In this document: piece after piece, positions 1 to 64,000 of the stretch
How positions within the stretch are numbered: position 1 is the stretch's first letter
Layout: the number at the start of each line of letters is the position of its first letter
NCBI RefSeq assembly: GCF_019237615.1
Contig: NZ_JAFAGT010000095.1
Coordinates: 1-64,000 of the forward strand
Direction: 5' to 3'
Length of the DNA stretch: 64,000 nt
DNA from: Roseateles sp.
GTDB taxonomy: Bacteria > Pseudomonadota > Gammaproteobacteria > Burkholderiales > Burkholderiaceae_C
Notes under the pieces: generated by a model
What the model was told of the DNA's origin: nothing
The model's database searches: none
The model's input: only the letters and a program-made list of their open reading frames with translations
Position numbers and translations under genes: made by a program

Positions 1-2
1 GC

Positions 3-1187
3 GGGAAGGGCTCGATCCGCAGCCGCAAGCTGCCAGCCGAGCATGCCGTCTGGCTGGTGATTGGCCTGGCGCTGTTTCGCAACCGACCGCTGTGGCAGGA
101 ACTGGATCTGAGCCTGGACGGGCAACCGCTGCCTGCGCCCAGCGCCAGCGTGCAGGCTCGCCAGCGCCTGGGTGAAGCGCCTCTGGCCGAGTTGTCTGGC
201 CTGTTGACCCGGGCTTGGAATCGTGCCCCGCGGCACGTGCACGGCGTGCCACCGAGGGTGCTGGCCGTGGACGGCGTGGTGTGGCCGGCACCGGACACGC
301 CAGACAACCGCGAGCAACTGGGCAGCTGCAGCACCCAGCACGGCCCGCTGCCCTGGCCACAGCTCCGTGCGACCTGTCTGATGGACACACGCAGCCATGA
401 ACTGCTGGATGCCAAGCTTGGCGGCATGGCCTGCGGTGAGCTGGGTCTGGCGGCGCAGTTGCAAGGACAGGACCATTCCCTGACCCTGTTCGACCGGGCC
501 TACTTCTCGGCGGCGTTTCTGCCGGACTGGCAGGCCGCAGGGGAGCAACGCCACTGGCTGATGCGGGCCAAGGACAACTTACGCCACGAAGTGGTCGAGC
601 AGTTTGCGCCCGGTGATGCGCTGATCCGCATGCCCATCTCGCCCCAAGCCCGCAAGTCACGCCCCGAGTTGCCCAGCCGATGGCAGGCCCGGCTGATCGA
701 GGTGGAGGTGGGCGGGCAGACGCGGCGCTTCATCACCTCAATGCAGGATCATCGCGCGCATCCGGCGCGGCAACTGGCCGAGTTGTACCGCCAGCGCTGG
801 GAGATTGAGCTGGGGCTCAGGGAGATCAAGCAATCCTTGCAGGACGGCGAGCCGGTGCTGCGCAGCAAGCGGCCCGAGTTGGTGAGGCAAGCGCCGTGGG
901 GGCTGATCGCCCATACGCTGCTGCACCGCTGGATGCGCGAGATGGCGGTAGAACTCAAGGTCGAGCACCAGCGCATCAGCTTCCACATCGCAAGCCATGC
1001 CATCGTGAATCCGCCGAGCATTTGCAGCCTGGGCTCTGCGGGTGCCTTGCCCAAGCAGTTGGCGGCCTTGCTTGAACAGTCCCGACGCTTCTTGCTACCC
1101 CTACGCCGTACCGGCCGCAGTTTCCCCAGAGCCGTCAAGAACCGCGCTCACAAATTCCCGACGAAAAAAATGCCAGTGAGCGCTTAA
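3..1187 (+). CDS. IS4-family transposase, 5' end outside the window
   Basis: DDE transposase that would cut and rejoin the ends of its insertion sequence. The reading frame is open from the left edge (frame starting at base 3), and residues before the first in-frame GTG at 57 (KLPAEHAVWLV) look like normal family sequence, so the true start lies off-window. The acidic triad is visible: the first Asp in LAVDGVVW, the second in LFDRAYF, and the Glu in the IS4 signature Y-x2-R-x3-E-x6-K (YRQRWEIELGLREIK). The C-terminus ends in a basic tail. No frameshift or internal stop is seen, so the visible part looks intact. The last codons are part of a stem-loop (1169-1199). The left end of the element cannot be seen. 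Confidence 0.9.
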   Translation, partial: GKGSIRSRKLPAEHAVWLVIGLALFRNRPLWQELDLSLDGQPLPAPSASVQARQRLGEAPLAELSGLLTRAWNRAPRHVHGVPPRVLAVDGVVWPAPDTPDNREQLGSCSTQHGPLPWPQLRATCLMDTRSHELLDAKLGGMACGELGLAAQLQGQDHSLTLFDRAYFSAAFLPDWQAAGEQRHWLMRAKDNLRHEVVEQFAPGDALIRMPISPQARKSRPELPSRWQARLIEVEVGGQTRRFITSMQDHRAHPARQLAELYRQRWEIELGLREIKQSLQDGEPVLRSKRPELVRQAPWGLIAHTLLHRWMREMAVELKVEHQRISFHIASHAIVNPPSICSLGSAGALPKQLAALLEQSRRFLLPLRRTGRSFPRAVKNRAHKFPTKKMPVSA

Positions 1188-1199
1188 CTCACTGGCATT
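1164..1199 (-). terminator. Minus-strand intrinsic terminator spanning the transposase stop codon
   Basis: A perfect 12 bp inverted repeat, AATGCCAGTGAG (1169-1180) and CTCACTGGCATT (1188-1199), encloses a 7-base loop containing the transposase stop. Read on the minus strand, the stem is followed by a run of T (1168-1164). It would therefore stop leftward transcription coming from the unknown gene at 1236-1655 before it enters the transposase. There is no T run on the plus strand. Confidence 0.7.
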
Positions 1200-1235
1200 G
1201 GCCCCGCGGGGCGCCTTTCATCTGGGTGCTGCCGC

Positions 1236-1655
1236 TCAGTGGCAGTGCTGGGCACGGGCCGGAGCCAGTTCTGCGGCGATCAGCGCGTCCTGCGTTACTT
1301 CACGGGCGGCTTCGAGCTGCAGGCAGAGCTCGGTGATGCCGTCGTCGCGGCCGCCGACGACGTCGGGCAGCGGGGCTGCGGCGACGTCGGCCGGCAGATC
1401 CGCCAACGCGCCGATGAGCTGGAACAGCAACTCCAGGCTGGCTTCGCCGTTCTGCGGCAGGTCGCGCGCGGCGCCGAGGCTGCGTGCCAGGTACCAGCAG
1501 GCGTCGGCGGCGTTGTCGCAGGCCTGGGCCTGCAGTTCCAGCGAGCGGTTGCGGGCGGCCGCGTCGCTGCGGGCCTGGGCAATCTCGAACGCGCCCAGGT
1601 CGGCCGGGACGGCATCGTCGAGCGAGAGCGCGGCAAAGTCGAGTTCGTGAGCCAT
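1236..1655 (-). CDS. Small acidic protein of unknown function
   Basis: 139 residues starting MAHELDFAALSLDDAVPAD, rich in Ala, Leu and acidic residues, with no signal peptide or membrane segment and probably all helical. I do not recognise a family. It lies between the IS end and glmU, on the same strand as glmU and 83 bp downstream of its stop, so it may be cotranscribed with glmU. An in-frame ATG at 1685 would add ten residues (MRSCPNAAVP), and the frame stays open to about 1742. The internal ATG at 1655 was preferred because the extra residues look like non-coding sequence, although neither start has a strong Shine-Dalgarno. A strong minus-strand terminator follows about 40 bp after its stop. 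Confidence 0.6.
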   Translation of the reverse strand: MAHELDFAALSLDDAVPADLGAFEIAQARSDAAARNRSLELQAQACDNAADACWYLARSLGAARDLPQNGEASLELLFQLIGALADLPADVAAAPLPDVVGGRDDGITELCLQLEAAREVTQDALIAAELAPARAQHCH

Positions 1656-1738
1656 GGGTACTGCGGCATTAGGGCAGGAGCGCATCCTAACGGCGAGACG
1701 GGGGGATCTCAGGAACAAAGTCACGGTAACGGGCCAAT

Positions 1739-3118
1739 TCAACGCTTCTTGGCCGGGCGGGCCCAGCCGGCCAGCGCCACCTGTTTGCCGCGCGCCACGG
1801 CGAGGTCGCCGGGGTTGACATCCTTGGTGATCGTCGATCCACCTCCGATGGTGGCGCCGGCACCCAGCGTGACCGGCGCGACGAGCACGCAGTTGGAGCC
1901 CACGTGCACATCGTCGCCTATGGTGGTGCGGTGCTTGTTGGCGCCGTCGTAGTTGGCCGTGATGGCGCCCGCCCCGTAGTTGACGCGTTCGCCCACCGTG
2001 GCGTCTCCCAGGTAGGCCAGGTGGTTGGCCTTGGCGCCCTTGGCCAGCGTGGAGTTCTTGACCTCCACAAAGTTGCCGATGTGCACCTCGGCACCCAGCT
2101 GTGCGCCAGGGCGCAGGCGGGCGAAGGGCCCGATCAGCGCGCCCTCGCCGATGCTGGCGCCGGCCGCCTCGCCGTCGATGTGGGTGAACTCGTGGATGCG
2201 CGCGCCGGCGGCGATGCGGGCGTTGCGGATCACGCAGTTGGCGCCGATGCGCACGCCGTCGCCCAGCTCCACGCGGCCCTCGAAGACGCAGTTCACGTCG
2301 ATCTCGACATCCTGGCCGTGCGTGAGCGTGCCGCGCAGGTCGAAGCGGGCCGGGTCGGCCAGGCGTACGCCGGCGCGCATCAGGTCTTCGGCCTGGCGGG
2401 CCTGGAAGGCGCGCTCCAGCTGCGCCAGTTGCACCGGGTCGTTGACGCCCAGCACCTCGGTCTCGCTGTGGGCCTTGATGCCCAGCACCGGCAGGCCTTC
2501 GGCGACGGCCATCGCGACGATGTCGGTCAGGTAGTACTCGCCCTGGGCGTTGGCGTTGCTCAGCTGGCCGACCCAGCGCTTGAGCGCGCCGGTGGGCGCG
2601 GCCATCATGCCGCTGTAGCCCTCGTGGATGAGGCGCTGCTCGGGTGTGGCGTCCTTGTGCTCGACGATGGCGAGCACGCCATCGTCGTCGGGGTCGCGGA
2701 TGATGCGGCCGTAGCCGGTGGGGTCGAAGAGGTCTACCGTCAGCAGCACCAGCGCATGGCCGGCGCAGGCGTCGATGAGGGCCTTGGCGGTGGCCGTCTC
2801 GATGAGGGGCACGTCGCCGTTCAGGATCAGCGTCGTGCCTTCGCCCTGCAGCACGGGCACGGCCTGCTGGACGGCGTGGCCGGTGCCGAGCTGTGGCATC
2901 TGGCGCACGAAGCCGATGCCGGGCGCTGCGACGGCCGCCTCGACCTGCTCGGCGCCATGGCCGGTGATGACGATGCGGGCCTGGGCCGCGAGCGGTTCAC
3001 AGCTCTGCAGCACGTGGGCCAGCAGCGAGCGGCCGGCGAGCTTGTGCAGCACCTTGGGCGTTGCCGACTTCATGCGGGTGCCCTTGCCCGCCGCCATGAT
3101 CACGATGTTGAGCGCCAT
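1739..3118 (-). CDS. glmU: Bifunctional UDP-N-acetylglucosamine pyrophosphorylase / glucosamine-1-phosphate N-acetyltransferase
   Basis: Makes UDP-GlcNAc for peptidoglycan and LPS: it acetylates glucosamine-1-phosphate, then uridylylates it, in the cytoplasm. 459 residues, close to the 456 of E. coli GlmU. The N-terminal nucleotidyltransferase domain opens with the signature IMAAGKGTRMKS (residues 7-18), and Lys22 in the following TPKVLHK is the usual substrate-binding lysine. From about residue 250 the C-terminal half shows the hexapeptide repeats of a left-handed beta helix. It contains the KANHLAYLGD segment, whose His is the acetyltransfer base in this family, and the YGAGAITANYDG loop. 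The start is the ATG of MALNIVIMAAG. The upstream neighbour is divergent in role (a lipoprotein), so this is probably its own transcription unit, possibly with the small gene downstream. Confidence 0.97.
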   Translation of the reverse strand: MALNIVIMAAGKGTRMKSATPKVLHKLAGRSLLAHVLQSCEPLAAQARIVITGHGAEQVEAAVAAPGIGFVRQMPQLGTGHAVQQAVPVLQGEGTTLILNGDVPLIETATAKALIDACAGHALVLLTVDLFDPTGYGRIIRDPDDDGVLAIVEHKDATPEQRLIHEGYSGMMAAPTGALKRWVGQLSNANAQGEYYLTDIVAMAVAEGLPVLGIKAHSETEVLGVNDPVQLAQLERAFQARQAEDLMRAGVRLADPARFDLRGTLTHGQDVEIDVNCVFEGRVELGDGVRIGANCVIRNARIAAGARIHEFTHIDGEAAGASIGEGALIGPFARLRPGAQLGAEVHIGNFVEVKNSTLAKGAKANHLAYLGDATVGERVNYGAGAITANYDGANKHRTTIGDDVHVGSNCVLVAPVTLGAGATIGGGSTITKDVNPGDLAVARGKQVALAGWARPAKKR

Positions 3119-3185
3119 GCCTGCCCTTGCGACTGCGTTTTAACGAAGTCGCGATTATGGGCAGGCGGGCGCAGCCTGCCGCACG

Positions 3186-3806
3186 CTAGCGGGCGACCTG
3201 CACGGACACGCGGTGCGACTTCGGTTCGACCTTGGGAAACTCGGCCAGGGCGGCGTCGAAGAGGCCGCTGATGACGGCGTCGCCGCCCATGGTCATGCCC
3301 TCGTTGCTGGCATGCGTCTCGAACAAGGCGTCGCCGCTGGCGCGGTCGCGCATCAGCACGGCGACGGCACGGTCGTAACGGCGGTCGAAGAAGGGATCCT
3401 GGCGCCAGCCCCAGCCGCCCCAGCCGGCGTAGCCGTAGCGCGGCGCGAACATGCGGCCGCGCCAGCGCCACCACAGCGGGTCGTCCCAGGGCACGGGGTC
3501 ATAGGCCGTGACGCGGGCGCCGAGGGTGACGAGGACGTCGGCGCTCTTGGCGTCGGTGGCAGGCCTGAAGCCGGCCCGCTCCAGCGCACCGCGGGCCGCC
3601 TCTTCCAGCGCGGCCTGGCGCTTGGCGGCCTCCTCGCTCTGCTGCTGCGAGGGCAGGCGGTCGAAGGCGTAGCTGCCGGCCTTGCGGTCGGCCGGCCAGT
3701 TGCCGTAGGTGGAGACGTCGGCGGAGATGGTGTAGGGGCCGGCGCAGCCGGCGAGCACGGCGACCGAGGTGGCGGCCAGGGTGGCGAGGAGCAGGCGGCG
3801 GTTCAT
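3186..3806 (-). CDS. DUF4136-type outer-membrane or periplasmic lipoprotein
   Basis: 206 residues. The N-terminus is a lipoprotein signal: MNRR, a hydrophobic stretch, then the lipobox LAGC with Cys at residue 21. The mature part begins with short beta strands (TISADVSTYGNW), has the F-DRLPS segment and a central Trp/Gly/Arg-rich region, and ends with the SGLFDAALAEFP element typical of DUF4136 proteins. Those proteins are small envelope lipoproteins of unknown biochemical role. It lies 67 bp upstream of glmU on the same strand, so limited cotranscription is possible, but nothing ties it to amino-sugar synthesis. Family assignment is by pattern only. Confidence 0.75.
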   Translation of the reverse strand: MNRRLLLATLAATSVAVLAGCAGPYTISADVSTYGNWPADRKAGSYAFDRLPSQQQSEEAAKRQAALEEAARGALERAGFRPATDAKSADVLVTLGARVTAYDPVPWDDPLWWRWRGRMFAPRYGYAGWGGWGWRQDPFFDRRYDRAVAVLMRDRASGDALFETHASNEGMTMGGDAVISGLFDAALAEFPKVEPKSHRVSVQVAR

Positions 3807-3866
3807 GGAACACCTCCATCGTTGTGATGGGGGGATTCTGACGCGCCCGGATTGCCCCGGTGTAAA

Positions 3867-4799
3867 TCAGCGTTGCAGCGTGATGATTGCGGCCGGCGCT
3901 GGCGTCGCGCAGCTCTCGTCGTCGTCGAAGGCGATGTCGCCATCGGGCTCGGCCCGGCCCGTCGCGCGCATGGTCTCGAACGGGAACAGCTTCTTGTCCA
4001 TCATGTGCGAGGGCACGATGCTGCCCATGGCCGTGAAGATGTTGTCGATGCGTCCCGGGTAGCGCTTCTCCCACTCGTTGATCATGGCCTTGACCTGCAC
4101 GCGCTGCAGGTTCTCCTGGCTGCCGCACAGGTTGCACGGGATGATGGGGAACTCGCGGTGCTCGGCCCAGCGCACGAGGTCGGGCTCCTTCACATAGGCC
4201 AGCGGGCGGATGACGACGTTCTTGCCGTCGTCGCTGACCAACTTGGGCGGCATGCCCTTCATGCGGCTGCCGAAGAACATGTTCAGGAACAGCGTCGTGA
4301 CCATGTCGTCGCGGTGGTGGCCCAGCGCGATCTTGGTGGCGCCCAGTTCGCCGGCCACGCGGTAGAGGATGCCGCGGCGCAGGCGCGAGCACAGGCTGCA
4401 GGTCGTCTTGCCCTCGGGGATGAGCTTCTTGACGATGGAGTAGGTGTCCTGGTTCTCGATGTGGAAGTCCACGCCGCGCGAACGCAGGTAGCTGGGCAGC
4501 ACGTCCTCGGGGAAGCCGGGCTGCTTCTGGTCGAGGTTGACGGCCACCAGGCTGAACTTGACGGGCGCGCGCTGCTGCAGGTTGAGCAGGATGTCCAGCA
4601 TCGCGTAGCTGTCCTTGCCGCCTGACAGGCAGACCATGACCTTGTCGCCGTCCTCGATCATGTTGAAGTCGGTGATGGCCTGGCCCACCTGGCGATGCAG
4701 GCGCTTGGAGAGCTTGTTGATCTCGTGCGCGGCCTTCTTGGCCGCAAGCTCTTCGGCGGTGGGGGCGGCGGTGGCGGTGGGGGCTTGGACTTCGGACAT
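3867..4799 (-). CDS. ttcA: tRNA 2-thiocytidine(32) synthetase TtcA
   Basis: Adds sulfur to cytidine 32 of some tRNAs in an ATP-dependent reaction that needs a [4Fe-4S] cluster. 310 residues. The PP-loop ATP-binding motif SGGKDS is at residues 59-64. Two CxxC pairs, CSLC at 134-137 and CNLC at 222-225, are the family's cluster-binding cysteines. The GHHRDD motif is near residue 160. The start is the ATG of [10 protein letters not shown]; the frame stays open far upstream, but that part is antisense to the neighbouring gene and is not homologous. It is divergent from the flavin enzyme at 5019, with a 219 bp shared upstream region. Confidence 0.95.
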
Positions 4800-4950
4800 G
4801 GGATTCGACGCGCACCCCGTTCGGTGCTGATGGCGACTTTGCAGTCGGGGGGGAGGACGGGCCCCATTGTCCCAAACAGCGCGGGGTGGGGACAGGCGGG
4901 GCCTCGCCGTCGCGCCGGGGCGCCCATTCCAGCTGCGAATCGGCCAGACC

Positions 4951-4964
4951 TTGCACCAGGTCAA
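4951..4964. promoter_or_regulatory. Possible FNR/Anr-type site upstream of the flavin enzyme
   Basis: TTGCACCAGGTCAA fits TTG-N8-CAA. One half-site (TTGAC on the minus strand) is perfect and the other carries one mismatch. Its centre lies about 61 bp before the ATG at 5019. If the site sits at -41.5, as in a class II Fnr promoter, the transcript would start near 4999. It is 150 bp from ttcA, so the flavin gene is the likelier target. The evidence is similarity to the consensus and position only. Confidence 0.4.
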
Positions 4965-5018
4965 GGCGCCGCGCGGAACGCCGGTCCAGCATCGCGCCTT
5001 TGCCTCATTCGCAGCCCC

Positions 5019-6224
5019 ATGACCACTCCCTCGCTTCTCGAACGCATGGCGGCCGCCGGCCTGCGCCCGCTGCAAGTCGCCGGCCGCCAGCTGCTGCCCG
5101 TGGTGCAGGGCGGCATGGGCGTGGGCGTCTCGGCCCATCGCCTGGCCGGCAGCGTCGCCGCCCAGGGGGCCTGGGGCACCATCGCCTCGGTGGACCTGCG
5201 CCGCCACCACCCCGACCTGATGGCTCGCAGCGAAGGCCTGCGCGACGGCGACGCGAACAAGAAGGCCGTCATGGAGCAGGCCAACCAGGAGGCGCTGGCG
5301 CGCGAGATCCGCCAGGCTCGCGGCATCGCCGGCGGCCGCGGGCTGCTGGCCGTCAACGTGATGCGGGCCGTCAGCGACTACGCGGCCTCGGTGCGCACGG
5401 CGTTGCAGGAGGGCGCGGACGCGCTGGTCGTCGGTGCCGGCCTGCCGCTGGACCTGCCCGAACTGGCCCAGGATCATCCGGACACGGCGCTGGTGCCCAT
5501 CCTGAGCGACGCACGCGGCGTGGCGCTGCTGTGGCGCAAGTGGGAGCGACGCCGACGCATCCCGAGCGCCATCGTCATCGAGCACCCGGGCCATGCGGCC
5601 GGCCACCTGGGCGCCGCCCGCGTGGCCGATGTGGGCGACGCACGTTTCGATTTCGAGGCCGTGCTGCCGGCCGTGCGCCGGCATCTGCGCGATGCCGGCG
5701 TGGAGGGTCGCGTGCCGCTGATCGCCGCCGGCGGCGTGCGGACCTGCGAGGACATCCAGCGCCTGCAGGCCCTGGGCGCCGACGCGGCCCAGCTGGGCAC
5801 CGCCTTCGTCGCGACGCGGGAATGCGATGCCCACCCCCACTTCAAGAAGGTGCTGGCCGCGGCGCGCGACGAGGACCTCGTCGAGTTCACCAGCGTGGCC
5901 GGCTTGCCGGCCCGTGCCGTGATGACGCCGTGGCTGAGGAAGTACCTCAAGGCCGAGGAACGCCTGCAGGCCGTGGCCCAGCTCAAGCGGCGCTGCACGA
6001 TGGCCTTCGATTGCCTGAGCCAGTGCGGCCTGCGCGATGGCCTCAAGGGCTGGGGCCAGTTCTGCATCGACCAGCGTCTGGCCGCGGCGCTGCGTGGCGA
6101 GATGGACAAGGGTCTGTTCTTCCGGGGCCGCGGCGGCCTGCCCTTCGGCAGCCAGGTCACCAGCGTGCGCCAGCTGCTGGAACGGCTGATGACGCCCGGC
6201 GTCCCGCTCGGCACGCCGGCCTGA
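5019..6224 (+). CDS. Nitronate-monooxygenase-like NAD(P)H/FMN oxidoreductase with a C-terminal four-cysteine segment
   Basis: 401-residue TIM-barrel flavoprotein of the 2-nitropropane dioxygenase / nitronate monooxygenase group. The N-terminal [17 protein letters not shown] segment, the central [13 protein letters not shown] segment with a candidate active-site His, and the phosphate-binding stretch [12 protein letters not shown] followed by [11 protein letters not shown] all match the family. The substrate cannot be read from sequence; nitronates are only the family default. The C-terminal extension carries cysteines 326, 332, 336 and 349 (C-x5-C-x3-C-x12-C), which are unusual for plain nitronate monooxygenases and could bind metal or an Fe-S cluster. 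The start is the ATG of [10 protein letters not shown]. The gene converges on the NirDL-like gene (15 bp between stops), and an FNR-like site precedes it. Confidence 0.8.
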
Positions 6225-6239
6225 CCTCGGAGCGGCGGC

Positions 6240-7157
6240 TCAGTCCGCAACGCGAAAGAGCAGGGCCTGGTCGCGCGGCTGGACGATCAGCAGCCGGGCG
6301 CTGGCGTCGGGCATGGCCAGGCCGGCATGGGCGACGACCTCGCGCAGTTGGTCCGAGGCCAGTTGCGGCGCGGCGCGCAGCACCAGGCTCAGCTGCCACG
6401 GCCAAGCCGGCGTGCCATGGCCGCTGACGACGTGATCCACGCCGCTGCGCGCCCGCAGCCCGGCCAGGCTCCGGGACGTGGGCCTGGCGCCGCGCCACAG
6501 TGCCAGCAGGCCCGGTTGCGGCACCCGTGAGGGCGGCGGCTTCAAGGCCAGGCCGGCGAGCTGGCCGCCGCGGCGCCAGGCCTGCAGCTTGGCCAGCAGC
6601 CGGGACTCGCTGCAGCCCAGCAGCCTGGAGCAATGGGCGAAGGGCCGGGAGCAGAGCGCCAGGCCTTCCTCGAGATAGCTGGCCATCTCGGGGTCGTCGC
6701 AGGGCAGGGCACGCGCGGACGAGGCCGGCAGCGGCAGGCGGGCCATGGGTGCCGCCGGGAGCCGCCGCAGCTGGCGGGCCAGCGCGGCTTCGTCCAGCGC
6801 CTCGATCTCGGCCCACAGCGGCGGCATGCCTGCCCGGGGCGCGGCGCGCTCGATGCGGAAGCAGCCCGGCAGCGCGGCCAGTGCGGCTGCCAGGTGCGCG
6901 CCGTCGTCGCCCGGCTCGAACGCGAAGCGCCAGCGCTGCCGGCGCAGCCCCTCGCCCCAGCAGGGCTGGATGGCCTGCAGCGCGCCGTGGCGGTGCAGCT
7001 CCTGGCACAGGCTCAGCAACTCGCGCGGCGTGGCGCCGCTGAGCGCCGCCATCTGCCGGAACGGCGATGCGTGCAGCGGGAACGTCTGCTGCCAGCCATG
7101 CAGCAGGGTCTGGCGCAGGCTGGCACAGCAACTGGCGTGGGAGGGCGCGTGGGACAT
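6240..7157 (-). CDS. Tandem siroheme-decarboxylase-like (NirD/NirL- or AhbA/B-like) protein, orphan
   Basis: 305 residues in two halves, each with the layout of an Lrp/AsnC-like siroheme decarboxylase subunit: a winged helix followed by an alpha-beta ligand domain. In half one (residues 14-130) the helix-turn-helix contains TFPLHASPFRQMAALSG; in half two (158-285) it contains LALCSRPFAHCSRLLG. The F/C-x3-PF-x4-L-G pattern is typical of NirD/L/G/H and AhbA/B, which decarboxylate siroheme during heme d1 or alternative heme synthesis. The family's conserved R-x-x-G turn after the helix-turn-helix is not evident in half one, and no other nir or ahb gene lies nearby. It could be a divergent enzyme, a heme-sensing regulator or a fused NirDL. 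An FNR-type box lies 71 bp upstream of the start. Homology is moderately sure; function is not known. Confidence 0.6.
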   Translation of the reverse strand: MSHAPSHASCCASLRQTLLHGWQQTFPLHASPFRQMAALSGATPRELLSLCQELHRHGALQAIQPCWGEGLRRQRWRFAFEPGDDGAHLAAALAALPGCFRIERAAPRAGMPPLWAEIEALDEAALARQLRRLPAAPMARLPLPASSARALPCDDPEMASYLEEGLALCSRPFAHCSRLLGCSESRLLAKLQAWRRGGQLAGLALKPPPSRVPQPGLLALWRGARPTSRSLAGLRARSGVDHVVSGHGTPAWPWQLSLVLRAAPQLASDQLREVVAHAGLAMPDASARLLIVQPRDQALLFRVAD

Positions 7158-7227
7158 GGGCGACCCGAATGCTCGGCGCGGCGGCCGGGGTCGTCCTTAA
7201 TGTGCGTCAACTCCTCGGCGACGCCGT

Positions 7228-7241
7228 TTGAGGCAGGTCAA
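7228..7241. promoter_or_regulatory. FNR/Anr/Dnr-type box upstream of the NirDL-like gene
   Basis: TTGAGGCAGGTCAA has the exact TTGA-N6-TCAA core of Crp/Fnr-family sites. Its centre is about 78 bp before the ATG at 7157. Reading leftward, CATTAA at 7197-7202 is a weak -10-like hexamer, which puts a start near 7190-7193 and the box near -41.5, the class II activator position. It lies between folB's stop and the NirDL-like start, so it can only serve the latter. Confidence 0.55.
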
Positions 7242-7286
7242 GGCGGGCGCTCACCGGGCGCCCGGTCCGGCGCCGGTCTGCCGGGC

Positions 7287-7691
7287 CTACGGCGCTGAGG
7301 CCGGCTTGATCCCGAACACCTCGACGCCAACGGCGTCACAGTCGGGGTAGACGTCGGGCTTCTCGGTGGAGACGCGCGCCGCGCGCACCTTGGGGTGGGT
7401 CAGCATCAGCGCCAGGATGTCGTCGCAGAGGGTTTCCTGGAGATGGACATGGCTCTTGCCGACGCGCTCGCCGATGGTGCGGCGGATGAAGTCGTAATCG
7501 ACCACCTCGTGCAACTCGTCCTGGCGCGGCGTGGAGGCTTCGAGCGGGATGAAGAGATCCACGTTGATGACGACGCGCTGTTCGCCGCGCTTCTCGAAAT
7601 CATGCACACCGATGTTGATCCAGGCTTCGTAGTTGCGCAGGAACAGGCGGCGGCAGTCCTGCAGGGCCGGGTGAGCGAAGAAGTGGGACAT
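7287..7691 (-). CDS. folB: Dihydroneopterin aldolase
   Basis: 134 residues. Cleaves 7,8-dihydroneopterin to 6-hydroxymethyl-dihydropterin and glycolaldehyde in folate synthesis. The family pattern is visible: an N-terminal strand with IGVHDFEKRGEQRVVINVDL, then DELHEVVDYDFI with the catalytic-region acidic residues, HLQETLCDDIL with the substrate-binding Glu, and a C-terminal strand with KPDVYPDCDAVGVEVF. The Lys-Pro there corresponds to the usual active-site lysine. The start is the ATG of MSHFFAHPAL. It lies 14 bp downstream of the pteridine-reductase-like gene, so the two almost certainly form an operon. Confidence 0.92.
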   Translation of the reverse strand: MSHFFAHPALQDCRRLFLRNYEAWINIGVHDFEKRGEQRVVINVDLFIPLEASTPRQDELHEVVDYDFIRRTIGERVGKSHVHLQETLCDDILALMLTHPKVRAARVSTEKPDVYPDCDAVGVEVFGIKPASAP

Positions 7692-7705
7692 GGCTGTGGG
7701 GTGAG

Positions 7706-8476
7706 TCAATCGGGCTGGAGCAGGTACAGGACGTCGCGCGGCTGCGGGGCCAGGTGCTGGCCGCCATCGACCAGCAGCGTGGTGCCGGTGATGGCTTGCG
7801 CCTGCAACAGGAAGCGCACCGCCTGGGCCACGTCCTGCGCGGTGGAAGAGCGGCCCAGCGGCGTCATGCCGTGGGCGCGGGTGAACTCCTCGTCGCTCAT
7901 GGGCCCCGAGGGCAGGGTGATGCCCGGCGCGACCCCGCATACCCGCACCTGTGGCGCCAGCGCCTGGGCCAGCAGCGTCGTGCTGGATTCGAGGGCGGCC
8001 TTAGACAGCGTGTAGGAGAGGTGGTCGGGATTGGGGTTCCAGAGCTTCTGGTCGAGCAGGTTGACGACGCAGCCCTGGCTGCCCTGCGCGATGCAGGCCT
8101 CGCGCAGGGCGCGTGCCAGCACGATGGCCGGTGCCGTGTTGGCGCGCCAGTGCGCGTCCATGCCGGCGTAGCTGAAGCTGTCCACACTGTCGTGCACGAA
8201 CAGCGAGGCGTTGTTCACGACGGCGTCCACGCGGCCGAAGTGCGCCCGCACGGCGGGCAGCAGGGCGCGGCAGGCCGCCTCGTCCGACAGGTCGGCCATG
8301 AAGGCACGGGCGCGCACGCCCAGGCCCTCGGCCTCGCTCACCAGCGCCTCGGCGTCCTGGGCCGACTGGTGGTAGTGGGCCGCGATGGCATAGCCATGTC
8401 CGGCCAGTTCTAGCGCGATGGCCCGGCCCAGGCGGCGGGCCGAGCCGGTGACCAGAACGACAGGGGCAACTTGCAT
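7706..8476 (-). CDS. Short-chain dehydrogenase, pteridine reductase / FolM-like
   Basis: 256-residue Rossmann-fold reductase. The nucleotide-binding loop is TGSARRLGRAIA; the double Arg is the variant seen in pteridine reductases and FolM and favours NADPH. The catalytic residues are in SYTLSKAALE (Tyr-x3-Lys), with NNAS upstream as the structural Asn motif. A C-terminal VDGGQHL completes the fold. Together with folB, 14 bp downstream on the same strand, this points to dihydromonapterin or dihydrofolate/biopterin reduction (FolM role), which is an inference. Other short-chain dehydrogenase substrates are possible. The start ATG (MQVAPVVLVTG) places the cofactor loop at the usual distance from the N-terminus. 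Confidence 0.8.
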   Translation of the reverse strand: MQVAPVVLVTGSARRLGRAIALELAGHGYAIAAHYHQSAQDAEALVSEAEGLGVRARAFMADLSDEAACRALLPAVRAHFGRVDAVVNNASLFVHDSVDSFSYAGMDAHWRANTAPAIVLARALREACIAQGSQGCVVNLLDQKLWNPNPDHLSYTLSKAALESSTTLLAQALAPQVRVCGVAPGITLPSGPMSDEEFTRAHGMTPLGRSSTAQDVAQAVRFLLQAQAITGTTLLVDGGQHLAPQPRDVLYLLQPD

Positions 8477-8550
8477 AAGGTTTGCGTGGAGCAGCCGTCA
8501 CAGGCGCCAGAATCGAAGGGACGTCAATCAACGATAGGGGAGCCTTGCGC

Positions 8551-9015
8551 TTGGACACTAGCCAAACCGCCTCGGCGGACGATATCGCCACCGTGCGCCA
8601 GCTCTATGCAGAGGCGCAACAATGGTCGAGGCACTACGAGCAACTGCTGGTCAGTGCGAACACGCTCATTATCTCAGCGGCCCTGATCTTCGTTGGCCTG
8701 GCCATGAATGAGCACCTGACGGCCGGACAGTCGCGAGGGCTGCTGATCATTCCACTGCTGACGGCCGTCATCGGCGCGGCGCTGACCGTCATGCTGGTGC
8801 GGCTCTGGACCAAGTGCGTCGAGCGCATGATCCGCCTGGAAGGCATCCTGGGCTGCCATGACGAGGCTCGCGGGCAGCGCCTGGATGGGCTTGGCGCGCT
8901 GCTGCCGCCCGAGCTGCGGCGGCTGCCGGTGCGGTGGCCGATCTCGGGACGGTTCTTCCTCGGCCTGCAGGCCGCGCTGGCACTGGCTTACCTGGGCCTG
9001 ATGTGCATCAGGTGA
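8551..9015 (+). CDS. Small membrane protein of unknown function, three predicted membrane segments
   Basis: About 154 residues. After a soluble, helical N-terminus (TVRQLYAEAQQWSRHYEQLL) come two hydrophobic segments (LIISAALIFVGLAM and LLIIPLLTAVIGAALTVMLV), a basic/acidic cytoplasmic-looking stretch and a last segment (FFLGLQAALALAYLGLM). I recognise no family. A TTG start at 8551 was chosen because AGGGGAG at 8536-8542 gives good spacing; a TTG at 8545 or one at 8482 are alternatives, and no ATG is available. The gene is divergent from the folM-like gene. Its last 8 bases overlap the end of msrQ on the opposite strand. Confidence 0.6.
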   Translation: MDTSQTASADDIATVRQLYAEAQQWSRHYEQLLVSANTLIISAALIFVGLAMNEHLTAGQSRGLLIIPLLTAVIGAALTVMLVRLWTKCVERMIRLEGILGCHDEARGQRLDGLGALLPPELRRLPVRWPISGRFFLGLQAALALAYLGLMCIR

Positions 9016-9613
9016 GTCGGCGCAGCATCCGCCAGCCCAGCAGCACGGTCAGCAGGGCGCCGTAGACCGCCGGTTCGGCGAAGTTGTGCTTGCCGGCGCG
9101 CATCCAGATGAAGTGCAGCAGCGCGATGACGGCGATCGCGTAGACGGCCTTGTGCAAGGCCTGCCAGCGCCGGGCACCCAGCGCCTTGACGGCCTTGTTG
9201 AAGCTGGTGGTGGCCAGCGGCAGCATCAGCAGCCAGGCCGAGAAGCCCATCAGGATGAAGGGGCGCTTGGCGATGTCGCGGGCGATGTCGCCGAAGTCCA
9301 GCCCCATGTCCAACCAGCCGTAGGCGAGCAGGTGCAGGCTTGCGTAGCTGAACGTGAACACGCCCAGCATGCGGCGAAAGCGCGCCAGCGCCGCCAGGCC
9401 GCTCAGCTGGCGCAGCGGCGTGACGGTCAGCGTGAGCCACAGTCCGCGCAGCGTCCAGTCGCCCAGGCGGCGTATCAGCGCCTCGGCCGGGTTGGCGCCG
9501 AGCTGGTCGGCGGCGGCGCCATAGACCAGCCAAGCCAGCGGCGCCAGGCACAGCAGGAACAGCACCGGCTTGGCGGCGCGGCTCAGCAGCGCGGCGGACA
9601 GGGCGCCGCGCAT
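9008..9613 (-). CDS. msrQ: Heme-containing membrane subunit of the methionine sulfoxide reductase system
   Basis: 201-residue inner-membrane cytochrome that passes electrons to periplasmic MsrP. It shows about six hydrophobic segments, with family histidines in SYASLHLLAYGW and in ALHKAVYAIAVIALLHFIWM. Length fits MsrQ/YedZ (about 200). The start ATG overlaps the msrP stop by one base (TGATG), which implies translational coupling. The 3' end overlaps the convergent unknown membrane gene by 8 bp. Confidence 0.93.
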   Translation of the reverse strand: MRGALSAALLSRAAKPVLFLLCLAPLAWLVYGAAADQLGANPAEALIRRLGDWTLRGLWLTLTVTPLRQLSGLAALARFRRMLGVFTFSYASLHLLAYGWLDMGLDFGDIARDIAKRPFILMGFSAWLLMLPLATTSFNKAVKALGARRWQALHKAVYAIAVIALLHFIWMRAGKHNFAEPAVYGALLTVLLGWRMLRRLT

Positions 9614-10581
9614 CAGTAGTTGCGTCGCAGGTCCATGCCGGCATAGAGCTGCCCGACCTGGGCCTCGTAGCCGTTGAAGATCACCGTGGGGCGCTTCTTC
9701 GCGAACAGGCCGTCCTCGCCGATGCGGCGCTCGCTGGCCTGGCTCCAGCGCGGATGCGGCACGCCGGGGTTGACGTTGGAATAGAAGCCGTACTCCTGGG
9801 GCGCGGCGTCTTCCCAGCTGCTGCGCGGCTGCTTCTCGACGAAGCGGATCTTGACGATGCTCTTGGCCGACTTGAAGCCGTATTTCCAGGGCAGCACGAC
9901 GCGCACCGGCGCGCCGTTCTGGTTGGGCAGCATCTCGCCATACATGCCGAAAGTCAGCAGCGCCAGCGGGTGCATGGCCTCGTCCATGCGCAGGCCCTCC
10001 ACATAGGGCCAGTCGAGCACGGCCGAGCGCAGGCCAGGCATCTGCGCGCGATCGGCCAGCGTCGTGAACTCCACGAACTTGGCCTTGGGCGTGGGCTCCG
10101 CGCGCCTGATCAGCTCGGACAGCGAATAGCCGACCCAGGGGATGACCATGCTCCAGCCCTCGACGCAGCGCAGGCGGTAGACACGCTCCTCCATGGCGCC
10201 CAGCTTGAGCAGCGTGTCGAGGTCGTAGTTGCCGGGCTTGGCGCATTCGCCTTCGACGGCGACCGTCCAGGGGCGTGGCCTCAGCGTACGGGCGCGCTCG
10301 GCGGGATCGGATTTGTCGGTGCCGAACTCGTAGAAGTTGTTGTACGACGTGGCATCGATGTAGCGGGTGGGTTTGTCCGCCGCGATTGCACCGGCCACCG
10401 TGCTGGGCGTGGCGGCCAGCCTGGGCAGTTTGCCACCGCCGGGCGCGGACTGGGCCAGCAGCGGCGGCGCGACGGCGATGAGGCCGAGGCCGGCCATGAC
10501 CTGGCGGCGGCTCAGATAGACCTGGCGCGGCGTGATCTCGCTGGGCAGGGGCTCGTGGGAAGCAGGGATTCGGATCAGCAT
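9613..10581 (-). CDS. msrP: Periplasmic molybdopterin catalytic subunit of protein-methionine-sulfoxide reductase
   Basis: 322 residues. Repairs oxidised methionines in envelope proteins using molybdenum cofactor, with electrons from MsrQ. A Tat signal is present: the twin-Arg motif [10 protein letters not shown] near residues 24-33, a hydrophobic core and an AQSA cleavage region. The Mo-ligand Cys is in [16 protein letters not shown], a sulfite-oxidase-family hallmark. It is followed directly by msrQ in the usual order. It lies 168 bp downstream of dnaE2 on the same strand; that gap contains no clear terminator, so some read-through from the SOS operon is possible. The start ([11 protein letters not shown]) leaves a typical 20-residue n-region before the twin Arg. 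Confidence 0.95.
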
Positions 10582-10749
10582 GAGGACTCTCGAGGCTGCG
10601 GGCTGGCAGGTTGTCGGGCCAGGATAGTCTCAACTTACACCGAAGGCGTTCTGCGTGCTTGAGGTTGTTGCAGATCCCGCTCGGCGTGGCGGGTGGCATG
10701 GGCTCGCCGGCTGGGGTGGTTGCGCCATGGACGCGGCATGACCGCAGGC

Positions 10750-13700
10750 TCAGCGGAAATCCCGGCTCTCCGTCGGCAGCCTGCCCAGCAGCGGATTCAG
10801 GTTGGTGAATCCCTGCGCCAGCAGATGGCGCACGTCGCCGTCGCCGCGCTGCCAGATGCCTTCCACCGCCAGCAGCCGCGCACCGAGGATGGTGCTGCGG
10901 TGCGCCTCGTAGACCTTGTTCCAGACGATGACCTGCACGTTGCCGGTCTCGTCTTCCAGCGTGACGAAGAGCGTGCCCTTGGCGGTCTGCGGCTTCTGCC
11001 GGCCGGTGACGATGCCGCAGGCCTTGGCGCGGCGGCCGCTCTTGACGGCGTCGAGCTGCCTGGCGCTCAGCAGCCCTTGCCGGGCCAGGAGCGGGCGCAG
11101 CAGCGCCAGCGGGTGGCGGCGCAGCGTCAGGCCGGTGGCGGCGTAGTCCCACAGCACCTCCTCGCCCTCGGCGGCTGCGGGCAGCTCGAGGTCGTCCTCG
11201 GGCAGCAGGCTGCCCTGCAGCAGTGCGGGCATCGCGTGCAGCGCCGAGGCCTGCCAGACCTGCTGGCGGCGGTGGCCGGCCAGCGAGGTGAGGGCGTCGG
11301 CGGCAGCGAGATGCTGCATGTCCTGCTGCGTGAGTCCGGCGCGCAGGGCCAGGTCCTGCGGGTGGCTGAAGCGGCCGTCATGGCGGCGCGCGGCCTCGAT
11401 GCGCTGGGCCGCCTCGGCGCCGAGGCCGCTGACCAGGCGCAGGCCCAGCCGCACGGCGGGCTGGTGCTCGCCGGGGCGGGCCTCCAGCGTGCTGTCCTTG
11501 TCGCTGTGGTTCACGTCGATGGATCGCACCTCGATGTCGTGCCGGCGCGCGTCCTGCACGAGCTGGCTGGGCGTGTAGAAGCCCAGCGGCTGCGAGTTCA
11601 GCAGCGCGCACAGGAAGGCCGCGGGCTCGTGGCATTTGAGCCAGGAGCTGACATAGGTCAGCAGCGCGAAGCTGGCGGCGTGGGACTCGGGGAAGCCGTA
11701 GGAGGAGAAGCCCTTGATCTGCCTGAAGATGCGCTCGGCGAAGTCGTCTTCGTAGCCGTTCTTGCGCATGCCGAGGATGACCTTGTCGTAGTACTTCTCC
11801 AGCACGCCGGGGCGCTTCCACGACGCCATCGCGCGGCGCAGCTCATCGGCCTCTCCGGCGGAGAAGCCGGCCGCGATCATCGCGATCTGCATGACCTGCT
11901 CCTGGAAGATGGGCACGCCGCAGGTGCGGCCCAGGGCCTCTTCCAGCTCCCGCTTCGGGTACTTGATCTCGCTCCTGGGCAGCAGCCGGTTCTTCAGGTA
12001 GGGGTGCACCATGCCGCCCTCGATGGGGCCGGGCCGCACGATGGCGACCTCGACGACGAGGTCGTAGTAGGTGCGGGGCCGCAGCCGTGGCAGCATGGAC
12101 ATCTGCGCCCGGCTCTCGATCTGGAAGACGCCGATGGTGTCGGCCGCGCAGATCATGTCGTAGGTGGCCGTGTCGTCTTGAGGGATGCCGGCCAGCTCGT
12201 AGGTCCGGCCACGCAGGGGCTCGAGGAGGTCGAAGCAGCGCTTCAGGGCCGTGAGCATGCCCAGCGCCAGCACGTCGACCTTCATCATCTTCAGCTCGTC
12301 GATGTCGTCCTTGTCCCATTCGATGACGCTGCGATTTGGCATCGTCGCGTTCTCTATGGGCACGAGGCGCTCCAGCGGCCCGTCGGTCAGCACGAAGCCG
12401 CCCACATGCTGGCTGAGGTGGCGTGGCAGGCCGTTGAGCTGGCGGCCCAGCGTGATGAGCTGCTGCAGGCGCGGGTCGTCGTCGGCAAGCCCGAGCCGCT
12501 GCAGCAACGCGGCGCGATGGTCCTCGGGCAACACCTGGCCGGGCCAGCCGCTGTGATCCTTGCTCATCACGGCCAGTTGCTCCTCGCTGAAGCCCAGTGC
12601 CTTGCCGACATCCCGGATCGCGCTCTTGGGCCGGTAGCAGATGACGACGGCCGTCAGCGCGGCGCGATCGCGGCCGTACTTGTCGTAGAGGTGCTGGATG
12701 ACCTCCTCGCGGCGCTCGTGCTCGAAGTCGACGTCGATGTCAGGCGGCTCGTTGCGCTCGCGGCTGATGAAACGTTCGAACAGCAGCTTGCTTTCCTTCG
12801 GATCGACCGACGTGATGTGCAGGCAGTAGCAGACGACGCTGTTGGCCGCCGAGCCCCGGCCCTGGCACAGGATGCCGATGCCTCGCGCGAACTGCACGGT
12901 GTCGGCGACTGTCAGGAAGTAATGCTCGTAGCCCAGGTCCTCGATCAGGCGGAGCTCGTGCTCGATGCGGGCGCGCCATTCCTCGGGCAGGCCGTCGGGC
13001 CAGCGCCGGGCCGCTCCTTCATAGGTCAGGGCGCGCAGGTGCTGGCTGGCCGTGAGCCCGGCGGGCACGACCTCGCTGGGGTAGCGATAGCTGATCTCGT
13101 CCAGCCTGAACGTGCAGCGCGCGGCCACGTTCAGCGTCTCGGCCATCAGCTCGGCCGGATAGATCTGCGCGATCCGCTGCCGACTGCGCAGGTGCCGCTC
13201 CGCATTGGGCTGCAGGTCGAAACCGCAATCGGCCACGGTGCAGCCCAGGCGCGTGGCCATCATGACGTCCTGCAAGGCCTTGCGCGAGCGCACATGGAAA
13301 TGCACGTCGCCGGCCGCGACCAGGGGCAGGGCGGTCTCCTCGGACAAGGCCTGCAGCCGCTGCAGCCATGACGCGTCGCTGGCCTCGCGCAGCAGCTCGA
13401 CGGCGATCCAGGCGCGGCCGGCGAAGTGGCGCAGCAGCCAGTGCGCAGGCGCGGCCAGCTCGGCGTCGCTGGCCTCGCGCGGCGGCACGAGCAGGACCAG
13501 GCAGTCGGCCAGCTGTTCTGGCGCGATCTGCTGCCAGTGCAGCGTGTACTGGCCCTTGACCGGGCTGGCGCGGCGCAGCCGCGTGATGAACTGGCTGAGG
13601 TTGCCGTAGCCGTTCAGGTCTTGCGCGATCAGCACCAGCTTGAAGCGCGGCTGCCCGGCGTCGTCGCGGACGAGGAATTCGCTGCCGATCAGCAGCCGGG

Positions 13701-13914
13701 GCAGGGCGGCCTGCGGCTCGGCCTCGCGCAGCCGCCGCAGCTGCGCATGCGCGCGCACGACGCCGGCCAGCGAGCATTCGTCGGTGAGGGCCAGGGCCGC
13801 ATAGCCCAGCGCGCAGGCGCGTTCGACCAGGTCGCCGGGCTCCGAGGCGCCGCGCAGGAAGCTGAAGGCGCTGAGGCAGTGCAGCTCGGCATAGGGCGGC
13901 GGCTCTCGCTTCAT
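10750..13914 (-). CDS. dnaE2: Error-prone DNA polymerase III alpha-like subunit (DnaE2/ImuC)
   Basis: 1054 residues, the polymerase of the SOS mutasome that performs translesion synthesis with ImuA and ImuB. It opens with a PHP domain (AELHCLSAFSFLRGASEP, then LALTDECSLAGVVRAH). The polymerase core includes GRGSAANSVVCYCL and the catalytic acidic cluster DIDVDFEHERREEV. The C-terminus has the OB-like segment with GIVTGRQKPQTAKGTLFVTLED. It is the shorter DnaE2 form, not replicative DnaE1 (about 1160). The start at MKREPPPYAEL overlaps the imuB stop (ATGA). It belongs to one operon imuA-imuB-dnaE2 controlled by the SOS box at 16056. Confidence 0.96.
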   Translation of the reverse strand: MKREPPPYAELHCLSAFSFLRGASEPGDLVERACALGYAALALTDECSLAGVVRAHAQLRRLREAEPQAALPRLLIGSEFLVRDDAGQPRFKLVLIAQDLNGYGNLSQFITRLRRASPVKGQYTLHWQQIAPEQLADCLVLLVPPREASDAELAAPAHWLLRHFAGRAWIAVELLREASDASWLQRLQALSEETALPLVAAGDVHFHVRSRKALQDVMMATRLGCTVADCGFDLQPNAERHLRSRQRIAQIYPAELMAETLNVAARCTFRLDEISYRYPSEVVPAGLTASQHLRALTYEGAARRWPDGLPEEWRARIEHELRLIEDLGYEHYFLTVADTVQFARGIGILCQGRGSAANSVVCYCLHITSVDPKESKLLFERFISRERNEPPDIDVDFEHERREEVIQHLYDKYGRDRAALTAVVICYRPKSAIRDVGKALGFSEEQLAVMSKDHSGWPGQVLPEDHRAALLQRLGLADDDPRLQQLITLGRQLNGLPRHLSQHVGGFVLTDGPLERLVPIENATMPNRSVIEWDKDDIDELKMMKVDVLALGMLTALKRCFDLLEPLRGRTYELAGIPQDDTATYDMICAADTIGVFQIESRAQMSMLPRLRPRTYYDLVVEVAIVRPGPIEGGMVHPYLKNRLLPRSEIKYPKRELEEALGRTCGVPIFQEQVMQIAMIAAGFSAGEADELRRAMASWKRPGVLEKYYDKVILGMRKNGYEDDFAERIFRQIKGFSSYGFPESHAASFALLTYVSSWLKCHEPAAFLCALLNSQPLGFYTPSQLVQDARRHDIEVRSIDVNHSDKDSTLEARPGEHQPAVRLGLRLVSGLGAEAAQRIEAARRHDGRFSHPQDLALRAGLTQQDMQHLAAADALTSLAGHRRQQVWQASALHAMPALLQGSLLPEDDLELPAAAEGEEVLWDYAATGLTLRRHPLALLRPLLARQGLLSARQLDAVKSGRRAKACGIVTGRQKPQTAKGTLFVTLEDETGNVQVIVWNKVYEAHRSTILGARLLAVEGIWQRGDGDVRHLLAQGFTNLNPLLGRLPTESRDFR

Positions 13915-15197
13915 GCGAACACCCCATGCAGGAACCAGCCGGACTCGGTCGTGGGCAGGCGCTCGTGATACAGCCATAGCAGGCCGCGCGTGGCGCTGCG
14001 GTACACGAAATAGTCGCGCGTCTGCAGGCCATGCCGGCCTTGCCACCAGCCGGCCTCGATGCGGTGCGGCCCGCTGATGCGGGCCAGCGGGCCGGCATAG
14101 AGCGGCTGCTCCTGCGCGTCGCAGCGCAGCGGCTGCGGCGGATCGAACAGCCAGGTGGGCTGCGGCCCGGGCGGGCGGCGCGTGGGGGCGGCGGGGGGCG
14201 CGGGCCAGGGCCGCCAGCTCTGCATGTGGTCCAGGCGGTGGTCTTCGTGCAGCCGGCCCTCGCGCACCCGGTCGGCGCCCAGGCGCACGGACAGGCGCTC
14301 CAGCAGCGCGTTCGTCGTCGTGCGTTGCTGCGGGTCGCCGGGCCCGGGCAGCAGGCTGCTGCTCGCCTCTTCCAGTGGCAGCAAAGCGTCGACACCGAGG
14401 CGGATCTCGCCGGCCGGCGCGGCCAGCGTCGTGCGGGCGAGGTGCTCGGCCAGCAGGCGCGACAGGCGCCGCAGGTCGCGCGTCGTGTCGGCCGTGGCGA
14501 TGTTCAGCTCGCCGCCGTCGGCCACGTCGCGCGGGCGCATTGCGTCATGCTGCCAGCTCATTCGCAGCGCGCGCACGCCGGCATGGCGGGCGGCGAGGAA
14601 GGCGCAGAGCTGGCGCAGCAGCAGCTCGGCGAAATGCAGCAGCACGGGGGCATGCTCGACGCGCCAGGGCAGCTCCAGCCGCACATCGAAGCGCTCGGGC
14701 AGTGTCAGCCAGTCATGCGCCTCAGGCTGCTCGCCATAGGCCTGGTCCAGCGCGTTCAGCAGCGCCGGACCGAAGCGCTTGGCCAGGGCAGCGCGCGGCA
14801 GGCCGCGCAGCTCGCCCAGGCGCTGACAGCCCAGGCGGGCGAGCATGGCGTGGTGGGCCTGGGCGGCGCTCAGCACCGACAGGGGCAGGGCGTCGAGGCG
14901 TTCGCTCAGGCGGCCGGACCGCGGGGGGGCCGGGCAGCGTGCCAGCGCCAGCGCCGCCCGTGCGGTCGGCGCCCAGGCCTGTGCGCCCAGCGTCAGGCCG
15001 GCCTGCGCGGCCTGGTCCTGCAGCCGCCGGCGCAAGGCGCGCGCGCCGCCGAACAGCCGCAGGCTGGCCGACACCTCGGCGACGACGGCCTCCTCCAGCC
15101 GCGCGACGCGGGGCGTGAAGCCCAGCGCCAGCCAGCCCAGGGCATCGCGGTCGCCATCGGGGGCTTCAGGCGTGCAGCACAGGGCGAGCCAGCGCAT
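13911..15197 (-). CDS. imuB: ImuB, inactive Y-family polymerase-like mutasome adaptor (short form)
   Basis: 428 residues. ImuB connects DnaE2 to the sliding clamp. The Y-family thumb/little-finger parts are visible (AMLARLGCQRLGELRGLP helix-hairpin-helix, then the beta-rich region with RMSWQHDAMRP), but the acidic catalytic residues of true Y polymerases are missing. The N-terminus runs from MRWLALCCTPEA almost directly into ALGFTPRVARLEEAVVAEV, so about 50-70 residues usually present between these elements are absent. The C-terminal ImuB tail (DYFVYRSATRGLLWLYHE, W-x2-G-V) is intact. The start overlaps the end of imuA by 32 bp. Confidence 0.93.
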   Translation of the reverse strand: MRWLALCCTPEAPDGDRDALGWLALGFTPRVARLEEAVVAEVSASLRLFGGARALRRRLQDQAAQAGLTLGAQAWAPTARAALALARCPAPPRSGRLSERLDALPLSVLSAAQAHHAMLARLGCQRLGELRGLPRAALAKRFGPALLNALDQAYGEQPEAHDWLTLPERFDVRLELPWRVEHAPVLLHFAELLLRQLCAFLAARHAGVRALRMSWQHDAMRPRDVADGGELNIATADTTRDLRRLSRLLAEHLARTTLAAPAGEIRLGVDALLPLEEASSSLLPGPGDPQQRTTTNALLERLSVRLGADRVREGRLHEDHRLDHMQSWRPWPAPPAAPTRRPPGPQPTWLFDPPQPLRCDAQEQPLYAGPLARISGPHRIEAGWWQGRHGLQTRDYFVYRSATRGLLWLYHERLPTTESGWFLHGVFA

Positions 15198-16002
15198 GGG
15201 GGCGCTCCGCGGCAGCGGGGTTGGGCATGGGCGCGGCCAGCGGCACGGGCCTGCGCCGGGCGGCCGTCAGCAGCGGCGCGATCGCAGCCGGCATGGCCGG
15301 CAGTGCCAGCCAGCCCGCATGGGCCGGTCCGCGGCGCTTGAGCAGGTGCACGGCGAGCTGCCAGCCCTCGCCGGGCTGCACGGCGAGGCGCAGCGGCGCC
15401 GCCGAGGATTGCTGGCCGGCGCGTTCCGGCCGTATCAGAAAGGTGGGTGCATCCGAGCCCAGAGCGCTGACCTGCAGGCGCCGGATCTGCTCGGGCCGTG
15501 CCTCGGGCAGCCAGGCCAGCACGGCGACGCGCGACTTGATGGCCTGCTCGGCGGCCCAGAGCGCCTCGGTCGGCGTCGTGGCGGCCACCCAGACCAGGGC
15601 CGACGGCGGCAGGCCCAGGGCCTGCAGGCCGGGCAGATGGGGGGCATGCGGCGGGTTCACGAGCAGCAGGCGGCGCAGGGACGGCGCTGCGGCGCGCTGG
15701 CGGACCGGCCCGGCCGCAGGTCGCTGCGGCTCTGCCCACCAGCCGCCCAGGGCCGGCGCCAGCAGCCGCCACTCCAGCACGCCGGGTTGCGGCAGCAGCA
15801 GTTCGGTGACCGCCTGCAGCGGCCAGCCGCCGCCGGGCAGCTCGGCGTCCAGCGCGGCGAAGCCGCTGGGCAGCGTCGGGTCGACGGCTTGCCCCAGGCT
15901 GCTGCCACGCCACAGCCGGCCTTGCAGGCGGGCGTCGTCCAGCGGCGCAGGGCCGGGGGGCGGCGTGACGGGGGCGGGCGTGGCGACGGGAGCGGGCAGC
16001 AT
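15166..16002 (-). CDS. imuA: ImuA, RecA/SulA-like mutasome protein
   Basis: 278 residues, first gene of the SOS mutagenesis operon. RecA-like layout: SGFAALDAELPGGGWPLQAV where a Walker A would be, then LLLPQPGVLEWRLLAPAL and the LVWVAATTPTEALWAAEQAI segment. A proper P-loop Lys/Thr is absent, as is usual for ImuA. The ATG at 16002 (MLPAPVATPAP) is 54 bp from the SOS box. The frame is open further upstream but runs through the operator and into the divergent gene, so it was not used. Downstream, imuB and dnaE2 overlap in turn. Confidence 0.93.
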   Translation of the reverse strand: MLPAPVATPAPVTPPPGPAPLDDARLQGRLWRGSSLGQAVDPTLPSGFAALDAELPGGGWPLQAVTELLLPQPGVLEWRLLAPALGGWWAEPQRPAAGPVRQRAAAPSLRRLLLVNPPHAPHLPGLQALGLPPSALVWVAATTPTEALWAAEQAIKSRVAVLAWLPEARPEQIRRLQVSALGSDAPTFLIRPERAGQQSSAAPLRLAVQPGEGWQLAVHLLKRRGPAHAGWLALPAMPAAIAPLLTAARRRPVPLAAPMPNPAAAERPHALARPVLHA

Positions 16003-16055
16003 GGCCGGGCGGCAGGGAGCGAAGGGAAGGAACCGTAGCCTGGATGAGATCACAA

Positions 16056-16075
16056 TACTGTATGTGCATCCAGTA
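16056..16075 (-). promoter_or_regulatory. LexA-binding SOS box
   Basis: TACTG-N10-CAGTA, an exact match to the CTG-N10-CAG SOS consensus with extended half-sites. It lies 54 bp before imuA and 75 bp before the divergent YCII gene. It should make imuA-imuB-dnaE2 LexA-repressed and DNA-damage-inducible. lexA itself is not in the window. Confidence 0.9.
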
Positions 16076-16149
16076 TATTTTGCCGATCGACCCACCAGGC
16101 CGCTAGCATTTCGCGCGTTCCCGCCACCCCTCTTTCCAGGAGCCTCTCC

Positions 16150-16533
16150 ATGCCGATGAACGACTATCTGGTGCTCTCCCGCGGCCAGTGGAATGAAGAT
16201 GCGAGCCCACAGGCCGTGCAGGGGGCCATCGATGCGTTCTACGACTGGTACGAGCAGGGCCTGGCCCAGGGCCGGCTCAAGCCCGGCAGCCGCCTGGAGC
16301 GCAGCGTTCGCATCGTCGCCCAGGGCCTGGTCACCGACGGCCCGTTTGCCGAGACCAAGGAATGGGTGGGCGGCTACTGGTTCATCGTCGCCGAGACGCT
16401 GGAGCAGGCCGCGGCGATTGGCGCCGAGAACCCCTGCCTGCAGTTCGGCCTGACGCTGGAAATCCGTCCGCTGGACGGCGTCCGCGCCCATGTGACGGTG
16501 CCGACCAACGAGACGCCCGCCAACTGGCGTTAG
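16150..16533 (+). CDS. YCII-related (DGPF) domain protein
   Basis: 127 residues, ferredoxin-like fold of the YCII family. The hallmark DGPF sits in VTDGPFAETKEWVGGYWF, and a conserved His/Asp/Tyr-rich N-terminal part precedes it. Family members are often encoded beside ECF sigma factors, but none is present here. Biochemical role unknown. AGGAG at 16138-16142 supports the ATG at 16150; a second ATG two codons later is an alternative. The gene faces the imuA operon across a shared 147 bp region containing the SOS box, and its end overlaps the srkA stop by 4 bp. Confidence 0.85.
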   Translation: MPMNDYLVLSRGQWNEDASPQAVQGAIDAFYDWYEQGLAQGRLKPGSRLERSVRIVAQGLVTDGPFAETKEWVGGYWFIVAETLEQAAAIGAENPCLQFGLTLEIRPLDGVRAHVTVPTNETPANWR

Positions 16534-17576
16534 GCGAAGCCGTCGCCGTCGAAGTCCACGCCGTCCTCGTCACGCATGAGCGTCGGCGGCGAGTCCTTGG
16601 GCTTCATCGCCTCCAGCTGCTCGCGCAGCTTGGCGACCTGGTCCAGCCAGTAGTTGGGCGTGCCGAACCAGGGGAAGGCGAGCGGGAAGGCCGGGTCGCC
16701 CCAGCGGCGCGCCAGCCAGGCGCTGTGATGGATCATGCGCAACGTGCGCAGCGGCTCGATGAGGCGCAGCTCGCGGTCGTCGAACTCGGCGATCTGCTCG
16801 TAGCCGTCCAGCACGGCGTTCAGCAGGTGACGGGCCGCGTCGGGTTCGCCGGGGAGCAGCATCCACAGGTCCTGCACGGCCGGGCCGGTGACGGCGTCGT
16901 CCAGGTCGACGAAATGCGGGCCGCGATCGGGCGTCCACAGGATGTTGCCGGGATGGCAGTCGCCGTGCAGGCGGGTCAGCTGCAGGCCGGGCAGGCCGTC
17001 GAAGGCGGCCTGGATGGCGGCGATGCAGCGCTGCGCGACGTCATCCCAGGCGGGCGCGATCTCGGGCGGGATGGCGTCGTTGGCCATCAGCCAGTCGCGC
17101 GCGGTCCGGGCCGGGGCGGCGCTGGCCCAGGACAGGCGCTCGGTGAAGGGCCTGCTGCGGCCCACGCCATGCAGGCGGGCCAGCAGTCGGCCTATCCAGC
17201 GCAGCACCTCGGGGTCTTCCAGCTCGGGCCCGCGCCCGCCCTGGCGCGGGGTGACGGCCAGGCGCTGGCCCTGGTGGTGGAACAGCGTGGAGCCACCGGC
17301 CAGCGGCCATGGCGCGGCCACGGGCACCTCGGCGGCAGCGAGCTCGGCGGCGAAGGCGTGCTCTTCCAGGATCTGCGCATCGCTCCAGCGCGCCGGCCGG
17401 TAGAACTTGGCGACGGCCGCGCGGCCGTCCTCCAGGTGCAGCATCAGCACGCGGTTCTCGAAGGAGTTGAGCTGCAGCAGCCGGCCATCGGCGTGCAGGC
17501 CGGCGGCGTCGAGGGCGTCGAGCATGAACTCCGGCGTCAGGTCGCCGAAGCTGAGGTCAGGGGTCGCGTGGTGCAT
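16530..17576 (-). CDS. srkA: Stress-response Ser/Thr protein kinase SrkA (YihE-like)
   Basis: 348 residues, APH/choline-kinase-like fold. The catalytic loop is LHGDCHPGNILW and the metal-binding loop is HFVDLDDA. The N-terminal lysine for ATP is in RAAVAKFYRP. The length and the order SFENRVLMLHLEDG ... KFYRP ... HGDCHPGN match E. coli SrkA (328), which protects cells during envelope or oxidative stress; its substrates are unclear. The start is the ATG of MHHATPDLSF. The stop overlaps the convergent YCII gene. Confidence 0.9.
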   Translation of the reverse strand: MHHATPDLSFGDLTPEFMLDALDAAGLHADGRLLQLNSFENRVLMLHLEDGRAAVAKFYRPARWSDAQILEEHAFAAELAAAEVPVAAPWPLAGGSTLFHHQGQRLAVTPRQGGRGPELEDPEVLRWIGRLLARLHGVGRSRPFTERLSWASAAPARTARDWLMANDAIPPEIAPAWDDVAQRCIAAIQAAFDGLPGLQLTRLHGDCHPGNILWTPDRGPHFVDLDDAVTGPAVQDLWMLLPGEPDAARHLLNAVLDGYEQIAEFDDRELRLIEPLRTLRMIHHSAWLARRWGDPAFPLAFPWFGTPNYWLDQVAKLREQLEAMKPKDSPPTLMRDEDGVDFDGDGFA

Positions 17577-17599
17577 CCGGCGAGTGTCGCCGGATCGGC

Positions 17600-18460
17600 T
17601 CAGCTCCTGCGCGGGCGCTGGGTGGCGTAGCGCGGCGCATCGACGACGATGCCGACGATGTCGTCCATCATGGCCTCGTCGTCGGCGTCATCCAGCACGG
17701 GCAGGCTGCGCGGGTTGTAGCGCGAGGTGTCGAGGCTGCGCGAGGGTAGGCGGCGCTGTGGCTGGGGCGGCTCCGTCGGGTGCAGCGGGGCTGACGCTCG
17801 CGGGTAGCGCTCGCCATAGCCCTCGACGCCGCCGAAGACGCTGGCGTCCTGCCACAGCGGCAGCGGCTGGGAGAACTGGCCCCAGTCGCTGCCGAATTCA
17901 TCTTCGCCTGTGCCGGCGCGGCGGCGCGGCAGGCTCGGCATCGCGGCCGGCGCCGGCAGCGGGCCGCGCGGGTTGCTGCCCTGGGGCACGAGCAGTTGCA
18001 GCTCGGCGACGCTGGGCAGCTGGTCCATCGCGCAACGCAGATAGCGCACCCGGCAGGCGGACAGCACGGCATGCTTGATCTGCAGGCTGCGCGGCGTGAC
18101 GCCGCGCTCGCCTTCCAGGTCGACGGCAGCCAGCACACGGCCGTTGGGGCTGCAGACGGCGAAGGTCACATGCGAGGCGCCGAGCAGATCGAACCAGTAG
18201 CGCACCTCCTTGGCCTCGGTCGGCTGGCAGAAGCGCACCAGCGGCAGCTTGGACAGCACGACGTGATGGGGCAGGGCCTCGCGCAACAGGCGGAAGACGC
18301 GCCGCTCGTCGGTCGTGAACACGGGGCGTGCAGTGAGCGACCACTCCGCCGGCAATCCTTTATTGGCGTGCGCCGACCGCCGCAAGGCCCAGATCAGGCT
18401 GATGGCCAGACCCAGCACGCAAACAGCCAGGGCGGCGATCCAATAGATGGCGTACGGCAT
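17600..18460 (-). CDS. DUF2726 membrane-anchored protein
   Basis: 286 residues. One N-terminal transmembrane segment (IYWIAALAVCVLGLAISLIWAL) is followed by a cytoplasmic domain with TARPVFTTDERRVFRLLREALP, KLPLVRFCQP, WFDLLGASHVTFAVCSPNGRVLAAVDLEG and QIKHAVLSACRVRYLRC. This order is typical of DUF2726, a nuclease-like fold of unknown role. The C-terminal third is Pro/Arg/Ser-rich and looks disordered. The start was set at the ATG just before the membrane helix; an upstream in-frame start would add a charged N-terminus with no support. It lies 23 bp upstream of srkA on the same strand and is likely cotranscribed with it. Confidence 0.75.
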   Translation of the reverse strand: MPYAIYWIAALAVCVLGLAISLIWALRRSAHANKGLPAEWSLTARPVFTTDERRVFRLLREALPHHVVLSKLPLVRFCQPTEAKEVRYWFDLLGASHVTFAVCSPNGRVLAAVDLEGERGVTPRSLQIKHAVLSACRVRYLRCAMDQLPSVAELQLLVPQGSNPRGPLPAPAAMPSLPRRRAGTGEDEFGSDWGQFSQPLPLWQDASVFGGVEGYGERYPRASAPLHPTEPPQPQRRLPSRSLDTSRYNPRSLPVLDDADDEAMMDDIVGIVVDAPRYATQRPRRS

Positions 18461-18591
18461 GTCCCTCGAGGTGTTCGGCGACGACGCCGATCCTCGGCGC
18501 AATGGTCGGGCAATGTAGCGCAGCGTCCCTAAAAAGCATTACTCGCTAGTCCCGATTCCCCCGGGCCTGAGGGGGGTGTCCGGGGTGTCAT

Positions 18592-19380
18592 CTATTCCTT
18601 GGCGGCGCGCCCCGAGGATTCGAAATGAGCCTTGACCTCGGCCACACCGTCGACGATCCCGCTCAGCACCTGGGCCTGGCGCTTGAGCTGGAAGTCCAGC
18701 TCGCCCAGATGCCGCGCCAGGGCTTGCTCGACCTGGGAGCCGAACGAGTCCGGCGGCAGGCGCAGCCAGGCCGCGGACTCACTGCCATCGCGCTCAACGA
18801 TGGCGCCAGCGGTCGTGGCGATGCGCAGCATGGGCCGGTTCTCGCTGAGGGCGTGGATGAAGAGGGTGTCGATGCCGCGGTTGCGGGCGTGCAGGCCGGC
18901 GGTATCGAACAGGCGCCGGCCCAGCCCGCGGCCGCGCGACTGCGGCAGCACGGACACGCCGAACTCGGCCATCGTGCGGCCGGGTTCTCCCGGCAGGGAT
19001 TGGCCATAGGCCAGATGGGCCAGGGCGATCAGCTGCAGGTGGCGGTTGAAGATGCCCAGCACCTCGTCGCGGCCGAAGTCGATGGCCAGGGCGTACTTGT
19101 GGATCTGTGCGTCCGAGGCTGGATAGCCGAAGCGCAGGTAGCGATCCTGTGGTGTCAGCGCCAGCAGGTGTTCGGCGATGCGGCGCCGGTGGCGGCGGGC
19201 CAGGGAACGGATCGGGACCCAGGTCGACAGCCGCTCCAGCGCTGCCCGGGCGTTGGCCAGCGGGCCCGCCGGCTCGGCCGGCGCCTCCGGGTCGGGGCCC
19301 AGGGGCGACAGTCCGTGATCCCGGTCTCCGGCCGGCTCTGCTGGCAGGGGCTTGGCGGCGGCGTGCGGTTGGCGGGGCAT
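18592..19380 (-). CDS. GNAT-family acetyltransferase
   Basis: 262 residues. The N-terminus is Pro/Ala-rich. The acetyl-CoA-binding motif A is seen as FGVSVLPQSRGRGLGRRLFDTAGLHA (Q/R-x-x-G-x-G). LTPQDRYLRFGYPASD early in the chain resembles the GNAT domain of the protein acetyltransferase group. A C-terminal extension (QVEQALARHLGELDFQLKRQ) looks coiled. Substrate unknown. The ATG at 19380 was chosen because sequence further upstream is the rplM promoter region and the antisense of rplM. It is divergent from rplM. Confidence 0.8.
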   Translation of the reverse strand: MPRQPHAAAKPLPAEPAGDRDHGLSPLGPDPEAPAEPAGPLANARAALERLSTWVPIRSLARRHRRRIAEHLLALTPQDRYLRFGYPASDAQIHKYALAIDFGRDEVLGIFNRHLQLIALAHLAYGQSLPGEPGRTMAEFGVSVLPQSRGRGLGRRLFDTAGLHARNRGIDTLFIHALSENRPMLRIATTAGAIVERDGSESAAWLRLPPDSFGSQVEQALARHLGELDFQLKRQAQVLSGIVDGVAEVKAHFESSGRAAKE

Positions 19381-19422
19381 GATGTGGCCGGGGCTGTACG
19401 CCAAGCGTAGCGCGCGAGGGCC

Positions 19423-19451
19423 TTTCAAACCACCTTCCCTGCTGCTACACT
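19423..19451 (+). promoter_or_regulatory. Candidate sigma70 promoter for rplM-rpsI
   Basis: TTTCAA (19423-19428), a 17 bp spacer and TACACT (19446-19451). The -10 matches four of six consensus bases; the -35 matches three. It would give a 5' leader of about 135 nt. That leader includes a GCCGGC...GCCGGC hairpin close to the start codon, a possible place for ribosomal-protein autoregulation. Confidence 0.4.
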
Positions 19452-19593
19452 CGTGGGCTTTTCCGTCAAAAGGCTGCGGGAAAGAGCCGCGCCGAGAGGT
19501 TGTGCATCCATGACACAGCACCGAGGCCGGTCGAAGTTTCAGCCATCCATTGCCGGCTTCTCCAGAGGGGCCGGCGTAGCGAAAGCAACTCTC

Positions 19594-20022
19594 ATGAAGA
19601 CCTTCAGCGCCAAGCCGGCCGAGGTGACGCACGAGTGGTTTGTGATTGACGCCACCGACAAGGTGCTCGGACGTGTTGCCAGCGAAGTGGCACTCCGTTT
19701 GCGCGGCAAGCACAAGGCCATCTACACGCCTCACGTCGACACCGGTGATTTCATCGTCATCGTCAATGCCGACAAGCTCCGCGTGACCGGCAACAAGGCC
19801 ACCGACAAGGTGTACTACCGTCATTCCGGCTTCCCCGGCGGCATCTACGCCACGAAGTTCAAGGACATGCAAGCCAAGCACCCCGGCCGCGCGCTGGAGA
19901 AGGCCGTCAAGGGCATGCTGCCCAAGGGCCCGCTGGGTTATGCCATGGTCAAGAAGCTGAAGGTCTACGCAGGTCCCACGCACCCGCACACCGCCCAGCA
20001 GCCCAAGGCTCTCGAGATCTAA
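19594..20022 (+). CDS. rplM: 50S ribosomal protein L13
   Basis: 142 residues, the normal size of L13. The start [20 protein letters not shown] aligns with the E. coli N-terminus, so the in-frame open sequence upstream (to 19453) is leader, not coding. Typical elements: [35 protein letters not shown] and [21 protein letters not shown]13 binds 23S rRNA early in 50S assembly. It forms the usual rplM-rpsI operon, with 9 bp between the genes. Confidence 0.98.
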
Positions 20023-20031
20023 GGAACGGCC

Positions 20032-20424
20032 ATGATCGGAAACTGGAATTACGGCACTGGCCGCCGCAAGTCGTCGGTCGCTCGCGTCTTCATCAAGAAG
20101 GGCACGGGCCAGATCATCGTCAACGGCAAGGCCATCGACGCTTACTTCGGTCGTCAGACCTCCATCATGATCGCCAAGCAGCCCCTGCTGCTGACGAACA
20201 ATGGCGAGGCCTTCGACATCAAGGTGAACGTGCACGGCGGTGGCGAATCCGGCCAAGCCGGCGCGCTGCGCCTGGGCATCACCCGCGCGCTGATCGACTA
20301 CGACGCCACCCTGAAGCCCGAACTGAGCCGCGCCGGCTTCGTCACGCGTGACGCGCGTGAAGTCGAGCGTAAGAAGGTCGGCCTGCACGGCGCCCGTCGC
20401 CGCAAGCAGTTCAGCAAGCGTTAA
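20032..20424 (+). CDS. rpsI: 30S ribosomal protein S9
   Basis: 130 residues, full length. The N-terminus [20 protein letters not shown] and the C-terminal [11 protein letters not shown] tail, which reaches the P-site tRNA in the ribosome, are both present. It is the second gene of the operon and is followed by a strong intrinsic terminator at 20443. Confidence 0.98.
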
Positions 20425-20442
20425 TTTCCACGCTTTGCCATC

Positions 20443-20472
20443 AAAAGGCCGCTCCATGCGGCCTTTTGTTTT
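20443..20472 (+). terminator. Intrinsic terminator after rpsI
   Basis: Stem AAAAGGCCGC (20443-20452), loop TCCAT, stem GCGGCCTTTT (20458-20467), followed by GTTTTTG. It ends the rplM-rpsI transcript. Confidence 0.9.
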
Positions 20473-20524
20473 TGCGCCGACAATCCCCACATTCGTTTCT
20501 GGACAGATCCACAGGAGCCCCGCC

Positions 20525-20890
20525 ATGAGCGCCGTGCTTGATACCCCCGTCACCGACATCCCCGTGCCCCTGGTCTTCACGGACAGCGCCGCCGACAAGG
20601 TGCGCGACCTGGTGGCCGAGGAGGGCAACCCGGACCTGAAGTTGCGCGTCTTCGTGCAGGGCGGTGGCTGCTCCGGCTTCCAGTACGGCTTCACCTTCGA
20701 CGAGGCCGTCAACGACGACGACACGCAGATGGTCAAGAACGGCGTGACGCTGCTGATCGACTCCATGAGCCTGCAGTACCTGATGGGCGCAGAGATCGAC
20801 TACAAGGAAGACCTGCAGGGCGCCCAGTTCGTGATCAAGAACCCGAACGCGACGACCACCTGCGGCTGCGGATCGAGCTTCTCGGTCTGA
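20525..20890 (+). CDS. erpA: A-type iron-sulfur cluster insertion protein ErpA
   Basis: 121 residues. Carries Fe-S clusters to target proteins, including those of isoprenoid synthesis and respiration. The three cluster cysteines are in [11 protein letters not shown] and [11 protein letters not shown], the A-type pattern C-x(n)-C-G-C. The location after rpsI and the N-terminal [21 protein letters not shown] favour ErpA over IscA. The ATG at 20525 has a CAGGAG Shine-Dalgarno. It is flanked by terminators and so is probably monocistronic. Confidence 0.93.
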
Positions 20891-20914
20891 GCGCGTGTCG
20901 CCCAGCACTTTGCA

Positions 20915-20945
20915 AAAGCCGCCCCTGGGCGGCTTTGCTGTTTTC
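20915..20945 (+). terminator. Intrinsic terminator after erpA
   Basis: Stem AAAGCCGCCC (20915-20924), 2-base loop, stem GGGCGGCTTT (20927-20936), then GCTGTTTTC. The T tract is short but the stem is perfect. Confidence 0.8.
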
Positions 20946-20951
20946 TGAGCC

Positions 20952-22400
20952 ATGGCATCCACCTTGCCGACCCCTTCGACGGACCCGCAGCGGGAGCGCT
21001 CGCTGAAGCTGCTGCTGTGGCTGGTGGCCGTCGGCTTCTTCATGCAGACGCTGGACGCCACCATCGTCAACACGGCGCTGCCGGCGATGGCGGCCAGCCT
21101 GGGCGAGAGTCCGCTGCGCATGCAGTCCGTCGTCGTTGCCTACTCGCTGACGATGGCCATGCTGATCCCGGCCTCCGGCTGGATGGCTGACCGCTTCGGC
21201 ATGCGGCGCGTCTACGTCGGCGCCATCCTGCTCTTCGTGCTGGGCTCGGTGCTGTGCGCCATGTCGCACAGCCTGGCCCTGCTGGTGACTGCGCGCGTCG
21301 TGCAGGGCCTGGGCGGCGCGCTGCTGCTGCCGGTGGGCCGGCTGGTCGTGCTCAAGACCTTCCCGCGCGAGCGCTTCCTGCAGGCGATGAGCTTCGTCGC
21401 CATCCCCGGCCTCGTGGGACCGCTGATCGGTCCGACGCTGGGCGGCTGGCTCGTCGAGGTGGCGTCCTGGCACTGGATCTTCCTCATCAACGTGCCAGTG
21501 GGCGTCGTCGGCGCGCTGGCCACGCTGCGCTACATGCCCAGGCCTGCCGCCGCGGCCGTGGGCCGCTTCGACATGGCGGGCTATCTGCTGCTGGCCTTCG
21601 GCATGGTCGCACTGTCGCTGGCGCTGGACGGGCTCTCGGGCCTGGGGCTGCGCCAGGCGTCCGTCCTCGTGCTGATGATCTTCGGTCTGGCCAGCCTCGC
21701 GGCCTACTGGTTGCATGCGCTGCGCCGCCCCGACCCGCTGTTCTCGCCCAGCCTGTTCCAGGTCGGCTCGCTGCGCATCGGCCTGCTGGGCAATCTGTTC
21801 TCGCGGCTGGGCAGCTCCTGCATGCCCTTCCTGATCCCGCTGCTGCTGCAGGTGACCATGGGCTATTCGCCCGCGCAGGCCGGCATGATGATGCTGCCGG
21901 TCGCCATCGCCAGCATGTCGATGAAGCGGCTGACGACGCCGCTGATCACGCGCCACGGCTACCGCCGCGTGCTGGTGGTCAACACCTTGCTGGTGGGGCT
22001 GACGATGGCCAGCTTCGCGTTCGTGTCGCCGGATCAGCCGCTCGTCGTGCGCATCGTGCAGCTGGCCCTCTTCGGTGCGGTGAACTCCATGCAGTTCACC
22101 GCCATGAACACGCTGACGCTGAAGGACCTGGGGCCGTCGGCGGCCAGCAGCGGCAACAGCCTGCTGTCCATGGTGCAGATGCTGGCCATGGGCATGGGTG
22201 TCGCTGCAGCGGGCGCCGTGCTGGCGGCGTTTGCGGCCTTCTTCGGCGGCGAGGGCGTGCACACGCTGTCGTCCTTCCGTGCCACCTTCGCCACCATGGC
22301 CTTGATCACCATCGCATCGGCCGGCATCTTCTGGCAGCTCGACGCGCGGGACAGTGCCGCCACGGCGGCACGCCGTGAACAGGACGTGGAAGCCGGCTAG
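20952..22400 (+). CDS. MFS multidrug exporter, DHA2 (14-helix) family, MdtD-like
   Basis: 482 residues with about 14 hydrophobic segments. The DHA2 signature LDATIVNTALPAMAASLG follows the first helix. The MFS loop motif is GWMADRFGMRRVYVGA, and motif C is seen in GLVGPLIGPTLGGWLVE. Such proteins export drugs or metabolites using the proton gradient; the substrate cannot be told. The gene stands between the erpA terminator and the convergent anmK, whose stop overlaps its own by 4 bp. Confidence 0.9.
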   Translation: MASTLPTPSTDPQRERSLKLLLWLVAVGFFMQTLDATIVNTALPAMAASLGESPLRMQSVVVAYSLTMAMLIPASGWMADRFGMRRVYVGAILLFVLGSVLCAMSHSLALLVTARVVQGLGGALLLPVGRLVVLKTFPRERFLQAMSFVAIPGLVGPLIGPTLGGWLVEVASWHWIFLINVPVGVVGALATLRYMPRPAAAAVGRFDMAGYLLLAFGMVALSLALDGLSGLGLRQASVLVLMIFGLASLAAYWLHALRRPDPLFSPSLFQVGSLRIGLLGNLFSRLGSSCMPFLIPLLLQVTMGYSPAQAGMMMLPVAIASMSMKRLTTPLITRHGYRRVLVVNTLLVGLTMASFAFVSPDQPLVVRIVQLALFGAVNSMQFTAMNTLTLKDLGPSAASSGNSLLSMVQMLAMGMGVAAAGAVLAAFAAFFGGEGVHTLSSFRATFATMALITIASAGIFWQLDARDSAATAARREQDVEAG

Positions 22401-23512
22401 GCCGGGTGGAGGGCGCCCAGCACTCGGGGCCCCGCGGCGCCGGTGACGGCCGGCAGGTTGCCGGGCAGGCGCGCCATGAAGCGATGTGCCAGCCAGGCGA
22501 AGGCGGCGGCCTCGACCTGGTCCACCGGCAGGCCGCGCTGCGCGCTGCTCTGCACGGCGAGGCCCGGCAGCAGCGCCGCCAGGCGCTGCATCAGCCGGCC
22601 GTTGAGCGCGCCGCCGCCGCAGGCGATCAGCGTGCGGGCCGCGGGCATCTGGGCGTCCAGGTCGTCGGCCACGCAGCGGGCGCTGAGTTCCAGCAGCGTG
22701 GCCTGCACATCCTCTGGGGCCAGCCCGGGCGTGAGCCGGGCCTCCAGCCAGGCCAGGTGGAAGAGGTCGCGCCCCGTGCTCTTGGGCGGCGGCAGCTTGA
22801 AATAGGGCTCGGCCAGCAGCGCGGCCAGCAGGTCCGGCAACACCTGGCCTGTGGCGGCCCAGGCGCCATCGGCGTCGTAGGGCATGCCGCGGTGGCGGGC
22901 GATCCAGCCGTCCATCAGGCAGTTGGCCGGCCCGCAGTCGAAGCCGCCGGTGTGGCCATCGGCGAACAGCAGGCTGAGGTTGCTGATGCCGCCCAGGTTC
23001 AGCACGGCGGCATCCTGGCCGGCCGTGCCGAACACGGCGCGATGGAAGGCCGGCACCAGGGGCGCCCCCTGGCCGCCCGCGGCGACATCGCGGCTGCGCA
23101 GGTCGCAGACCACGTCTATGCCGGTCTGCTCGGCCAGCAGCGCACCGTTCAGCAACTGGGTCGTGTAGCCGTCAAAGCCGCCCGGCTGGTGGCGCACGGT
23201 CTGGCCGTGGGCGCCCAGTGCGGCAATCTGCTGGCGACACGTGCCCGTTGCCTCCAGCAGCTGCGAGACGACGTCGGCATAGGCGCGTGCCACCGCGTTG
23301 GCGGCCAGCGCGGCACGGTGCAGCTCGTTGTGGCCGGGCGCGTTCAGCGCCAGCAGTTCGTCGCGCAGTGCCGTGGCAAAGGGCGCGTGCACATGGCCGC
23401 CTGCGGCGAGCTCGTCGGCGTCGAAGAGCACCGCATCGACGCCGTCGAGCGAGGTCCCCGACATCAGCCCGATGTAGAGCCGGCGCGGCTCAGTCGGCAG
23501 CAGAGACACCAT
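22397..23512 (-). CDS. anmK: Anhydro-N-acetylmuramic acid kinase
   Basis: 371 residues, close to the 369 of E. coli AnmK. Phosphorylates and opens 1,6-anhydro-MurNAc during cell-wall recycling. The ATP/sugar-binding motif LYIGLMSGTSLDGVDAVL is near the N-terminus, followed by LGAHGQTVRHQPG, LNLGGISNLSLL and a C-terminal ACGGGALNGRLMQRL typical of the ASKHA fold. The ATG of MVSLLPTEP overlaps the end of the M23 peptidase gene by 23 bp. Pairing with a murein hydrolase is functionally sensible because the kinase uses turnover products. Confidence 0.95.
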   Translation of the reverse strand: MVSLLPTEPRRLYIGLMSGTSLDGVDAVLFDADELAAGGHVHAPFATALRDELLALNAPGHNELHRAALAANAVARAYADVVSQLLEATGTCRQQIAALGAHGQTVRHQPGGFDGYTTQLLNGALLAEQTGIDVVCDLRSRDVAAGGQGAPLVPAFHRAVFGTAGQDAAVLNLGGISNLSLLFADGHTGGFDCGPANCLMDGWIARHRGMPYDADGAWAATGQVLPDLLAALLAEPYFKLPPPKSTGRDLFHLAWLEARLTPGLAPEDVQATLLELSARCVADDLDAQMPAARTLIACGGGALNGRLMQRLAALLPGLAVQSSAQRGLPVDQVEAAAFAWLAHRFMARLPGNLPAVTGAAGPRVLGALHPA

Positions 23513-24887
23513 CCATCGTTTCGGCAACGGCCAGCTGGGTCTTGACGCTGGCGACGGTCTGCTGGAACTGTGCCTTGGCGTAGTTCGGCAGCGTGACGGC
23601 CTCGGAGGCCCGGGCGATGGCGCGCGGGTCCACATGGCGGCCGCCGACGCGGAACTCGAAGTGCAGGTGCGGGCCGGTGGCCCAGCCAGTCGAGCCGACG
23701 GCGCCGATGCGCTGGCCCTGCTCGACGCGCTGGCCCTTCTTCACGTCGATCTTGCTGAGGTGGGCGTAGACCGTGCTGCGGTCCCCGCTGTGGCGCACCT
23801 GCACGACGTTGCCGAAGCCGTTCTGCCAGCCGGCCACCTCGACGGTGCCGTCGCCCACGGAGCGCACGGCCGTGCCGGTCGGCGCGCCGTAGTCGACCCC
23901 GTTGTGCTGGCGCCAGGTCTGCATGATGGGGTGGAAGCGCATCGCGAAGCCGGAGGTGATGCGCGAGAACTCCATCGGGCTGGACAGGAAGGCGCGGCGC
24001 TTGCTCTGGCCGTCGAAGCCGTAGAAGCTGGCCTTGCCGGTGGCGCTGTCCTTGAAATAGACCGCCGAGTAGGTCTTGCCGTTGTTCGTGAACTCGCCGG
24101 CCAGCAGGCGGCCGACGCCACCGTCCCAGGTGATGGGCTCGCCGTCGGCGGTCAGCATCTCATAGACGATGCTGAAGCGGTCGCCCTTGCGCAGTTCGCG
24201 GTGGAAGTCGATATCGCCCGAGAACATGTCTGCCATCTGCGAGGCGATGGCGTCGGGGATGTTGGCGTCGTCGGTGGCGGCGAACAGCGAGCTGCGGATG
24301 GTGCCGCTGCCCAGTGCCACCTGGGCCTGCAGCGGCGCGGTCTCGGTGCGGGCGCTGAACTGCGCGCCGTCGCGGGCGATGGTCAGGCGCGTGAAATGAC
24401 TGCCCTGCTGCTCGACCTTCTCGGCCGGGAAGCGCACGACGATCTTCTGCACCTGGCCCGAGGCATCGGCCGTCAGGTGGACCATCTTGCCGGCGCGGCC
24501 CTGGAACACGCGGCGGGCCAGCGGGTCGGTGCGCAGAAAGGCTGCGGCGGCGGGGTCGAAGGCGCCAGCGCGCTTCAGCAGGCTGTCCGGCGTGTCGCTG
24601 GAGCGGGTGGCCTCGGCGCGGGTCAGGCCGATGGCGTGGCTGGCGAGTTCGTCGAGCTGGGCCGAGATGTCGGCCATGGGGACGGTCTCGACCAGCGTGC
24701 GGCGCGGCAGTTCAGCGGCATCCGGCGCCAGCGGCGCGATACCGAAGGCGGTCACGGCAAAGCAGCTCAGGACGCCCACGACGCTGGCGGTGAGCGCGCG
24801 CGGATGCCTGGCGGCAAAGGTTTCGGCGTTTTTCAGCGCTGTTTGAAGCTGATGGAGACGTTTCTGGACTGCGGTCACGCTCTGCAT
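23490..24887 (-). CDS. M23 family murein DD-endopeptidase, MepM-like
   Basis: 465 residues. An N-terminal membrane anchor (LTASVVGVLSCFAVTAFGIAPL) is followed by a periplasmic opacity-associated/LysM-like region, a domain with IDFHRELRKGDRFSIVYE, and a C-terminal LytM (M23) metallopeptidase. The zinc ligands are in HNGVDYGAPTG and in HLHFEFRVGG (last H-x-H). It cleaves peptidoglycan crosslinks to allow wall growth. The start at MQSVTAVQKRLHQ precedes a short coiled segment and the membrane helix; an upstream in-frame ATG (24986) is less likely because it lies in a region resembling a promoter. Divergent from tyrS. Confidence 0.92.
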   Translation of the reverse strand: MQSVTAVQKRLHQLQTALKNAETFAARHPRALTASVVGVLSCFAVTAFGIAPLAPDAAELPRRTLVETVPMADISAQLDELASHAIGLTRAEATRSSDTPDSLLKRAGAFDPAAAAFLRTDPLARRVFQGRAGKMVHLTADASGQVQKIVVRFPAEKVEQQGSHFTRLTIARDGAQFSARTETAPLQAQVALGSGTIRSSLFAATDDANIPDAIASQMADMFSGDIDFHRELRKGDRFSIVYEMLTADGEPITWDGGVGRLLAGEFTNNGKTYSAVYFKDSATGKASFYGFDGQSKRRAFLSSPMEFSRITSGFAMRFHPIMQTWRQHNGVDYGAPTGTAVRSVGDGTVEVAGWQNGFGNVVQVRHSGDRSTVYAHLSKIDVKKGQRVEQGQRIGAVGSTGWATGPHLHFEFRVGGRHVDPRAIARASEAVTLPNYAKAQFQQTVASVKTQLAVAETMDGVSAAD

Positions 24888-25100
24888 CCCGGGGTTGTCG
24901 CTGGGGCAATCCCGGCCGGGCCGGTTCCACGCGAGGGCCAGCAACGAGGCGGCCTTAAAATCCTGGCGGTTGTGTTGAAGCAACACCCCCGATTCGAAGG
25001 TGTGAATTCTACCGGCATTGCCCTACCCGGCATGCCGGTTTACCCCGATGGATCAATAACTTAACACTTTCGTTCGGCTTGTTGCCGAACGCGCTGCGCC
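24888..25100. other. Divergent intergenic region between the M23 peptidase gene and tyrS
   Basis: 213 bp without a convincing gene. It holds an imperfect hairpin (GTGTTG-AAG-CAACAC, 24972-24986), a relatively AT-rich stretch around 25050-25070 that could carry the tyrS promoter, and a strong hairpin just before the tyrS start (25071-25091). No clear consensus -35/-10 pair could be fixed for either gene. Confidence 0.4.
25071..25091 (+). promoter_or_regulatory. 8 bp perfect hairpin directly before the tyrS start
   Basis: CGTTCGGC (25071-25078), loop TTGTT, GCCGAACG (25084-25091), ending 9 bases before the ATG at 25101. It occupies the place of the ribosome-binding site; no purine-rich Shine-Dalgarno is visible between the hairpin and the ATG. 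It may influence translation start. Confidence 0.5.
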
Positions 25101-26327
25101 ATGTCCGACGCTCCCCAATATCCCGTCACCGATGCCGTCCTCGAGGCCCTGGCCATCACCCGCCGCGGCGTGGACGAACTGCTGCCCGAGGCCGAATGGA
25201 CGAAGAAACTGGCGCGCTCGGCTGCGACGTGCGTGCCGCTGCGCATCAAGCTGGGCCTGGACCCGACTGCGCCCGACATCCACGTCGGCCACACCGTGGT
25301 GCTCAACAAGATGCGCCAGCTGCAGGACCTGGGCCACCAGGTCATCTTCCTGATCGGCGACTTCACGTCGCTGATCGGCGACCCGTCCGGCCGCAACGCG
25401 ACGCGCCCGCCGCTGACCAAGGAGCAGATCCAGGCCAACGCCGAGACCTACTACGCCCAGGCCAAGCTGGTGCTGGATCCCGCGCGCACGGAGATCCGCT
25501 ACAACTCCGAATGGAGCGAGCCGCTGGGTGCGGCCGGCCTGATCCAGCTGGCGGCCAAGTACACCGTCGCCCGCATGATGGAGCGCGACGACTTCACCAA
25601 GCGCTTCGCCGCGCAGACGCCGATCTCGGTCCACGAGTTCCTCTACCCGCTGATGCAGGGCTACGACTCCGTTGCACTGAAGAGCGACCTGGAGCTGGGC
25701 GGCACCGACCAGAAGTTCAACCTGCTGATGGGCCGCCACCTGCAGCAGGAGTACGGCCAGGAGCCGCAGTGCATCCTGACCATGCCGCTGCTGGAGGGGC
25801 TGGACGGCGTCGAGAAGATGTCCAAGTCCAAGAACAACTACGTGGGCATCACCGAGCCGGCCAACAGCATGTTCGCCAAGATCCTGTCCATCAGCGACCC
25901 GCAGATGTGGAAGTGGTACGAGCTGCTGTCCTTCAGGTCGCTCGCCGAGATCGGCGCGCTGAGGGCCGAGGTCGAGGGCGGTCGCAACCCCAAGGACGCG
26001 AAGGTCATGCTCGCCAAGGAGATCACGGCGCGCTTCCACAGCGCGGCGGCGGCGGATGCGGCCGAGGCCGACTTCAACAACCGCGCCAGGGGCGGCATCC
26101 CGGACGAGATTCCCGAGGTGACGCTGGCCGGTGCGCCCATGGGCATCGCCCAGGTGCTGAAGGCGGCCGGCCTCGTCGCATCCACCGGCGAAGGCCTGCG
26201 CATGGTCGAGCAGGGCGGCGTGCGCCGCGCCGGCGAGGTCATCGCGGACAAGGGCCTCAAGCTCGACGCCGGCGAGCATGTGCTGCAGGTCGGCAAGCGC
26301 AAGTTTGCGCGGGTCGTGCTGAGCTGA
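25101..26327 (+). CDS. tyrS: Tyrosyl-tRNA synthetase (TyrZ type)
   Basis: 408 residues. Class I synthetase that charges tRNA-Tyr. HIGH motif as HVGH at residues 61-64, KMSKS in [13 protein letters not shown] near residue 240, and a C-terminal S4 RNA-binding domain (about 345-408) with [17 protein letters not shown]. The arrangement is that of the TyrZ subgroup common in betaproteobacteria. It follows a strong hairpin. No clear terminator follows, only a weak GACAGG/CCTGTC hairpin near 26392. Confidence 0.97.
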
Positions 26328-26484
26328 TCGCCGCGGGCCTGTCGCGGGCGCCTGGCCCCGGCGACGGCCCGCACCAGCCTGAAGGCGGACAGGAGGCCGC
26401 CCTGTCAGCCGAATCCGATTTCGCGCCGCCCGCGTCCACGGGTGCTGCGCCGCTCCCACAATGAATCAACTTCAAGGGGCGGCC

Positions 26485-27726
26485 ATGTCGGATCCTCAAC
26501 CGGTGAAAGCGCGCCCGCCCGTGGCGACGGACGGGGCGGGCACCGGCGCGCCGCCGGTACCGTCCCCGCGCGACGCGCGACGCGTGATGCTGCACATGCC
26601 GGTGGATGTGCGCGGCCTGTCGCTGGCCGTCATCGCGACCCTCTTGTTCCTGTATGCGCTGCAATGGTCGCGTGACGTGATGGCGCCCATCCTGTCGGGC
26701 GTGATCCTCAGCTATGCGCTGGCGCCGGTGGTGTCCAGGCTGCAGCGGCTGCGCGTGCCGCGTGCGCTGGGCGCGTCGGTGCTGCTGTGCGTCATCGTGG
26801 GCATGCTGGCCTGGGGTGCGTCGGCGCTGGGCGGGCAGGTGGATGCGCTGATCGACACCGTGCCGGCCGTCACCCAGCGGGTGCGCGAGATCTCGCAGCG
26901 CATCGCGGGCCGCGAGTCCACGCTGGAGCGCGTGCGCGTGGCCGCGGACGACCTGACGGCTGCCGCCGGCGTGGCCGCGTCCACCAGCGCCGCCTCCGGC
27001 GTGCCTGCCGCGCCGAGGGCTGCGCCATCGCGCCAGCCGGCCGGGAGGCCGCCGCCGGCCACCGCGGCCGAGCATGCAATCGACGTGCGCGGCTACCTCG
27101 TGACCGGCACGCTGGGAGCCGCGTCCTTCCTCACCAAGCTGTCCATCGTGCTGCTGACGGCGCTTTTCATCCTGGCCTCGGGCAGCAGCTTTCGGCGCAA
27201 GATGGTGAAGCTCGCGGGCAGGAGCTTCACGCAGAAGAAGCTGACGGTGGAGACGCTGGACGAGATCACCTACCAGATCCAGCGCTACCTGCTGGTGCAG
27301 GTGGGCGTGAGCGTCGCGGTGGGCGTCTGCACGGGTTGCGCGTTCATGCTGCTGGGGCTGTCCAACGCTGGCGCCTGGGGCCTGGCGGCCGGTCTCACCA
27401 ACCTCGTGCCCTATGTGGGCGCGGCCGTGTTGAGCGGCGCCGCCGCCATCGTGGCGCTGGTGCAGTTCGGCACGCTGGAGATGGCGCTGGCGGCGGGCGG
27501 CGTCGCGCTGATCATCCATGCCGTGGCCGGCAACGTGCTCGCGCCCTGGTGGACGGGGCGCGCCAGCAAGATGAGCCCGGTCGCCGTGTTCGTCGCCGTG
27601 CTGGTGTTTGGCTGGCTGTGGGGCGTGTGGGGGCTGCTGCTGGGCGTGCCCATCCTGCTGGTCGTCAAGTCCGTGTGCGACCACGTGGACGACCTCAAGC
27701 CGGTGGGCGAGCTGCTGGGGCCGTGA
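26485..27726 (+). CDS. AI-2E / PerM-family transporter
   Basis: 413 residues with about eight membrane segments. Segments such as MAPILSGVILSYALAPVVSRL, the GLAAGLTNLVPYVGAAVLSG region and the final WLWGVWGLLLGVPILLVVKS are typical of the AI-2E (TqsA/PerM) family, whose members move autoinducer-2, Na+/H+ or other solutes; the substrate is not known. A poorly conserved Ala/Pro-rich stretch (about residues 165-200) sits in the large loop. The ATG at 26485 was preferred because AAGGGG lies 6 bases before it; an in-frame ATG at 26461 would add eight residues. It ends at a shared terminator facing the tricorn-like gene. Confidence 0.85.
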   Translation: MSDPQPVKARPPVATDGAGTGAPPVPSPRDARRVMLHMPVDVRGLSLAVIATLLFLYALQWSRDVMAPILSGVILSYALAPVVSRLQRLRVPRALGASVLLCVIVGMLAWGASALGGQVDALIDTVPAVTQRVREISQRIAGRESTLERVRVAADDLTAAAGVAASTSAASGVPAAPRAAPSRQPAGRPPPATAAEHAIDVRGYLVTGTLGAASFLTKLSIVLLTALFILASGSSFRRKMVKLAGRSFTQKKLTVETLDEITYQIQRYLLVQVGVSVAVGVCTGCAFMLLGLSNAGAWGLAAGLTNLVPYVGAAVLSGAAAIVALVQFGTLEMALAAGGVALIIHAVAGNVLAPWWTGRASKMSPVAVFVAVLVFGWLWGVWGLLLGVPILLVVKSVCDHVDDLKPVGELLGP

Positions 27727-27744
27727 ACGGCCCCTGGAAGGAAA

Positions 27745-27766
27745 AAGGGAGGCCGAGGCCTCCCTT
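27745..27766. terminator. Bidirectional terminator between convergent genes
   Basis: AAGGGAGGCC (27745-27754) and GGCCTCCCTT (27757-27766), a perfect 10 bp stem with a 2-base loop. An A tract (27742-27746) lies on the left side, so it serves leftward transcripts best. It separates the AI-2E gene from the convergent tricorn-like gene. Confidence 0.75.
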
Positions 27767-27772
27767 GTGCAC

Positions 27773-30700
27773 TTACGGCTTCACCGGCCGCAGGTAGGGG
27801 CCCGGCTTGACGACCGGGACGGGCTGCTCGGCGATGCGGCGCTGAAGCTCCGCGATCGCCGCGTCCAGTTGCGCATCCTGCCCCATGAAGGTCGCGCGCG
27901 GCGGGTTGTCGACGTCGATGTCCGGCGTCACGCCCACGCCCTCGATGAGGAAGCGGCCCTCGGCGTCGATCTGGCCCGTCTCGGCGGCACGCATGATGCC
28001 GTTGTCGACGAGGCGGTTCTGGTCCGACAGCCACACACCTGCGCCGGAGCTGCGCTTGCCGATGACGGGGCCCAGCTTGAGGCGTTTGAAGCCTTCGGCG
28101 AAGGTCTCGCCGTCGCTGTAGGTGTCCTCGTTCATCAGCACCACGGTGTGGCCGCGGTAGACGTTCTGCATGTTGGGGTTGACCGGCGTGCCGGCGGGCG
28201 AGCGCGGCTGCCAGAAGGCCCAGGCGCGGCGCAGCAGCTTCTCCAGGATCCAGCTGTCGATGTTGCCGCCGTTGTTGTAGCGCACGTCGATGATGAGGCC
28301 GTCGCGGTCACTGGCGGCGTAGAACTCGCGCACGAAGTCGGCGATGTCCGCCGCGCCCATCGCGCGCAGGTGCACGTAGCCGATGCGGCCCTGGCCGGCC
28401 TGCTCGACGGCGCGGGCGCGGCCGACGCGCCAGTCGTTGTAGCGCAACTGGTTCTCGCGCAGCTGCGTCACCGGCGTGACGATGCGCTGCACCACCCGGC
28501 CGTCGGCCAGTCTCACGTCCAGCAGCACCTGGCGGCCGGCCTGGCCGCGCAACAGCTCCAGGATGTGTGGCGCGTCGGCGGTCTGGCGGCCGTTGATGGC
28601 CGTGATGACGTCGCCCACCTTCAGGTTCACGCTGGCAGCGGCCAGCGGCGGCGCTTCGGACGGCAGCTCGGCTTCATGGCCGTAGATGGCGTCGATGCGC
28701 CAGCCGCCCGGCGCCTTGGAGAAGCGCCCGCCCAGGCCGGCCAGGCCCGGTTCGTCCGGCGAGGGGCGGGTGTCGCCCGCACCGATCTGGCTGTGCAGCG
28801 CGCTCACCTCGCCCACCATCTGGGCCATCAGCTCGGCCAGCTCGAAGCGGTCGGTCACGCGGTCCAGCAGCGGCTCGTACTTGGCGCGCGCGGCCGTCCA
28901 GTCCACGCCGTGCATGTCCTTGTCGTAGAAGTGGTCGCGGTGCATGCGCCAGGCATCGGCGAACATCTGCTTCCACTCGGCGCGCGGCTGAGTGGCGATC
29001 TGCCAGTCGCTCCAGCGCACCTGGGACTTGCCCAGTTCCGTCGGCAGCTTGGGCGCGGCGTCGACGATGAGCACCTCGGGTGCCGCGCCGCCGCTGAGGT
29101 TGCGCACCACCATCAGCTTCTTGCCGTCGGCGCTGACGGCATAGGAGCGCACGTCGCCGGCCAGGACCTCGGCCGGGCCGCCCTGGTTGTCGATGGCGAT
29201 GGACTTGAGCTGGCTCTTGCCGTCGAGGTCGCGGTCCAGGAACCACAGGCGCTTGCCCTCGGCGCGCAGCGCGCGGTAGTTGCCGGCCGGCACGGGCAGC
29301 TCGTACAGCCGAGACGCCAGGCCCTCGAAGACGATGGCCGGCTTGGCCGGCTTCTTGTCTTCCGGCTTCTTGTCCTTTTCGTCGGGCTTGCGCTCGGTGG
29401 CGTCCTTGTCGGCCACCTTGCGCTCCTCCGCCTTTTTCTCGGCGGCGGATTCCAGTTCGTCCTTGGGCGCGAACGGCGAGCGCAGGCCCGGCTGCAGCGC
29501 CAGCGCGTAGAGCTTGGTGCGGAAGCCGAAGAAGGGGCCGGTGTTGCGGTCACCCCAGGGGCCGCCGGGGCCGGTCGTCTGGAAGTTGCGTGCGGAGGCC
29601 AGATAGAGCCACTGGCCGTCGGGGCTGAAGCTGGCACTGCCAGTCTCGTAGCGGTCGGTGGTCAGCGTGTGCGTGCGGCCGTCGGGCAGATGGTGCAACT
29701 GAAGCTGCTCACGGTTCGCGTTGCGCAGCGGCAGCGTCCAGGCCAGTGTCTGGCTGTCGGGGCTCCAGGCCTGCAGGTCGGGCACGCCGGGCAGCTTGTT
29801 GCGGCCGATCTCGCGCGTCACACCCTTGCCGGCGGGGGCCTTCAGGTCGGTCAGCCAGATACGACCTTCCTTGTCCGTGTGCGCCAGCCATTTGCCGTCC
29901 GGCGACGGCAGCAGCGCGCGGCGCTGCATCGCGCCGCCGCTGGTGAGGCGCTCGGGCTGGCCGCTGCCGTTGGCCGCAAAGCGCCAGACCTCTTGCTCGC
30001 CGCTGAAGTCGCAGAACGCCAGCACGCTCTTGCTGTCGCTGGTGAACTCGGCCTGCTTGCAGCGGCCGTCGGCCGGCTGCGGCAGCTCGGCGCGGCGCAG
30101 CTGCTGCACGCCCTGCGTCGCGAGATGGCCGCGGGCGGACAGCAGCACGCGCTCGCCGTTGGGCGCAAAGGCCGTGTCGACGAGGAAGTCCTGCGGCTTC
30201 TTGATCCAGCGTTCGCGCTGCTGGTCGAAGTCGCCGCCCAGCGTCACGTCCAGCTTGCGCGGTGCGGCGGGCTGCGCCAGGTCGACGAGGTAGAGGTCGG
30301 CGCCCAGCGCGTAGACGACGCGGCTGCCGTCGATGGACGCATGGCGGATATCCCAGCCCTTGTGCGTGCTGTGCTGGCGCAGGTCGCCGCCCTTGGCATC
30401 GACCGACCACAGGTTGACCGTGCCGTCGCGGTCGGACAGGAAGGCGATGCGCTCCGCGCCGCCGGCCCGGTAGGGCATCGGGCGGCGGTCGTTGCTGCCT
30501 TCGGCGAGCAGCGGTCTGGCCTCGGCATTGCCGCCCAGGTCCAGTGCCCACAGTCGCGCGATGGCGCCGCCGCGGTACTGGCGCGCGTTGTCGCTGCGCA
30601 GGCCGCTGCGGGTGAAGTACAGCGTCCGGCCGTCGGCGCTCAGCGCGGCGTCGCTGGCCTGGCCCACGGGCAGCTGGCGGCGCTGGCCGGTCTTCACGTC

Positions 30701-31120
30701 CAGCGCGAACAGCTGCGAGCCCGGACGGGCGTCCAGGCTGGTGTAGAGGACCTCGCCCGCGGCCGTGAAGCCCCAGACGCGCATGCCACCGCCTTCCCAG
30801 GTCAGGCGCCTGGGCACGCCGCCGGCGGCGGGCATCAGGTAGATCTCGGTGCCACCGTCGTACTGCGCCGTGAAAGCCAGCCAGCGGCCATCGGGCGACA
30901 CGGCAGGCTGGTTCTCCTGGCCCGGGTGGGTGGTCAGCCGCTGGGCTTCGCCGCCGGCCAGGCCGACGCGCCAGAGGTCGCCCTCGGCGACGAGATAGAT
31001 CTGCTCACCGTGCAGCGCGGGCTGGCGGTAGAAGCCGGCGATGCCGGCCCAGGTGGCCGGGCTCGCCGTGGCGAGCAGGGCGGTCGTGGCCGACAGGACG
31101 GCCAGACGGAAGCGTGACAT
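27773..31120 (-). CDS. Secreted tricorn-like serine protease (S41) with beta-propeller and PDZ domains
   Basis: 1115 residues. An N-terminal signal peptide (hydrophobic core, cleavage near ATWAG) is followed by WD40-like/TolB-like propeller repeats (several SPDGRWLAF- and SPDGKWLAH-type blades), a very charged Lys/Glu/Asp linker (about 553-597), a tricorn core region, a PDZ domain (about 825-880, LKVGDVITAINGRQ) and a C-terminal S41 peptidase. The presumed nucleophile Ser is in EDTYSDGETFAEGFKRL near residue 1000, with GKRSSGAGVWL and the late IEGVGVTPDIDVDNP also family-typical. It probably degrades peptides in the periplasm; archaeal tricorn is cytosolic. The gene stands alone between convergent and divergent neighbours. 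Confidence 0.9.
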   Translation of the reverse strand: MSRFRLAVLSATTALLATASPATWAGIAGFYRQPALHGEQIYLVAEGDLWRVGLAGGEAQRLTTHPGQENQPAVSPDGRWLAFTAQYDGGTEIYLMPAAGGVPRRLTWEGGGMRVWGFTAAGEVLYTSLDARPGSQLFALDVKTGQRRQLPVGQASDAALSADGRTLYFTRSGLRSDNARQYRGGAIARLWALDLGGNAEARPLLAEGSNDRRPMPYRAGGAERIAFLSDRDGTVNLWSVDAKGGDLRQHSTHKGWDIRHASIDGSRVVYALGADLYLVDLAQPAAPRKLDVTLGGDFDQQRERWIKKPQDFLVDTAFAPNGERVLLSARGHLATQGVQQLRRAELPQPADGRCKQAEFTSDSKSVLAFCDFSGEQEVWRFAANGSGQPERLTSGGAMQRRALLPSPDGKWLAHTDKEGRIWLTDLKAPAGKGVTREIGRNKLPGVPDLQAWSPDSQTLAWTLPLRNANREQLQLHHLPDGRTHTLTTDRYETGSASFSPDGQWLYLASARNFQTTGPGGPWGDRNTGPFFGFRTKLYALALQPGLRSPFAPKDELESAAEKKAEERKVADKDATERKPDEKDKKPEDKKPAKPAIVFEGLASRLYELPVPAGNYRALRAEGKRLWFLDRDLDGKSQLKSIAIDNQGGPAEVLAGDVRSYAVSADGKKLMVVRNLSGGAAPEVLIVDAAPKLPTELGKSQVRWSDWQIATQPRAEWKQMFADAWRMHRDHFYDKDMHGVDWTAARAKYEPLLDRVTDRFELAELMAQMVGEVSALHSQIGAGDTRPSPDEPGLAGLGGRFSKAPGGWRIDAIYGHEAELPSEAPPLAAASVNLKVGDVITAINGRQTADAPHILELLRGQAGRQVLLDVRLADGRVVQRIVTPVTQLRENQLRYNDWRVGRARAVEQAGQGRIGYVHLRAMGAADIADFVREFYAASDRDGLIIDVRYNNGGNIDSWILEKLLRRAWAFWQPRSPAGTPVNPNMQNVYRGHTVVLMNEDTYSDGETFAEGFKRLKLGPVIGKRSSGAGVWLSDQNRLVDNGIMRAAETGQIDAEGRFLIEGVGVTPDIDVDNPPRATFMGQDAQLDAAIAELQRRIAEQPVPVVKPGPYLRPVKP

Positions 31121-31313
31121 TCAGGGTCTCCTCGAAGAGGCGCGATTGTGTGGGGTGCCGCAAGGGCCGGAGATTCGTCACGGCGCCGGTACCACCCGGC
31201 CGACGGCGCTGGGTGGCTACCCCCCGGATTCGAGGGGCAGGATTCATCGTATTGACCAATTCTGACGTGATAGTCAGAGTCGTTACTGTCCTTCAAACGT
31301 CTCTGGAGAACGC

Positions 31314-32084
31314 ATGTCCCCCAAGTTCCTGCTCGCCTCGGCTGGCCTGATGGCCGCGCTGTCCGCCCACGCCACGGTGTCCGTGACCGGCCCGTCCTTC
31401 ACCTACAGCCAGAATTTCGACAGCCTGCCCGCCTCGGGCAGCGTCACCTTCGTCAACGATTCGACGCTGCCGGGCTGGAGCCTGTACCGCAGCAACGGCA
31501 CCGCGCTGACGGTGACTGCCGGCAACGGCAGCAACAATGGCGGCGGCTTCTACAGCTTCGGCACCGGTACGTCCAGCGACCGTGCGTTGGGCTCCGTCGC
31601 CAGCAGCTCCACCGGCACGATGAACTACGCGCTGGCCCTGACCAACAACAGCGGCGCTGCGCTTGCCGGCTTCACGCTGCTGTATGACGGCGAGCAGTGG
31701 CGCAACGGCGGCAACACCAACGTGCAGTCGCTGACCTTCGACTACGGCTTCGGCAGCAGCTACAGCACCGTGGCCTGGCAGAGTGCCGGCGCCGGCTTCA
31801 ACTTCAACTCGCTGGTCAACACGGCCACCGCGGGCACCGTGGACGGCAGCAGCGTCGGCAAGACTGCCAACATCGGCGGCACCGTGACGACCGGCTGGGC
31901 CGCGGGCCAGACGCTGTGGGTGCGCTGGACCGACATCGACGACGTCGGCGCCGACCACGGCCTGGCCATCGACAACGTGCGCTTCAACGCCGTGGCCGCC
32001 GCCGTGCCGGAGCCCAGCACCTACGCGATGCTGCTGGCCGGCATCGGCGCCATCGGCTTCATCGCGCGCCGCCGCCGCAGCTGA
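31314..32084 (+). CDS. PEP-CTERM sorting domain protein
   Basis: 256 residues. Signal peptide (MSPKFLLASAGLMAALSAHA), then a Ser/Thr/Gly/Asn-rich beta-type exported domain (TGPSFTYSQNFDSLP ... DHGLAIDNVRF), then the C-terminal PEP-CTERM signal: VPEPSTYAMLLAGIGAIGF followed by ARRRRS. This tripartite tail is recognised by exosortase, so the protein is likely exported and processed into an extracellular or matrix protein. No exosortase gene is in the window. GGAGA at 31304-31308 supports the ATG. A short inverted repeat, TCTGAC-N6-GTCAGA (31261-31278), lies upstream. Confidence 0.93.
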   Translation: MSPKFLLASAGLMAALSAHATVSVTGPSFTYSQNFDSLPASGSVTFVNDSTLPGWSLYRSNGTALTVTAGNGSNNGGGFYSFGTGTSSDRALGSVASSSTGTMNYALALTNNSGAALAGFTLLYDGEQWRNGGNTNVQSLTFDYGFGSSYSTVAWQSAGAGFNFNSLVNTATAGTVDGSSVGKTANIGGTVTTGWAAGQTLWVRWTDIDDVGADHGLAIDNVRFNAVAAAVPEPSTYAMLLAGIGAIGFIARRRRS

Positions 32085-32106
32085 GCGGTCCGCGCCTCGT
32101 ACCGCA

Positions 32107-32136
32107 CGACGGCCCCTCGCGGGGCCGTCGGCTTTT
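32107..32136 (+). terminator. Intrinsic terminator after the PEP-CTERM gene
   Basis: CGACGGCCCC (32107-32116), loop TCGC, GGGGCCGTCG (32121-32130), then GCTTTTC. It reaches the stop codon of the convergent 5'-nucleotidase gene. Confidence 0.85.
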
Positions 32137-33026
32137 CATCGGGCCGCGATGCCAGCCGCCACCTGGCCGGCCGGCACATGGGCCGCGGCGCTCTCGACAT
32201 GGCCGGCCTGGTCGTCGAAGAAGAAGTCCGGCTCGAACTCGCGCAGGAACTCGCCCTTGGCCAGGCCGCCGAGGAACATCGCCTCGTCGACCCCGATCTG
32301 CCAGTCCATCAGCGTGCGGATGGCGCGCTCGTGGGCCGGCGCGCTACGCGCCGTGACCAGCGCCGTGCGGATCCTCATGCCCGGCGCCTGCTGCAGCCGG
32401 TGCAGCGCCTCCAGCACCGGTTTGAACGGCCCGGCCGGCAGCGGCTGGCGGGCGCGCTCGCTCTCATGCTCGCGGAAGGCCGCGAGGCCGTCACGCTGGT
32501 AGACCTGCTCGGCCTCGTCGGAGAACAGCACCGCGTCGCCGTCGAAGGCGATGCGCAGCTCGTCCGGATGCTCGGCCGAGGCTTGGGCGGCGAAAGGCAT
32601 CACGCGCGCCGCGGCGACGCCGGCAGCCAGTGCCTGGCGCACATCGGCGTCGTTGGCCGACAGGAACAGCTGGGCCGACAGCGGCCGCAGATAGCGCCAG
32701 GGCGCCGCGCCGCGCGTGAACACGCCGCGCTCCACCGCGAGGCCGTAATGGGCCGCCGAGCGGAACACGCGCAGGCCCGAGATGGGGTCGTTGCGCGACA
32801 GCACCACCACCTCCACCCGCTGCACGCCGCCGGCATTGAAGGCCAGCAGCTTCTTCACCAGCGAGAAGGCCACGCCGGGACGGGCAGGCTCGTCGATCAG
32901 GCGCTGCTGCAAGGCCATGTAGGCGTGGTCGTCCTCGGCCTCGTAGACCTGGTTCTCGGCCTCGAAATCGAAAAGGGCGCGCGACGAGATCGCCACGACG
33001 AGTTGACCGCTGAGGCTGGCTGGCAT
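32136..33026 (-). CDS. Cytosolic 5'-nucleotidase (cN-I-like, PF06189 type)
   Basis: 296 residues. Resembles the cN-I-like 5'-nucleotidases that dephosphorylate nucleoside monophosphates. The HAD-type nucleophile motif appears as LRIAFDGDAVLF (D-x-D), the Ser/Thr motif as RTALVTARSAP, and the late acidic motif as FEPDFFFDDQAGHV. The N-terminus LVVAISSRALFDFEAENQVYE is typical of this family. The start was placed at MPASLSGQ; an in-frame GTG/ATG further upstream lies in a promoter-like region. Physiological substrate unknown. Divergent from the chemoreceptor gene. Confidence 0.85.
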   Translation of the reverse strand: MPASLSGQLVVAISSRALFDFEAENQVYEAEDDHAYMALQQRLIDEPARPGVAFSLVKKLLAFNAGGVQRVEVVVLSRNDPISGLRVFRSAAHYGLAVERGVFTRGAAPWRYLRPLSAQLFLSANDADVRQALAAGVAAARVMPFAAQASAEHPDELRIAFDGDAVLFSDEAEQVYQRDGLAAFREHESERARQPLPAGPFKPVLEALHRLQQAPGMRIRTALVTARSAPAHERAIRTLMDWQIGVDEAMFLGGLAKGEFLREFEPDFFFDDQAGHVESAAAHVPAGQVAAGIAAR

Positions 33027-33097
33027 GGCTGCCGATGATAGGGGGCGGCGTCGTGTCGCCGCGCCGGCGCGGATTCCGTGAAGCAATCCGCGCAAAC

Positions 33098-33113
33098 CAA
33101 GGGTTTACCCTTG
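33098..33113. promoter_or_regulatory. Near-perfect palindrome in a divergent promoter region
   Basis: CAAGGGT-TT-ACCCTTG, 7 bp arms with a 2-base centre, lies between the nucleotidase start (33026) and the chemoreceptor start (33202). Spacing and symmetry fit a dimeric repressor operator. No regulator gene is adjacent, and the owner is unknown. Confidence 0.35.
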
Positions 33114-33201
33114 AAAAAGACTGGCAAACCGGCGGCCCGGCCGCGAACATGCGGGGTTTTGCCCGCGTCCGCTGCGGCGGCCGCACCAACCGAGTGTCCC
33201 C

Positions 33202-34761
33202 ATGTCCTCCATCGCCATCGCCCGCCAGGGCTCCATCGGCCGCCGGCTAGCGCTGGTGCTGTCCTGCATCCTGGGCCTGTCCCTGTTCGCCAGCATCGTC
33301 GCCATCTGGCAGCTGCGCGAGCTGGGGGCGGAGGTGGAGGAGATGCTGAACCGCAACCTGAAGGTGGAGCGCGCGGCGGTGGACTGGATGCGCAACACCA
33401 GCTCTGGCGTGCAGCGCGCCGCGGCCATCGCGAAGAGCAGCGACGCCTCGCTGGTCGAGTACTTCGCCCCGGCCACGGCCGCGGCCATCCAGGAGACCAG
33501 CGAACTGCAGAAGCAGATCGAGGCGGCGCTGACCTCGGCCGAGGAGCGCGCGCTGTTCACCCGCATCGGCGAGCTGCGCAAGGCCTACCTGGCGGCCCGC
33601 GAGGCCGTCAACAAGGCCAAGAAGGAGGGCGATGCCGCGGGCGCGGCCAAGCTGTTCGCGGAGCGCTTCGAGCCCGATTCAAAGACCTATCTCGACGCCG
33701 TGGCGGATCTCGCCAGGCGCCAGCGCGCGCAGCTCGACGCGTCGGCCGTGAAGGTGGAGGCGCTGCGCGCGCTCACGATGTGGCTGCTGGCCGGCTGCAC
33801 GGCGCTGGCGCTGGCCGTCGGCATCGCGCTGAGCGTTGCGTTGACGCGCGGCATCACCGGTCCGCTGCGCGCGGCCGAGCGCGCGGCCCGCGCGATCGCC
33901 GACATGGACCTGACCGGCGCGCCCCAGCGCCACTATCGCAACGACGAGACCGGCCAGTTGCTGCGCGCCATCGACGCGATGCGGGAGGCCTTGCGTCGGG
34001 CGCTGCACGAGGTGCGTGTCGTCGTGGACAACATCTCCACGGCCAGCACGCAGATCGCGAGCGGCAACCTGGACCTCAGTGCCCGCACCGAGCAGACGGC
34101 CTCCAACCTGGAGGAGACAGCCAGTGCGATGGAGGAGCTGACCAGCACGGTGCGCCAGAGCGCCGATTCGGCCGCCCAGGCCAACCAACTGACCGGCTCC
34201 GCGGCCGACGTGGCCCGGCGCGGCGGCAGCGTCGTGGCCGAGGTCGTCGGCACGATGACCGAGATCCACCAGTCCAGCCAGAAGATCAGCGACATCATCG
34301 GCACCATCGACGGCATCGCCTTCCAGACCAACATACTGGCGCTGAACGCGGCCGTCGAGGCGGCCCGGGCCGGCGAGCAGGGCCGGGGCTTTGCCGTCGT
34401 CGCGGGCGAGGTGCGCACGCTGGCCCAGCGCAGCGCCGAGGCTGCCAAGGAGATCAAGACGCTGATAGGCGCGAGCGTCGACCGGGTCGAGGCCGGCACG
34501 CGCCTCGTCGGCGACGCGGGCCAGACGATGACCGAGATCGTCGAAAGCGTGCAGCGCGTGACCGACATCGTGGGCGAGATCAGCACGGCCGCAGGCGAGC
34601 AGAGCCAGGGCATAGGCCAGATCAACCAGGCGGTGGCTGAGCTGGACCAGATGACGCAGCAGAACGCCGCGCTCGTCGAGGAATCCACGGCCGCCGCCGA
34701 GAGCCTGAAGGAACAGGCCAGCCGCCTCAGCGACGTCGTCGCGACGTTCCGTCTGCACTGA
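33202..34761 (+). CDS. Methyl-accepting chemotaxis protein
   Basis: 519 residues. TM1 about 15-36; a periplasmic four-helix-bundle-like sensor (about 37-190); TM2 about 190-212; HAMP 213-265; then a long coiled-coil signalling domain. The highly conserved hairpin tip is [20 protein letters not shown] (from about residue 370). Methylation-type Gln/Glu pairs flank it ([22 protein letters not shown]). The C-terminus lacks a CheR-binding NWETF pentapeptide. The ligand is unknown. No che genes are nearby, so it is an orphan receptor. Confidence 0.95.
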
Positions 34762-34812
34762 CCCCGACGCGCGCAGCGTCATCGTCCCTCAGGCACCCCC
34801 ACGGAACCGGCC

Positions 34813-34862
34813 TTGCCGGGCCATTGGGGGAGCCCCTCGAGGGGCCGCAGCCTCGTCGCGAA
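34813..34862. repeat. Possible dispersed palindromic element between convergent genes
   Basis: CCGGGCCATTGGGGGAGCCC leads into the perfect palindrome GCCCCTCGAGGGGC (34832-34845), followed by CGCAGCCTCGTCGCGAAGCG. It sits in the 108 bp gap between the chemoreceptor and gspF ends. Its look (palindrome plus GC-rich flanks in an intergenic gap) resembles REP-like elements of this group, but only one copy is in the window, so the repeat status is an inference. It could also act as a terminator, although there is no T tract. Confidence 0.35.
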
Positions 34863-34869
34863 GCGAAGG

Positions 34870-36081
34870 CTATTTGACCCAGGTGTTGAGCTGGATGATG
34901 GGCAGCAGCACGGCCAGCACGATGAGCAGCACGATGGCGCCCATTGCGACGATGAGCAACGGCTCCAGCAGCGTGGCTGCCGCCATCGAGCGGCGCTGCA
35001 CCTCAACGCCAAGCTGGCGCGCGGCGCGGCCCAGCATCTCGGGCAACTGGCCGGTCTGCTCGCCCAGGCGGGCGAACATCGCGAGGATGCCGGGGAAGCG
35101 CTTCTTGCCGGCCAGTGCCGAGCCCAGCGGCGCGCCTTCGCGCACCTGCACCAATGCATCCAGCGCATCGGCCTGCATCGCGCGGTTGGACAGCGTCTCG
35201 GCCGCAGCCTGCAGCGCCTTCAGGATGGGCACGCCGGCGCCAGCCAGCATGGCCAGAGTGCCTGCAAAGCGCGCCGCGTTGTAGCCGCGGGCCAGCCGCC
35301 CCACCAGCGGCAGGCCCAGGATGCCGGCGTCAAAGCGCAGCCGGAAGGCCGGGGCCTTCAGCGCGAAGCGCAAGGCCGCGCCGCCGGCCACCAGGCCGGC
35401 CAGCAGCGCCCAGCCCCAGGTGCGCACGAAGTCGCTGATGGCCAGCATCGCGACGGTCAGCACCGGCAGCGTGCGCTTGGAGCTGGTGAACACCGTTGCG
35501 ATCTGCGGCACCACGTAGGTGACGAGGAAGATGACGATGAATACCGAGATCAGCGACACGATGGCCGGGTAGGCCATGGCGCCGATCAGCTTGGCCTTCA
35601 GGTCCTGCCGCTCCTCCAGGTCGTCGGCCAGCTTCTCCAGCACCTGGCCCAGCGCACCGCTCTGCTCGCCGGCGGCGACGACGCCGCGGTAGACCTCGTC
35701 GAACTCGCGCGGCGCCGATGCCAGCGCGCGCGCGAAGGCGGCACCGGCGTTGACCTCGGCCTTGAGCTGGCTGATGAGCTCGCGCTGCTTGGAGTCCTCG
35801 CTCTCGTCGGCCAGGGCGGTGAGCGCGCGCTCGATGGGCAGGCCCGAACCGACCAGGCCGGCCAGCTGGCGCGTCCAGACCGCAAGCGCCGTCGGCCCGA
35901 ACACGCGGCGCGTGAAGCGGCTGCCCTCCTGCGCGCCATGCTGCTGCACCACGTCGATGGACAGCGGCGTGAGGCCCAGCGCGCGCACGGCGGCGCGCGC
36001 GGCGCGCGGGTTGTCGGCCTCGATCAGGCCGCTGTTCTGCCGGCCGGCGTCGCTGAGGGCTTCGTACTTGTAGGCGGGCAC
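34870..36081 (-). CDS. gspF: Type II secretion inner-membrane platform protein GspF
   Basis: 403 residues. The N-terminus MPAYKYEALSDAGRQNSG and two GspF/PilC domains (about 70-195 and 275-395), each ending in hydrophobic segments (AMAYPAIVSLISVFIVIFLV; LLEPLLIVAMGAIVLLIVLA), match the family and its length. It connects the GspE ATPase to pseudopilus assembly. It is the last gene of the leftward operon, 10 bp after gspE. Confidence 0.96.
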   Translation of the reverse strand: MPAYKYEALSDAGRQNSGLIEADNPRAARAAVRALGLTPLSIDVVQQHGAQEGSRFTRRVFGPTALAVWTRQLAGLVGSGLPIERALTALADESEDSKQRELISQLKAEVNAGAAFARALASAPREFDEVYRGVVAAGEQSGALGQVLEKLADDLEERQDLKAKLIGAMAYPAIVSLISVFIVIFLVTYVVPQIATVFTSSKRTLPVLTVAMLAISDFVRTWGWALLAGLVAGGAALRFALKAPAFRLRFDAGILGLPLVGRLARGYNAARFAGTLAMLAGAGVPILKALQAAAETLSNRAMQADALDALVQVREGAPLGSALAGKKRFPGILAMFARLGEQTGQLPEMLGRAARQLGVEVQRRSMAAATLLEPLLIVAMGAIVLLIVLAVLLPIIQLNTWVK

Positions 36082-36091
36082 GAGCGGTAAC

Positions 36092-37516
36092 CTAGTCTCG
36101 GGTGACGCGCAGCACTTCTTCCAGCGACGTGACGCCGGCCTGGATCAGCCTCTCGCCGTCCTCGCGCATGGAGCGCAGGCCGTTGGCCACGGCGGCGGCG
36201 TGCAGTTGGCTCTCGGGCGCACGGTTGTGGATGAGGCCGCGCACGGCGTCGTCGGCCACCATCAGCTCGTAGACGCCCGTGCGGCCCTTGTAGCCGGTGT
36301 GGCCGCAGGCCTCGCAGCCCACGGGGTGCCAGCGGCCCTGCTCGTCGGAGCGCTTGCATGCCGGGCACAGCCGGCGCACCAGGCGCTGGGCCAGCACGCC
36401 CAGCAGCGAGCTGCTCAACAGGAAGGGCTCCACGCCCATGTCGGTCAGCCGCGTGACGGCGCTGGGTGCGTCGTTGGTGTGCAGCGTGGCCAGCACCAGG
36501 TGGCCGGTGAGCGAGGCCTGGATGGCGATCTGCGCGGTCTCGTAGTCGCGGATCTCGCCGATCATGATGACGTCCGGGTCCTGGCGCAGGATGGCGCGCA
36601 AGGCCTTGGCGAAGCTCAGGTCGATCTTGCTGTTGACCTGGGTCTGGCCGATGCCGGGCAGCTCGTACTCGATGGGGTCCTCGACGGTCAGCACGTTGGT
36701 GGTGCTGGTGTCCACGGTCTGCAGCGATGCGTAAAGCGACGTGGTCTTGCCCGAGCCGGTCGGGCCGGTGACGAGGACGATGCCGTGCGGCTGTTGCACC
36801 AGCTGCTTGAAGGCCGCAAGCACGCTGCCGTCCATGCCCAGGCCTTCCAGCGTGAACTTGGATTCGCTCTTGTCCAGCAGGCGCAGCACGGCGCGTTCGC
36901 CGTGGGCGCTGGGCAGCGTGGAGACGCGCACGTCGATGGCGCGGCCGCCGATGCGCAGCGAGATGCGCCCGTCCTGCGGCAGGCGCTTCTCGGCGATGTC
37001 CAGCTCGGCCATGATCTTCAGGCGCGAGATCAGTGCCGCGTGCAGCGCACGGTTGGGCTGCACCACCTCGCGCAGCGTGCCGTCGACGCGAAAGCGCACC
37101 GACGACGCTCGCTCATAGGGCTCGATGTGGATGTCGCTGGCGCCGTCCTTGGCCGCCTGCGTCAGCAGCGCATTCAGCATGCGGATGATGGGCGCGTCGT
37201 TGGCGGCCTCCAGCAGGTCCTCCACGGCGGGCAGGTCCTGCATCATGCGCGACAGGTCCACCGCGCTCTCCACCTCGCCGACGACGACGGCGGCGCTGGA
37301 CTCGCTGCCCGCATAGGCCGCGTGAATGCGTTCGGCCAGCGAGTTCGCGGTCTCGGATTCGAGGCGGTCCACGGCGTAAAGGCGTTGCACCTCGGACAAG
37401 GTGGCCCAGCCGACCTCGGGTGGCGCCCACAGCGTCAACAGGCTGCCGTCGTCCTCCAGCAGCACGCAGTTGGCCTTCGCGAAGGCATAGGGCAGGGGGT
37501 GGCGGGTCGCGGCCAT
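36092..37516 (-). CDS. gspE: Type II secretion ATPase GspE
   Basis: 474 residues. Cytoplasmic hexameric ATPase powering pseudopilus assembly. Walker A GPTGSGKTT at 251-259, Asp box ILTQAAKDGASDIHIEP-like region near 118-133, Walker B in DVIMIGEIRDYETA, and a zinc-binding tetracysteine loop CPAC...CEAC near residues 395-410. The N-terminal N1 domain is short. The ATG of MAATRHPLPY is 4 bp after the gspD stop. Confidence 0.96.
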   Translation of the reverse strand: MAATRHPLPYAFAKANCVLLEDDGSLLTLWAPPEVGWATLSEVQRLYAVDRLESETANSLAERIHAAYAGSESSAAVVVGEVESAVDLSRMMQDLPAVEDLLEAANDAPIIRMLNALLTQAAKDGASDIHIEPYERASSVRFRVDGTLREVVQPNRALHAALISRLKIMAELDIAEKRLPQDGRISLRIGGRAIDVRVSTLPSAHGERAVLRLLDKSESKFTLEGLGMDGSVLAAFKQLVQQPHGIVLVTGPTGSGKTTSLYASLQTVDTSTTNVLTVEDPIEYELPGIGQTQVNSKIDLSFAKALRAILRQDPDVIMIGEIRDYETAQIAIQASLTGHLVLATLHTNDAPSAVTRLTDMGVEPFLLSSSLLGVLAQRLVRRLCPACKRSDEQGRWHPVGCEACGHTGYKGRTGVYELMVADDAVRGLIHNRAPESQLHAAAVANGLRSMREDGERLIQAGVTSLEEVLRVTRD

Positions 37517-37520
37517 CGGT

Positions 37521-39692
37521 TTACTGCTGCGGCAGGGCCTTGGTCGGCGACGCCGTCTTGGGGTCGGGCAGCAGCGGCGCGCCGGTGTCGGGCAGGATGG
37601 CGCTCTTCTGCGGCTGGGCACCCTCCTGCACGGCGCGGATGCTCTGGTAGCGGTCCAGCGTCAACTGGTTGGCGCTCTCGGCGCTGCGCATGACGACAGG
37701 GCGCAGGAAGACCATCAGGTTGGTCTTCACGCGCGTGCGGTTCTTGCTGCTGAACAGGTTGCCGATCAGCGGGATCTTGGACAGGCCCGGCACGCCGTTG
37801 TCGCCGTCGGAGTATTCGTCCTTCAGCAGGCCGCCCAGCACGAGGACGTCGCCGTCGTCGACGACCACGCTGGTCTCGATGGCGCTCTTGTCCAGCGTGG
37901 GGCCGTTGACGCCGGTGGACGTCACCGAGGAGTTCTCCTGGTAGACCACCATGCGCACGGTGCCACCCTCGCCGATCTGGCTCTTGACCTTCAGCGTCAG
38001 GCCCACGTCCTTGCGGTCCACCGTCGTGAACGGGTTGACGGTGCCCCCGGTCGTCGTGCCCGTATTGGCGTAGGAGCCGGTCACGAAGGGCACGTTCTGA
38101 CCGATGACGATGCGGGCCTCCTCGTTGTCCAGCGCCACCAGGTTGGGCGTGGACAGCACGTTGGCGCCGCTCTGGCTCTCGAAGAAGTTGGCCACCGCGC
38201 CCAGCGTGTAGACGCTGCCGAACTTCTTCAGCAGGCCGATGTTCAGGCCCGCCGGCGGGGAGCCGTTGGCCAGTGCGGTCGTCACGCCGGCCGTGCCGCC
38301 AGCCACGGCGCCGGTGGCATTGATGATGTTGGCCAGGCCGGTGCCGAAGTTGGTGCCCGCACCGGTGATGGTGCTGTCACCCTTGCTGCCGAACAGGTTC
38401 TGCCACTGCACGCCGAACTGGGCGGCCTTGGTGTTGTCGATCTTGACGATCAGCGACTCCACGTAGACCTGGGCGCGGCGCGAGTCCAGTTGCTCGATGA
38501 CGGCGCGGACCTGGCGGTACAGCGGTTCGGGTGCCGTGATGACGAGGGAATTGGTCGACGGGTCGGCCTGCACGAAGCCGCCGGTGGAGGGGCCGGAGGA
38601 CTGGCTCAGCGGCGCCGTCGCGGCGGCGGAGCTCAAGCCGCCCGCATTGGTGCCGGTGTTAGACGTCGCACCGGGCAGGCCCTGGCCCGGCGCGGCCAGC
38701 GAACCGGCGCCCGTCGGGCTGGTGCTGCCGGACGAGCCGCCGGCGCTGCCGCCCGCTGCGGCGGCGCCGAAGGCCGCGCGCAGCACGGTGGCCAGCTTCA
38801 CGGCGTCGGCGTTCTTCAGGTAGACGACGCGGATGTTGTTGCCGCCGTCGGCGCTGGGCTGGTCCAGCTTGTCGACCATGGCGCGCACGGCGGCCAGGCG
38901 GGCCGGGTTGCTGGCGCGCAGGATGAGGCCGTTGGAGCGTGGGTCCACCAGCACGTTGACGGCGCTGCTGCCCTGCCCCGGCACGCCCGCGGCAATGGCG
39001 GTGCCGCCATCGGCCAGGCGCTGCACCAGCGGCGCCAGGTCGGCCGCGACGGCGTGCTTCAGCGGCACGATCTCGATGTCGCTACTGCCCGGCGTGTCCA
39101 TGGCCGCGATGATCTTGGCGATGCGCTGCAGGTTGTCGGCGTAGTCGGTGATGACCAGGCTGTTGTTGCCCGGGTTGGCGTTGATGGTGTTGTTGGGGCT
39201 GATCAGGGGGCGCAGCACGGCCACGAGGTTGTTCGCGTTCTCGTGCTGGATGCGGAAGATCTGCGTCAGGATCTGGTCGCCGCGCGCGTTGCTGGTCTCG
39301 ACGGCCACCGAGCCCGCCTGCAGCTTGGCGTCGGGCTCGGGCAGCACCTTCAGGAAGCCCGCCGCCTCGACGACGGTGAAGCCCAGGCCGCGCAGCGCCG
39401 CCAGGTAGTTGCGGTAGGCCTCGGCCACCGACACCGGCTGCTCGCTGTAGACCGTGATCGTGCCCTTGACGCGCGGGTCGATGATGATCTGGCGATTCAG
39501 CATCACGCCGATGGCGCGTGTCACGGCCTCGATGTCGGCGTTGACGAAATTCAGCGTGACCGGCGAACTGGCCTTGACGGCCGGGCCGGCGGGCTTGCCG
39601 CGCTGGACGGTGTCGGGCTGGGCGAGCGCGCTGCTGCTTGCCAGCAGCAGGGCGGCGAAGGCCGTGGCGGTGCGTTGGAGATTCATGATCAT
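37521..39692 (-). CDS. gspD: Type II secretion outer-membrane secretin GspD
   Basis: 723 residues. A signal peptide (ATAFAALLLASSSALA) is followed by N0-N3 domains (VTLNFVNADIEAVTRAIGVML at N0), a Gly/Ser/Thr-rich loop in N3 (about residues 310-375), and the secretin channel with VPGLSKIPLIGNLFSS near the end. Fifteen or so copies form the exit channel for folded proteins. Its ATG (MIMNLQRT) overlaps the gspN stop as ATGA; an ATG two codons later is possible. Placement after gspN and before gspE is unusual compared with gspC-D-E orders but is seen in this group of bacteria. Confidence 0.96.
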   Translation of the reverse strand: MIMNLQRTATAFAALLLASSSALAQPDTVQRGKPAGPAVKASSPVTLNFVNADIEAVTRAIGVMLNRQIIIDPRVKGTITVYSEQPVSVAEAYRNYLAALRGLGFTVVEAAGFLKVLPEPDAKLQAGSVAVETSNARGDQILTQIFRIQHENANNLVAVLRPLISPNNTINANPGNNSLVITDYADNLQRIAKIIAAMDTPGSSDIEIVPLKHAVAADLAPLVQRLADGGTAIAAGVPGQGSSAVNVLVDPRSNGLILRASNPARLAAVRAMVDKLDQPSADGGNNIRVVYLKNADAVKLATVLRAAFGAAAAGGSAGGSSGSTSPTGAGSLAAPGQGLPGATSNTGTNAGGLSSAAATAPLSQSSGPSTGGFVQADPSTNSLVITAPEPLYRQVRAVIEQLDSRRAQVYVESLIVKIDNTKAAQFGVQWQNLFGSKGDSTITGAGTNFGTGLANIINATGAVAGGTAGVTTALANGSPPAGLNIGLLKKFGSVYTLGAVANFFESQSGANVLSTPNLVALDNEEARIVIGQNVPFVTGSYANTGTTTGGTVNPFTTVDRKDVGLTLKVKSQIGEGGTVRMVVYQENSSVTSTGVNGPTLDKSAIETSVVVDDGDVLVLGGLLKDEYSDGDNGVPGLSKIPLIGNLFSSKNRTRVKTNLMVFLRPVVMRSAESANQLTLDRYQSIRAVQEGAQPQKSAILPDTGAPLLPDPKTASPTKALPQQ

Positions 39693-40570
39693 CCGATCGT
39701 CAGGACGGAGCGGGCCCCCTGGCGGCGCCCGATGATGTTCAGCAGATTGTTCAGCGCTTCCTCGCGGCCCGGCGCGGCGCCGGCCTCGCCGACGAAGCGG
39801 CTCTTGCCGCCGCTGCTGAGCGTGCCCGCGCCGGACAGCTGCAGCGCACCCTCCAGCGTGGACAGGTGCAGCAGGCTGAGGCCGGGATTGGCCGGATCGG
39901 CCGTCACGGTGAAGCGATAGCTGCCCAGCGGCGCGACGGTGGAGACGCGCGAGGACAGATTGAGCAGCTCCAGCTGCAGCTCGCCGAGCTGGCGCCAGCG
40001 GCCCTGCGCCCACTCCAGCCGCAGCTCGCGGGCCGACAGCCGCAGCGAGCCGCCCAGTTGCAGCGTGTTCCAGGGCGTGCCCAGGCCCGCCAGCAGGTCG
40101 GCCGGCAGGCGGGCCAGCCAGTCGGCCTTGGTGCCGACGCCGACCTCCATGTGCCCGAGCCCCGGCTTGATGTCCAGCAACAGCTCGCCATTGATACAGC
40201 AGTCCTGCCGGGCGGCCAGTTGCAGGCCCAGGCTCCAGGCCTGCAGCTTGGGCGCCATGCGCCAGTGCAGGCGGCCGGGCAGGGCGGCGGCGTCACGGCT
40301 GCCGGCGCCGCCGGTCAGCACCAGCACGCCCGAGCCGTTCCATACGCTGCCGCGCGTGTCGACGATGAGCAGGTGCTCGCCGGTCGCCGAGGCCAGCGCG
40401 CGCGCCAGCCAGCTCGCCGGCGCGAAGGCGATCAGCGCGCAGATGACGCCCACCAACCCGCCGAGCAGGCTCCAGCGCCTGGGCGTCAGATGGCGTACCG
40501 CGCGGCCACCGGCGTGGTTGCCGGCGAGCAAGGCGTCGTGGGCCGGTGCGCTTGTCCTGAGCCAGGCCAT
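39689..40570 (-). CDS. gspN: Type II secretion protein GspN
   Basis: 293 residues. One N-terminal membrane segment (WSLLGGLVGVICALIAFAPASWLA), then a beta-rich periplasmic domain with DTRGSVWNGSGVLVLTGG and LGGSLRLSARELRLEW, typical of GspN. GspN is an accessory component of uncertain function found in only some systems. Its ATG shares a base with the gspM stop (TAATG), and its stop overlaps the gspD start. Confidence 0.88.
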   Translation of the reverse strand: MAWLRTSAPAHDALLAGNHAGGRAVRHLTPRRWSLLGGLVGVICALIAFAPASWLARALASATGEHLLIVDTRGSVWNGSGVLVLTGGAGSRDAAALPGRLHWRMAPKLQAWSLGLQLAARQDCCINGELLLDIKPGLGHMEVGVGTKADWLARLPADLLAGLGTPWNTLQLGGSLRLSARELRLEWAQGRWRQLGELQLELLNLSSRVSTVAPLGSYRFTVTADPANPGLSLLHLSTLEGALQLSGAGTLSSGGKSRFVGEAGAAPGREEALNNLLNIIGRRQGARSVLTIG

Positions 40571-41097
40571 TAGTTGCTCCCCAGGCTGAGCACCAGCGTG
40601 CCGGCGTAACCCCTGGGGCCACGTGTCAGCTGGGCCTCGACGGGGCGGGCGCGGGCGGCCGAGCGCACCTCGGCCAGCCAGCCCTGCAGCGTCTCGGGCG
40701 TGATGCCGTTGAGCGTGATGACGGCGCGGTCGCCGGCCAGGTTCAGGCGCGCCGCGGGGCCGAGGTGTTCGACCGAGGCGGTCAGTGCCGCCTGGGCCTG
40801 GGCCGGCGGCACTGCCGGTGCGGCGCGCAGCGCGCGGGCCTCCTGGGCCTGGGCCTGCATCTGCTGAAGCTGCAGCTCGAGCTGCTCCAGCTCGGCGGGC
40901 GCCGTCCTCAGCGTGCGCAGCGCCGGTGCAAGCAGCAGGCTCCAGGCCACCAGCAGGCCCAGCAGCGCGCCGACGCCACCGAGCGCCAGGCGCTCGCGGT
41001 CGCCCAGGGCCTGCCATTGCGCCAGCGTCCGGGCCTGGGCCTGGCGGAACTGGGCGGCGATGCCCGCGCCACCGGCGGGGTTGCGGAAACTGGCCAT
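40570..41097 (-). CDS. gspM: Type II secretion inner-membrane protein GspM
   Basis: 175 residues. A short cytoplasmic head (FRQAQARTLAQWQALGDRER), one membrane helix (LALGGVGALLGLLVAWSLLL), a coiled coil (LEQLELQLQQMQAQAQEARA) and a small ferredoxin-like periplasmic domain ending TLVLSLGSN. This is the GspM plan; it pairs with GspL. Its ATG overlaps the gspL stop (TGATG). Confidence 0.92.
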   Translation of the reverse strand: MASFRNPAGGAGIAAQFRQAQARTLAQWQALGDRERLALGGVGALLGLLVAWSLLLAPALRTLRTAPAELEQLELQLQQMQAQAQEARALRAAPAVPPAQAQAALTASVEHLGPAARLNLAGDRAVITLNGITPETLQGWLAEVRSAARARPVEAQLTRGPRGYAGTLVLSLGSN

Positions 41098-42347
41098 CAG
41101 GGGCGTCCTCGCGGTGTGGCGCGGCTGATGGTCAGCTTGCCCTCGCTGGCGTCCAGCTGCCAGCCTTCGCTGCGCAGCTGGGTGCGGAAGTTGTCGATCT
41201 GGTTCGGTGCCCAGCCCTGGGCCGAGACGGTCAGCCGGCCGGGTTCGAAGGCCAGCGCGTCGGTGGGCGGGCGGTCGCCGGGCCAGGCGAGGGCGGCGGC
41301 ACCGAGCAGGGTTTCGAAATCCTGCTCGCCAACGCTGCCGGCGCTGGCGCGCAGCAGGTCCAGTTGTTTTTGCATCTGCACCGGCGCATCGAGGATGGCG
41401 CGCACCTGCGGGAAGGCGTCGGTCAGCGTCGCCGTGACGGCGGCGCGGCGCGCGGCCAGTTCGCGGTGCTGGTGCCAGGCCCACAGGTTCAGCCCCAGCA
41501 GCTGCACAAGCGCCAGGCCGGCCAGACCGTAGCGCACCGGGCGCCAGGGCTTGCGCATCAGCGCGCGGCTGACGAGGCGCAGCGCGCGAACGCCGCGGGC
41601 GCGCGGCGCGAGGTCGAACTGGCGCAGGTTCCAGGCGTTGTCGACGACGGCCAGCGCGCGCCGGGCTGGCGTCTGCACGGTGACGGGGGTGCCGAGCCAG
41701 CGCTCGGCGGCCGTCGCGGTGGCGGGCGTGGCCGTCCATTGCGCGGCATGCACGAGGTCGGGCGTGAAGAACTGCCGCGCCAGACCGCCGTCCAGCGGCA
41801 GCGTCGCCACGCCGTCGGCATGGCTCCAGCGCAGCGCGATGCCGGCCGCGTCGCGCTCGCCCTGGGTCTCGAAGAAATGCCCGCGCGCCTGCTCGTCCGG
41901 CCAGGACAGCGGCGCGACGCGCTCGATGAACACCTGGGCGGCTTCCAGCTGGGCGAGATGGTCGGCCAGCCAGGGCCTGGAGGTGATGGCGACCCAGGCG
42001 CTGTCGCCACCCCGCGCATCAGGCTCCAGCGCGAAATGCAGTGCGTCGGGGTCGTCGAGCAAGGACTCCTCGAGCTTGCCGGCCAGTGCGGCACGCATCT
42101 GGCGGCCGGCGCGCGGCAACTCGACGCGGCGCCAGCTGACGTCGGACTCGGCGACGACGGCGACGACGCTGTCCGCCGCCGGAAGTGCCGCGGCGGCGGC
42201 GCGGCCCTCGGCGCCTGTCTCGCGGCCGTCCGGCGTCAGCACGTAGTCGTACTCGCGCGGTGCGTCGGCATTCGGCGTCTCGGGCGCGGCCCGGCCCGGC
42301 GCGTGCAGGCGCGTCCGGGGGGGCAGGAACAGCAGCAGGGTGCTCAT
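41097..42347 (-). CDS. gspL: Type II secretion inner-membrane protein GspL
   Basis: 416 residues. The cytoplasmic actin-like domain (1-235) recruits GspE; then a membrane helix (YGLAGLALVQLLGLNLWAW) and a periplasmic ferredoxin-like domain (about 330-416) follow. The start MSTLLLFLPPRTRLHA resembles the family. It lies 106 bp after gspK, the largest gap in the operon. Confidence 0.93.
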   Translation of the reverse strand: MSTLLLFLPPRTRLHAPGRAAPETPNADAPREYDYVLTPDGRETGAEGRAAAAALPAADSVVAVVAESDVSWRRVELPRAGRQMRAALAGKLEESLLDDPDALHFALEPDARGGDSAWVAITSRPWLADHLAQLEAAQVFIERVAPLSWPDEQARGHFFETQGERDAAGIALRWSHADGVATLPLDGGLARQFFTPDLVHAAQWTATPATATAAERWLGTPVTVQTPARRALAVVDNAWNLRQFDLAPRARGVRALRLVSRALMRKPWRPVRYGLAGLALVQLLGLNLWAWHQHRELAARRAAVTATLTDAFPQVRAILDAPVQMQKQLDLLRASAGSVGEQDFETLLGAAALAWPGDRPPTDALAFEPGRLTVSAQGWAPNQIDNFRTQLRSEGWQLDASEGKLTISRATPRGRP

Positions 42348-42453
42348 TGGGGGTGTGATCAGGCGCGGCGCATTCTAGGAGGGGGTGATGAAGTTCCCGA
42401 CGCCGGGGGCGGGCCTGGGGCGAGGATCTGTAGCCGGCGTCGAGTTCAAGCGT

Positions 42454-43422
42454 CTATCGATTCAGCAACTGGTTGATGCGCTCGCGCGCCAGCACGACCA
42501 TGTTCAGGTCCCTGCGCTCGATCAGCGAGCGCTGTTCGAGCTGGCGCTCGTCCAGGCGCAGCCGGCCGGTGACGACGAAGAAGGACGAGGCCACGGACGC
42601 GCGGGTGCCTGTGGCCTGGGCCAGCGCGGCGGCCGGCAGGTAGGCGGCGGCATCGCTGGTCACATCCTGCAGCGGCTTAGCCTTGCGGCCCTGCACGAGG
42701 CGTTCGGCCGTGGCCAGGTCGACACCGTCGAACAGCGCCGCGATGACCTCGCGCGGCGCGGTGTTCAGGTTGACCGGCGTGGCCTTGGGCAGCAGCACGA
42801 CATAGGGTCGCAGGCGCTGCAAGGTGTCGGCGTCAAGGCCGAACCAGGACAGCTGGTCGAGGCCGGCGGGTTGCAGCGGGCCGCTGTCAGCCGGCGGCTG
42901 GCTGGCGCCACTGGCCGGCGTCGGGAATGCATCGCGCAGGCCGGCGATGATGAGCGCGGCCGTGCCTGGCGGCGCATTGACCTGGCTGCACAGCCGCTCC
43001 AGCACGCGCTGCTCCAGCTCGGGCACCTTGGGGCCACCGAGCAGCGCGCGCAGGTTGTAGCGGCTCTGCGCGTCCTCGATGCTGCCAGACAGGAAGGCCT
43101 CGGGGCCGTCGTCGGCTGTCAAGGGGGCGGTCGCCAGGAAGGTGGACAGCCGCGCCTCGGCCAGTGGCACAGCCCAGGGCTCGCCGAGATGGTCGACGGG
43201 CTTGTTGCGGTTCTGCTTGGCGTCTTCCAGCAGGATCAGCCGCGCCCAGTCCAGCGCGCCCTGCAGGATCCAGGCGCTCTGCGCGCGCGCGCGGTCGGCG
43301 GCCTCGATCTGCACGGCGCGGTACTGCTGCCAGACCATGCCGGCCGCGAGACTGGCGATCAGCGTGACGATGATCATCGCGGTCAGCAGCGCCGCGCCGC
43401 GTTGTCGCAGGCGGGTCTTCAT
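42454..43422 (-). CDS. gspK: Minor pseudopilin GspK
   Basis: 322 residues. Prepilin leader MKTRLRQRG followed by AALLTAMIIVTLIASLAAG. Position +5 of the mature protein is Thr, not Glu, as expected for the tip pseudopilin GspK. A large alpha domain is inserted (about 100-270), including VNLNTAPREVIAALF and the helix-hairpin-helix-like repeats. It caps the pseudopilus with GspI and GspJ. The start overlaps the gspJ end by 4 bp. Confidence 0.95.
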   Translation of the reverse strand: MKTRLRQRGAALLTAMIIVTLIASLAAGMVWQQYRAVQIEAADRARAQSAWILQGALDWARLILLEDAKQNRNKPVDHLGEPWAVPLAEARLSTFLATAPLTADDGPEAFLSGSIEDAQSRYNLRALLGGPKVPELEQRVLERLCSQVNAPPGTAALIIAGLRDAFPTPASGASQPPADSGPLQPAGLDQLSWFGLDADTLQRLRPYVVLLPKATPVNLNTAPREVIAALFDGVDLATAERLVQGRKAKPLQDVTSDAAAYLPAAALAQATGTRASVASSFFVVTGRLRLDERQLEQRSLIERRDLNMVVLARERINQLLNR

Positions 43423-44024
43423 CGGACGGTGATCTCCAGCTCGCGCGTCAGCGTGCCGCTCAGGCCGCTGCCATCGGCGAACTGCATCGCGATGCGCAGG
43501 CCGGCCGGCGTCGGGTTGGCGGGTTTCTGGGGGCCCTCGGCGTTGCCGGTGGACTGGCAGTTGCTCCAGGCATTGCCCCAGTAGCAGTAGAACTGCCAGC
43601 CGGCCACGCCGTCGAGGGCGCGCAGCGCCGGGTTGCGCTGGGCGAGCTGCTGCAGGCCGCGCTGGCGCTGGTCCTCGAGGTCTTGCAGTGTGCGCACGGC
43701 CGGGCTCTCCCAGCGCCACAGGCTGCTCTCGCGCAGGCTCCACACGACGACTTGCAGGCCGGCCGTGGCCTGACGGGTCAACACGAGGTTGCCGCCATCG
43801 AAGGCCAGCGGCGGCACGGCGCTGTGGCTGTCCTGCAGTGCGCGCAGGTCGACCTCCCACTGCGCCAGCACGGTTTGCAGCCGTGCCGTCTGGGCCAGGC
43901 CGGCCTGCGCGATCTCGCGGCTCCTGACGAGGGCGTCGATGCCGCGCCAGGCCATGGCCGCCATGATGGCCATGACGAGCAGCGCCACCAGCACCTCGAC
44001 CAGCGTGAATCCGCGCGACTTCAT
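43419..44024 (-). CDS. gspJ: Minor pseudopilin GspJ
   Basis: 201 residues. Type III prepilin signal MKSRG^FTLVEVLVALLVM with Glu+5, then a helix (AWRGIDALVRSREIAQAG) and a beta domain with CYWGNAWSNCQST. It forms the pseudopilus tip with GspI and GspK. Just 2 bp after gspI. Confidence 0.94.
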   Translation of the reverse strand: MKSRGFTLVEVLVALLVMAIMAAMAWRGIDALVRSREIAQAGLAQTARLQTVLAQWEVDLRALQDSHSAVPPLAFDGGNLVLTRQATAGLQVVVWSLRESSLWRWESPAVRTLQDLEDQRQRGLQQLAQRNPALRALDGVAGWQFYCYWGNAWSNCQSTGNAEGPQKPANPTPAGLRIAMQFADGSGLSGTLTRELEITVR

Positions 44025-44026
44025 GC

Positions 44027-44386
44027 TCAGAACTTGCCCATGATGGTCGACAGGCTCAGCACGGGGCGGCCCTGGTCGTCGGCGACGTTGGCATCGACGC
44101 GGCGGAACAGCGGGTTGGGCGTGGGGCCGACCTTGAGCGTGCCGGTGTAGCTGCGGCCGAGCTGTTCGCAGCCGAAGGGGGATTCGCCGATGTCGGGGAA
44201 CTGCTGGGTCAGGCGCAGCTCTGTCAGCAGGTTCTCGGCGCACCATTGTGCGGCGCTGACCTGGGTCAGGCGCTCGGCGTTGTTGGCCAGCGCGCCGGCA
44301 GCCTTGATGCCCGCGCCCAGCGCGATGGCGACGACGACCAGGGCGACGAGCACCTCGATCAGCGTGAAACCCCGTTCGCGGTTCAT
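44027..44386 (-). CDS. gspI: Minor pseudopilin GspI
   Basis: 119 residues. Prepilin signal MNRERG^FTLIEVLVALVVV with Glu+5, then AAQWCAENLLTELRLTQQFP, typical of GspI. It initiates the pseudopilus tip. The start overlaps the gspH stop by 4 bp. Confidence 0.94.
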   Translation of the reverse strand: MNRERGFTLIEVLVALVVVAIALGAGIKAAGALANNAERLTQVSAAQWCAENLLTELRLTQQFPDIGESPFGCEQLGRSYTGTLKVGPTPNPLFRRVDANVADDQGRPVLSLSTIMGKF

Positions 44387-44850
44387 GGCGGCGTGACGAT
44401 GTCGAAGGCGGCGAGGCCATCGGTGCCGAGCACGAGGCGCTGGTCGGCGAGCTGCAGGCGCAGGCGCTGGGCCGGGATGACGGGCTCGGGGCCCAGGGTC
44501 AGGCCGGGGTTGGCGGCGGTGGCGTTCTCTATGGTCACGGCCACCGGCTCGCCCAGCCAGCGGGTGGGCAGCTGGATGGTGGAGGGCAGGCCCTCGAAGC
44601 GGAAGTCGTCCCCGCTCTTCAGGCCCTTTGGGATCCAGCGCACGGTCAGGCCGGAGGCGCGGCTCTCGGCGCGCGCCGTCTCGAGCAGTGCGGCCAGGCG
44701 CTGGGCCTCGCGCTGCAGTTGCAGCTCGGCGGGGTCGCGCAAGGCCAGCGTGATCGTGGCACTGGTGATGGCGATCAGCGCCACCACGACCAGCAGTTCA
44801 ATCAGCGTGAAGCCACGCGGCCTACTGCCAGGAACCGATGTCCGCGTCAC
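44383..44850 (-). CDS. gspH: Minor pseudopilin GspH
   Basis: The mature part is clear: RG^FTLIELLVVVALIAITS with Glu+5, then RDPAELQLQREAQRLAALLE and a beta domain. The start is uncertain. A GTG at 44850 gives a 13-residue leader and a 29 bp overlap with gspG. An ATG at 44895 has a better Shine-Dalgarno (GGGTGAGG) but gives a 27-residue leader and a longer overlap. Length is about 155-173 residues, which suits GspH. Confidence 0.88.
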   Translation of the reverse strand: MTRTSVPGSRPRGFTLIELLVVVALIAITSATITLALRDPAELQLQREAQRLAALLETARAESRASGLTVRWIPKGLKSGDDFRFEGLPSTIQLPTRWLGEPVAVTIENATAANPGLTLGPEPVIPAQRLRLQLADQRLVLGTDGLAAFDIVTPP

Positions 44851-45256
44851 GACCCTCGCCGCCGGCGCGGCCGTCGGCGCCAAAGCTGTACACATCGACC
44901 TCACCCTTCACGCCGGGGTTGGCGTACTGGTAGGGGTGGCCCCAGGGGTCGTTGGGCAGTTTCTCGAGATAGGGCTTCCAGTTCGGCGGTGGCGTGCCGA
45001 CGGTGGGCTTGTGCACGAGGGCGTCCAGGCCCTGCTCGGCGCTGGGGTAGCGCTGGTTGTCGAGCTTGTACATCTTCAGCGCCTGCATCAGGTTGTTGAC
45101 GTCGGTGCGGGCGGCCGTGACGCGGGCGTCTTCGGCGCGATCCAGCACGCTGGGCACGACCAGGGCCGCCAGGATGCCGATGATGACGAGCACGACCAGC
45201 AGTTCGATGAGCGTGAAGCCGCGGGCGACGGCGCTGGCAAGAGGGGGGCGACGCAT
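44822..45256 (-). CDS. gspG: Major pseudopilin GspG
   Basis: 144 residues. Prepilin signal MRRPPLASAVARG^ then FTLIELLVVLVIIGILAALV with Glu+5. The C-terminal domain has the GspG calcium-loop region (LPNDPWGHPYQYANPG, SFGADGRAGGEGRDADIGSW), which stabilises the pseudopilus. It is the first gene of the leftward gsp operon, divergent from gspC. Confidence 0.97.
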   Translation of the reverse strand: MRRPPLASAVARGFTLIELLVVLVIIGILAALVVPSVLDRAEDARVTAARTDVNNLMQALKMYKLDNQRYPSAEQGLDALVHKPTVGTPPPNWKPYLEKLPNDPWGHPYQYANPGVKGEVDVYSFGADGRAGGEGRDADIGSWQ

Positions 45257-45310
45257 GTCTGGGAGCGTGGGGCGCGGAAGCAGCGGTGAGCAGGCCATCA
45301 TAATGGGCCG
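45257..45310. promoter_or_regulatory. Divergent promoter region of gspG and gspC
   Basis: Only 54 bp separates the two start codons, so the two promoters must overlap or lie inside coding sequence. CATAATGGG near 45298 is the only clear AT-rich element, a possible -10 for gspC. No operator is recognised. Confidence 0.4.
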
Positions 45311-45919
45311 ATGCTTGCTCGATTGATGGCGTTTTCGGTGTGGCTGCTGCTCGGCGGCTCGGTGGCCTACTGGGGCCTTCAGCTGTTCGCGCGGCCGCTG
45401 GCCATGCCGGTCTCGGTGCTGCCGGCCGGCGAGGCGCGTTCGGCTCAGGTCGACCTGAGCCGGCTGCTCGGCGCGACGCCGGCGGAGGCCGGGCCGGCAC
45501 CGGAGGCGGTGGCCTCGACGCGGCTTCGCCTGCTGGGCGTCGTCGCGCCCAAGAGCGCGCGCGCGGCCGAGGCCGGCGAGGGCGTGGCGCTGATCGAAGT
45601 GGACGGCGTGGCGCGCACGGTGCGCGTGGGCGCCATCGTCGACGGCGAGTTGCGCCTGCTGCGCGTGAACGCCCGCAGCGCCAGCCTGGGGCTGGCCGGC
45701 CAGGCGGCCAGCCAGATCCTGGAGATCAGCCCGCCGGCCGCGCCGGCCACGGGTTCGCTGCCGCCGGCCACGCCGTCGCCTACCGTGCTGGGCGGCGATC
45801 CGAACGCCGGTGGCCTGCCGCTGCGCGCCGGCCCGCCGGCACCGGTGCCGGCCACGATGCCCTCGGTCTATGGTGCGCCGCCGGCCCCGCCGGCGTCGGT
45901 GCCGGCCAGGAGCGAGTAA
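45311..45919 (+). CDS. gspC: Type II secretion protein GspC
   Basis: 202 residues. N-terminal membrane helix (AFSVWLLLGGSVAYWGLQLF), then the homology-region domain (RLRLLGVVAPKSARAAEAGEGVALIEVDGVARTVRVG), which binds GspD. The C-terminus is a Pro/Ala-rich tail (from about residue 140) without a PDZ or coiled-coil domain. It links the inner-membrane platform to the secretin. It stands apart from the rest of the locus, transcribed the other way. Confidence 0.88.
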   Translation: MLARLMAFSVWLLLGGSVAYWGLQLFARPLAMPVSVLPAGEARSAQVDLSRLLGATPAEAGPAPEAVASTRLRLLGVVAPKSARAAEAGEGVALIEVDGVARTVRVGAIVDGELRLLRVNARSASLGLAGQAASQILEISPPAAPATGSLPPATPSPTVLGGDPNAGGLPLRAGPPAPVPATMPSVYGAPPAPPASVPARSE

Positions 45920-45948
45920 CGGCGGAGTAACAGCGGCGCCGAGGCGCG

Positions 45949-47022
45949 TCAGGCGCCCAGTGCCGGCAGCTGGGTGCCGAGGTCGGGTCGCAGGGCGACG
46001 CGGGCCTCGGCCACCTCGTGCAGGTCGGTCAGCAGCGCCGCCGCCGCGCGGATCATGGGCCAGGCCAGCGCCGCGCCCGTGCCGTCGGCGCTGTCCATGC
46101 CCAGCTCCAGCAGGGCCGAGGCGCGGAACAAGGCCAGGGCCTCGTCCAGGCCACGGTGTACATGGCTGCGGCAGAACACGGCGTAGTCGGTGACCGGCGC
46201 GCAGATCAGCGAGGCGAGCTTGAGGGCCGCGCAGGCGGCTATGCCGTCGACGATGATGAGGCTGCGCTTGCTGGCCGCGACCAGCATGGCGCCGACCATG
46301 ACCGCGATCTCGTGGCCGCCGAAGGCGGCGAGCACGTCCATGGGTTCCCTGGCGTCGCGGTGGCGGGCCAGGACGCCGTGCAGCACGTCCAGCAGGTGGA
46401 CGAGGTCGTCCTGGCGCATGGTCGGGCCGGAGACGACAAAGTCGCGCACGGTCTGGTCGGACAGGCGCGCGAGCACCAGCGCGGCACATTCCGCCGAGCC
46501 CTGGCCGAGTGCGGCGCAGGCCAGCACGTTGCCAGGCAGGTTGTCGGCGATCTCCATGCCGACGCGCACGCCGGCGTGGGCCTGCTCCAGGCTCATCGCA
46601 TGGGCGGTGCGCGCATTGCGCGTGCCATGGGCGACCTTGCGGGCCAGCAGGCGGGCGTGCGGCGGCAGGTTGTCGGCGACGCCGCAGTCGACGACGGTCA
46701 GGTGCAGGCCCTGCAGTCGCGAGAACACGGACACCGGCAACTGGGCGTGCAGGGACATCTGCACCAGGTCCTTGGTCGGGCGCCCCCACGGAGCGCCGAC
46801 GCCGTCGACGACGATGCCGTGGTCGGCCGCGAACAGCGCGAGCACCGGGTCGCGGAAGCGCGGCGTCAGGCTGTTCTGCACCAGCCCCAGGCGCACGGCC
46901 AGCGGCTCCAGTTCGCCGAGGCCGCCCGCGATGGTCGAGCGGCGGTCGACACGGTCGCGCAGGGCCTTTTCCAGCTCCGGGTTGGCGGTGGGGGAGATCA
47001 GCGACTGTTGGGCGACGGTCAT
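45949..47022 (-). CDS. CobT-like nicotinate-nucleotide:base phosphoribosyltransferase with altered active site
   Basis: 357 residues. CobT activates the lower ligand of cobalamin (dimethylbenzimidazole) with nicotinate mononucleotide. Family elements visible: LALFAADHGIVVDGVGAP, GMEIADNLPGN, VLAAFGGHEIAVMVGAML, IIVDGIAACAALKLA, and SADGTGAALAWPMIRAAAAL. The canonical E-M-G-I-G-N-T-T loop is replaced by A-L-G-Q-G-S-A-E, and the usual Glu before G-T-G-A is Asp (about residue 310). So either it uses another base or phosphate donor, or it has lost this reaction. No other cob gene is near. It lies downstream of gspC on the opposite strand. Confidence 0.8.
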   Translation of the reverse strand: MTVAQQSLISPTANPELEKALRDRVDRRSTIAGGLGELEPLAVRLGLVQNSLTPRFRDPVLALFAADHGIVVDGVGAPWGRPTKDLVQMSLHAQLPVSVFSRLQGLHLTVVDCGVADNLPPHARLLARKVAHGTRNARTAHAMSLEQAHAGVRVGMEIADNLPGNVLACAALGQGSAECAALVLARLSDQTVRDFVVSGPTMRQDDLVHLLDVLHGVLARHRDAREPMDVLAAFGGHEIAVMVGAMLVAASKRSLIIVDGIAACAALKLASLICAPVTDYAVFCRSHVHRGLDEALALFRASALLELGMDSADGTGAALAWPMIRAAAALLTDLHEVAEARVALRPDLGTQLPALGA

Positions 47023-47054
47023 GGCGCAGGCGTTGTCAGACCCCGCATTTCAAC

Positions 47055-48635
47055 TCAACCCAGGAACAAGCGGTAGGCCGGATTGGCCGTTTCATCCTCG
47101 AACGGATAGTTCAGACCGTCGAGAAACCCGCGCAACGCGGCGGCGTCGCCCTTGGGCACCTGGATGCCGACGAGGATGCGGCCATAGTCCGCGCCCTGGT
47201 TGCGGTAGTGGAAGAGGCTGATGTTCCAGTCCGGGTGCATGCTGGACAGGAAACGCATCAGCGCGCCGGGCCGCTCCGGGAAGACGAAGCGGTAGAGCCG
47301 TTCGTGGCGCGCCAGTTCGCTGCGCCCGCCCACCATGTGGCGGATGTGCTGCTTGGCCATCTCGTTATCGGTCAGGTCCAGCGTCTCGAAGCCGGCCTTG
47401 CTGAAGGTTCTGGCCAGCCTGGCGGCCTCGTCGGGCTTGGAAATGGCGATGCCGACGAAGATGTGGGCGACTGCGGCGTCGGCGATGCGATAGTTGAACT
47501 CGGTGACGCTGCGCGGGCCGAGCAGCTCGCAGAAGCGCTTGAAGCTGCCGCGCGCCTCAGGGATGGTGATGGCGAACAAGGCCTCGCGCTGCTCGCCGAC
47601 CTCGGCGCGCTCCGCGACGAAGCGCAGGCGGTCGAAGTTCATGTTGGCGCCGCAGGTGATGGCCACCAGGGTCTGGCCCTTGGCGCCCGTCTTGGCGACG
47701 TACTGCTTGACGGCGGCGACGCTCATCGCGCCCGAGGGCTCCAGGATGGAGCGCGTGTCCTCGAAGACGTCCTTGATGGCCGCGCAGACGGCGTCGGTGT
47801 CGACGACGATGTAGTCATCCACCAGCTCGCGGGCGATGCGAAAGGTCTCCTCGCCGACCAGCTTGACGGCCGTGCCGTCGGCGAACAGGCCGACGTCGCT
47901 CAGCGTCACGCGCCTGCCGGCCCTGACCGAGCGCAGCATGGCATCGGAGTCGGTGGTCTGCACGCCGATGATCTTGATCTCGGGTCGCAGCGCCTTGACG
48001 TAGGCGGCGACGCCGGAGATCAGGCCGCCGCCGCCGATGGCGACGAAGATGGCGTCGATGGGGCCTGGGTGCTGGCGCAGCAGCTCCATCGCGATGGTGC
48101 CTTGGCCGGCGATGACGTCGGGGTCATCGAAGGGGTGGACGAAGGTCAGGCCCTGGGCCTGCTCCAGCTCCTTGGCGTGGCCGTAGGCGTCCGTGAAGCT
48201 CTCTCCGAACAGCACGACCTCGCCACCCAGCGCCTTGACGGCGTCGATCTTGACCTGGGGCGTGGTCACCGGCATCACGATGACGGCGCGGCAGACCAGC
48301 TTCTTCGCCGACAGCGCCACGCCCTGGGCATGGTTGCCCGCCGAGGCGCAGATGACGCCGGCGGCGCGCTGCTCCGCCGACAGGTGGGCCATCTTGTTGT
48401 AGGCGCCGCGCAGCTTGAAGCTGAAGACGGCTTGCTCGTCCTCGCGCTTGAGCCAGACCTTGTTGGCCAGGCGCTTGGACAGCTTGGTCGCGGCGCTGAG
48501 GCTGGTCTCGCGGGCAACCTCGTAGACCCGGGCGTTCAGGATGCGCTGCAGGTAGCTGCTGCCAGGCGGTAGCATCGCGGGCACCTGGGGCGTCGCCTCC
48601 GAGGCGGAGGGGCGGCGGCGCGAGGGGGCGCTCAT
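47055..48635 (-). CDS. ilvA: Threonine ammonia-lyase, biosynthetic (two ACT domains)
   Basis: 526 residues. Deaminates threonine to 2-oxobutanoate, the first step to isoleucine. The PLP lysine is Lys74 in FSFKLRGAYNK; the phosphate-binding loop is AIGGGGLISGVAAYV. Two C-terminal ACT-like regulatory domains (about 350-430 and 440-526) provide isoleucine/valine control. The start MSAPSRRRPSAS follows a 20-residue extension before MLPPGSSYLQRILNARVYEVA. A minus-strand terminator structure lies 78 bp upstream of the ATG, a candidate attenuator. Confidence 0.96.
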   Translation of the reverse strand: MSAPSRRRPSASEATPQVPAMLPPGSSYLQRILNARVYEVARETSLSAATKLSKRLANKVWLKREDEQAVFSFKLRGAYNKMAHLSAEQRAAGVICASAGNHAQGVALSAKKLVCRAVIVMPVTTPQVKIDAVKALGGEVVLFGESFTDAYGHAKELEQAQGLTFVHPFDDPDVIAGQGTIAMELLRQHPGPIDAIFVAIGGGGLISGVAAYVKALRPEIKIIGVQTTDSDAMLRSVRAGRRVTLSDVGLFADGTAVKLVGEETFRIARELVDDYIVVDTDAVCAAIKDVFEDTRSILEPSGAMSVAAVKQYVAKTGAKGQTLVAITCGANMNFDRLRFVAERAEVGEQREALFAITIPEARGSFKRFCELLGPRSVTEFNYRIADAAVAHIFVGIAISKPDEAARLARTFSKAGFETLDLTDNEMAKQHIRHMVGGRSELARHERLYRFVFPERPGALMRFLSSMHPDWNISLFHYRNQGADYGRILVGIQVPKGDAAALRGFLDGLNYPFEDETANPAYRLFLG

Positions 48636-48712
48636 CGGGTCTCCATGCAGTCTTGTTGCGGTGCCGCATGATAGGAGAGAGCCCCCACGCAGTGCCGCGG
48701 CCTGCCTTCGGC

Positions 48713-48745
48713 GAAAAAAAACCCGAGCTCTTTCAAGCTCGGGTT
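48713..48745 (-). terminator. Leftward intrinsic terminator upstream of ilvA (attenuator or sRNA end)
   Basis: On the minus strand, AACCCGAGCT (48745-48736), loop TGAAAG, AGCTCGGGTT (48729-48720), then six or more T (to 48713). The perfect 10 bp stem and T run make a strong terminator. It points toward ilvA but ends about 78 bases before its start codon. No annotated gene lies just upstream on this strand. Confidence 0.75.
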
Positions 48746-48796
48746 GAATCCACCATTGAGGCGGTGGAGGAGACAATCGGTGCGAAAGCGTTTCGC

Positions 48797-48826
48797 TTGA
48801 GTCGCAGTGTAGCGCCGGGTTATGCT
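48797..48826 (+). promoter_or_regulatory. Candidate promoter of the OsmC gene
   Basis: TTGAGT (48797-48802), 18 bp spacer, TATGCT (48821-48826). Four of six matches in each hexamer; about 45 bp before the ATG at 48872. Confidence 0.45.
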
Positions 48827-48871
48827 GCGCTGCAATATTTTTCTGTGAACGAATTGGAGCTTTGTCTCTAG

Positions 48872-49309
48872 ATGACCATGGAGTGCACCGTCAGTTGGCT
48901 GGGTCCCGAGGGCCCCAGCGGCATGAGCTTCGTCGCGGAGACCGGCAGTGGCCATGTACTGGCCATGGATGGCGCGCCGGACGGTGGGGGGCGCAATCTG
49001 GCGCCCAGGCCCATGGAGACGGTGCTGGCCGGTACCGGCGGCTGCACGGCCTATGACGTCGTGCTGATCCTCAAGCGCGGCCGCCACGACGTGCGCGGCT
49101 GCAAGGTGGTCCTGAAAGCCGAGCGCGCCACCAGCGACCCCAAGGTCTTCACGGCCATCCACTTCCACTTCGTCGTCAGCGGCAAGGCGCTCAAGCCGGA
49201 GATCGTCGAGCGCGCCGTCGCGCTGTCGCACGAGAAGTACTGCTCGGCGACGGCCATGCTGGCCAAGACCTCGGCCATCAGCACGTCGTTCGAGATCGCC
49301 GAAGTCTGA
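48872..49309 (+). CDS. OsmC/Ohr-family protein
   Basis: 145 residues. Dimeric thiol peroxidase fold that reduces organic hydroperoxides. The two redox cysteines are in GTGGCTAYDVVLILKRG and KYCSATAMLAKT. The sequence is of the YhfA/OsmC type, with PRPMETVLAG before the first Cys. It is divergent from ilvA. The physiological peroxide is unknown. Confidence 0.9.
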   Translation: MTMECTVSWLGPEGPSGMSFVAETGSGHVLAMDGAPDGGGRNLAPRPMETVLAGTGGCTAYDVVLILKRGRHDVRGCKVVLKAERATSDPKVFTAIHFHFVVSGKALKPEIVERAVALSHEKYCSATAMLAKTSAISTSFEIAEV

Positions 49310-49945
49310 TCAGACGCGGTGGGCCACGGTCGTCATGACCTTGGCCGCGGCGCGCATCAGGCCCCGGATGGGCGCCGGCAGCGGCGCCGCGCCGGCCGCC
49401 AGGGCGGCGTCGGCATGTGCGGCCTCTTCCTGCTTCATCCGGTCCACAATGGCGCGCGACGCGCTGTCGGCGGCCGGCAGTCGGTCCAGGTGCGAAGCCA
49501 GGTGGGCCTCGACCTGGCGTTCGGTCTCGACGACAAAGCCGAGGCTCCATTTGTCGCCGGCCAGTCCGGCCAGGCTGCCCCAGGCGAATGCGCCGGCCCA
49601 CCAGAGCGGCGCGAGATGGCTGGTGTGCGTGCCGAGTTCGGCCACTCGGTCAGCGGTCCAGGCGAGGTGGTCGAGTTCTTCCTGGGCGGCTTGTTCGAAA
49701 TGCCGGCGCAATGCGTCGGTGCGGCCGAACAGCGCCTGGGACTGGTAGAGCGCCTGGGCGCAGATCTCGCCGACATGGTTCACGCGCATCAGGGCGCCGG
49801 CTTCACGCGCCTGCGCCGTACTCAGCGCCGGCGGCGCCATGCCGGCGGCCGGGGAGGTTCGCGATGCGCGCGTCGGCGTGAAGACAGTTCGCAATCCGTC
49901 GTCAAGGGCGCTGATGAGGCGGTCGGATGGGCTGGGGTTTTTCAT
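49310..49945 (-). CDS. coq7: 2-polyprenyl-3-methyl-6-methoxy-1,4-benzoquinol monooxygenase (Coq7)
   Basis: 211 residues. Di-iron hydroxylase for the last ring hydroxylation of ubiquinone. Metal-ligand helices: MRVNHVGEICAQ, QEELDHLAW, VETERQVEAHL and RMKQEEAAHAD (E, E-x2-H, E, E-x3-H pattern). It has an N-terminal extension of about 45 residues. The ATG of MKNPSPSD was chosen; an ATG three codons earlier is possible. The stop abuts the convergent OsmC gene. Confidence 0.93.
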   Translation of the reverse strand: MKNPSPSDRLISALDDGLRTVFTPTRASRTSPAAGMAPPALSTAQAREAGALMRVNHVGEICAQALYQSQALFGRTDALRRHFEQAAQEELDHLAWTADRVAELGTHTSHLAPLWWAGAFAWGSLAGLAGDKWSLGFVVETERQVEAHLASHLDRLPAADSASRAIVDRMKQEEAAHADAALAAGAAPLPAPIRGLMRAAAKVMTTVAHRV

Positions 49946-50169
49946 GCCGTCCATGGATCGCAGGCGGCCCCATGCCCTACCTGCATGGCGTCAAGTGAAG
50001 GTTTCATGAATCCTGCAAGGCGTTGTCCTAATGCAACGCGAATACACAATTTCATATCCGTAAATTCCCGGTGGCCCCCAAGCTCTGGTGGAATACTTCC
50101 GCTTCCTCGAAGCGAGGAGGGTGTCGAACCTTCCGGGTCAACACCTCCATGAATACTTAGGAGTATCGA

Positions 50170-51207
50170 ATGAAAAAAGCTCTGATTGCCCTGGCTGTCC
50201 TCGGCCTCACCGGCGGCGCAGCCGTCGCGCAATCTTCGGTCACCCTGTTCGGCGTCCTGGACGCTGACATGAAGTACGTCAAGACCGGCGACCTCAAGCA
50301 GAAGAAGCTGGACTCCAGCGGCCTGAACACCAGCCGTTTCGGCGTGCGTGGCACGGAAGACCTCGGTGGCGGCCTGAAGGCTGGCTTCTGGCTGGAATCC
50401 GAAGTTGCCGTGGACACCGGCGTTGCCGGCAACGGCGGCGCCTTCTGGGGCCGTCGCGCCACGGTGAGCCTGGCGGGCGACTTCGGTGAAGTCCGCCTGG
50501 GCCGCAACAAGACGGTTTCGCGTCTGCACCTGGAAGACTTCGACCCCTTCACCTTCACGGGCCTGGGCAGCGTCGGCGCCATCTACAGCAACCTGGGCAG
50601 CGGCAACGGCACGTCCTACGGCCGCGCCGACAACCTCGCCTCCTACTCCCTGCCTAACGGCCTGGGTGGCTTCTACGGCGGCGTGGACGTCTCGGCCGGC
50701 GAAGGCGTGGGCACCAACAAGGGCCAGTCGGTCCGCCTGGGCTACAAGGACGGTCCCCTGCACGTGTCCGGCACCTATGCCAGCACGTCCAACGCTGCCG
50801 ACAACAGCAACTTCAAGCTGGCTTCGGTCGGTGGCGCCTACGACTTCGGCGTGGCTCGCCCCTCGCTGTCGTACACGGAATCGAAGTTCCTGTCGCGCAA
50901 GCAGCGTATCGTGACGGCCGCCGTGACGGTGCCGGTGGGTCAGGGCCAGTTCGTGGCGTCGTACACGGATGCCAAGGCGAACGACTCTGCCAAGACCGCC
51001 GTCGCCGGCTACACCCCGATCGGCGACGCCAAGCTGCTGGCGCTGGGCTACGCCTACAACCTGTCCAAGCGTACCGCGCTGTACACGACGTTCTCCCAGA
51101 TCGACAACAAGGGTGCTGCCAAGTTCCTGGTTGCCGGCGCTCCCGCCGCGACCGCTGGCGGCCAGAAGTCGACCGGCTACGACGTCGGCATCCGCCACAG
51201 CTTCTGA
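50170..51207 (+). CDS. Outer-membrane porin 1 (Gram-negative porin, Omp32-like)
   Basis: 345 residues. Signal peptide MKKALIALAVLGLTGGAAVA with cleavage before QSSVTLFG, then a 16-stranded barrel pattern: LNTSRFGVRGTEDLGGGLKA, then SLAGDFGEVRLGRNKT (constriction loop region), and a C-terminal Phe (GIRHSF) needed for barrel assembly. AGGAG at 50160-50164 supports the ATG. Codon use is biased toward optimal codons (more C-ending, few rare), suggesting high expression. It is followed by a strong terminator, so it is probably separate from porin 2. Confidence 0.95.
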   Translation: MKKALIALAVLGLTGGAAVAQSSVTLFGVLDADMKYVKTGDLKQKKLDSSGLNTSRFGVRGTEDLGGGLKAGFWLESEVAVDTGVAGNGGAFWGRRATVSLAGDFGEVRLGRNKTVSRLHLEDFDPFTFTGLGSVGAIYSNLGSGNGTSYGRADNLASYSLPNGLGGFYGGVDVSAGEGVGTNKGQSVRLGYKDGPLHVSGTYASTSNAADNSNFKLASVGGAYDFGVARPSLSYTESKFLSRKQRIVTAAVTVPVGQGQFVASYTDAKANDSAKTAVAGYTPIGDAKLLALGYAYNLSKRTALYTTFSQIDNKGAAKFLVAGAPAATAGGQKSTGYDVGIRHSF

Positions 51208-51241
51208 TCCTGCGCGGCCTTCGGGCCGCTGCGAATCAGCC

Positions 51242-51264
51242 AAGCCGCCCTCGGGCGGCTTTTT
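51242..51264 (+). terminator. Intrinsic terminator after porin 1
   Basis: AAGCCGCCC (51242-51250), TC loop, GGGCGGCTT (51253-51261) then TTT and CTTTTG. A smaller GC hairpin (GCGGCC-TTC-GGGCCGC) lies just before it. Confidence 0.9.
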
Positions 51265-51396
51265 CTTTTGCCTGAGTGCTTGTCCCCTGCGCGACAGGGG
51301 ATTCCGCTGTGGACAATCAACAACAGACCGCGCGTTATGGCAGAGCGCATCGCTGAGAATCAAGCGGTTCACTTTTCTTCGCAGGAGACAACCTTG

Positions 51397-52470
51397 ATGA
51401 AAAAAGCCTATTTGGCTGTTGCCGTTCTGGCCACCAGCACCTCCGCCGCCTGGGCCCAGTCCAGCGTGACGCTTTATGGCATCGTGGATGCCGCGGTGCG
51501 CTACGTGTCCAATAACAACGGTGCTCAGAAGCAAATGGTCCCGGGTGGCATGTCCGAGAGCCGTCTCGGCATCAACGTCACCGAGGACATGGGCGGCGGC
51601 CTCAAGGGTCTCGTGAACATGGAACACCGTCTGAATTCGGACACCGGCACCGCGGCGGCCGCCGATTTCTGGCGTCAGGCCTGGGTGGGCGTGCAGTCCA
51701 ACGACTTCGGTCAGGTTCGCCTGGGCCGCCAGTACAACGTGCTGTTCGACGTCTACACGTCGACCTACGCATCGTTCCGCTACTCGCCCTACATCGAGCA
51801 ATTCAAGCCCGAGATCGGCCTGTCGCTGGGCGCCCGCCAGAGCAACATGGTCAAGTACCTGGCCCAAGCTGGCAATATCTACGGCGAAATCCAGGTGTCG
51901 GCGGGTGAAGGCACGTCGCCGGCGGACAAGTCCATCGGCGGCCTGCTGCGTTACAACGACGGCACCTTCGGCCTCGGCGGCGCCTACCTCCAGGTGACGG
52001 ACCTGCTCGGCAAGAAGGTCAAGGCAACGACCATCGGCGGCTCCTACACGAACGGGCCCCTGTACGTGAATCTGTCGTGGGGCCAGAACAAGTTCGACGC
52101 CGGTGGCCAGCTCGGCGCAGCCTTCACGGGTGCGCTGATCAAGGGCTACAACGGCCTGCCCGTGCTGAATGCCGCGGCCAACGACGTGAAGACGCGTGAC
52201 ATGATCATGGCCGGCTTCACCTACCAGCTGACGCCCCAACTGAACCTGGGTGCCGAGTACTGGCACGCGCAGCAGACGCATTACGCGCCGGCCCTGGCCA
52301 ACACGAAGAGCAAGGGCGACTACTTCGCCTTCGTGGCCGACTATGCCTTCTCCAAGCGCACCGACGCCTACTTCGAGGCCGACTACACCAAGCACAACGG
52401 TGCGGTCACCTTCGCCAACGGCGCGACCAAGCGTGGCGGCACCATGGTGGGCCTGCGTCACCGCTTCTGA
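51397..52470 (+). CDS. Outer-membrane porin 2 (Gram-negative porin, Omp32-like)
   Basis: 357 residues. Signal peptide MKKAYLAVAVLATSTSAAWA, cleavage before QSSVTLYG; barrel elements MSESRLGINVTEDMGGGLKG, SNDFGQVRLGRQYNVLFDVY and the terminal GLRHRF with C-terminal Phe. It is clearly a paralog of porin 1 but not a near copy. AGGAGA at 51383-51388 supports this ATG. It is flanked by terminators on both sides, so independently expressed. Confidence 0.95.
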   Translation: MKKAYLAVAVLATSTSAAWAQSSVTLYGIVDAAVRYVSNNNGAQKQMVPGGMSESRLGINVTEDMGGGLKGLVNMEHRLNSDTGTAAAADFWRQAWVGVQSNDFGQVRLGRQYNVLFDVYTSTYASFRYSPYIEQFKPEIGLSLGARQSNMVKYLAQAGNIYGEIQVSAGEGTSPADKSIGGLLRYNDGTFGLGGAYLQVTDLLGKKVKATTIGGSYTNGPLYVNLSWGQNKFDAGGQLGAAFTGALIKGYNGLPVLNAAANDVKTRDMIMAGFTYQLTPQLNLGAEYWHAQQTHYAPALANTKSKGDYFAFVADYAFSKRTDAYFEADYTKHNGAVTFANGATKRGGTMVGLRHRF

Positions 52471-52509
52471 CGTGCCTTGCGGGGCTCGATGCCCCGCCGA
52501 TATCGAACG

Positions 52510-52533
52510 ACGGGCCGCGAAAGCGGCCCGTTT
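52510..52533 (+). terminator. Intrinsic terminator after porin 2
   Basis: ACGGGCCGC (52510-52518), loop GAAA, GCGGCCCGT (52523-52531), then TTCCTTT. GNRA-type tetraloop on a 9 bp stem. Confidence 0.8.
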
Positions 52534-52643
52534 CCTTTGGGCAACGCCGCGTGCCTAGGGCTTTCACGGGAGGCTCGGGGCTTCAGGCTTCGCCATGATC
52601 GCGCCTTCGCGCGGCGCAGGGACGCGCCTGTCTCCGAGTCTTC

Positions 52644-53621
52644 ATGCTGGTCTTCATTCTTCGTCGCCTGGTCCAGGCCCTGGTCGTCATGCTGTCGGTG
52701 GCCTTCATCGCCTTCATGCTGTTCCAGTACGTGGGCGATCCGGTCACCAATCTGCTGGGCCAGGATGCGACCGAGGAGCAGCGCACCGCGCTGCGCAAGG
52801 ATCTGGGCCTGGATCGGCCCTTCCCGGTGCAGTTCGCGCATTTCGCCACGAATGCCGCCCAGGGGGAGTTCGGCATCAGCCTGCGCCAGGGGCGCAAGGT
52901 GTCGGCCCTCATCGTCGAGCGCTTCCCCGCGACGCTGGAACTGGCCCTGGTCGCCGGCCTGATTGCCCTGGGCCTGGGCATTCCGCTGGGGGTCTACGCG
53001 GCGCTGCGGCGCGGCAAGGCGAGCGCGCAGCTGCTGATGACGGGCACGCTGTTCGGCGTCAGCCTGCCCAATTTCGTCATCGGCATCGTGCTGATCTGGG
53101 TCTTCGCCGTCGAGCTCAAATGGCTGCCGAGCTTCGGCCGCGGCGAGGTTGTCACCTTCGGCGCCTGGACCTCGGGCCTGCTGACGCGCGACGGGCTGCT
53201 GCACCTGATCCTGCCCGCCTTCACGCTGTCGGCCTTCCAGCTGACCCTGATCATGCGCTTGGTGCGCGCCGAGATGCTGGAGGTGCTGCGCACCGACTAC
53301 ATCCGCTTCGCGCGTGCCCGCGGCCTGACGGACCGCAGCGTCTATTTCGGTCATGCGCTGAAGAACACGCTGGTGCCCGTCATCACCATCACGGGTTTGC
53401 AGCTCGGCTCGTTGATCGCCTTCGCCATCATCACCGAGCAGGTCTTCCAGTGGCCCGGCATGGGCCTGCTCTTCATCCAGGCCGTGCAGTTCGCCGACAT
53501 CCCTGTCATGGCGGCCTACCTCTGCCTGATCTCCCTGATCTTCGTCGTCATCAACCTCGGCGTCGATCTACTCTATTTCGCCGTCGATCCGCGTCTGCGT
53601 GTCGAGGGCAAGGCCCATTGA
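52644..53621 (+). CDS. dppB: Peptide ABC transporter permease, DppB/OppB type
   Basis: 325 residues, six membrane segments. MLVFILRRLVQALVVMLSVA and FQYVGDPVTNLLGQDATEEQ are typical of DppB. The EAA loop, which docks the ATPases, is around DYIRFARARGLTDRSVYFGHA. It forms the channel with DppC. It is the first gene of a four-gene operon with ATG-stop overlaps or 2 bp gaps. Confidence 0.92.
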   Translation: MLVFILRRLVQALVVMLSVAFIAFMLFQYVGDPVTNLLGQDATEEQRTALRKDLGLDRPFPVQFAHFATNAAQGEFGISLRQGRKVSALIVERFPATLELALVAGLIALGLGIPLGVYAALRRGKASAQLLMTGTLFGVSLPNFVIGIVLIWVFAVELKWLPSFGRGEVVTFGAWTSGLLTRDGLLHLILPAFTLSAFQLTLIMRLVRAEMLEVLRTDYIRFARARGLTDRSVYFGHALKNTLVPVITITGLQLGSLIAFAIITEQVFQWPGMGLLFIQAVQFADIPVMAAYLCLISLIFVVINLGVDLLYFAVDPRLRVEGKAH

Positions 53622-53623
53622 TC

Positions 53624-54568
53624 ATGGCCGCTGACGCCCCCAGCAACCCCACCGCGGGGCCCTCCACCCTGCGGCGCCTCCTCGACGGCGACGTCTGGCA
53701 TTCCTTCCGCAGCTCGCCGGTCGCGATGCTGGCTGCGCTCATCGCGCTGGTCTGTTTTGTCTGCGCGCTGTTCGCGGAGGTCGTCGCCCCGCACAACCCC
53801 TTCGACCTGGCGACACTGGAGCTGCTGGATTCGCTGAAGCCCCCATCCTGGGTCGATGGCGGCGAGCCCAAGTATCTGCTCGGCACGGACGGGCAGGGCC
53901 GCGACATCCTGTCGGCGCTGATGTACGGCGCGCGCATCTCGTTGCTGGTCGGCATCGCCTCGGTGCTGTTGTCGCTCCTGATCGGCGTCAGCCTGGGCCT
54001 GCTGGCTGGCTTCGTCGGCGGGCGCACCGACGCAGTCATCATGCGCATCTGCGACGTGATGCTCTCCTTCCCGTCTATCCTCGTCGCGCTGATGATCAGC
54101 GGCGTGGGCCGCAGCCTGTTTCCGCACGCGCCCGACATGCTGGCCCTCGTCGTCCTCGTGCTGGCCATTGCGCTGACGGGTTGGGTGCAGTACGCGCGCA
54201 CCGTGCGCGGCTCCACGCTGGTGGAGCGCAACAAGGAGTACGTGCAGGCGGCCCGCGTCATCGGCGTCGGTCCGCTGCGCATCATGCGCCGCCACGTGCT
54301 GCCCAATGTGCTGGGTCCGGTGCTGGTGCTGGCCACCATCCAGATCGCGTCGGCCATCATCACGGAGGCGACGCTGTCCTTCCTGGGCGTCGGCGTGCCG
54401 GCCACCAGCCCCTCGCTGGGCACGCTGATTCGCAACGGCAACGACTACCTGTTTTCGGGCGAGTGGTGGATCACCGCCTGGCCCAGCCTGACGCTGGTCC
54501 TCATCACGCTCAGCGTGAACTTGCTGGGCGACTGGCTGCGCGATGCGCTCAACCCCCGACTGCGATGA
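53624..54568 (+). CDS. dppC: Peptide ABC transporter permease, DppC/OppC type
   Basis: 314 residues. N-terminal OppC-like segment (WHSFRSSPVAMLAALIALVC), LGTDGQGRDILSALMYGARISL (typical of DppC), and the EAA loop KEYVQAARVIGVGPLRIMRR. The start ATG is 2 bp after the dppB stop. Confidence 0.93.
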   Translation: MAADAPSNPTAGPSTLRRLLDGDVWHSFRSSPVAMLAALIALVCFVCALFAEVVAPHNPFDLATLELLDSLKPPSWVDGGEPKYLLGTDGQGRDILSALMYGARISLLVGIASVLLSLLIGVSLGLLAGFVGGRTDAVIMRICDVMLSFPSILVALMISGVGRSLFPHAPDMLALVVLVLAIALTGWVQYARTVRGSTLVERNKEYVQAARVIGVGPLRIMRRHVLPNVLGPVLVLATIQIASAIITEATLSFLGVGVPATSPSLGTLIRNGNDYLFSGEWWITAWPSLTLVLITLSVNLLGDWLRDALNPRLR

Positions 54569-55545
54569 CCGCCCCGTTGCTTGAAGTCAGCCACCTGCGG
54601 GTGGAGTTCCCGACCCGTCGTGGCACGCTGCTAGCCCTGGACGACATCTCCTTCTCGATCGCACCGGGCGAGATCCTGGGCGTGGTCGGCGAGTCCGGCG
54701 CCGGCAAGTCGCTGACCGGCGCCGCCATCATCGGCCTGCTGGACCCGCCAGGCCGCATCGCCGCCGGCGAGATCCGCCTTGCGGGGCGCCGCATCGACAA
54801 CCTGCCCTATGAGCAACTGCGCCGCATCCGCGGCCGCGAAATCGGCGCGGTGTTCCAGGATCCGCTGACCTCGCTGAACCCGCTCTATACGGTGGGACGC
54901 CAGCTGGTCGAGACCATCACGACCCACCTCGACCTGACGGCCTCGCAGGCTCGCGCCCGCGCCATCGAGCTGCTGGCCGCCACCGGCATCCCGGCGCCCG
55001 AGGCGCGCGTGGACCATTTCCCGCACCAGTTCTCCGGCGGCATGCGCCAGCGCGTTGTCATCGCGCTGGCGCTCGCGGCCAACCCCAAGCTCATCGTCGC
55101 CGACGAGCCGACGACCGCGCTGGACGTCTCCATCCAGGCGCAGATCATTACGCTGCTGAAGAAGATCTGCCGCGAGCAGGGTGCGGCCGTCATGCTGGTC
55201 ACCCACGACATGGGCGTCATCGCCGAGACCTGCGACCGCGTGGCCGTCATGTATGCCGGCCGTGTCGCCGAGATCGGCCCGGTCGCCGACGTCATCCACC
55301 GCCCTGCCCATCCCTATACCGTCGGGCTGATGGGCTCCATCCCCGCCATGGACGAGGACCGTGAGCGCCTGCTGCAGATCGATGGCGCGATGCCGCGCCT
55401 GACCGCCATCCCGCCCGGGTGCGCCTTCAATCCCCGTTGCCCGCGCGTCGTCGAGCGCTGCCGCGCCGAGCGCCCCGAGCTCGCCCAGGTCGGGGCGACG
55501 AACGCTGCCTGCTGGCGTCCCGTCACCGTGGAGGCCGTGCGATGA
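54565..55545 (+). CDS. dppD: Peptide ABC transporter ATPase, DppD/OppD type
   Basis: 326 residues. Walker [10 protein letters not shown]-loop VFQDP, signature FSGGMRQR, Walker B LIVADEP and switch His in VTHDMG. The C-terminal oligopeptide cysteine region CAFNPRCP...[10 protein letters not shown] is typical of OppD/DppD (Fe-S-binding cysteines in this group). Overlaps dppC (ATGA). Confidence 0.95.
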
Positions 55546-56540
55546 GCGCCCCCCTCGTCGAGGTCCGCGACCTCGCCAAGATCTTCGATGTGTCCCCGCC
55601 CTGGTTGAACCGTGTCGTCGAGCGCAAGCCCAAGGCATTCGTGCATGCCGTCGACGGCGTGTCCTTCGGCATCGAGCGCGGCAAGACGCTGGCCCTCGTC
55701 GGTGAAAGCGGCTGCGGCAAGAGCACGGTCGCGCGCCTGCTGGTGGGCCTGTACCAGGCGACGCGCGGCGGGGTGCGCTTCGACGGCGAGGACATCGCCG
55801 AGACGCTGGCCGGCGCGAATGCGCACACGCTGCGCCGGCGCATGCAGATGATCTTCCAGGACCCTTATGCGTCGCTGAACCCGCGCTGGAAGGTGCTGGA
55901 CATCGTCGCCGAGCCGCTGCGCGAGCATGGCCTGGTCCGCGACGGCGCCGAGGTCGTGAAGCGCGTCGGCGAGTTGCTCGACTCGGTGGGCCTGAATCCG
56001 GCCGACGCCGAGAAGTTCCCGCACCAGTTCTCCGGCGGCCAGCGCCAGCGCATCTCCATCGCCCGTGCGCTCGCGACCCGGCCCGAGTTCCTCGTCTGCG
56101 ACGAGCCGACCTCGGCGCTCGACGTGTCCGTGCAGGCCCAGGTCCTCAACATCATGAAGGACCTGCAGCGCGAACGCGGCCTGACCTATCTCTTCATCTC
56201 GCACAACCTCGCTGTCGTGCGCCATGTGGCCGATCAGGTCGGCGTCATGTACCTGGGTCGTCTCGTCGAGGTGGCGGACAAGGCCGAGCTGTTTGCGCGG
56301 CCGCGCCACCCCTACACGCGCATGCTGCTGGATGCGATCCCCGACATCCACATGACCGGCCGTGCCCGCACGCCGGTGCAGGGTGAGGTGCCGAATCCGT
56401 TGAATCCGCCCAGCGGCTGCAGTTTCCACCCGCGCTGCCCGCTGGCCAACGAGCGCTGCAAGGCCGAGCGGCCGTCGCTGCTGGAGATCCGGGGTGTGCG
56501 CGTGGCCTGCCACGCGGTCGAGGAGGGCAGGGCGGGCTGA
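55542..56540 (+). CDS. dppF: Peptide ABC transporter ATPase, DppF/OppF type
   Basis: 332 residues. Walker [10 protein letters not shown]-loop [13 protein letters not shown] (the OppF hallmark), signature FSGGQRQR, Walker [13 protein letters not shown], His in [14 protein letters not shown], and the C-terminal [14 protein letters not shown] cysteine region. Overlaps dppD by 4 bp. Its stop abuts lptM's stop, so no terminator fits between them. Confidence 0.95.
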
Positions 56541-56690
56541 TCAGCGCGATGGCGCCGAGGCTGGGGCTGACGCCGCGCCCGCCGGCTTGGGCAGGATCAG
56601 CGGGCCTTTCTGCCCGCAACCCGCGAGCGCGGTAAGGGTGATCAGCAGGGTGGCGATGCACCCACCTACACTGGCGGCAGTCTTCTTCAT
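56541..56690 (-). CDS. lptM: LptM (YifL), small lipoprotein of the LPS translocon
   Basis: 49 residues. Signal MKKTAASVGGCIATLLITL, lipobox LAGC (Cys at residue 25), then GQKGPLILPKPA, the invariant LptM stretch; the rest is Ala/Pro/Ser. LptM helps LptD fold by aiding correct disulfide formation. It is divergent from cyaY, as in other betaproteobacteria, but lysA, its common downstream partner, is missing: the dpp operon runs toward it instead. Confidence 0.92.
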   Translation of the reverse strand: MKKTAASVGGCIATLLITLTALAGCGQKGPLILPKPAGAASAPASAPSR

Positions 56691-56701
56691 CTGTCCAGTT
56701 T

Positions 56702-57034
56702 ATGTCCCTGTCCGACGCCGAATACCACGCCAAGGCCCACGCGCTGCTCGCACGCATCGAGGCGCAGGTCGATGCCTGGCTGGACGAAGACGTCGTCGAC
56801 ATCGACAGCCACCGTACCGGCGGCCTGCTGGAGCTCAGCCTGCCGGGCGGGTCCAAGATCGTCATCAACACCCAGCCGCCGCTGCAGGAGATCTGGCTCG
56901 CGGCGCGCTCGGGGGGCTATCACTTCAAATGGGATGGCGCCCGCTGGCTGGACCGCGAAGGCCAGGAGTTCTGCGCTCGCCTGTCGCGCAGCGCCAGCGA
57001 GCAGGCCGGCCGGGCGCTGACGTTCAGCGCCTAG
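56702..57034 (+). CDS. cyaY: Frataxin-like iron donor CyaY
   Basis: 110 residues, the normal size. Acidic N-terminal helix (AEYHAKAHALLARIEAQVDAWLDED) and a beta sheet with GGLLELSLPGGSKIVINTQPPLQEIWLA followed by GGYHFKW. It binds iron through the acidic ridge and modulates Fe-S cluster assembly. It is divergent from lptM (11 bp between starts) and converges on mrcA with 3 bp between stops. Confidence 0.96.
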   Translation: MSLSDAEYHAKAHALLARIEAQVDAWLDEDVVDIDSHRTGGLLELSLPGGSKIVINTQPPLQEIWLAARSGGYHFKWDGARWLDREGQEFCARLSRSASEQAGRALTFSA

Positions 57035-57037
57035 GCG

Positions 57038-59419
57038 CTACCGCTTGAAGAGGTCCAGGATGGACTTCTTTTCCTCTTCGCTGCTGCTGGCGGGCACGTT
57101 GGGCTCGTTTGACAGCTCGCGCACGCTGTTGCCTGCCGTGTACTCGTCGTAGAACCATTCGCCGTTGACGTTGACGACGCCCTCGGGTGGCGTGATCTCG
57201 TCGACCGGCTTGCCCTTGAGCGCGAAGCCCATGTACTCGATCCAGACCGGCAGGCTCAGGCCGCCGCCGGTCTCGCGGTCGCCGAGCTTGCGCGGCTGGT
57301 CGTAGCCTATCCAGACGACGGCGACGAGGTCCTTCTGGTAGCCCGCGAACCAGGCGTCCATGGAGTCGTTGGTCGTGCCGGTCTTGCCGTAGATGTCGGG
57401 GCGCTTCAGCGTCGCTTGCGCGCGCGCAGCGGTGCCGCTGCGCGTGACCTCCTGCAGCAGGCTGCTCATCAGGAAGGCGTTGCGCGGCTCGATGGCGCGG
57501 GCGTCGTCCGCCAGCGCGACGGGCAGGGCCTCGTAGAGCAGCCGGCCCTTGTTGTCGGTGATCTTGGCGATCAACTGCGGGCTGACGCGGTAGCCGCCGT
57601 TGGCGAACACGGAGAAGCCCTGGGCCATCTGCATGGGCGTCACGGAGCCGGCGCCCAGCGCCATGGTCAGGTACGCCGGGTGCTTCTCGGCCTCGAAGCC
57701 GAAGCGCGTGATCCAGTCCTGCGCGTACTTCACCCCGATGGAGTGAAGCACGCGGATGGAGACCATGTTCTTGGACTTGGCCAGCGCCGTGCGCAGCGGC
57801 ATGGGGCCTTCGAACTTGCCGTCGTAGTTCTTGGGTTCCCAGGGTTGGCTGCCCGTGGTGCCGGCGTCGAAGAACAGTGGCGCGTCATTGACGACGGTGG
57901 CTGGCGTGAAGCCCTTCTCCAGCGCGGCGGAGTAGATGAAGGGCTTGAAGCTGGAGCCAGGCTGGCGCCAGGCCTGGGTCACATGGTTGAACTTGTTCTT
58001 GGCGTAGTCGAAGCCCCCCACCATCGCGTGCACCTGGCCGTTGCGCGGGTCCAGCGACACGAAGGCGCCCTCGACCTCCGGCAACTGCGTGATCGTCCAC
58101 TCGTTGCCGTCCTTCTGCCTGGGGCCCTTGACGACGCGGATCACCGCACCGCGGCGGATGCGGGTCTTGGGGTTGCCCTTGTCGGACAGGCCCGAGGTCG
58201 CGGGCTTCAGGCCGTCGCCCGTGATCGTGATGGCGTCGCCGCTCTGCAGCACGGCCGAGACCTTCTTGGCATCGGCCTCCAGCACGACGGCGGCCAGCAG
58301 TTCGTCGTTGGCCGGGTGATCGGCCAGCGCCTCCGCGATGCGCGCGTCCAGCGCCTTGGCGTCGCCGGGCAGGTCGGCATAGGCCTCGGGGCCACGGTAG
58401 ACCTGGCGCTTCTCATAGTCCAGGATGCCGCGGCGCAGTGCGCGATAGGCGCTGTTCTGCTCGGCGCTGTTGAGCGTCAGGTAGACGTTCAGTCCGCGCG
58501 AATAGGCCTCGTCACCGTACTGGCTGAAGATCAGCTGGCGCGCCGCCTCGGCGACGAACTCGGCATGCGAAGCTGACTCCGGTACCGGCCGGATGCGCAG
58601 CTTCTCCAGCTTGGCCGCGTCGCGTTCCTCCTCGGTGATGTAGCCCGTCTCGTACATCCGTTCGATGATGTACTGCTGGCGGATGGTCGCGCGCTTGGGG
58701 TTGTTGATCGGGTTGTAGGCAGACGGTGCCTTGGGCAGGCCGGCCAGCATGGCGGCCTCGGCAATGCTGATCTTGTCCAGTGTCTTGCCGAAATAGATCT
58801 CGCTGGCTGCCGCGAAGCCGTGTGCGCGGTGGCCCAGGAAGATCTGGTTCATGTAGATCTCGAGGATCTTCTCCTTGGACAGCGCCGACTCGATCTTCAG
58901 CGCCAGCAGGATCTCGTAGATCTTGCGCGTGAAGGTCTTCTCCGAGGACAGGTAGAAGTTGCGCGCCACCTGCATCGTGATCGTCGACGCACCCTGGCTG
59001 CGCGACTCGCCGACGTTGGCCAGGCCGGCGCGCAGTATGCCCAGGTAGTCCACGCCGCCATGCTGATAGAAGCGTGCGTCCTCGATGGCCAGCACGGCCT
59101 CCTGCATCACCTTGGGGATCTGCTGGATGGGCAGGTAGCTGCGGCGTTCCTCGCCGAACTCGCCCAGCAGCACGCCGTCGCTGGACAGGACCCGCATGGG
59201 CAGCTTGGGGCGGTAGTCGGTCAGTCCGCTGACGTCGGGCAGGTTGGGATAGGCCAGCGACAAGGCCAGTGCCGCCAGCAGCAGGATGGCCGCGACGCCG
59301 CCGCCGATCAGGCCCAGGCTCCACAGCGCCCAGCGGCTCAGGCGGGAGGTGCGATCTGACGGGGGGGCGTTGCCGGCGGGCGAAGGACTGGAGGCAGCGG
59401 ATCGGGGCTTGTCATTCAT
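57038..59419 (-). CDS. mrcA: Penicillin-binding protein 1A (bifunctional transglycosylase/transpeptidase)
   Basis: 793 residues. Cytoplasmic tail, one TM (LIGGGVAAILLLAALALSLA), GT51 glycosyltransferase with EDARFYQHGGVD and GASTITMQVARN, an OB-like insert (about 350-440), and the transpeptidase with SSFK (in PGSSFKPFIYS), SKN (ALAKSKNMVS) and KTG (GKTGTTNDSMDAW). Makes peptidoglycan during elongation. Divergent from pilM, as in many proteobacteria. Confidence 0.96.
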   Translation of the reverse strand: MNDKPRSAASSPSPAGNAPPSDRTSRLSRWALWSLGLIGGGVAAILLLAALALSLAYPNLPDVSGLTDYRPKLPMRVLSSDGVLLGEFGEERRSYLPIQQIPKVMQEAVLAIEDARFYQHGGVDYLGILRAGLANVGESRSQGASTITMQVARNFYLSSEKTFTRKIYEILLALKIESALSKEKILEIYMNQIFLGHRAHGFAAASEIYFGKTLDKISIAEAAMLAGLPKAPSAYNPINNPKRATIRQQYIIERMYETGYITEEERDAAKLEKLRIRPVPESASHAEFVAEAARQLIFSQYGDEAYSRGLNVYLTLNSAEQNSAYRALRRGILDYEKRQVYRGPEAYADLPGDAKALDARIAEALADHPANDELLAAVVLEADAKKVSAVLQSGDAITITGDGLKPATSGLSDKGNPKTRIRRGAVIRVVKGPRQKDGNEWTITQLPEVEGAFVSLDPRNGQVHAMVGGFDYAKNKFNHVTQAWRQPGSSFKPFIYSAALEKGFTPATVVNDAPLFFDAGTTGSQPWEPKNYDGKFEGPMPLRTALAKSKNMVSIRVLHSIGVKYAQDWITRFGFEAEKHPAYLTMALGAGSVTPMQMAQGFSVFANGGYRVSPQLIAKITDNKGRLLYEALPVALADDARAIEPRNAFLMSSLLQEVTRSGTAARAQATLKRPDIYGKTGTTNDSMDAWFAGYQKDLVAVVWIGYDQPRKLGDRETGGGLSLPVWIEYMGFALKGKPVDEITPPEGVVNVNGEWFYDEYTAGNSVRELSNEPNVPASSSEEEKKSILDLFKR

Positions 59420-59702
59420 GAGCCGGCGGAGCGCCCCGAGAGCGCGAGGGGAGGAGTCGGCGGATTATAGGAAGTGCGATCCGGTTGCTCATGTATACGA
59501 GGAGTCACCCCAAATGGTGTGTCAAACGACCGCATCCCCTGTGTTTTGCAAGAGCTTGCAAGTTGGTTGATTCGTGTATGTTTAGCAACGTGGCGTTACC
59601 AGCTTGGGCCGGATTTTCGTTCGCTGTCAACAGCTTTGCTGCTAGCATTCAAGTAACTTATTAATAGTCCGATACGTAACTCGCGTGTCGGGAACAAAGG
59701 GC
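59420..59702. other. Divergent intergenic region between mrcA and pilM
   Basis: 283 bp without a recognised gene, less GC-rich than its surroundings. It contains a 10 bp-spaced direct repeat TTGCAAG...TTGCAAG at 59546-59562 and a run of AT-rich sequence with TAGCAT at 59643, a possible -10 for pilM. No sigma54 site is clear. Confidence 0.4.
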
Positions 59703-60782
59703 ATGGGAATACTTGACGCACTTTTGGGTCGCAAGCACCCCGCGCTGATTGGCCTGGATATCAGTTCTTCCAGCGTCAAGCTGGTGGAACTCGGGCAGAC
59801 CAAGAGTGGCGAATTCGTGCTCGAGCGTTTCGCCAGCGAACCCTTTGAGAAGGGGTGGATTGCCGACGGCCAGATCGAGAAGTTCGATGAGGTCGCCGAT
59901 GCCGTGCGCCGCGTCGTCGCGCGCAGCGGCAGCAAGACCCGCGATGCCGCCCTGGCCATGCCGCAGTCGGCCGTCATCACCAAGAAGATCATGCTGCCGG
60001 CTGGCTTGCGCGAGGAAGAGCTCGAGCTGCAGGTCGAGGCCGAGGCCAACCAGTACATCCCGTTCTCGCTGGACGAGGTCAGCCTCGACTTCTGCGTCAT
60101 CGGCCCCAGCCCGACCTCGGTCGGCGACGTCGAGGTGCTGATCGCCGCGTCGCGCAAGGATCGCGTGCAGGACCGGCAGGGCCTGGCCGAGGCCGCCGGC
60201 CTGCGCCCCGTCGTGCTGGACATCGAGTCGCATGCCTCTCGCATGGCGATGGGGCGGCTCATCGCGGCGCTGCCCGGCGAGGGCAAGGACGCGCTCGTGG
60301 CCCTGTTCGAGATCGGCGCCGACACGACCAGCCTCAAGGTGCTGCGCGACGACGAGCTGCTCTACGACCGTGACCAGTCCTTCGGCGGCTCGCAGCTGAC
60401 GCAGCTGATCTCGCGCCAGTACGGCTTCTCCTTCGAGGAGGCCGAGCAGAAGAAGCTCGCGAACGAGTTGCCCGAGGACTACGAGGCGAGCGTGCTCAAT
60501 CCCTTCGTCGACAGCCTGTCGCAGGAGATCGGTCGTGCGCTGCAGTATTTCTTCACCAGCACGCCGCACCACAAGGTGCACTATGTGATGCTGGCCGGCG
60601 GCACCGCGACGCTGCCGGGCCTGAAGGAGCGCGTGACCGACCTGACCGGCTTCGCCTGCATGGTGGTCAACCCCTTCGAGGACATGGCCATGGGCCCCGC
60701 GGTGCGCGAGTCCAGGCTGCGTCGCGAGGCGCCGTCCTATCTGACCGCCTGCGGCCTCGCGATGCGGAGGTTCTTCCAGTGA
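59703..60782 (+). CDS. pilM: Type IV pilus assembly ATPase-fold protein PilM
   Basis: 359 residues. Actin-like fold: LIGLDISSSSVKLVEL at the N-terminus and VALFEIGADTTSLKVL as the second phosphate motif; the C-terminal VMLAGGTATLPGLKERVTDL is typical. PilM binds the N-terminus of PilN. The ATG at 59703 (MGILDALLG) was chosen; a GTG at 59685 in the same frame is an alternative, though neither has a well-spaced Shine-Dalgarno. Confidence 0.95.
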   Translation: MGILDALLGRKHPALIGLDISSSSVKLVELGQTKSGEFVLERFASEPFEKGWIADGQIEKFDEVADAVRRVVARSGSKTRDAALAMPQSAVITKKIMLPAGLREEELELQVEAEANQYIPFSLDEVSLDFCVIGPSPTSVGDVEVLIAASRKDRVQDRQGLAEAAGLRPVVLDIESHASRMAMGRLIAALPGEGKDALVALFEIGADTTSLKVLRDDELLYDRDQSFGGSQLTQLISRQYGFSFEEAEQKKLANELPEDYEASVLNPFVDSLSQEIGRALQYFFTSTPHHKVHYVMLAGGTATLPGLKERVTDLTGFACMVVNPFEDMAMGPAVRESRLRREAPSYLTACGLAMRRFFQ

Positions 60783-61381
60783 TCCTGATCAACCTGCTGC
60801 CCTACCGCGAGGAGCGGCGCAAGCGGCGCAAGGCGGCCTTCTTCGCCGGCCTGGGCCTGGCCGCCCTGGCGGGGGCGGGCATCGTCGGCGCCGTCTTCCT
60901 GTTGCTGCAGTTCCTGACGACGGAGCAGCAGGCGCACAACCAGTACATCCAGAACGAGATCACCCGGCTGGAAGCGCAGATCAAGGACATCGCCGAGCTG
61001 AAGACCGAGATCGAGTCGCTCAAGTCGCGGCAGCGCGCCGTCGAGGATCTGCAGACCGACCGCAACACGCCGGTCCAGTTGCTCAACGACCTGGCCCGCC
61101 TGGCGCCCGAAGGCATCTATCTGACGGCCATCCGCCAGGACAGCAAGAGCGTCACGGTCAGCGGCGTCGCGCAGACCAACGAGCGCGTGTCGGAGTTCCT
61201 GCGCAATGTCTCGCGCAGCTCCGAATGGCTGGAGAAACCCGACCTCATCGAAGTCAAGCTCGCCACCGTCAGCGCCAACACGCGCGACGTGCGCCGGCTG
61301 CTCGACTTCTCCATGAAGGTTTCGATCAAGGCACCACCGCGCGAGGCCGCCCAGGGGGCCTCCGCGCCAAAGAAGAGCTGA
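60779..61381 (+). CDS. pilN: Type IV pilus assembly protein PilN
   Basis: 200 residues. Starts MILINLLPYREERRKRRKAA (GTG start overlapping the pilM stop as GTGA); the INLLPYR motif binds PilM. One membrane helix (LAALAGAGIVGAVFLLLQFL), a coiled coil, then a ferredoxin-like domain. Confidence 0.95.
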   Translation: MILINLLPYREERRKRRKAAFFAGLGLAALAGAGIVGAVFLLLQFLTTEQQAHNQYIQNEITRLEAQIKDIAELKTEIESLKSRQRAVEDLQTDRNTPVQLLNDLARLAPEGIYLTAIRQDSKSVTVSGVAQTNERVSEFLRNVSRSSEWLEKPDLIEVKLATVSANTRDVRRLLDFSMKVSIKAPPREAAQGASAPKKS

Positions 61382-61387
61382 CCGACC

Positions 61388-62074
61388 ATGGCCACCTCCC
61401 TATCCAAGATCGACCTGAACGCCTGGTTTGCAGAGTTCTCGGCCCAGTTCCAGGGGCTCAATCCCAAGGAGCCGGGCCAATGGCCGCTGGCGCCCAAGCT
61501 GGCGTCCGCGCTGGCCGTGATGCTGGTCGTCGTCGGCGTGGGCTACGCGTTCCTGCTGTCGGACGTCGAGGCCGGCCTCGATGCCGAGCGCAACCGCGAG
61601 CCCCAGCTGCGCCAGGACTACCAGGCCAAGCTGGCCCAGGCCGTCAACCTGCCCGAACTGCGCAAGCAGAAGAGTCAGGTCGAGGAGTACGTGACCCAGC
61701 TGGAGAAGCAACTGCCCGGCAAGGCCGAGATCGACTCCCTGTTGTCTGACATCAGCAGCGCGGGCGTTGGCCGGGGCCTGCAGTTCGAGCTGTTTCGCCC
61801 GGGCCAGGTGCTGATCAAGGACTACTACGCGGAGCTGCCGATCGCCGTCAAGGTGTCGGGCCGCTATCACGACATCGGCGCCTTCGCGGCCGACGTGTCC
61901 AACCTCTCGCGCATCGTCACGCTGCACAACCTCATCGTCGCCGCGCCCACGGGCCCGCGCGATGCGAACGGCGCCCTCACCATGGAGGCGACGGCGCGCA
62001 CCTATCGCTATCTCGATTCCGCCGAAGTGGCCGAGCAGCGCAAGGCTGCCGCCAAGGCCGGAGGCAAGAAATGA
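61388..62074 (+). CDS. pilO: Type IV pilus assembly protein PilO
   Basis: 228 residues. Short cytoplasmic N-terminus, one TM (ALAVMLVVVGVGYAFLLSDV), coiled coil (LRKQKSQVEEYVTQLEKQLP), and the PilO fold with SGRYHDIGAFAADVSNLSRI. Partner of PilN. 6 bp after pilN. Confidence 0.95.
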   Translation: MATSLSKIDLNAWFAEFSAQFQGLNPKEPGQWPLAPKLASALAVMLVVVGVGYAFLLSDVEAGLDAERNREPQLRQDYQAKLAQAVNLPELRKQKSQVEEYVTQLEKQLPGKAEIDSLLSDISSAGVGRGLQFELFRPGQVLIKDYYAELPIAVKVSGRYHDIGAFAADVSNLSRIVTLHNLIVAAPTGPRDANGALTMEATARTYRYLDSAEVAEQRKAAAKAGGKK

Positions 62075-62595
62075 AGCGCCTGCTGATCCCGCTCTCGGGC
62101 GCCATGCTGCTTGCCGGTTGCGGCGGCGACATCGACGAGCTGCGCCAATGGATGGAGCAGCAGCGCAAGGAGGCCAAGGCCACCGTGCCGCCGCTGCTGC
62201 CGCCCAAGAAGTTCCTGCCGCAGCCCTATGAATCCGGTGCCGGCGTGGACCCGTTCAGTCCGCAAAAGCTCAGTGTCGCCATCAAGCAGGAGGCGGCCCA
62301 GCCCAATTCGCTGCTGACGGCCGAGATCAGCCGCCGCAAGGAGCCGCTGGAGGCCTATCCGCTGGACACCATGTCCATGGTCGGCAGCCTGACGCGTGAC
62401 AGCAAGCGCTACGCGCTGCTGCGGGTGGACAACCTGTTGTATCAGGTCAAGGCCGGGGACTATCTCGGCCAGAACTTCGGCCGCATCACCAAGATCAGCG
62501 AGACCGAGATCACGTTGCGAGAAGTCGTCCAGGACGCTGCGGGCGAGTGGATCGAGCGCACCAGTACCCTCCAGCTACAGGAGAAGGGACGATGA
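62071..62595 (+). CDS. pilP: Type IV pilus lipoprotein PilP
   Basis: 174 residues. Lipoprotein signal with LAGC (Cys at residue 17), Pro-rich linker, then the PilP beta domain (SMVGSLTRDSKRYALLRVDN, VKAGDYLGQNFGRI). It links PilNO to the secretin PilQ. Overlaps pilO by 4 bp. Confidence 0.95.
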   Translation: MKRLLIPLSGAMLLAGCGGDIDELRQWMEQQRKEAKATVPPLLPPKKFLPQPYESGAGVDPFSPQKLSVAIKQEAAQPNSLLTAEISRRKEPLEAYPLDTMSMVGSLTRDSKRYALLRVDNLLYQVKAGDYLGQNFGRITKISETEITLREVVQDAAGEWIERTSTLQLQEKGR

Positions 62596-64000
62596 ACAGG
62601 ACAACGCAGGAGAGCAAGTCGATGGGCCGTGGCTGGTTGCTGGGATTCGCGCTCGCGCTGCTGGCCTCGCCTGCAGCATGGGCGCAGACGCAGATTCGCG
62701 CGATCAACGCCAGCCAGCAGGCCGGTGTCGACGTCGTGCGCATCGAACTGAGCGAGGCGCTGTCGGCGCTGCCGACGGGCTTCACCATCCAGGCGCCGCC
62801 GCGCGTTGCCATCGACCTGCCGGGCGTGGTGAACGGCATCGGTCGCAACCAGGTCGACATCAACCAGGGCAATCTGCGTTCAGCCAGCGTTGCGCAGGCG
62901 GGGGACCGTTCCCGCGTCGTGCTGAATCTGCGCAACGCTTCGGGCTACCAGGCCAAGCTGGAGGGCAATGCCCTCGTCGTCGTGCTGGAGACGGTGCCGG
63001 CACAGGTGCAGGCGTCGGGCGAGCCGGTGCATTTCGCCCAGAGCCTGAATGCCGCGCCCCAGGCGCTGCGCGACATCGACTTCCGCCGCGGCGCCGATGG
63101 TGCAGGGCGGGTGGTCGTCAGTCTGCCGAGCAATCAGGTCGGCGTCGACATCCAGCAGCAGGGCCAGAAGCTCGTCGTCGAGTTCCTGCGCTCCAGCCTG
63201 CCCGAGAACCTGCGTCGCAAGATCGACGTGGTCGACTTCGGCACGCCGGTGCAGATGGTCACGACGACGCAGTCGGGTGACCGCGTGCGCATGGTCGTCG
63301 AGCCCAAGGGGCATTGGGAGCACAGCGCCTACCAGAGCGACAACCAGTTCGTGCTGGAGGTCAGGCCCCAGAAGCTGGACCCGAACAAGCTGACGCAGGG
63401 CCCGGGCTATGCCGGCGACAAGCTGTCGCTGAACTTCCAGAACATCGAAGTCCGCGCGTTGCTGCAGGTCATCGCCGATTTCACGAACTTCAACGTCGTC
63501 ACGAGCGACACCGTGACCGGCAGCGTGACGCTGCGCCTGAAGGACGTGCCCTGGGACCAGGCGCTGGACATCATCATGCAGGCCAAGGGCCTGGGCTTGA
63601 GGAAGTCGGGCAACGTGCTGTGGATCGCGCCCAAGGACGAGCTCGCGGCCAAGGAGAAGCTCGACCTCGAGTCCAAGGCCGCCATCGCCCAGCTCGAGCC
63701 GCTGCGCAGCCAGTCCTTCCAGCTCAACTACGTCAAGGCCGAGGACATTGCCAAGGGCTTGACCGGCCAGGCCATCGGTTCCAGCGGCAGCAGCAGTAGC
63801 AGCAGTAGCAGTAGCGGCGGTAGCAGCAGCAGTGGTCAGGGTTCGGGCACCCGCATCCTGTCGTCTCGCGGCAGCGTCATCTTCGAGCCGCGCACCAACC
63901 AGCTCTTCGTGTCCGACATCCCGAGCAAGCTCGAGGAGATCCAGGCCATGATCGCCAAGATCGACATCCCGGTGCGCCAGGTGCTGATCGAGGCCCGCAT
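62592..64000 (+). CDS. pilQ: Type IV pilus secretin PilQ, 3' end outside the window
   Basis: The frame is open from ATG 62592 to the right edge, at least 469 residues. Signal peptide (LLGFALALLASPAAWA), two AMIN domains (about 35-125 and 150-250), the STN/N0 domain (KLSLNFQNIEVRALLQVIAD) and an N1 domain with RSQSFQLNYVKAEDIAKGLT. The Ser/Gly-rich segment follows. The secretin pore lies beyond the edge. It starts within the pilP stop (ATGA). Confidence 0.95.
   Translation, partial: MNRTTQESKSMGRGWLLGFALALLASPAAWAQTQIRAINASQQAGVDVVRIELSEALSALPTGFTIQAPPRVAIDLPGVVNGIGRNQVDINQGNLRSASVAQAGDRSRVVLNLRNASGYQAKLEGNALVVVLETVPAQVQASGEPVHFAQSLNAAPQALRDIDFRRGADGAGRVVVSLPSNQVGVDIQQQGQKLVVEFLRSSLPENLRRKIDVVDFGTPVQMVTTTQSGDRVRMVVEPKGHWEHSAYQSDNQFVLEVRPQKLDPNKLTQGPGYAGDKLSLNFQNIEVRALLQVIADFTNFNVVTSDTVTGSVTLRLKDVPWDQALDIIMQAKGLGLRKSGNVLWIAPKDELAAKEKLDLESKAAIAQLEPLRSQSFQLNYVKAEDIAKGLTGQAIGSSGSSSSSSSSSGGSSSSGQGSGTRILSSRGSVIFEPRTNQLFVSDIPSKLEEIQAMIAKIDIPVRQVLIEAR
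63784..63834 (+). repeat. Serine-coding trinucleotide repeat inside pilQ
   Basis: A run of AGC/AGT codons with a few GGC/GGT, coding about 17 Ser/Gly residues between the N1 region and the next PilQ domain. It is a low-complexity linker; length changes by whole codons would stay in frame. Confidence 0.7.

Follow-up and report, generated by a model that had tools for sequence, protein, structure and literature searches.

What are a flavin enzyme gene that carries the family name nitronate monooxygenase and a gene related to the NirD-NirL siroheme decarboxylases doing tail to tail in a Roseateles genome, and what controls them? In the window (the whole stretch of DNA analysed, 64,000 nucleotides) the original prediction of a convergent pair with 15 bp between the stop codons held for both genes and for the spacing, and so did its flanks, ttcA and folB (TtcA, NF007972, 481.7 bits; FolB, 80 bits). 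From gene families, conserved residues, promoter conservation and gene presence or absence in the genus, we consider it likely that this is a low-oxygen pair of a UfaA/FabX-type enzyme and a dead NirDL offshoot, which would form part of the low-oxygen gene set of the cell. The features are as follows.

4951-4964, plus strand: FNR-type box TTGCACCAGGTCAA of the ufaA-like promoter, 7/8 box letters, at least 7/8 in 21/21 genus copies
4987-4992, plus strand: -10-like hexamer CAGCAT of the ufaA-like promoter, 22 nt past the box, a spacing kept in 21/21 genus copies
5019-6224, plus strand: UfaA/FabX-like FMN enzyme, 401 aa (family name nitronate monooxygenase; PF03060, 106.2 bits)
5994-6065, plus strand: predicted [4Fe-4S] ligands Cys326, Cys332, Cys336 and Cys349 (codons 326-349), aligned with C300/C304/C308/C320 of FabX
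6240-7157, minus strand: NirDL-like protein, 305 aa, with two HTH halves and the canonical conserved polar residues lost (PF22451, 48.6 bits)
7169-7174, minus strand: -10-like hexamer GAGCAT of the NirDL-like promoter, 22 nt past the proximal box, a spacing kept in 14/14 genus copies
7197-7210, minus strand: proximal FNR-type box TTGACGCACATTAA of the NirDL-like promoter, at least 7/8 in 14/14 genus copies
7228-7241, minus strand: distal FNR-type box TTGAGGCAGGTCAA (listed on the minus strand as TTGACCTGCCTCAA), 8/8 letters, 31 bp upstream of the proximal box

The pair had been taken for a small inserted unit, which is not supported by the gene order in three relatives (G448, G458 and G452), where ttcA lies on one side of the pair and the gene clusters found at 9008-10581 of the window lie on the other, and by the larger clusters of several relatives, in which the pair is accompanied by NnrS, an Rrf2 regulator, NorB or a Crp/Fnr gene. 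A recent insertion was thus rejected on synteny, and the pair looks like a stripped remnant of the larger anaerobic/NO cluster of the relatives. NarG, NirK, cytochrome d1 (PF02239), qNOR and NnrS were searched in this genome and not found, so an NO-specific role would be without an obvious NO source.

Taken on sequence alone, the boxes are weak evidence. Across the 4.80 Mb genome there are 25 copies of the exact palindrome TTGA-N6-TCAA and 30 of a reversed control pattern, so that its counting was uninformative and was set aside as box evidence. When up to one mismatch is allowed, the window contains 11 sites, where 100 shuffles average 4.9 and a single shuffle likewise reached 11. The boxes are more than chance because they are conserved in relatives. 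At least 7 of the 8 box letters are present at -68 to -88 of the ufaA-like gene in all 21 genus copies and, as the proximal box, at -49 to -53 of the NirDL-like gene in all 14. Box and hexamer together occur in 21/21 and 14/14 of these promoters and in 0/9975 and 0/9940 mononucleotide shuffles, respectively, the hexamer pattern (.AG..T) and its 22-nt spacing having first been derived from the same promoters that were later tested against the shuffles. Of the remaining 216 genes called in these loci, 16 have a box alone at -110 to -46. The conservation upstream of orthologues which the original prediction called for is thus borne out in the genus, and its low-oxygen/NO-type control sites on both genes are supported by the conserved box and hexamer; the genus copies are related and some are near-identical, and therefore 21 and 14 overstate their independence. 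Both boxes that it had placed before the genes do exist, but the one at 7228-7241 is only the distal site, found with at least 7/8 letters in nine of the 14 genus NirDL-like copies (31 bp upstream of the proximal box in seven, 32 bp in two), and the conserved proximal box had been missed. Beyond the genus the promoter varies more: box and hexamer are both present in one of four NirDL-like copies, and the hexamer at 22 nt is missing from all three ufaA-like genes, one of which is also without a 7/8 box.

The arrangement of box, 22 nt and -10 in both genes corresponds to a class II FNR promoter, a geometry by which Fnr and/or a Dnr-like protein should activate the two genes. Candidates for both are encoded in this genome: Fnr itself (234.4 bits, cut-off 228) and a Dnr-like protein of 230 aa, which shares 41-58% identity with 12 regulators from the clusters of relatives and has an exact box upstream of its gene. 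In addition, exact boxes are found upstream of ccoN and in the interval from fnr to hemN. We infer that Fnr and/or this Dnr-like Crp/Fnr protein binds both promoters and would switch both genes on when oxygen drops or NO appears.

Whether common control also means common function is a separate matter. Among the 20 genus genomes the flavin gene is present in 17 and the NirDL-like gene in 10 (the relatives L061 and L062 were treated as G444 and G454 and counted once). The co-occurrence that had been expected is therefore mixed: the NirDL-like gene is accompanied by the flavin gene in each of its 10 carriers, but seven of the 17 flavin gene carriers have no NirDL-like gene. The two genes lie within about 2 kb of each other in seven of the 10 carriers and are unlinked in the other three, and all 14 genus NirDL-like copies converge either on a ufaA-like gene (seven) or on a Crp/Fnr gene (seven). 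It is fairly probable that the two genes share a regulon and a neighbourhood only and have no joint function, as the seven flavin gene genomes without the partner and the seven copies facing a Crp/Fnr gene instead would suggest, although linkage within about 2 kb in 11/14 copies, in two cluster arrangements, argues for something closer; this reading is compatible with that of a low-oxygen pair. The NirDL-like protein has a narrow distribution: at E 1e-5 it matched this genome only among 250 genomes of the order and none of the plasmid records, and at E 0.001 it matched 30 of 200 family genomes, mostly in a weak and partial way. From these 30, 12 regions were taken, and four copies in three genomes (two in G393, one each in G269 and G308) were assigned by clustering. 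No recognised description of the gene pair or of a dead NirDL family was found in the open-licence papers searched.

The NirDL-like protein shares the fused two-half architecture and the two HTH segments of NirDL/AhbAB (4ch7/4czc, 4czd/4un1): the NirDL-like HTH model PF22451 matches in two stretches (48.6 bits, cut-off 27), and two siroheme decarboxylases, 4ch7 (E 1.5e-9) and 4czd, are hit by the family profile. Of the traits of an Lrp/AsnC regulator, HTH-like segments alone are seen, with a weak match to LrpA (1i1g, E 0.075), and a structure prediction from three sequences gave a useless model (mean pLDDT 49.3). The NCBIfam scores for AhbB and AhbA, 31.2 and 26.5 bits, fall below the cut-offs of 125 and 140, and a canonical NirDL of G393, used as a control, reaches 213.7 and 149.6 bits on the same models. 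For the residue comparison, seven of the 16 rows of the NirDL-like family were set against five canonical proteins with a full fused frame, from a total of eight loci that showed the canonical type (L065, L068-L074). Of the residues invariant in the five, those kept in all seven rows are 0/4 His, 0/14 Arg, 0/1 Lys, 0/5 Tyr and 0/6 Asn, but 3/4 Trp and 5/7 Pro; three of the lost His are common to the solved 4ch7. Unlike NirDL/AhbAB, the NirDL-like family has conserved cysteines of its own at Cys10/11, Cys51 and Cys99. Furthermore, nine of the 10 genus carriers are without a cytochrome d1 gene, which was found in G456 only. A role in heme d1 synthesis is unlikely because of the lost residues and this missing gene, and was rejected, and the same two observations tell against the heme-precursor-like role originally foreseen, if taken as that of an active siroheme decarboxylase.

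The loss of these residues would also fit a decaying passenger without function, as would the 10 of 20 genus genomes without a match and the faster change of the gene (dN/dS of 0.129/0.28 against G454, about twice the 0.063/0.29 of the ufaA-like gene). We regard such decay as improbable, since dN is lower than dS in all five pairs compared (ratios of about 0.18-0.46), new cysteines are conserved and the promoter is kept in 14/14 copies. Slightly more doubtful still is that the protein remains an enzyme, a decarboxylase of siroheme or another tetrapyrrole with a rebuilt active site feeding the low-oxygen heme supply; the profile match to 4ch7 and 4czd and the box of hemN in the same genome speak for it, but none of the canonical His and Arg is kept and the NCBIfam scores lie far below both the cut-offs and the G393 control. 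With the conserved residues of catalytic type lost, the NirDL-like protein probably does something new. The gene would then encode a branch of the NirD-NirL siroheme decarboxylase that is no longer catalytic, and a regulatory or sensory part in the same low-oxygen/NO response appears most plausible, an assignment of function that we make tentatively. The siroheme decarboxylase is itself related to the AsnC regulators (PMC4835899), so that such a pseudoenzyme family could show an enzyme reverting to regulation. A more specific and rather speculative version is that the former decarboxylase now senses a tetrapyrrole, NO or a thiol through its old cavity and the cysteines Cys10/11, Cys51 and Cys99, as a partner of Dnr/Fnr; for example, heme might be handed to or withheld from the Dnr-like regulator, the convergent partner of half of the genus copies. 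Considering that the gene is kept here although none of the denitrification genes searched for was found, this sensing partner would serve general anaerobic adaptation.

The flavin gene looks like a member of the UfaA/FabX kind, known enzymes that make unsaturated fats where the usual enzyme is missing. Its product finds its best PDB matches in 9k7h/7e1q (E 1.9e-52), and 7E1Q is FabX of Helicobacter pylori (PMC8626469). Like FabX (7E1Q, 7E1R, 7E1S), it is an NMO-type FMN enzyme with the catalytic His and the four predicted [4Fe-4S] cysteines, by comparison with the reference residues in PMC8626469; His196 and Cys326, 332, 336 and 349 are all kept in 21/21 genus copies, with cysteine spacings of 6, 4 and 13 as against 4, 4 and 12 in FabX. 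The host, too, is as expected for this kind, if not strictly defining: FabA has no match in this genome and is below the cut-off or absent in 19/20 genus genomes, and the one genome over the cut-off, G460, is itself without a UfaA match. A true nitronate monooxygenase detoxifying nitro compounds or reactive nitrogen species, with no fatty-acid role, is improbable in spite of the Pfam family name NMO and the nitrogen-oxide-handling neighbours in relatives, for the solved enzymes so named match only weakly (6e2a, E 6.3e-9; 2gjl, E 6.8e-9 over 59 residues) compared with FabX, the four cluster cysteines are present and FabA was not found. The family name thus misleads, and the UfaA/FabX-like enzyme, with FMN and a [4Fe-4S] cluster, would put a double bond into medium-chain acyl-ACP and so stand in for FabA; its activity and electron acceptor we infer. 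A difference from H. pylori is that FabX uses O2, whereas the flavin gene here is under low-oxygen type control. A UfaA/FabX-like gene with such a conserved promoter, where FabA is mostly not found, allows a clear-cut and inexpensive test of the way in which membrane fluidity is kept up without oxygen in these bacteria, and even if ordinary, the pair would still usefully mark the anaerobic gene set of the lineage.

The closest known counterparts resemble the flavin gene in different ways. Its product shares 50.3% identity, at a query coverage of 98%, with a homologue of Neisseria gonorrhoeae, presumably UfaA (NGO1024). Isabella and Clark are said to have described UfaA in 2011 for anaerobes without FabA. 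NGO1024 is upregulated without oxygen, and a table of the same paper has MtrR, not FNR, beside it (PMC3032703), and a paper on the FNR regulon does not name it (PMC1802743); the gonococcal gene, listed under MtrR, thus differs from the one here with its FNR-type boxes, and no pairing with a NirDL-like gene was found for it in the literature searched. On the megaplasmid pHG1 of Cupriavidus necator, a UfaA-like gene (56.1%) lies in the denitrification region near nosZ, Crp/Fnr, hemerythrin and NnrS genes, but a search of the plasmid collection with the NirDL-like protein gave no match at E 1e-5. In Variovorax and Caballeronia, ufaA-like homologues adjoin nar genes.

The ufaA-like flavin gene and the NirDL-like gene, which have TtcA and FolB as neighbours in the window, converge with their stops 15 bp apart, and these two frames and their spacing agree with the original prediction, as do its two boxes of the FNR/Anr/Dnr type (TTGA-N6-TCAA, scored over eight letters) at 4951-4964 and 7228-7241. 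The relevant features are as follows.

5019-6224, + strand: flavin gene, open frame (PF03060 nitronate monooxygenase, 106.2 bits)
6240-7157, - strand: NirDL-like gene, open frame (PF22451 NirDL-like HTH, 48.6 bits, two stretches)
7169-7174, - strand: hexamer of the NirDL-like promoter, after the proximal box
7197-7210, - strand: proximal box of the NirDL-like gene, conserved in the genus
7228-7241, - strand: distal box of the NirDL-like gene, 31 bp upstream of the proximal box
62437-62450: one-mismatch FNR-type site TTGTATCAGGTCAA
L133:7120-8354 (another locus of this genome): Dnr-like gene region, where an exact box, TTGATCCGTGTCAA, precedes the Dnr-like gene

Boxes by themselves are common, since the 4.80-Mb genome holds 25 exact ones versus 30 for a reversed control pattern. 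An IS4-type transposase-like open frame (57-1187) was noted by eye at the window's left edge.

Upstream regions were compared among 20 genomes of the genus, including this one. The flavin gene occurs in 21 copies in 17 of them, and its box is conserved: all 21 copies have a box of at least seven of the eight letters at -68 to -88, followed in all 21 by an.AG..T hexamer exactly 22 nt past the box. In class II promoters the box is centred near -41.5, and the 22-nt distance corresponds to class II spacing. The NirDL-like gene, with 14 copies in 10 of the 20 genomes (15 rows, two contig-end pieces of genome G458 with a 246-bp overlap at 97.6% identity being counted once), has the same kind of promoter, the box and hexamer arrangement being present in 14/14 copies, where the box lies at -49 to -53; several genus copies are near-identical, so that the effective numbers are below 21 and 14. 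In the window the box of this conserved arrangement is the proximal one, and the box originally named is the distal one; 9 of the 14 copies have such a second box (at least 7/8), located 31 or 32 bp further upstream than the proximal one. In shuffled upstream regions the box plus hexamer appeared in 0/9975 and 0/9940 and the box alone in about 0.5%, in a test that is not blind, because the pattern of the hexamer and its spacing had been derived from these very promoters. The other 216 genes called at these loci (operon heads and others alike, with starts from our own gene caller) include 16 with a box at -110 to -46, norB and nrdD copies among them. The gap from hexamer to ATG of the NirDL-like gene is 11 nt in the window (7158-7174) and 7-11 nt among the genus copies; with a start about 7 nt past the hexamer, the leader would be 0-4 nt, so the transcript would be nearly leaderless and a Shine-Dalgarno site would not fit. 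Three loci (L120, L122 and L124) have, near a tryptophan 2,3-dioxygenase gene, another type of UfaA that shares 66-69% identity with that of the window; its box, e.g. ATGACCTGGGTCAA, differs, and the 22-nt spacing is unchanged.

Beyond the genus the promoter pattern is less uniform. Box plus hexamer precede one of four NirDL-like copies (the second of G393); the copy of G308 has an 8/8 box but a different hexamer, and the G269 copy and the first G393 copy, both located behind other genes of the same orientation, have neither. Upstream of the ufaA-like gene, 7/8 boxes lie at -87 and -178 in Cupriavidus pHG1 and an 8/8 box at -150 in Variovorax, and Caballeronia has no box above 6/8; the hexamer is absent in all three. 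Also outside the genus (L066:9996-10964, L063:9979-10938), the NirDL-like gene of G269 lies behind a small frame and a NirS-like frame (named from clustering only) in the same direction, and that of G393 behind a moaA-like gene, likewise in the same direction.

Two candidate regulators are encoded in this genome, Fnr (234.4 bits, cut-off 228) and a Dnr-like protein with 41-58% identity to 12 cluster regulators of relatives. Exact boxes stand upstream of ccoN and the Dnr-like gene as well as between fnr and hemN; the DNR motif is given as CTTGATnnnnATCAAG in PMC1274295. The Dnr-like gene converges with a 171-aa hemerythrin-like frame, seen by eye (L133:7120-8354).

The flavin gene looks like one for an already known kind of enzyme under a well-conserved promoter. 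The best solved relatives of its product are 9k7h, 7e1q, 9jsy and 9lt5 (E 1.9e-52 to 2.4e-52), far ahead of chains named nitronate monooxygenase (E 6.3e-9 and weaker), and 7E1Q is FabX of H. pylori (PMC8626469). Cys326, 332, 336, 349 and His196, kept in 21/21 genus copies, align with C300, C304, C308, C320 and H182 of FabX, and the homologues from Cupriavidus, Variovorax and Caballeronia have the four Cys as well. A gonococcal homologue shares 50.3% identity; NGO1024 is reported as upregulated without oxygen, its table row giving 9.6 and 7.9 with MtrR as the listed regulator (PMC3032703), and no sign of control by FNR was found for NGO1024, which PMC1802743 does not name. A Ralstonia gene is described as 55% identical to UfaA (PMC4549310). 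FabA exceeds its cut-off (238) in a single genome of the 20, G460, which lacks a UfaA match and is only 83% complete; four others give weak partial matches (about 21 bits against 238), and two of the 20 searched, G450 and G453, show no UfaA match and no FabA over the cut-off.

The NirDL-like protein scored 31.2 and 26.5 bits with two NCBIfam models (cut-offs 125 and 140), versus 213.7 and 149.6 bits for a canonical NirDL. When seven family members were aligned with five canonical NirDLs from the same bacterial family, 23 of 126 canonical-invariant columns were kept in all seven, comprising Trp 3/4, Pro 5/7, Gly 3/13, Asp 1/7 and Glu 1/4, with His 0/4, Arg 0/14, Lys 0/1, Tyr 0/5 and Asn 0/6; three of the four invariant His are found both in a canonical NirDL and in the solved structure 4ch7. 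The family has Cys residues of its own (Cys11 and Cys51 in 16/16 rows, Cys99 in 15, Cys10 in 14). The protein is a relative of a heme-pathway enzyme and lacks the polar residues conserved in that enzyme. The gene is apparently kept by selection, with dN/dS of about 0.18 to 0.46 in five pairs. Cytochrome d1 (PF02239) was found in 3 of the 20 genus genomes, of which only G456 has the NirDL-like gene, so that 9 of the 10 carriers show no cytochrome d1. Our best guess is that the NirDL-like protein is a candidate sensor or regulator.

In relatives these genes are found in anaerobic/NO clusters, either one that combines moaA and the ufaA-like gene with NnrS and a Crp/Fnr gene, not far from genes for anaerobic ribonucleotide reductase, or one in which NnrS is accompanied by an Rrf2 regulator, a DUF59 protein and a NO reductase. 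Each of the 14 NirDL-like copies in the genus is convergent with a neighbour, seven with the ufaA-like gene and seven with the Crp/Fnr gene; the ufaA-like gene lies within about 2 kb in 11 of the 14 copies and 7 of the 10 carrier genomes, and the two genes are apart in G444, G445 and G449. The pair had been regarded as a small inserted unit for low-oxygen or NO conditions, but its site looks old by comparison of the flanks, because the pair in G448, G458 and G452 lies, just as it does in the window, between ttcA and the gene clusters found at window 9008-10581. We infer that NnrS, the Rrf2 gene and NorB were lost from this site in the lineage of the window. Searches of this genome (99.1% complete, 108 contigs) gave no match for NnrS (E 1e-10), qNOR (1e-20), cytochrome d1 (1e-10), NarG (1e-30) or NirK (1e-20). 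Beside the NirDL-like gene, relatives have a FAD oxidoreductase-FolB fusion (L110:4328-5575, 415 aa, and genes of the same cluster), in place of which the window has an unfused FolB and an SDR-like frame (7287-7691 and 7706-8476).
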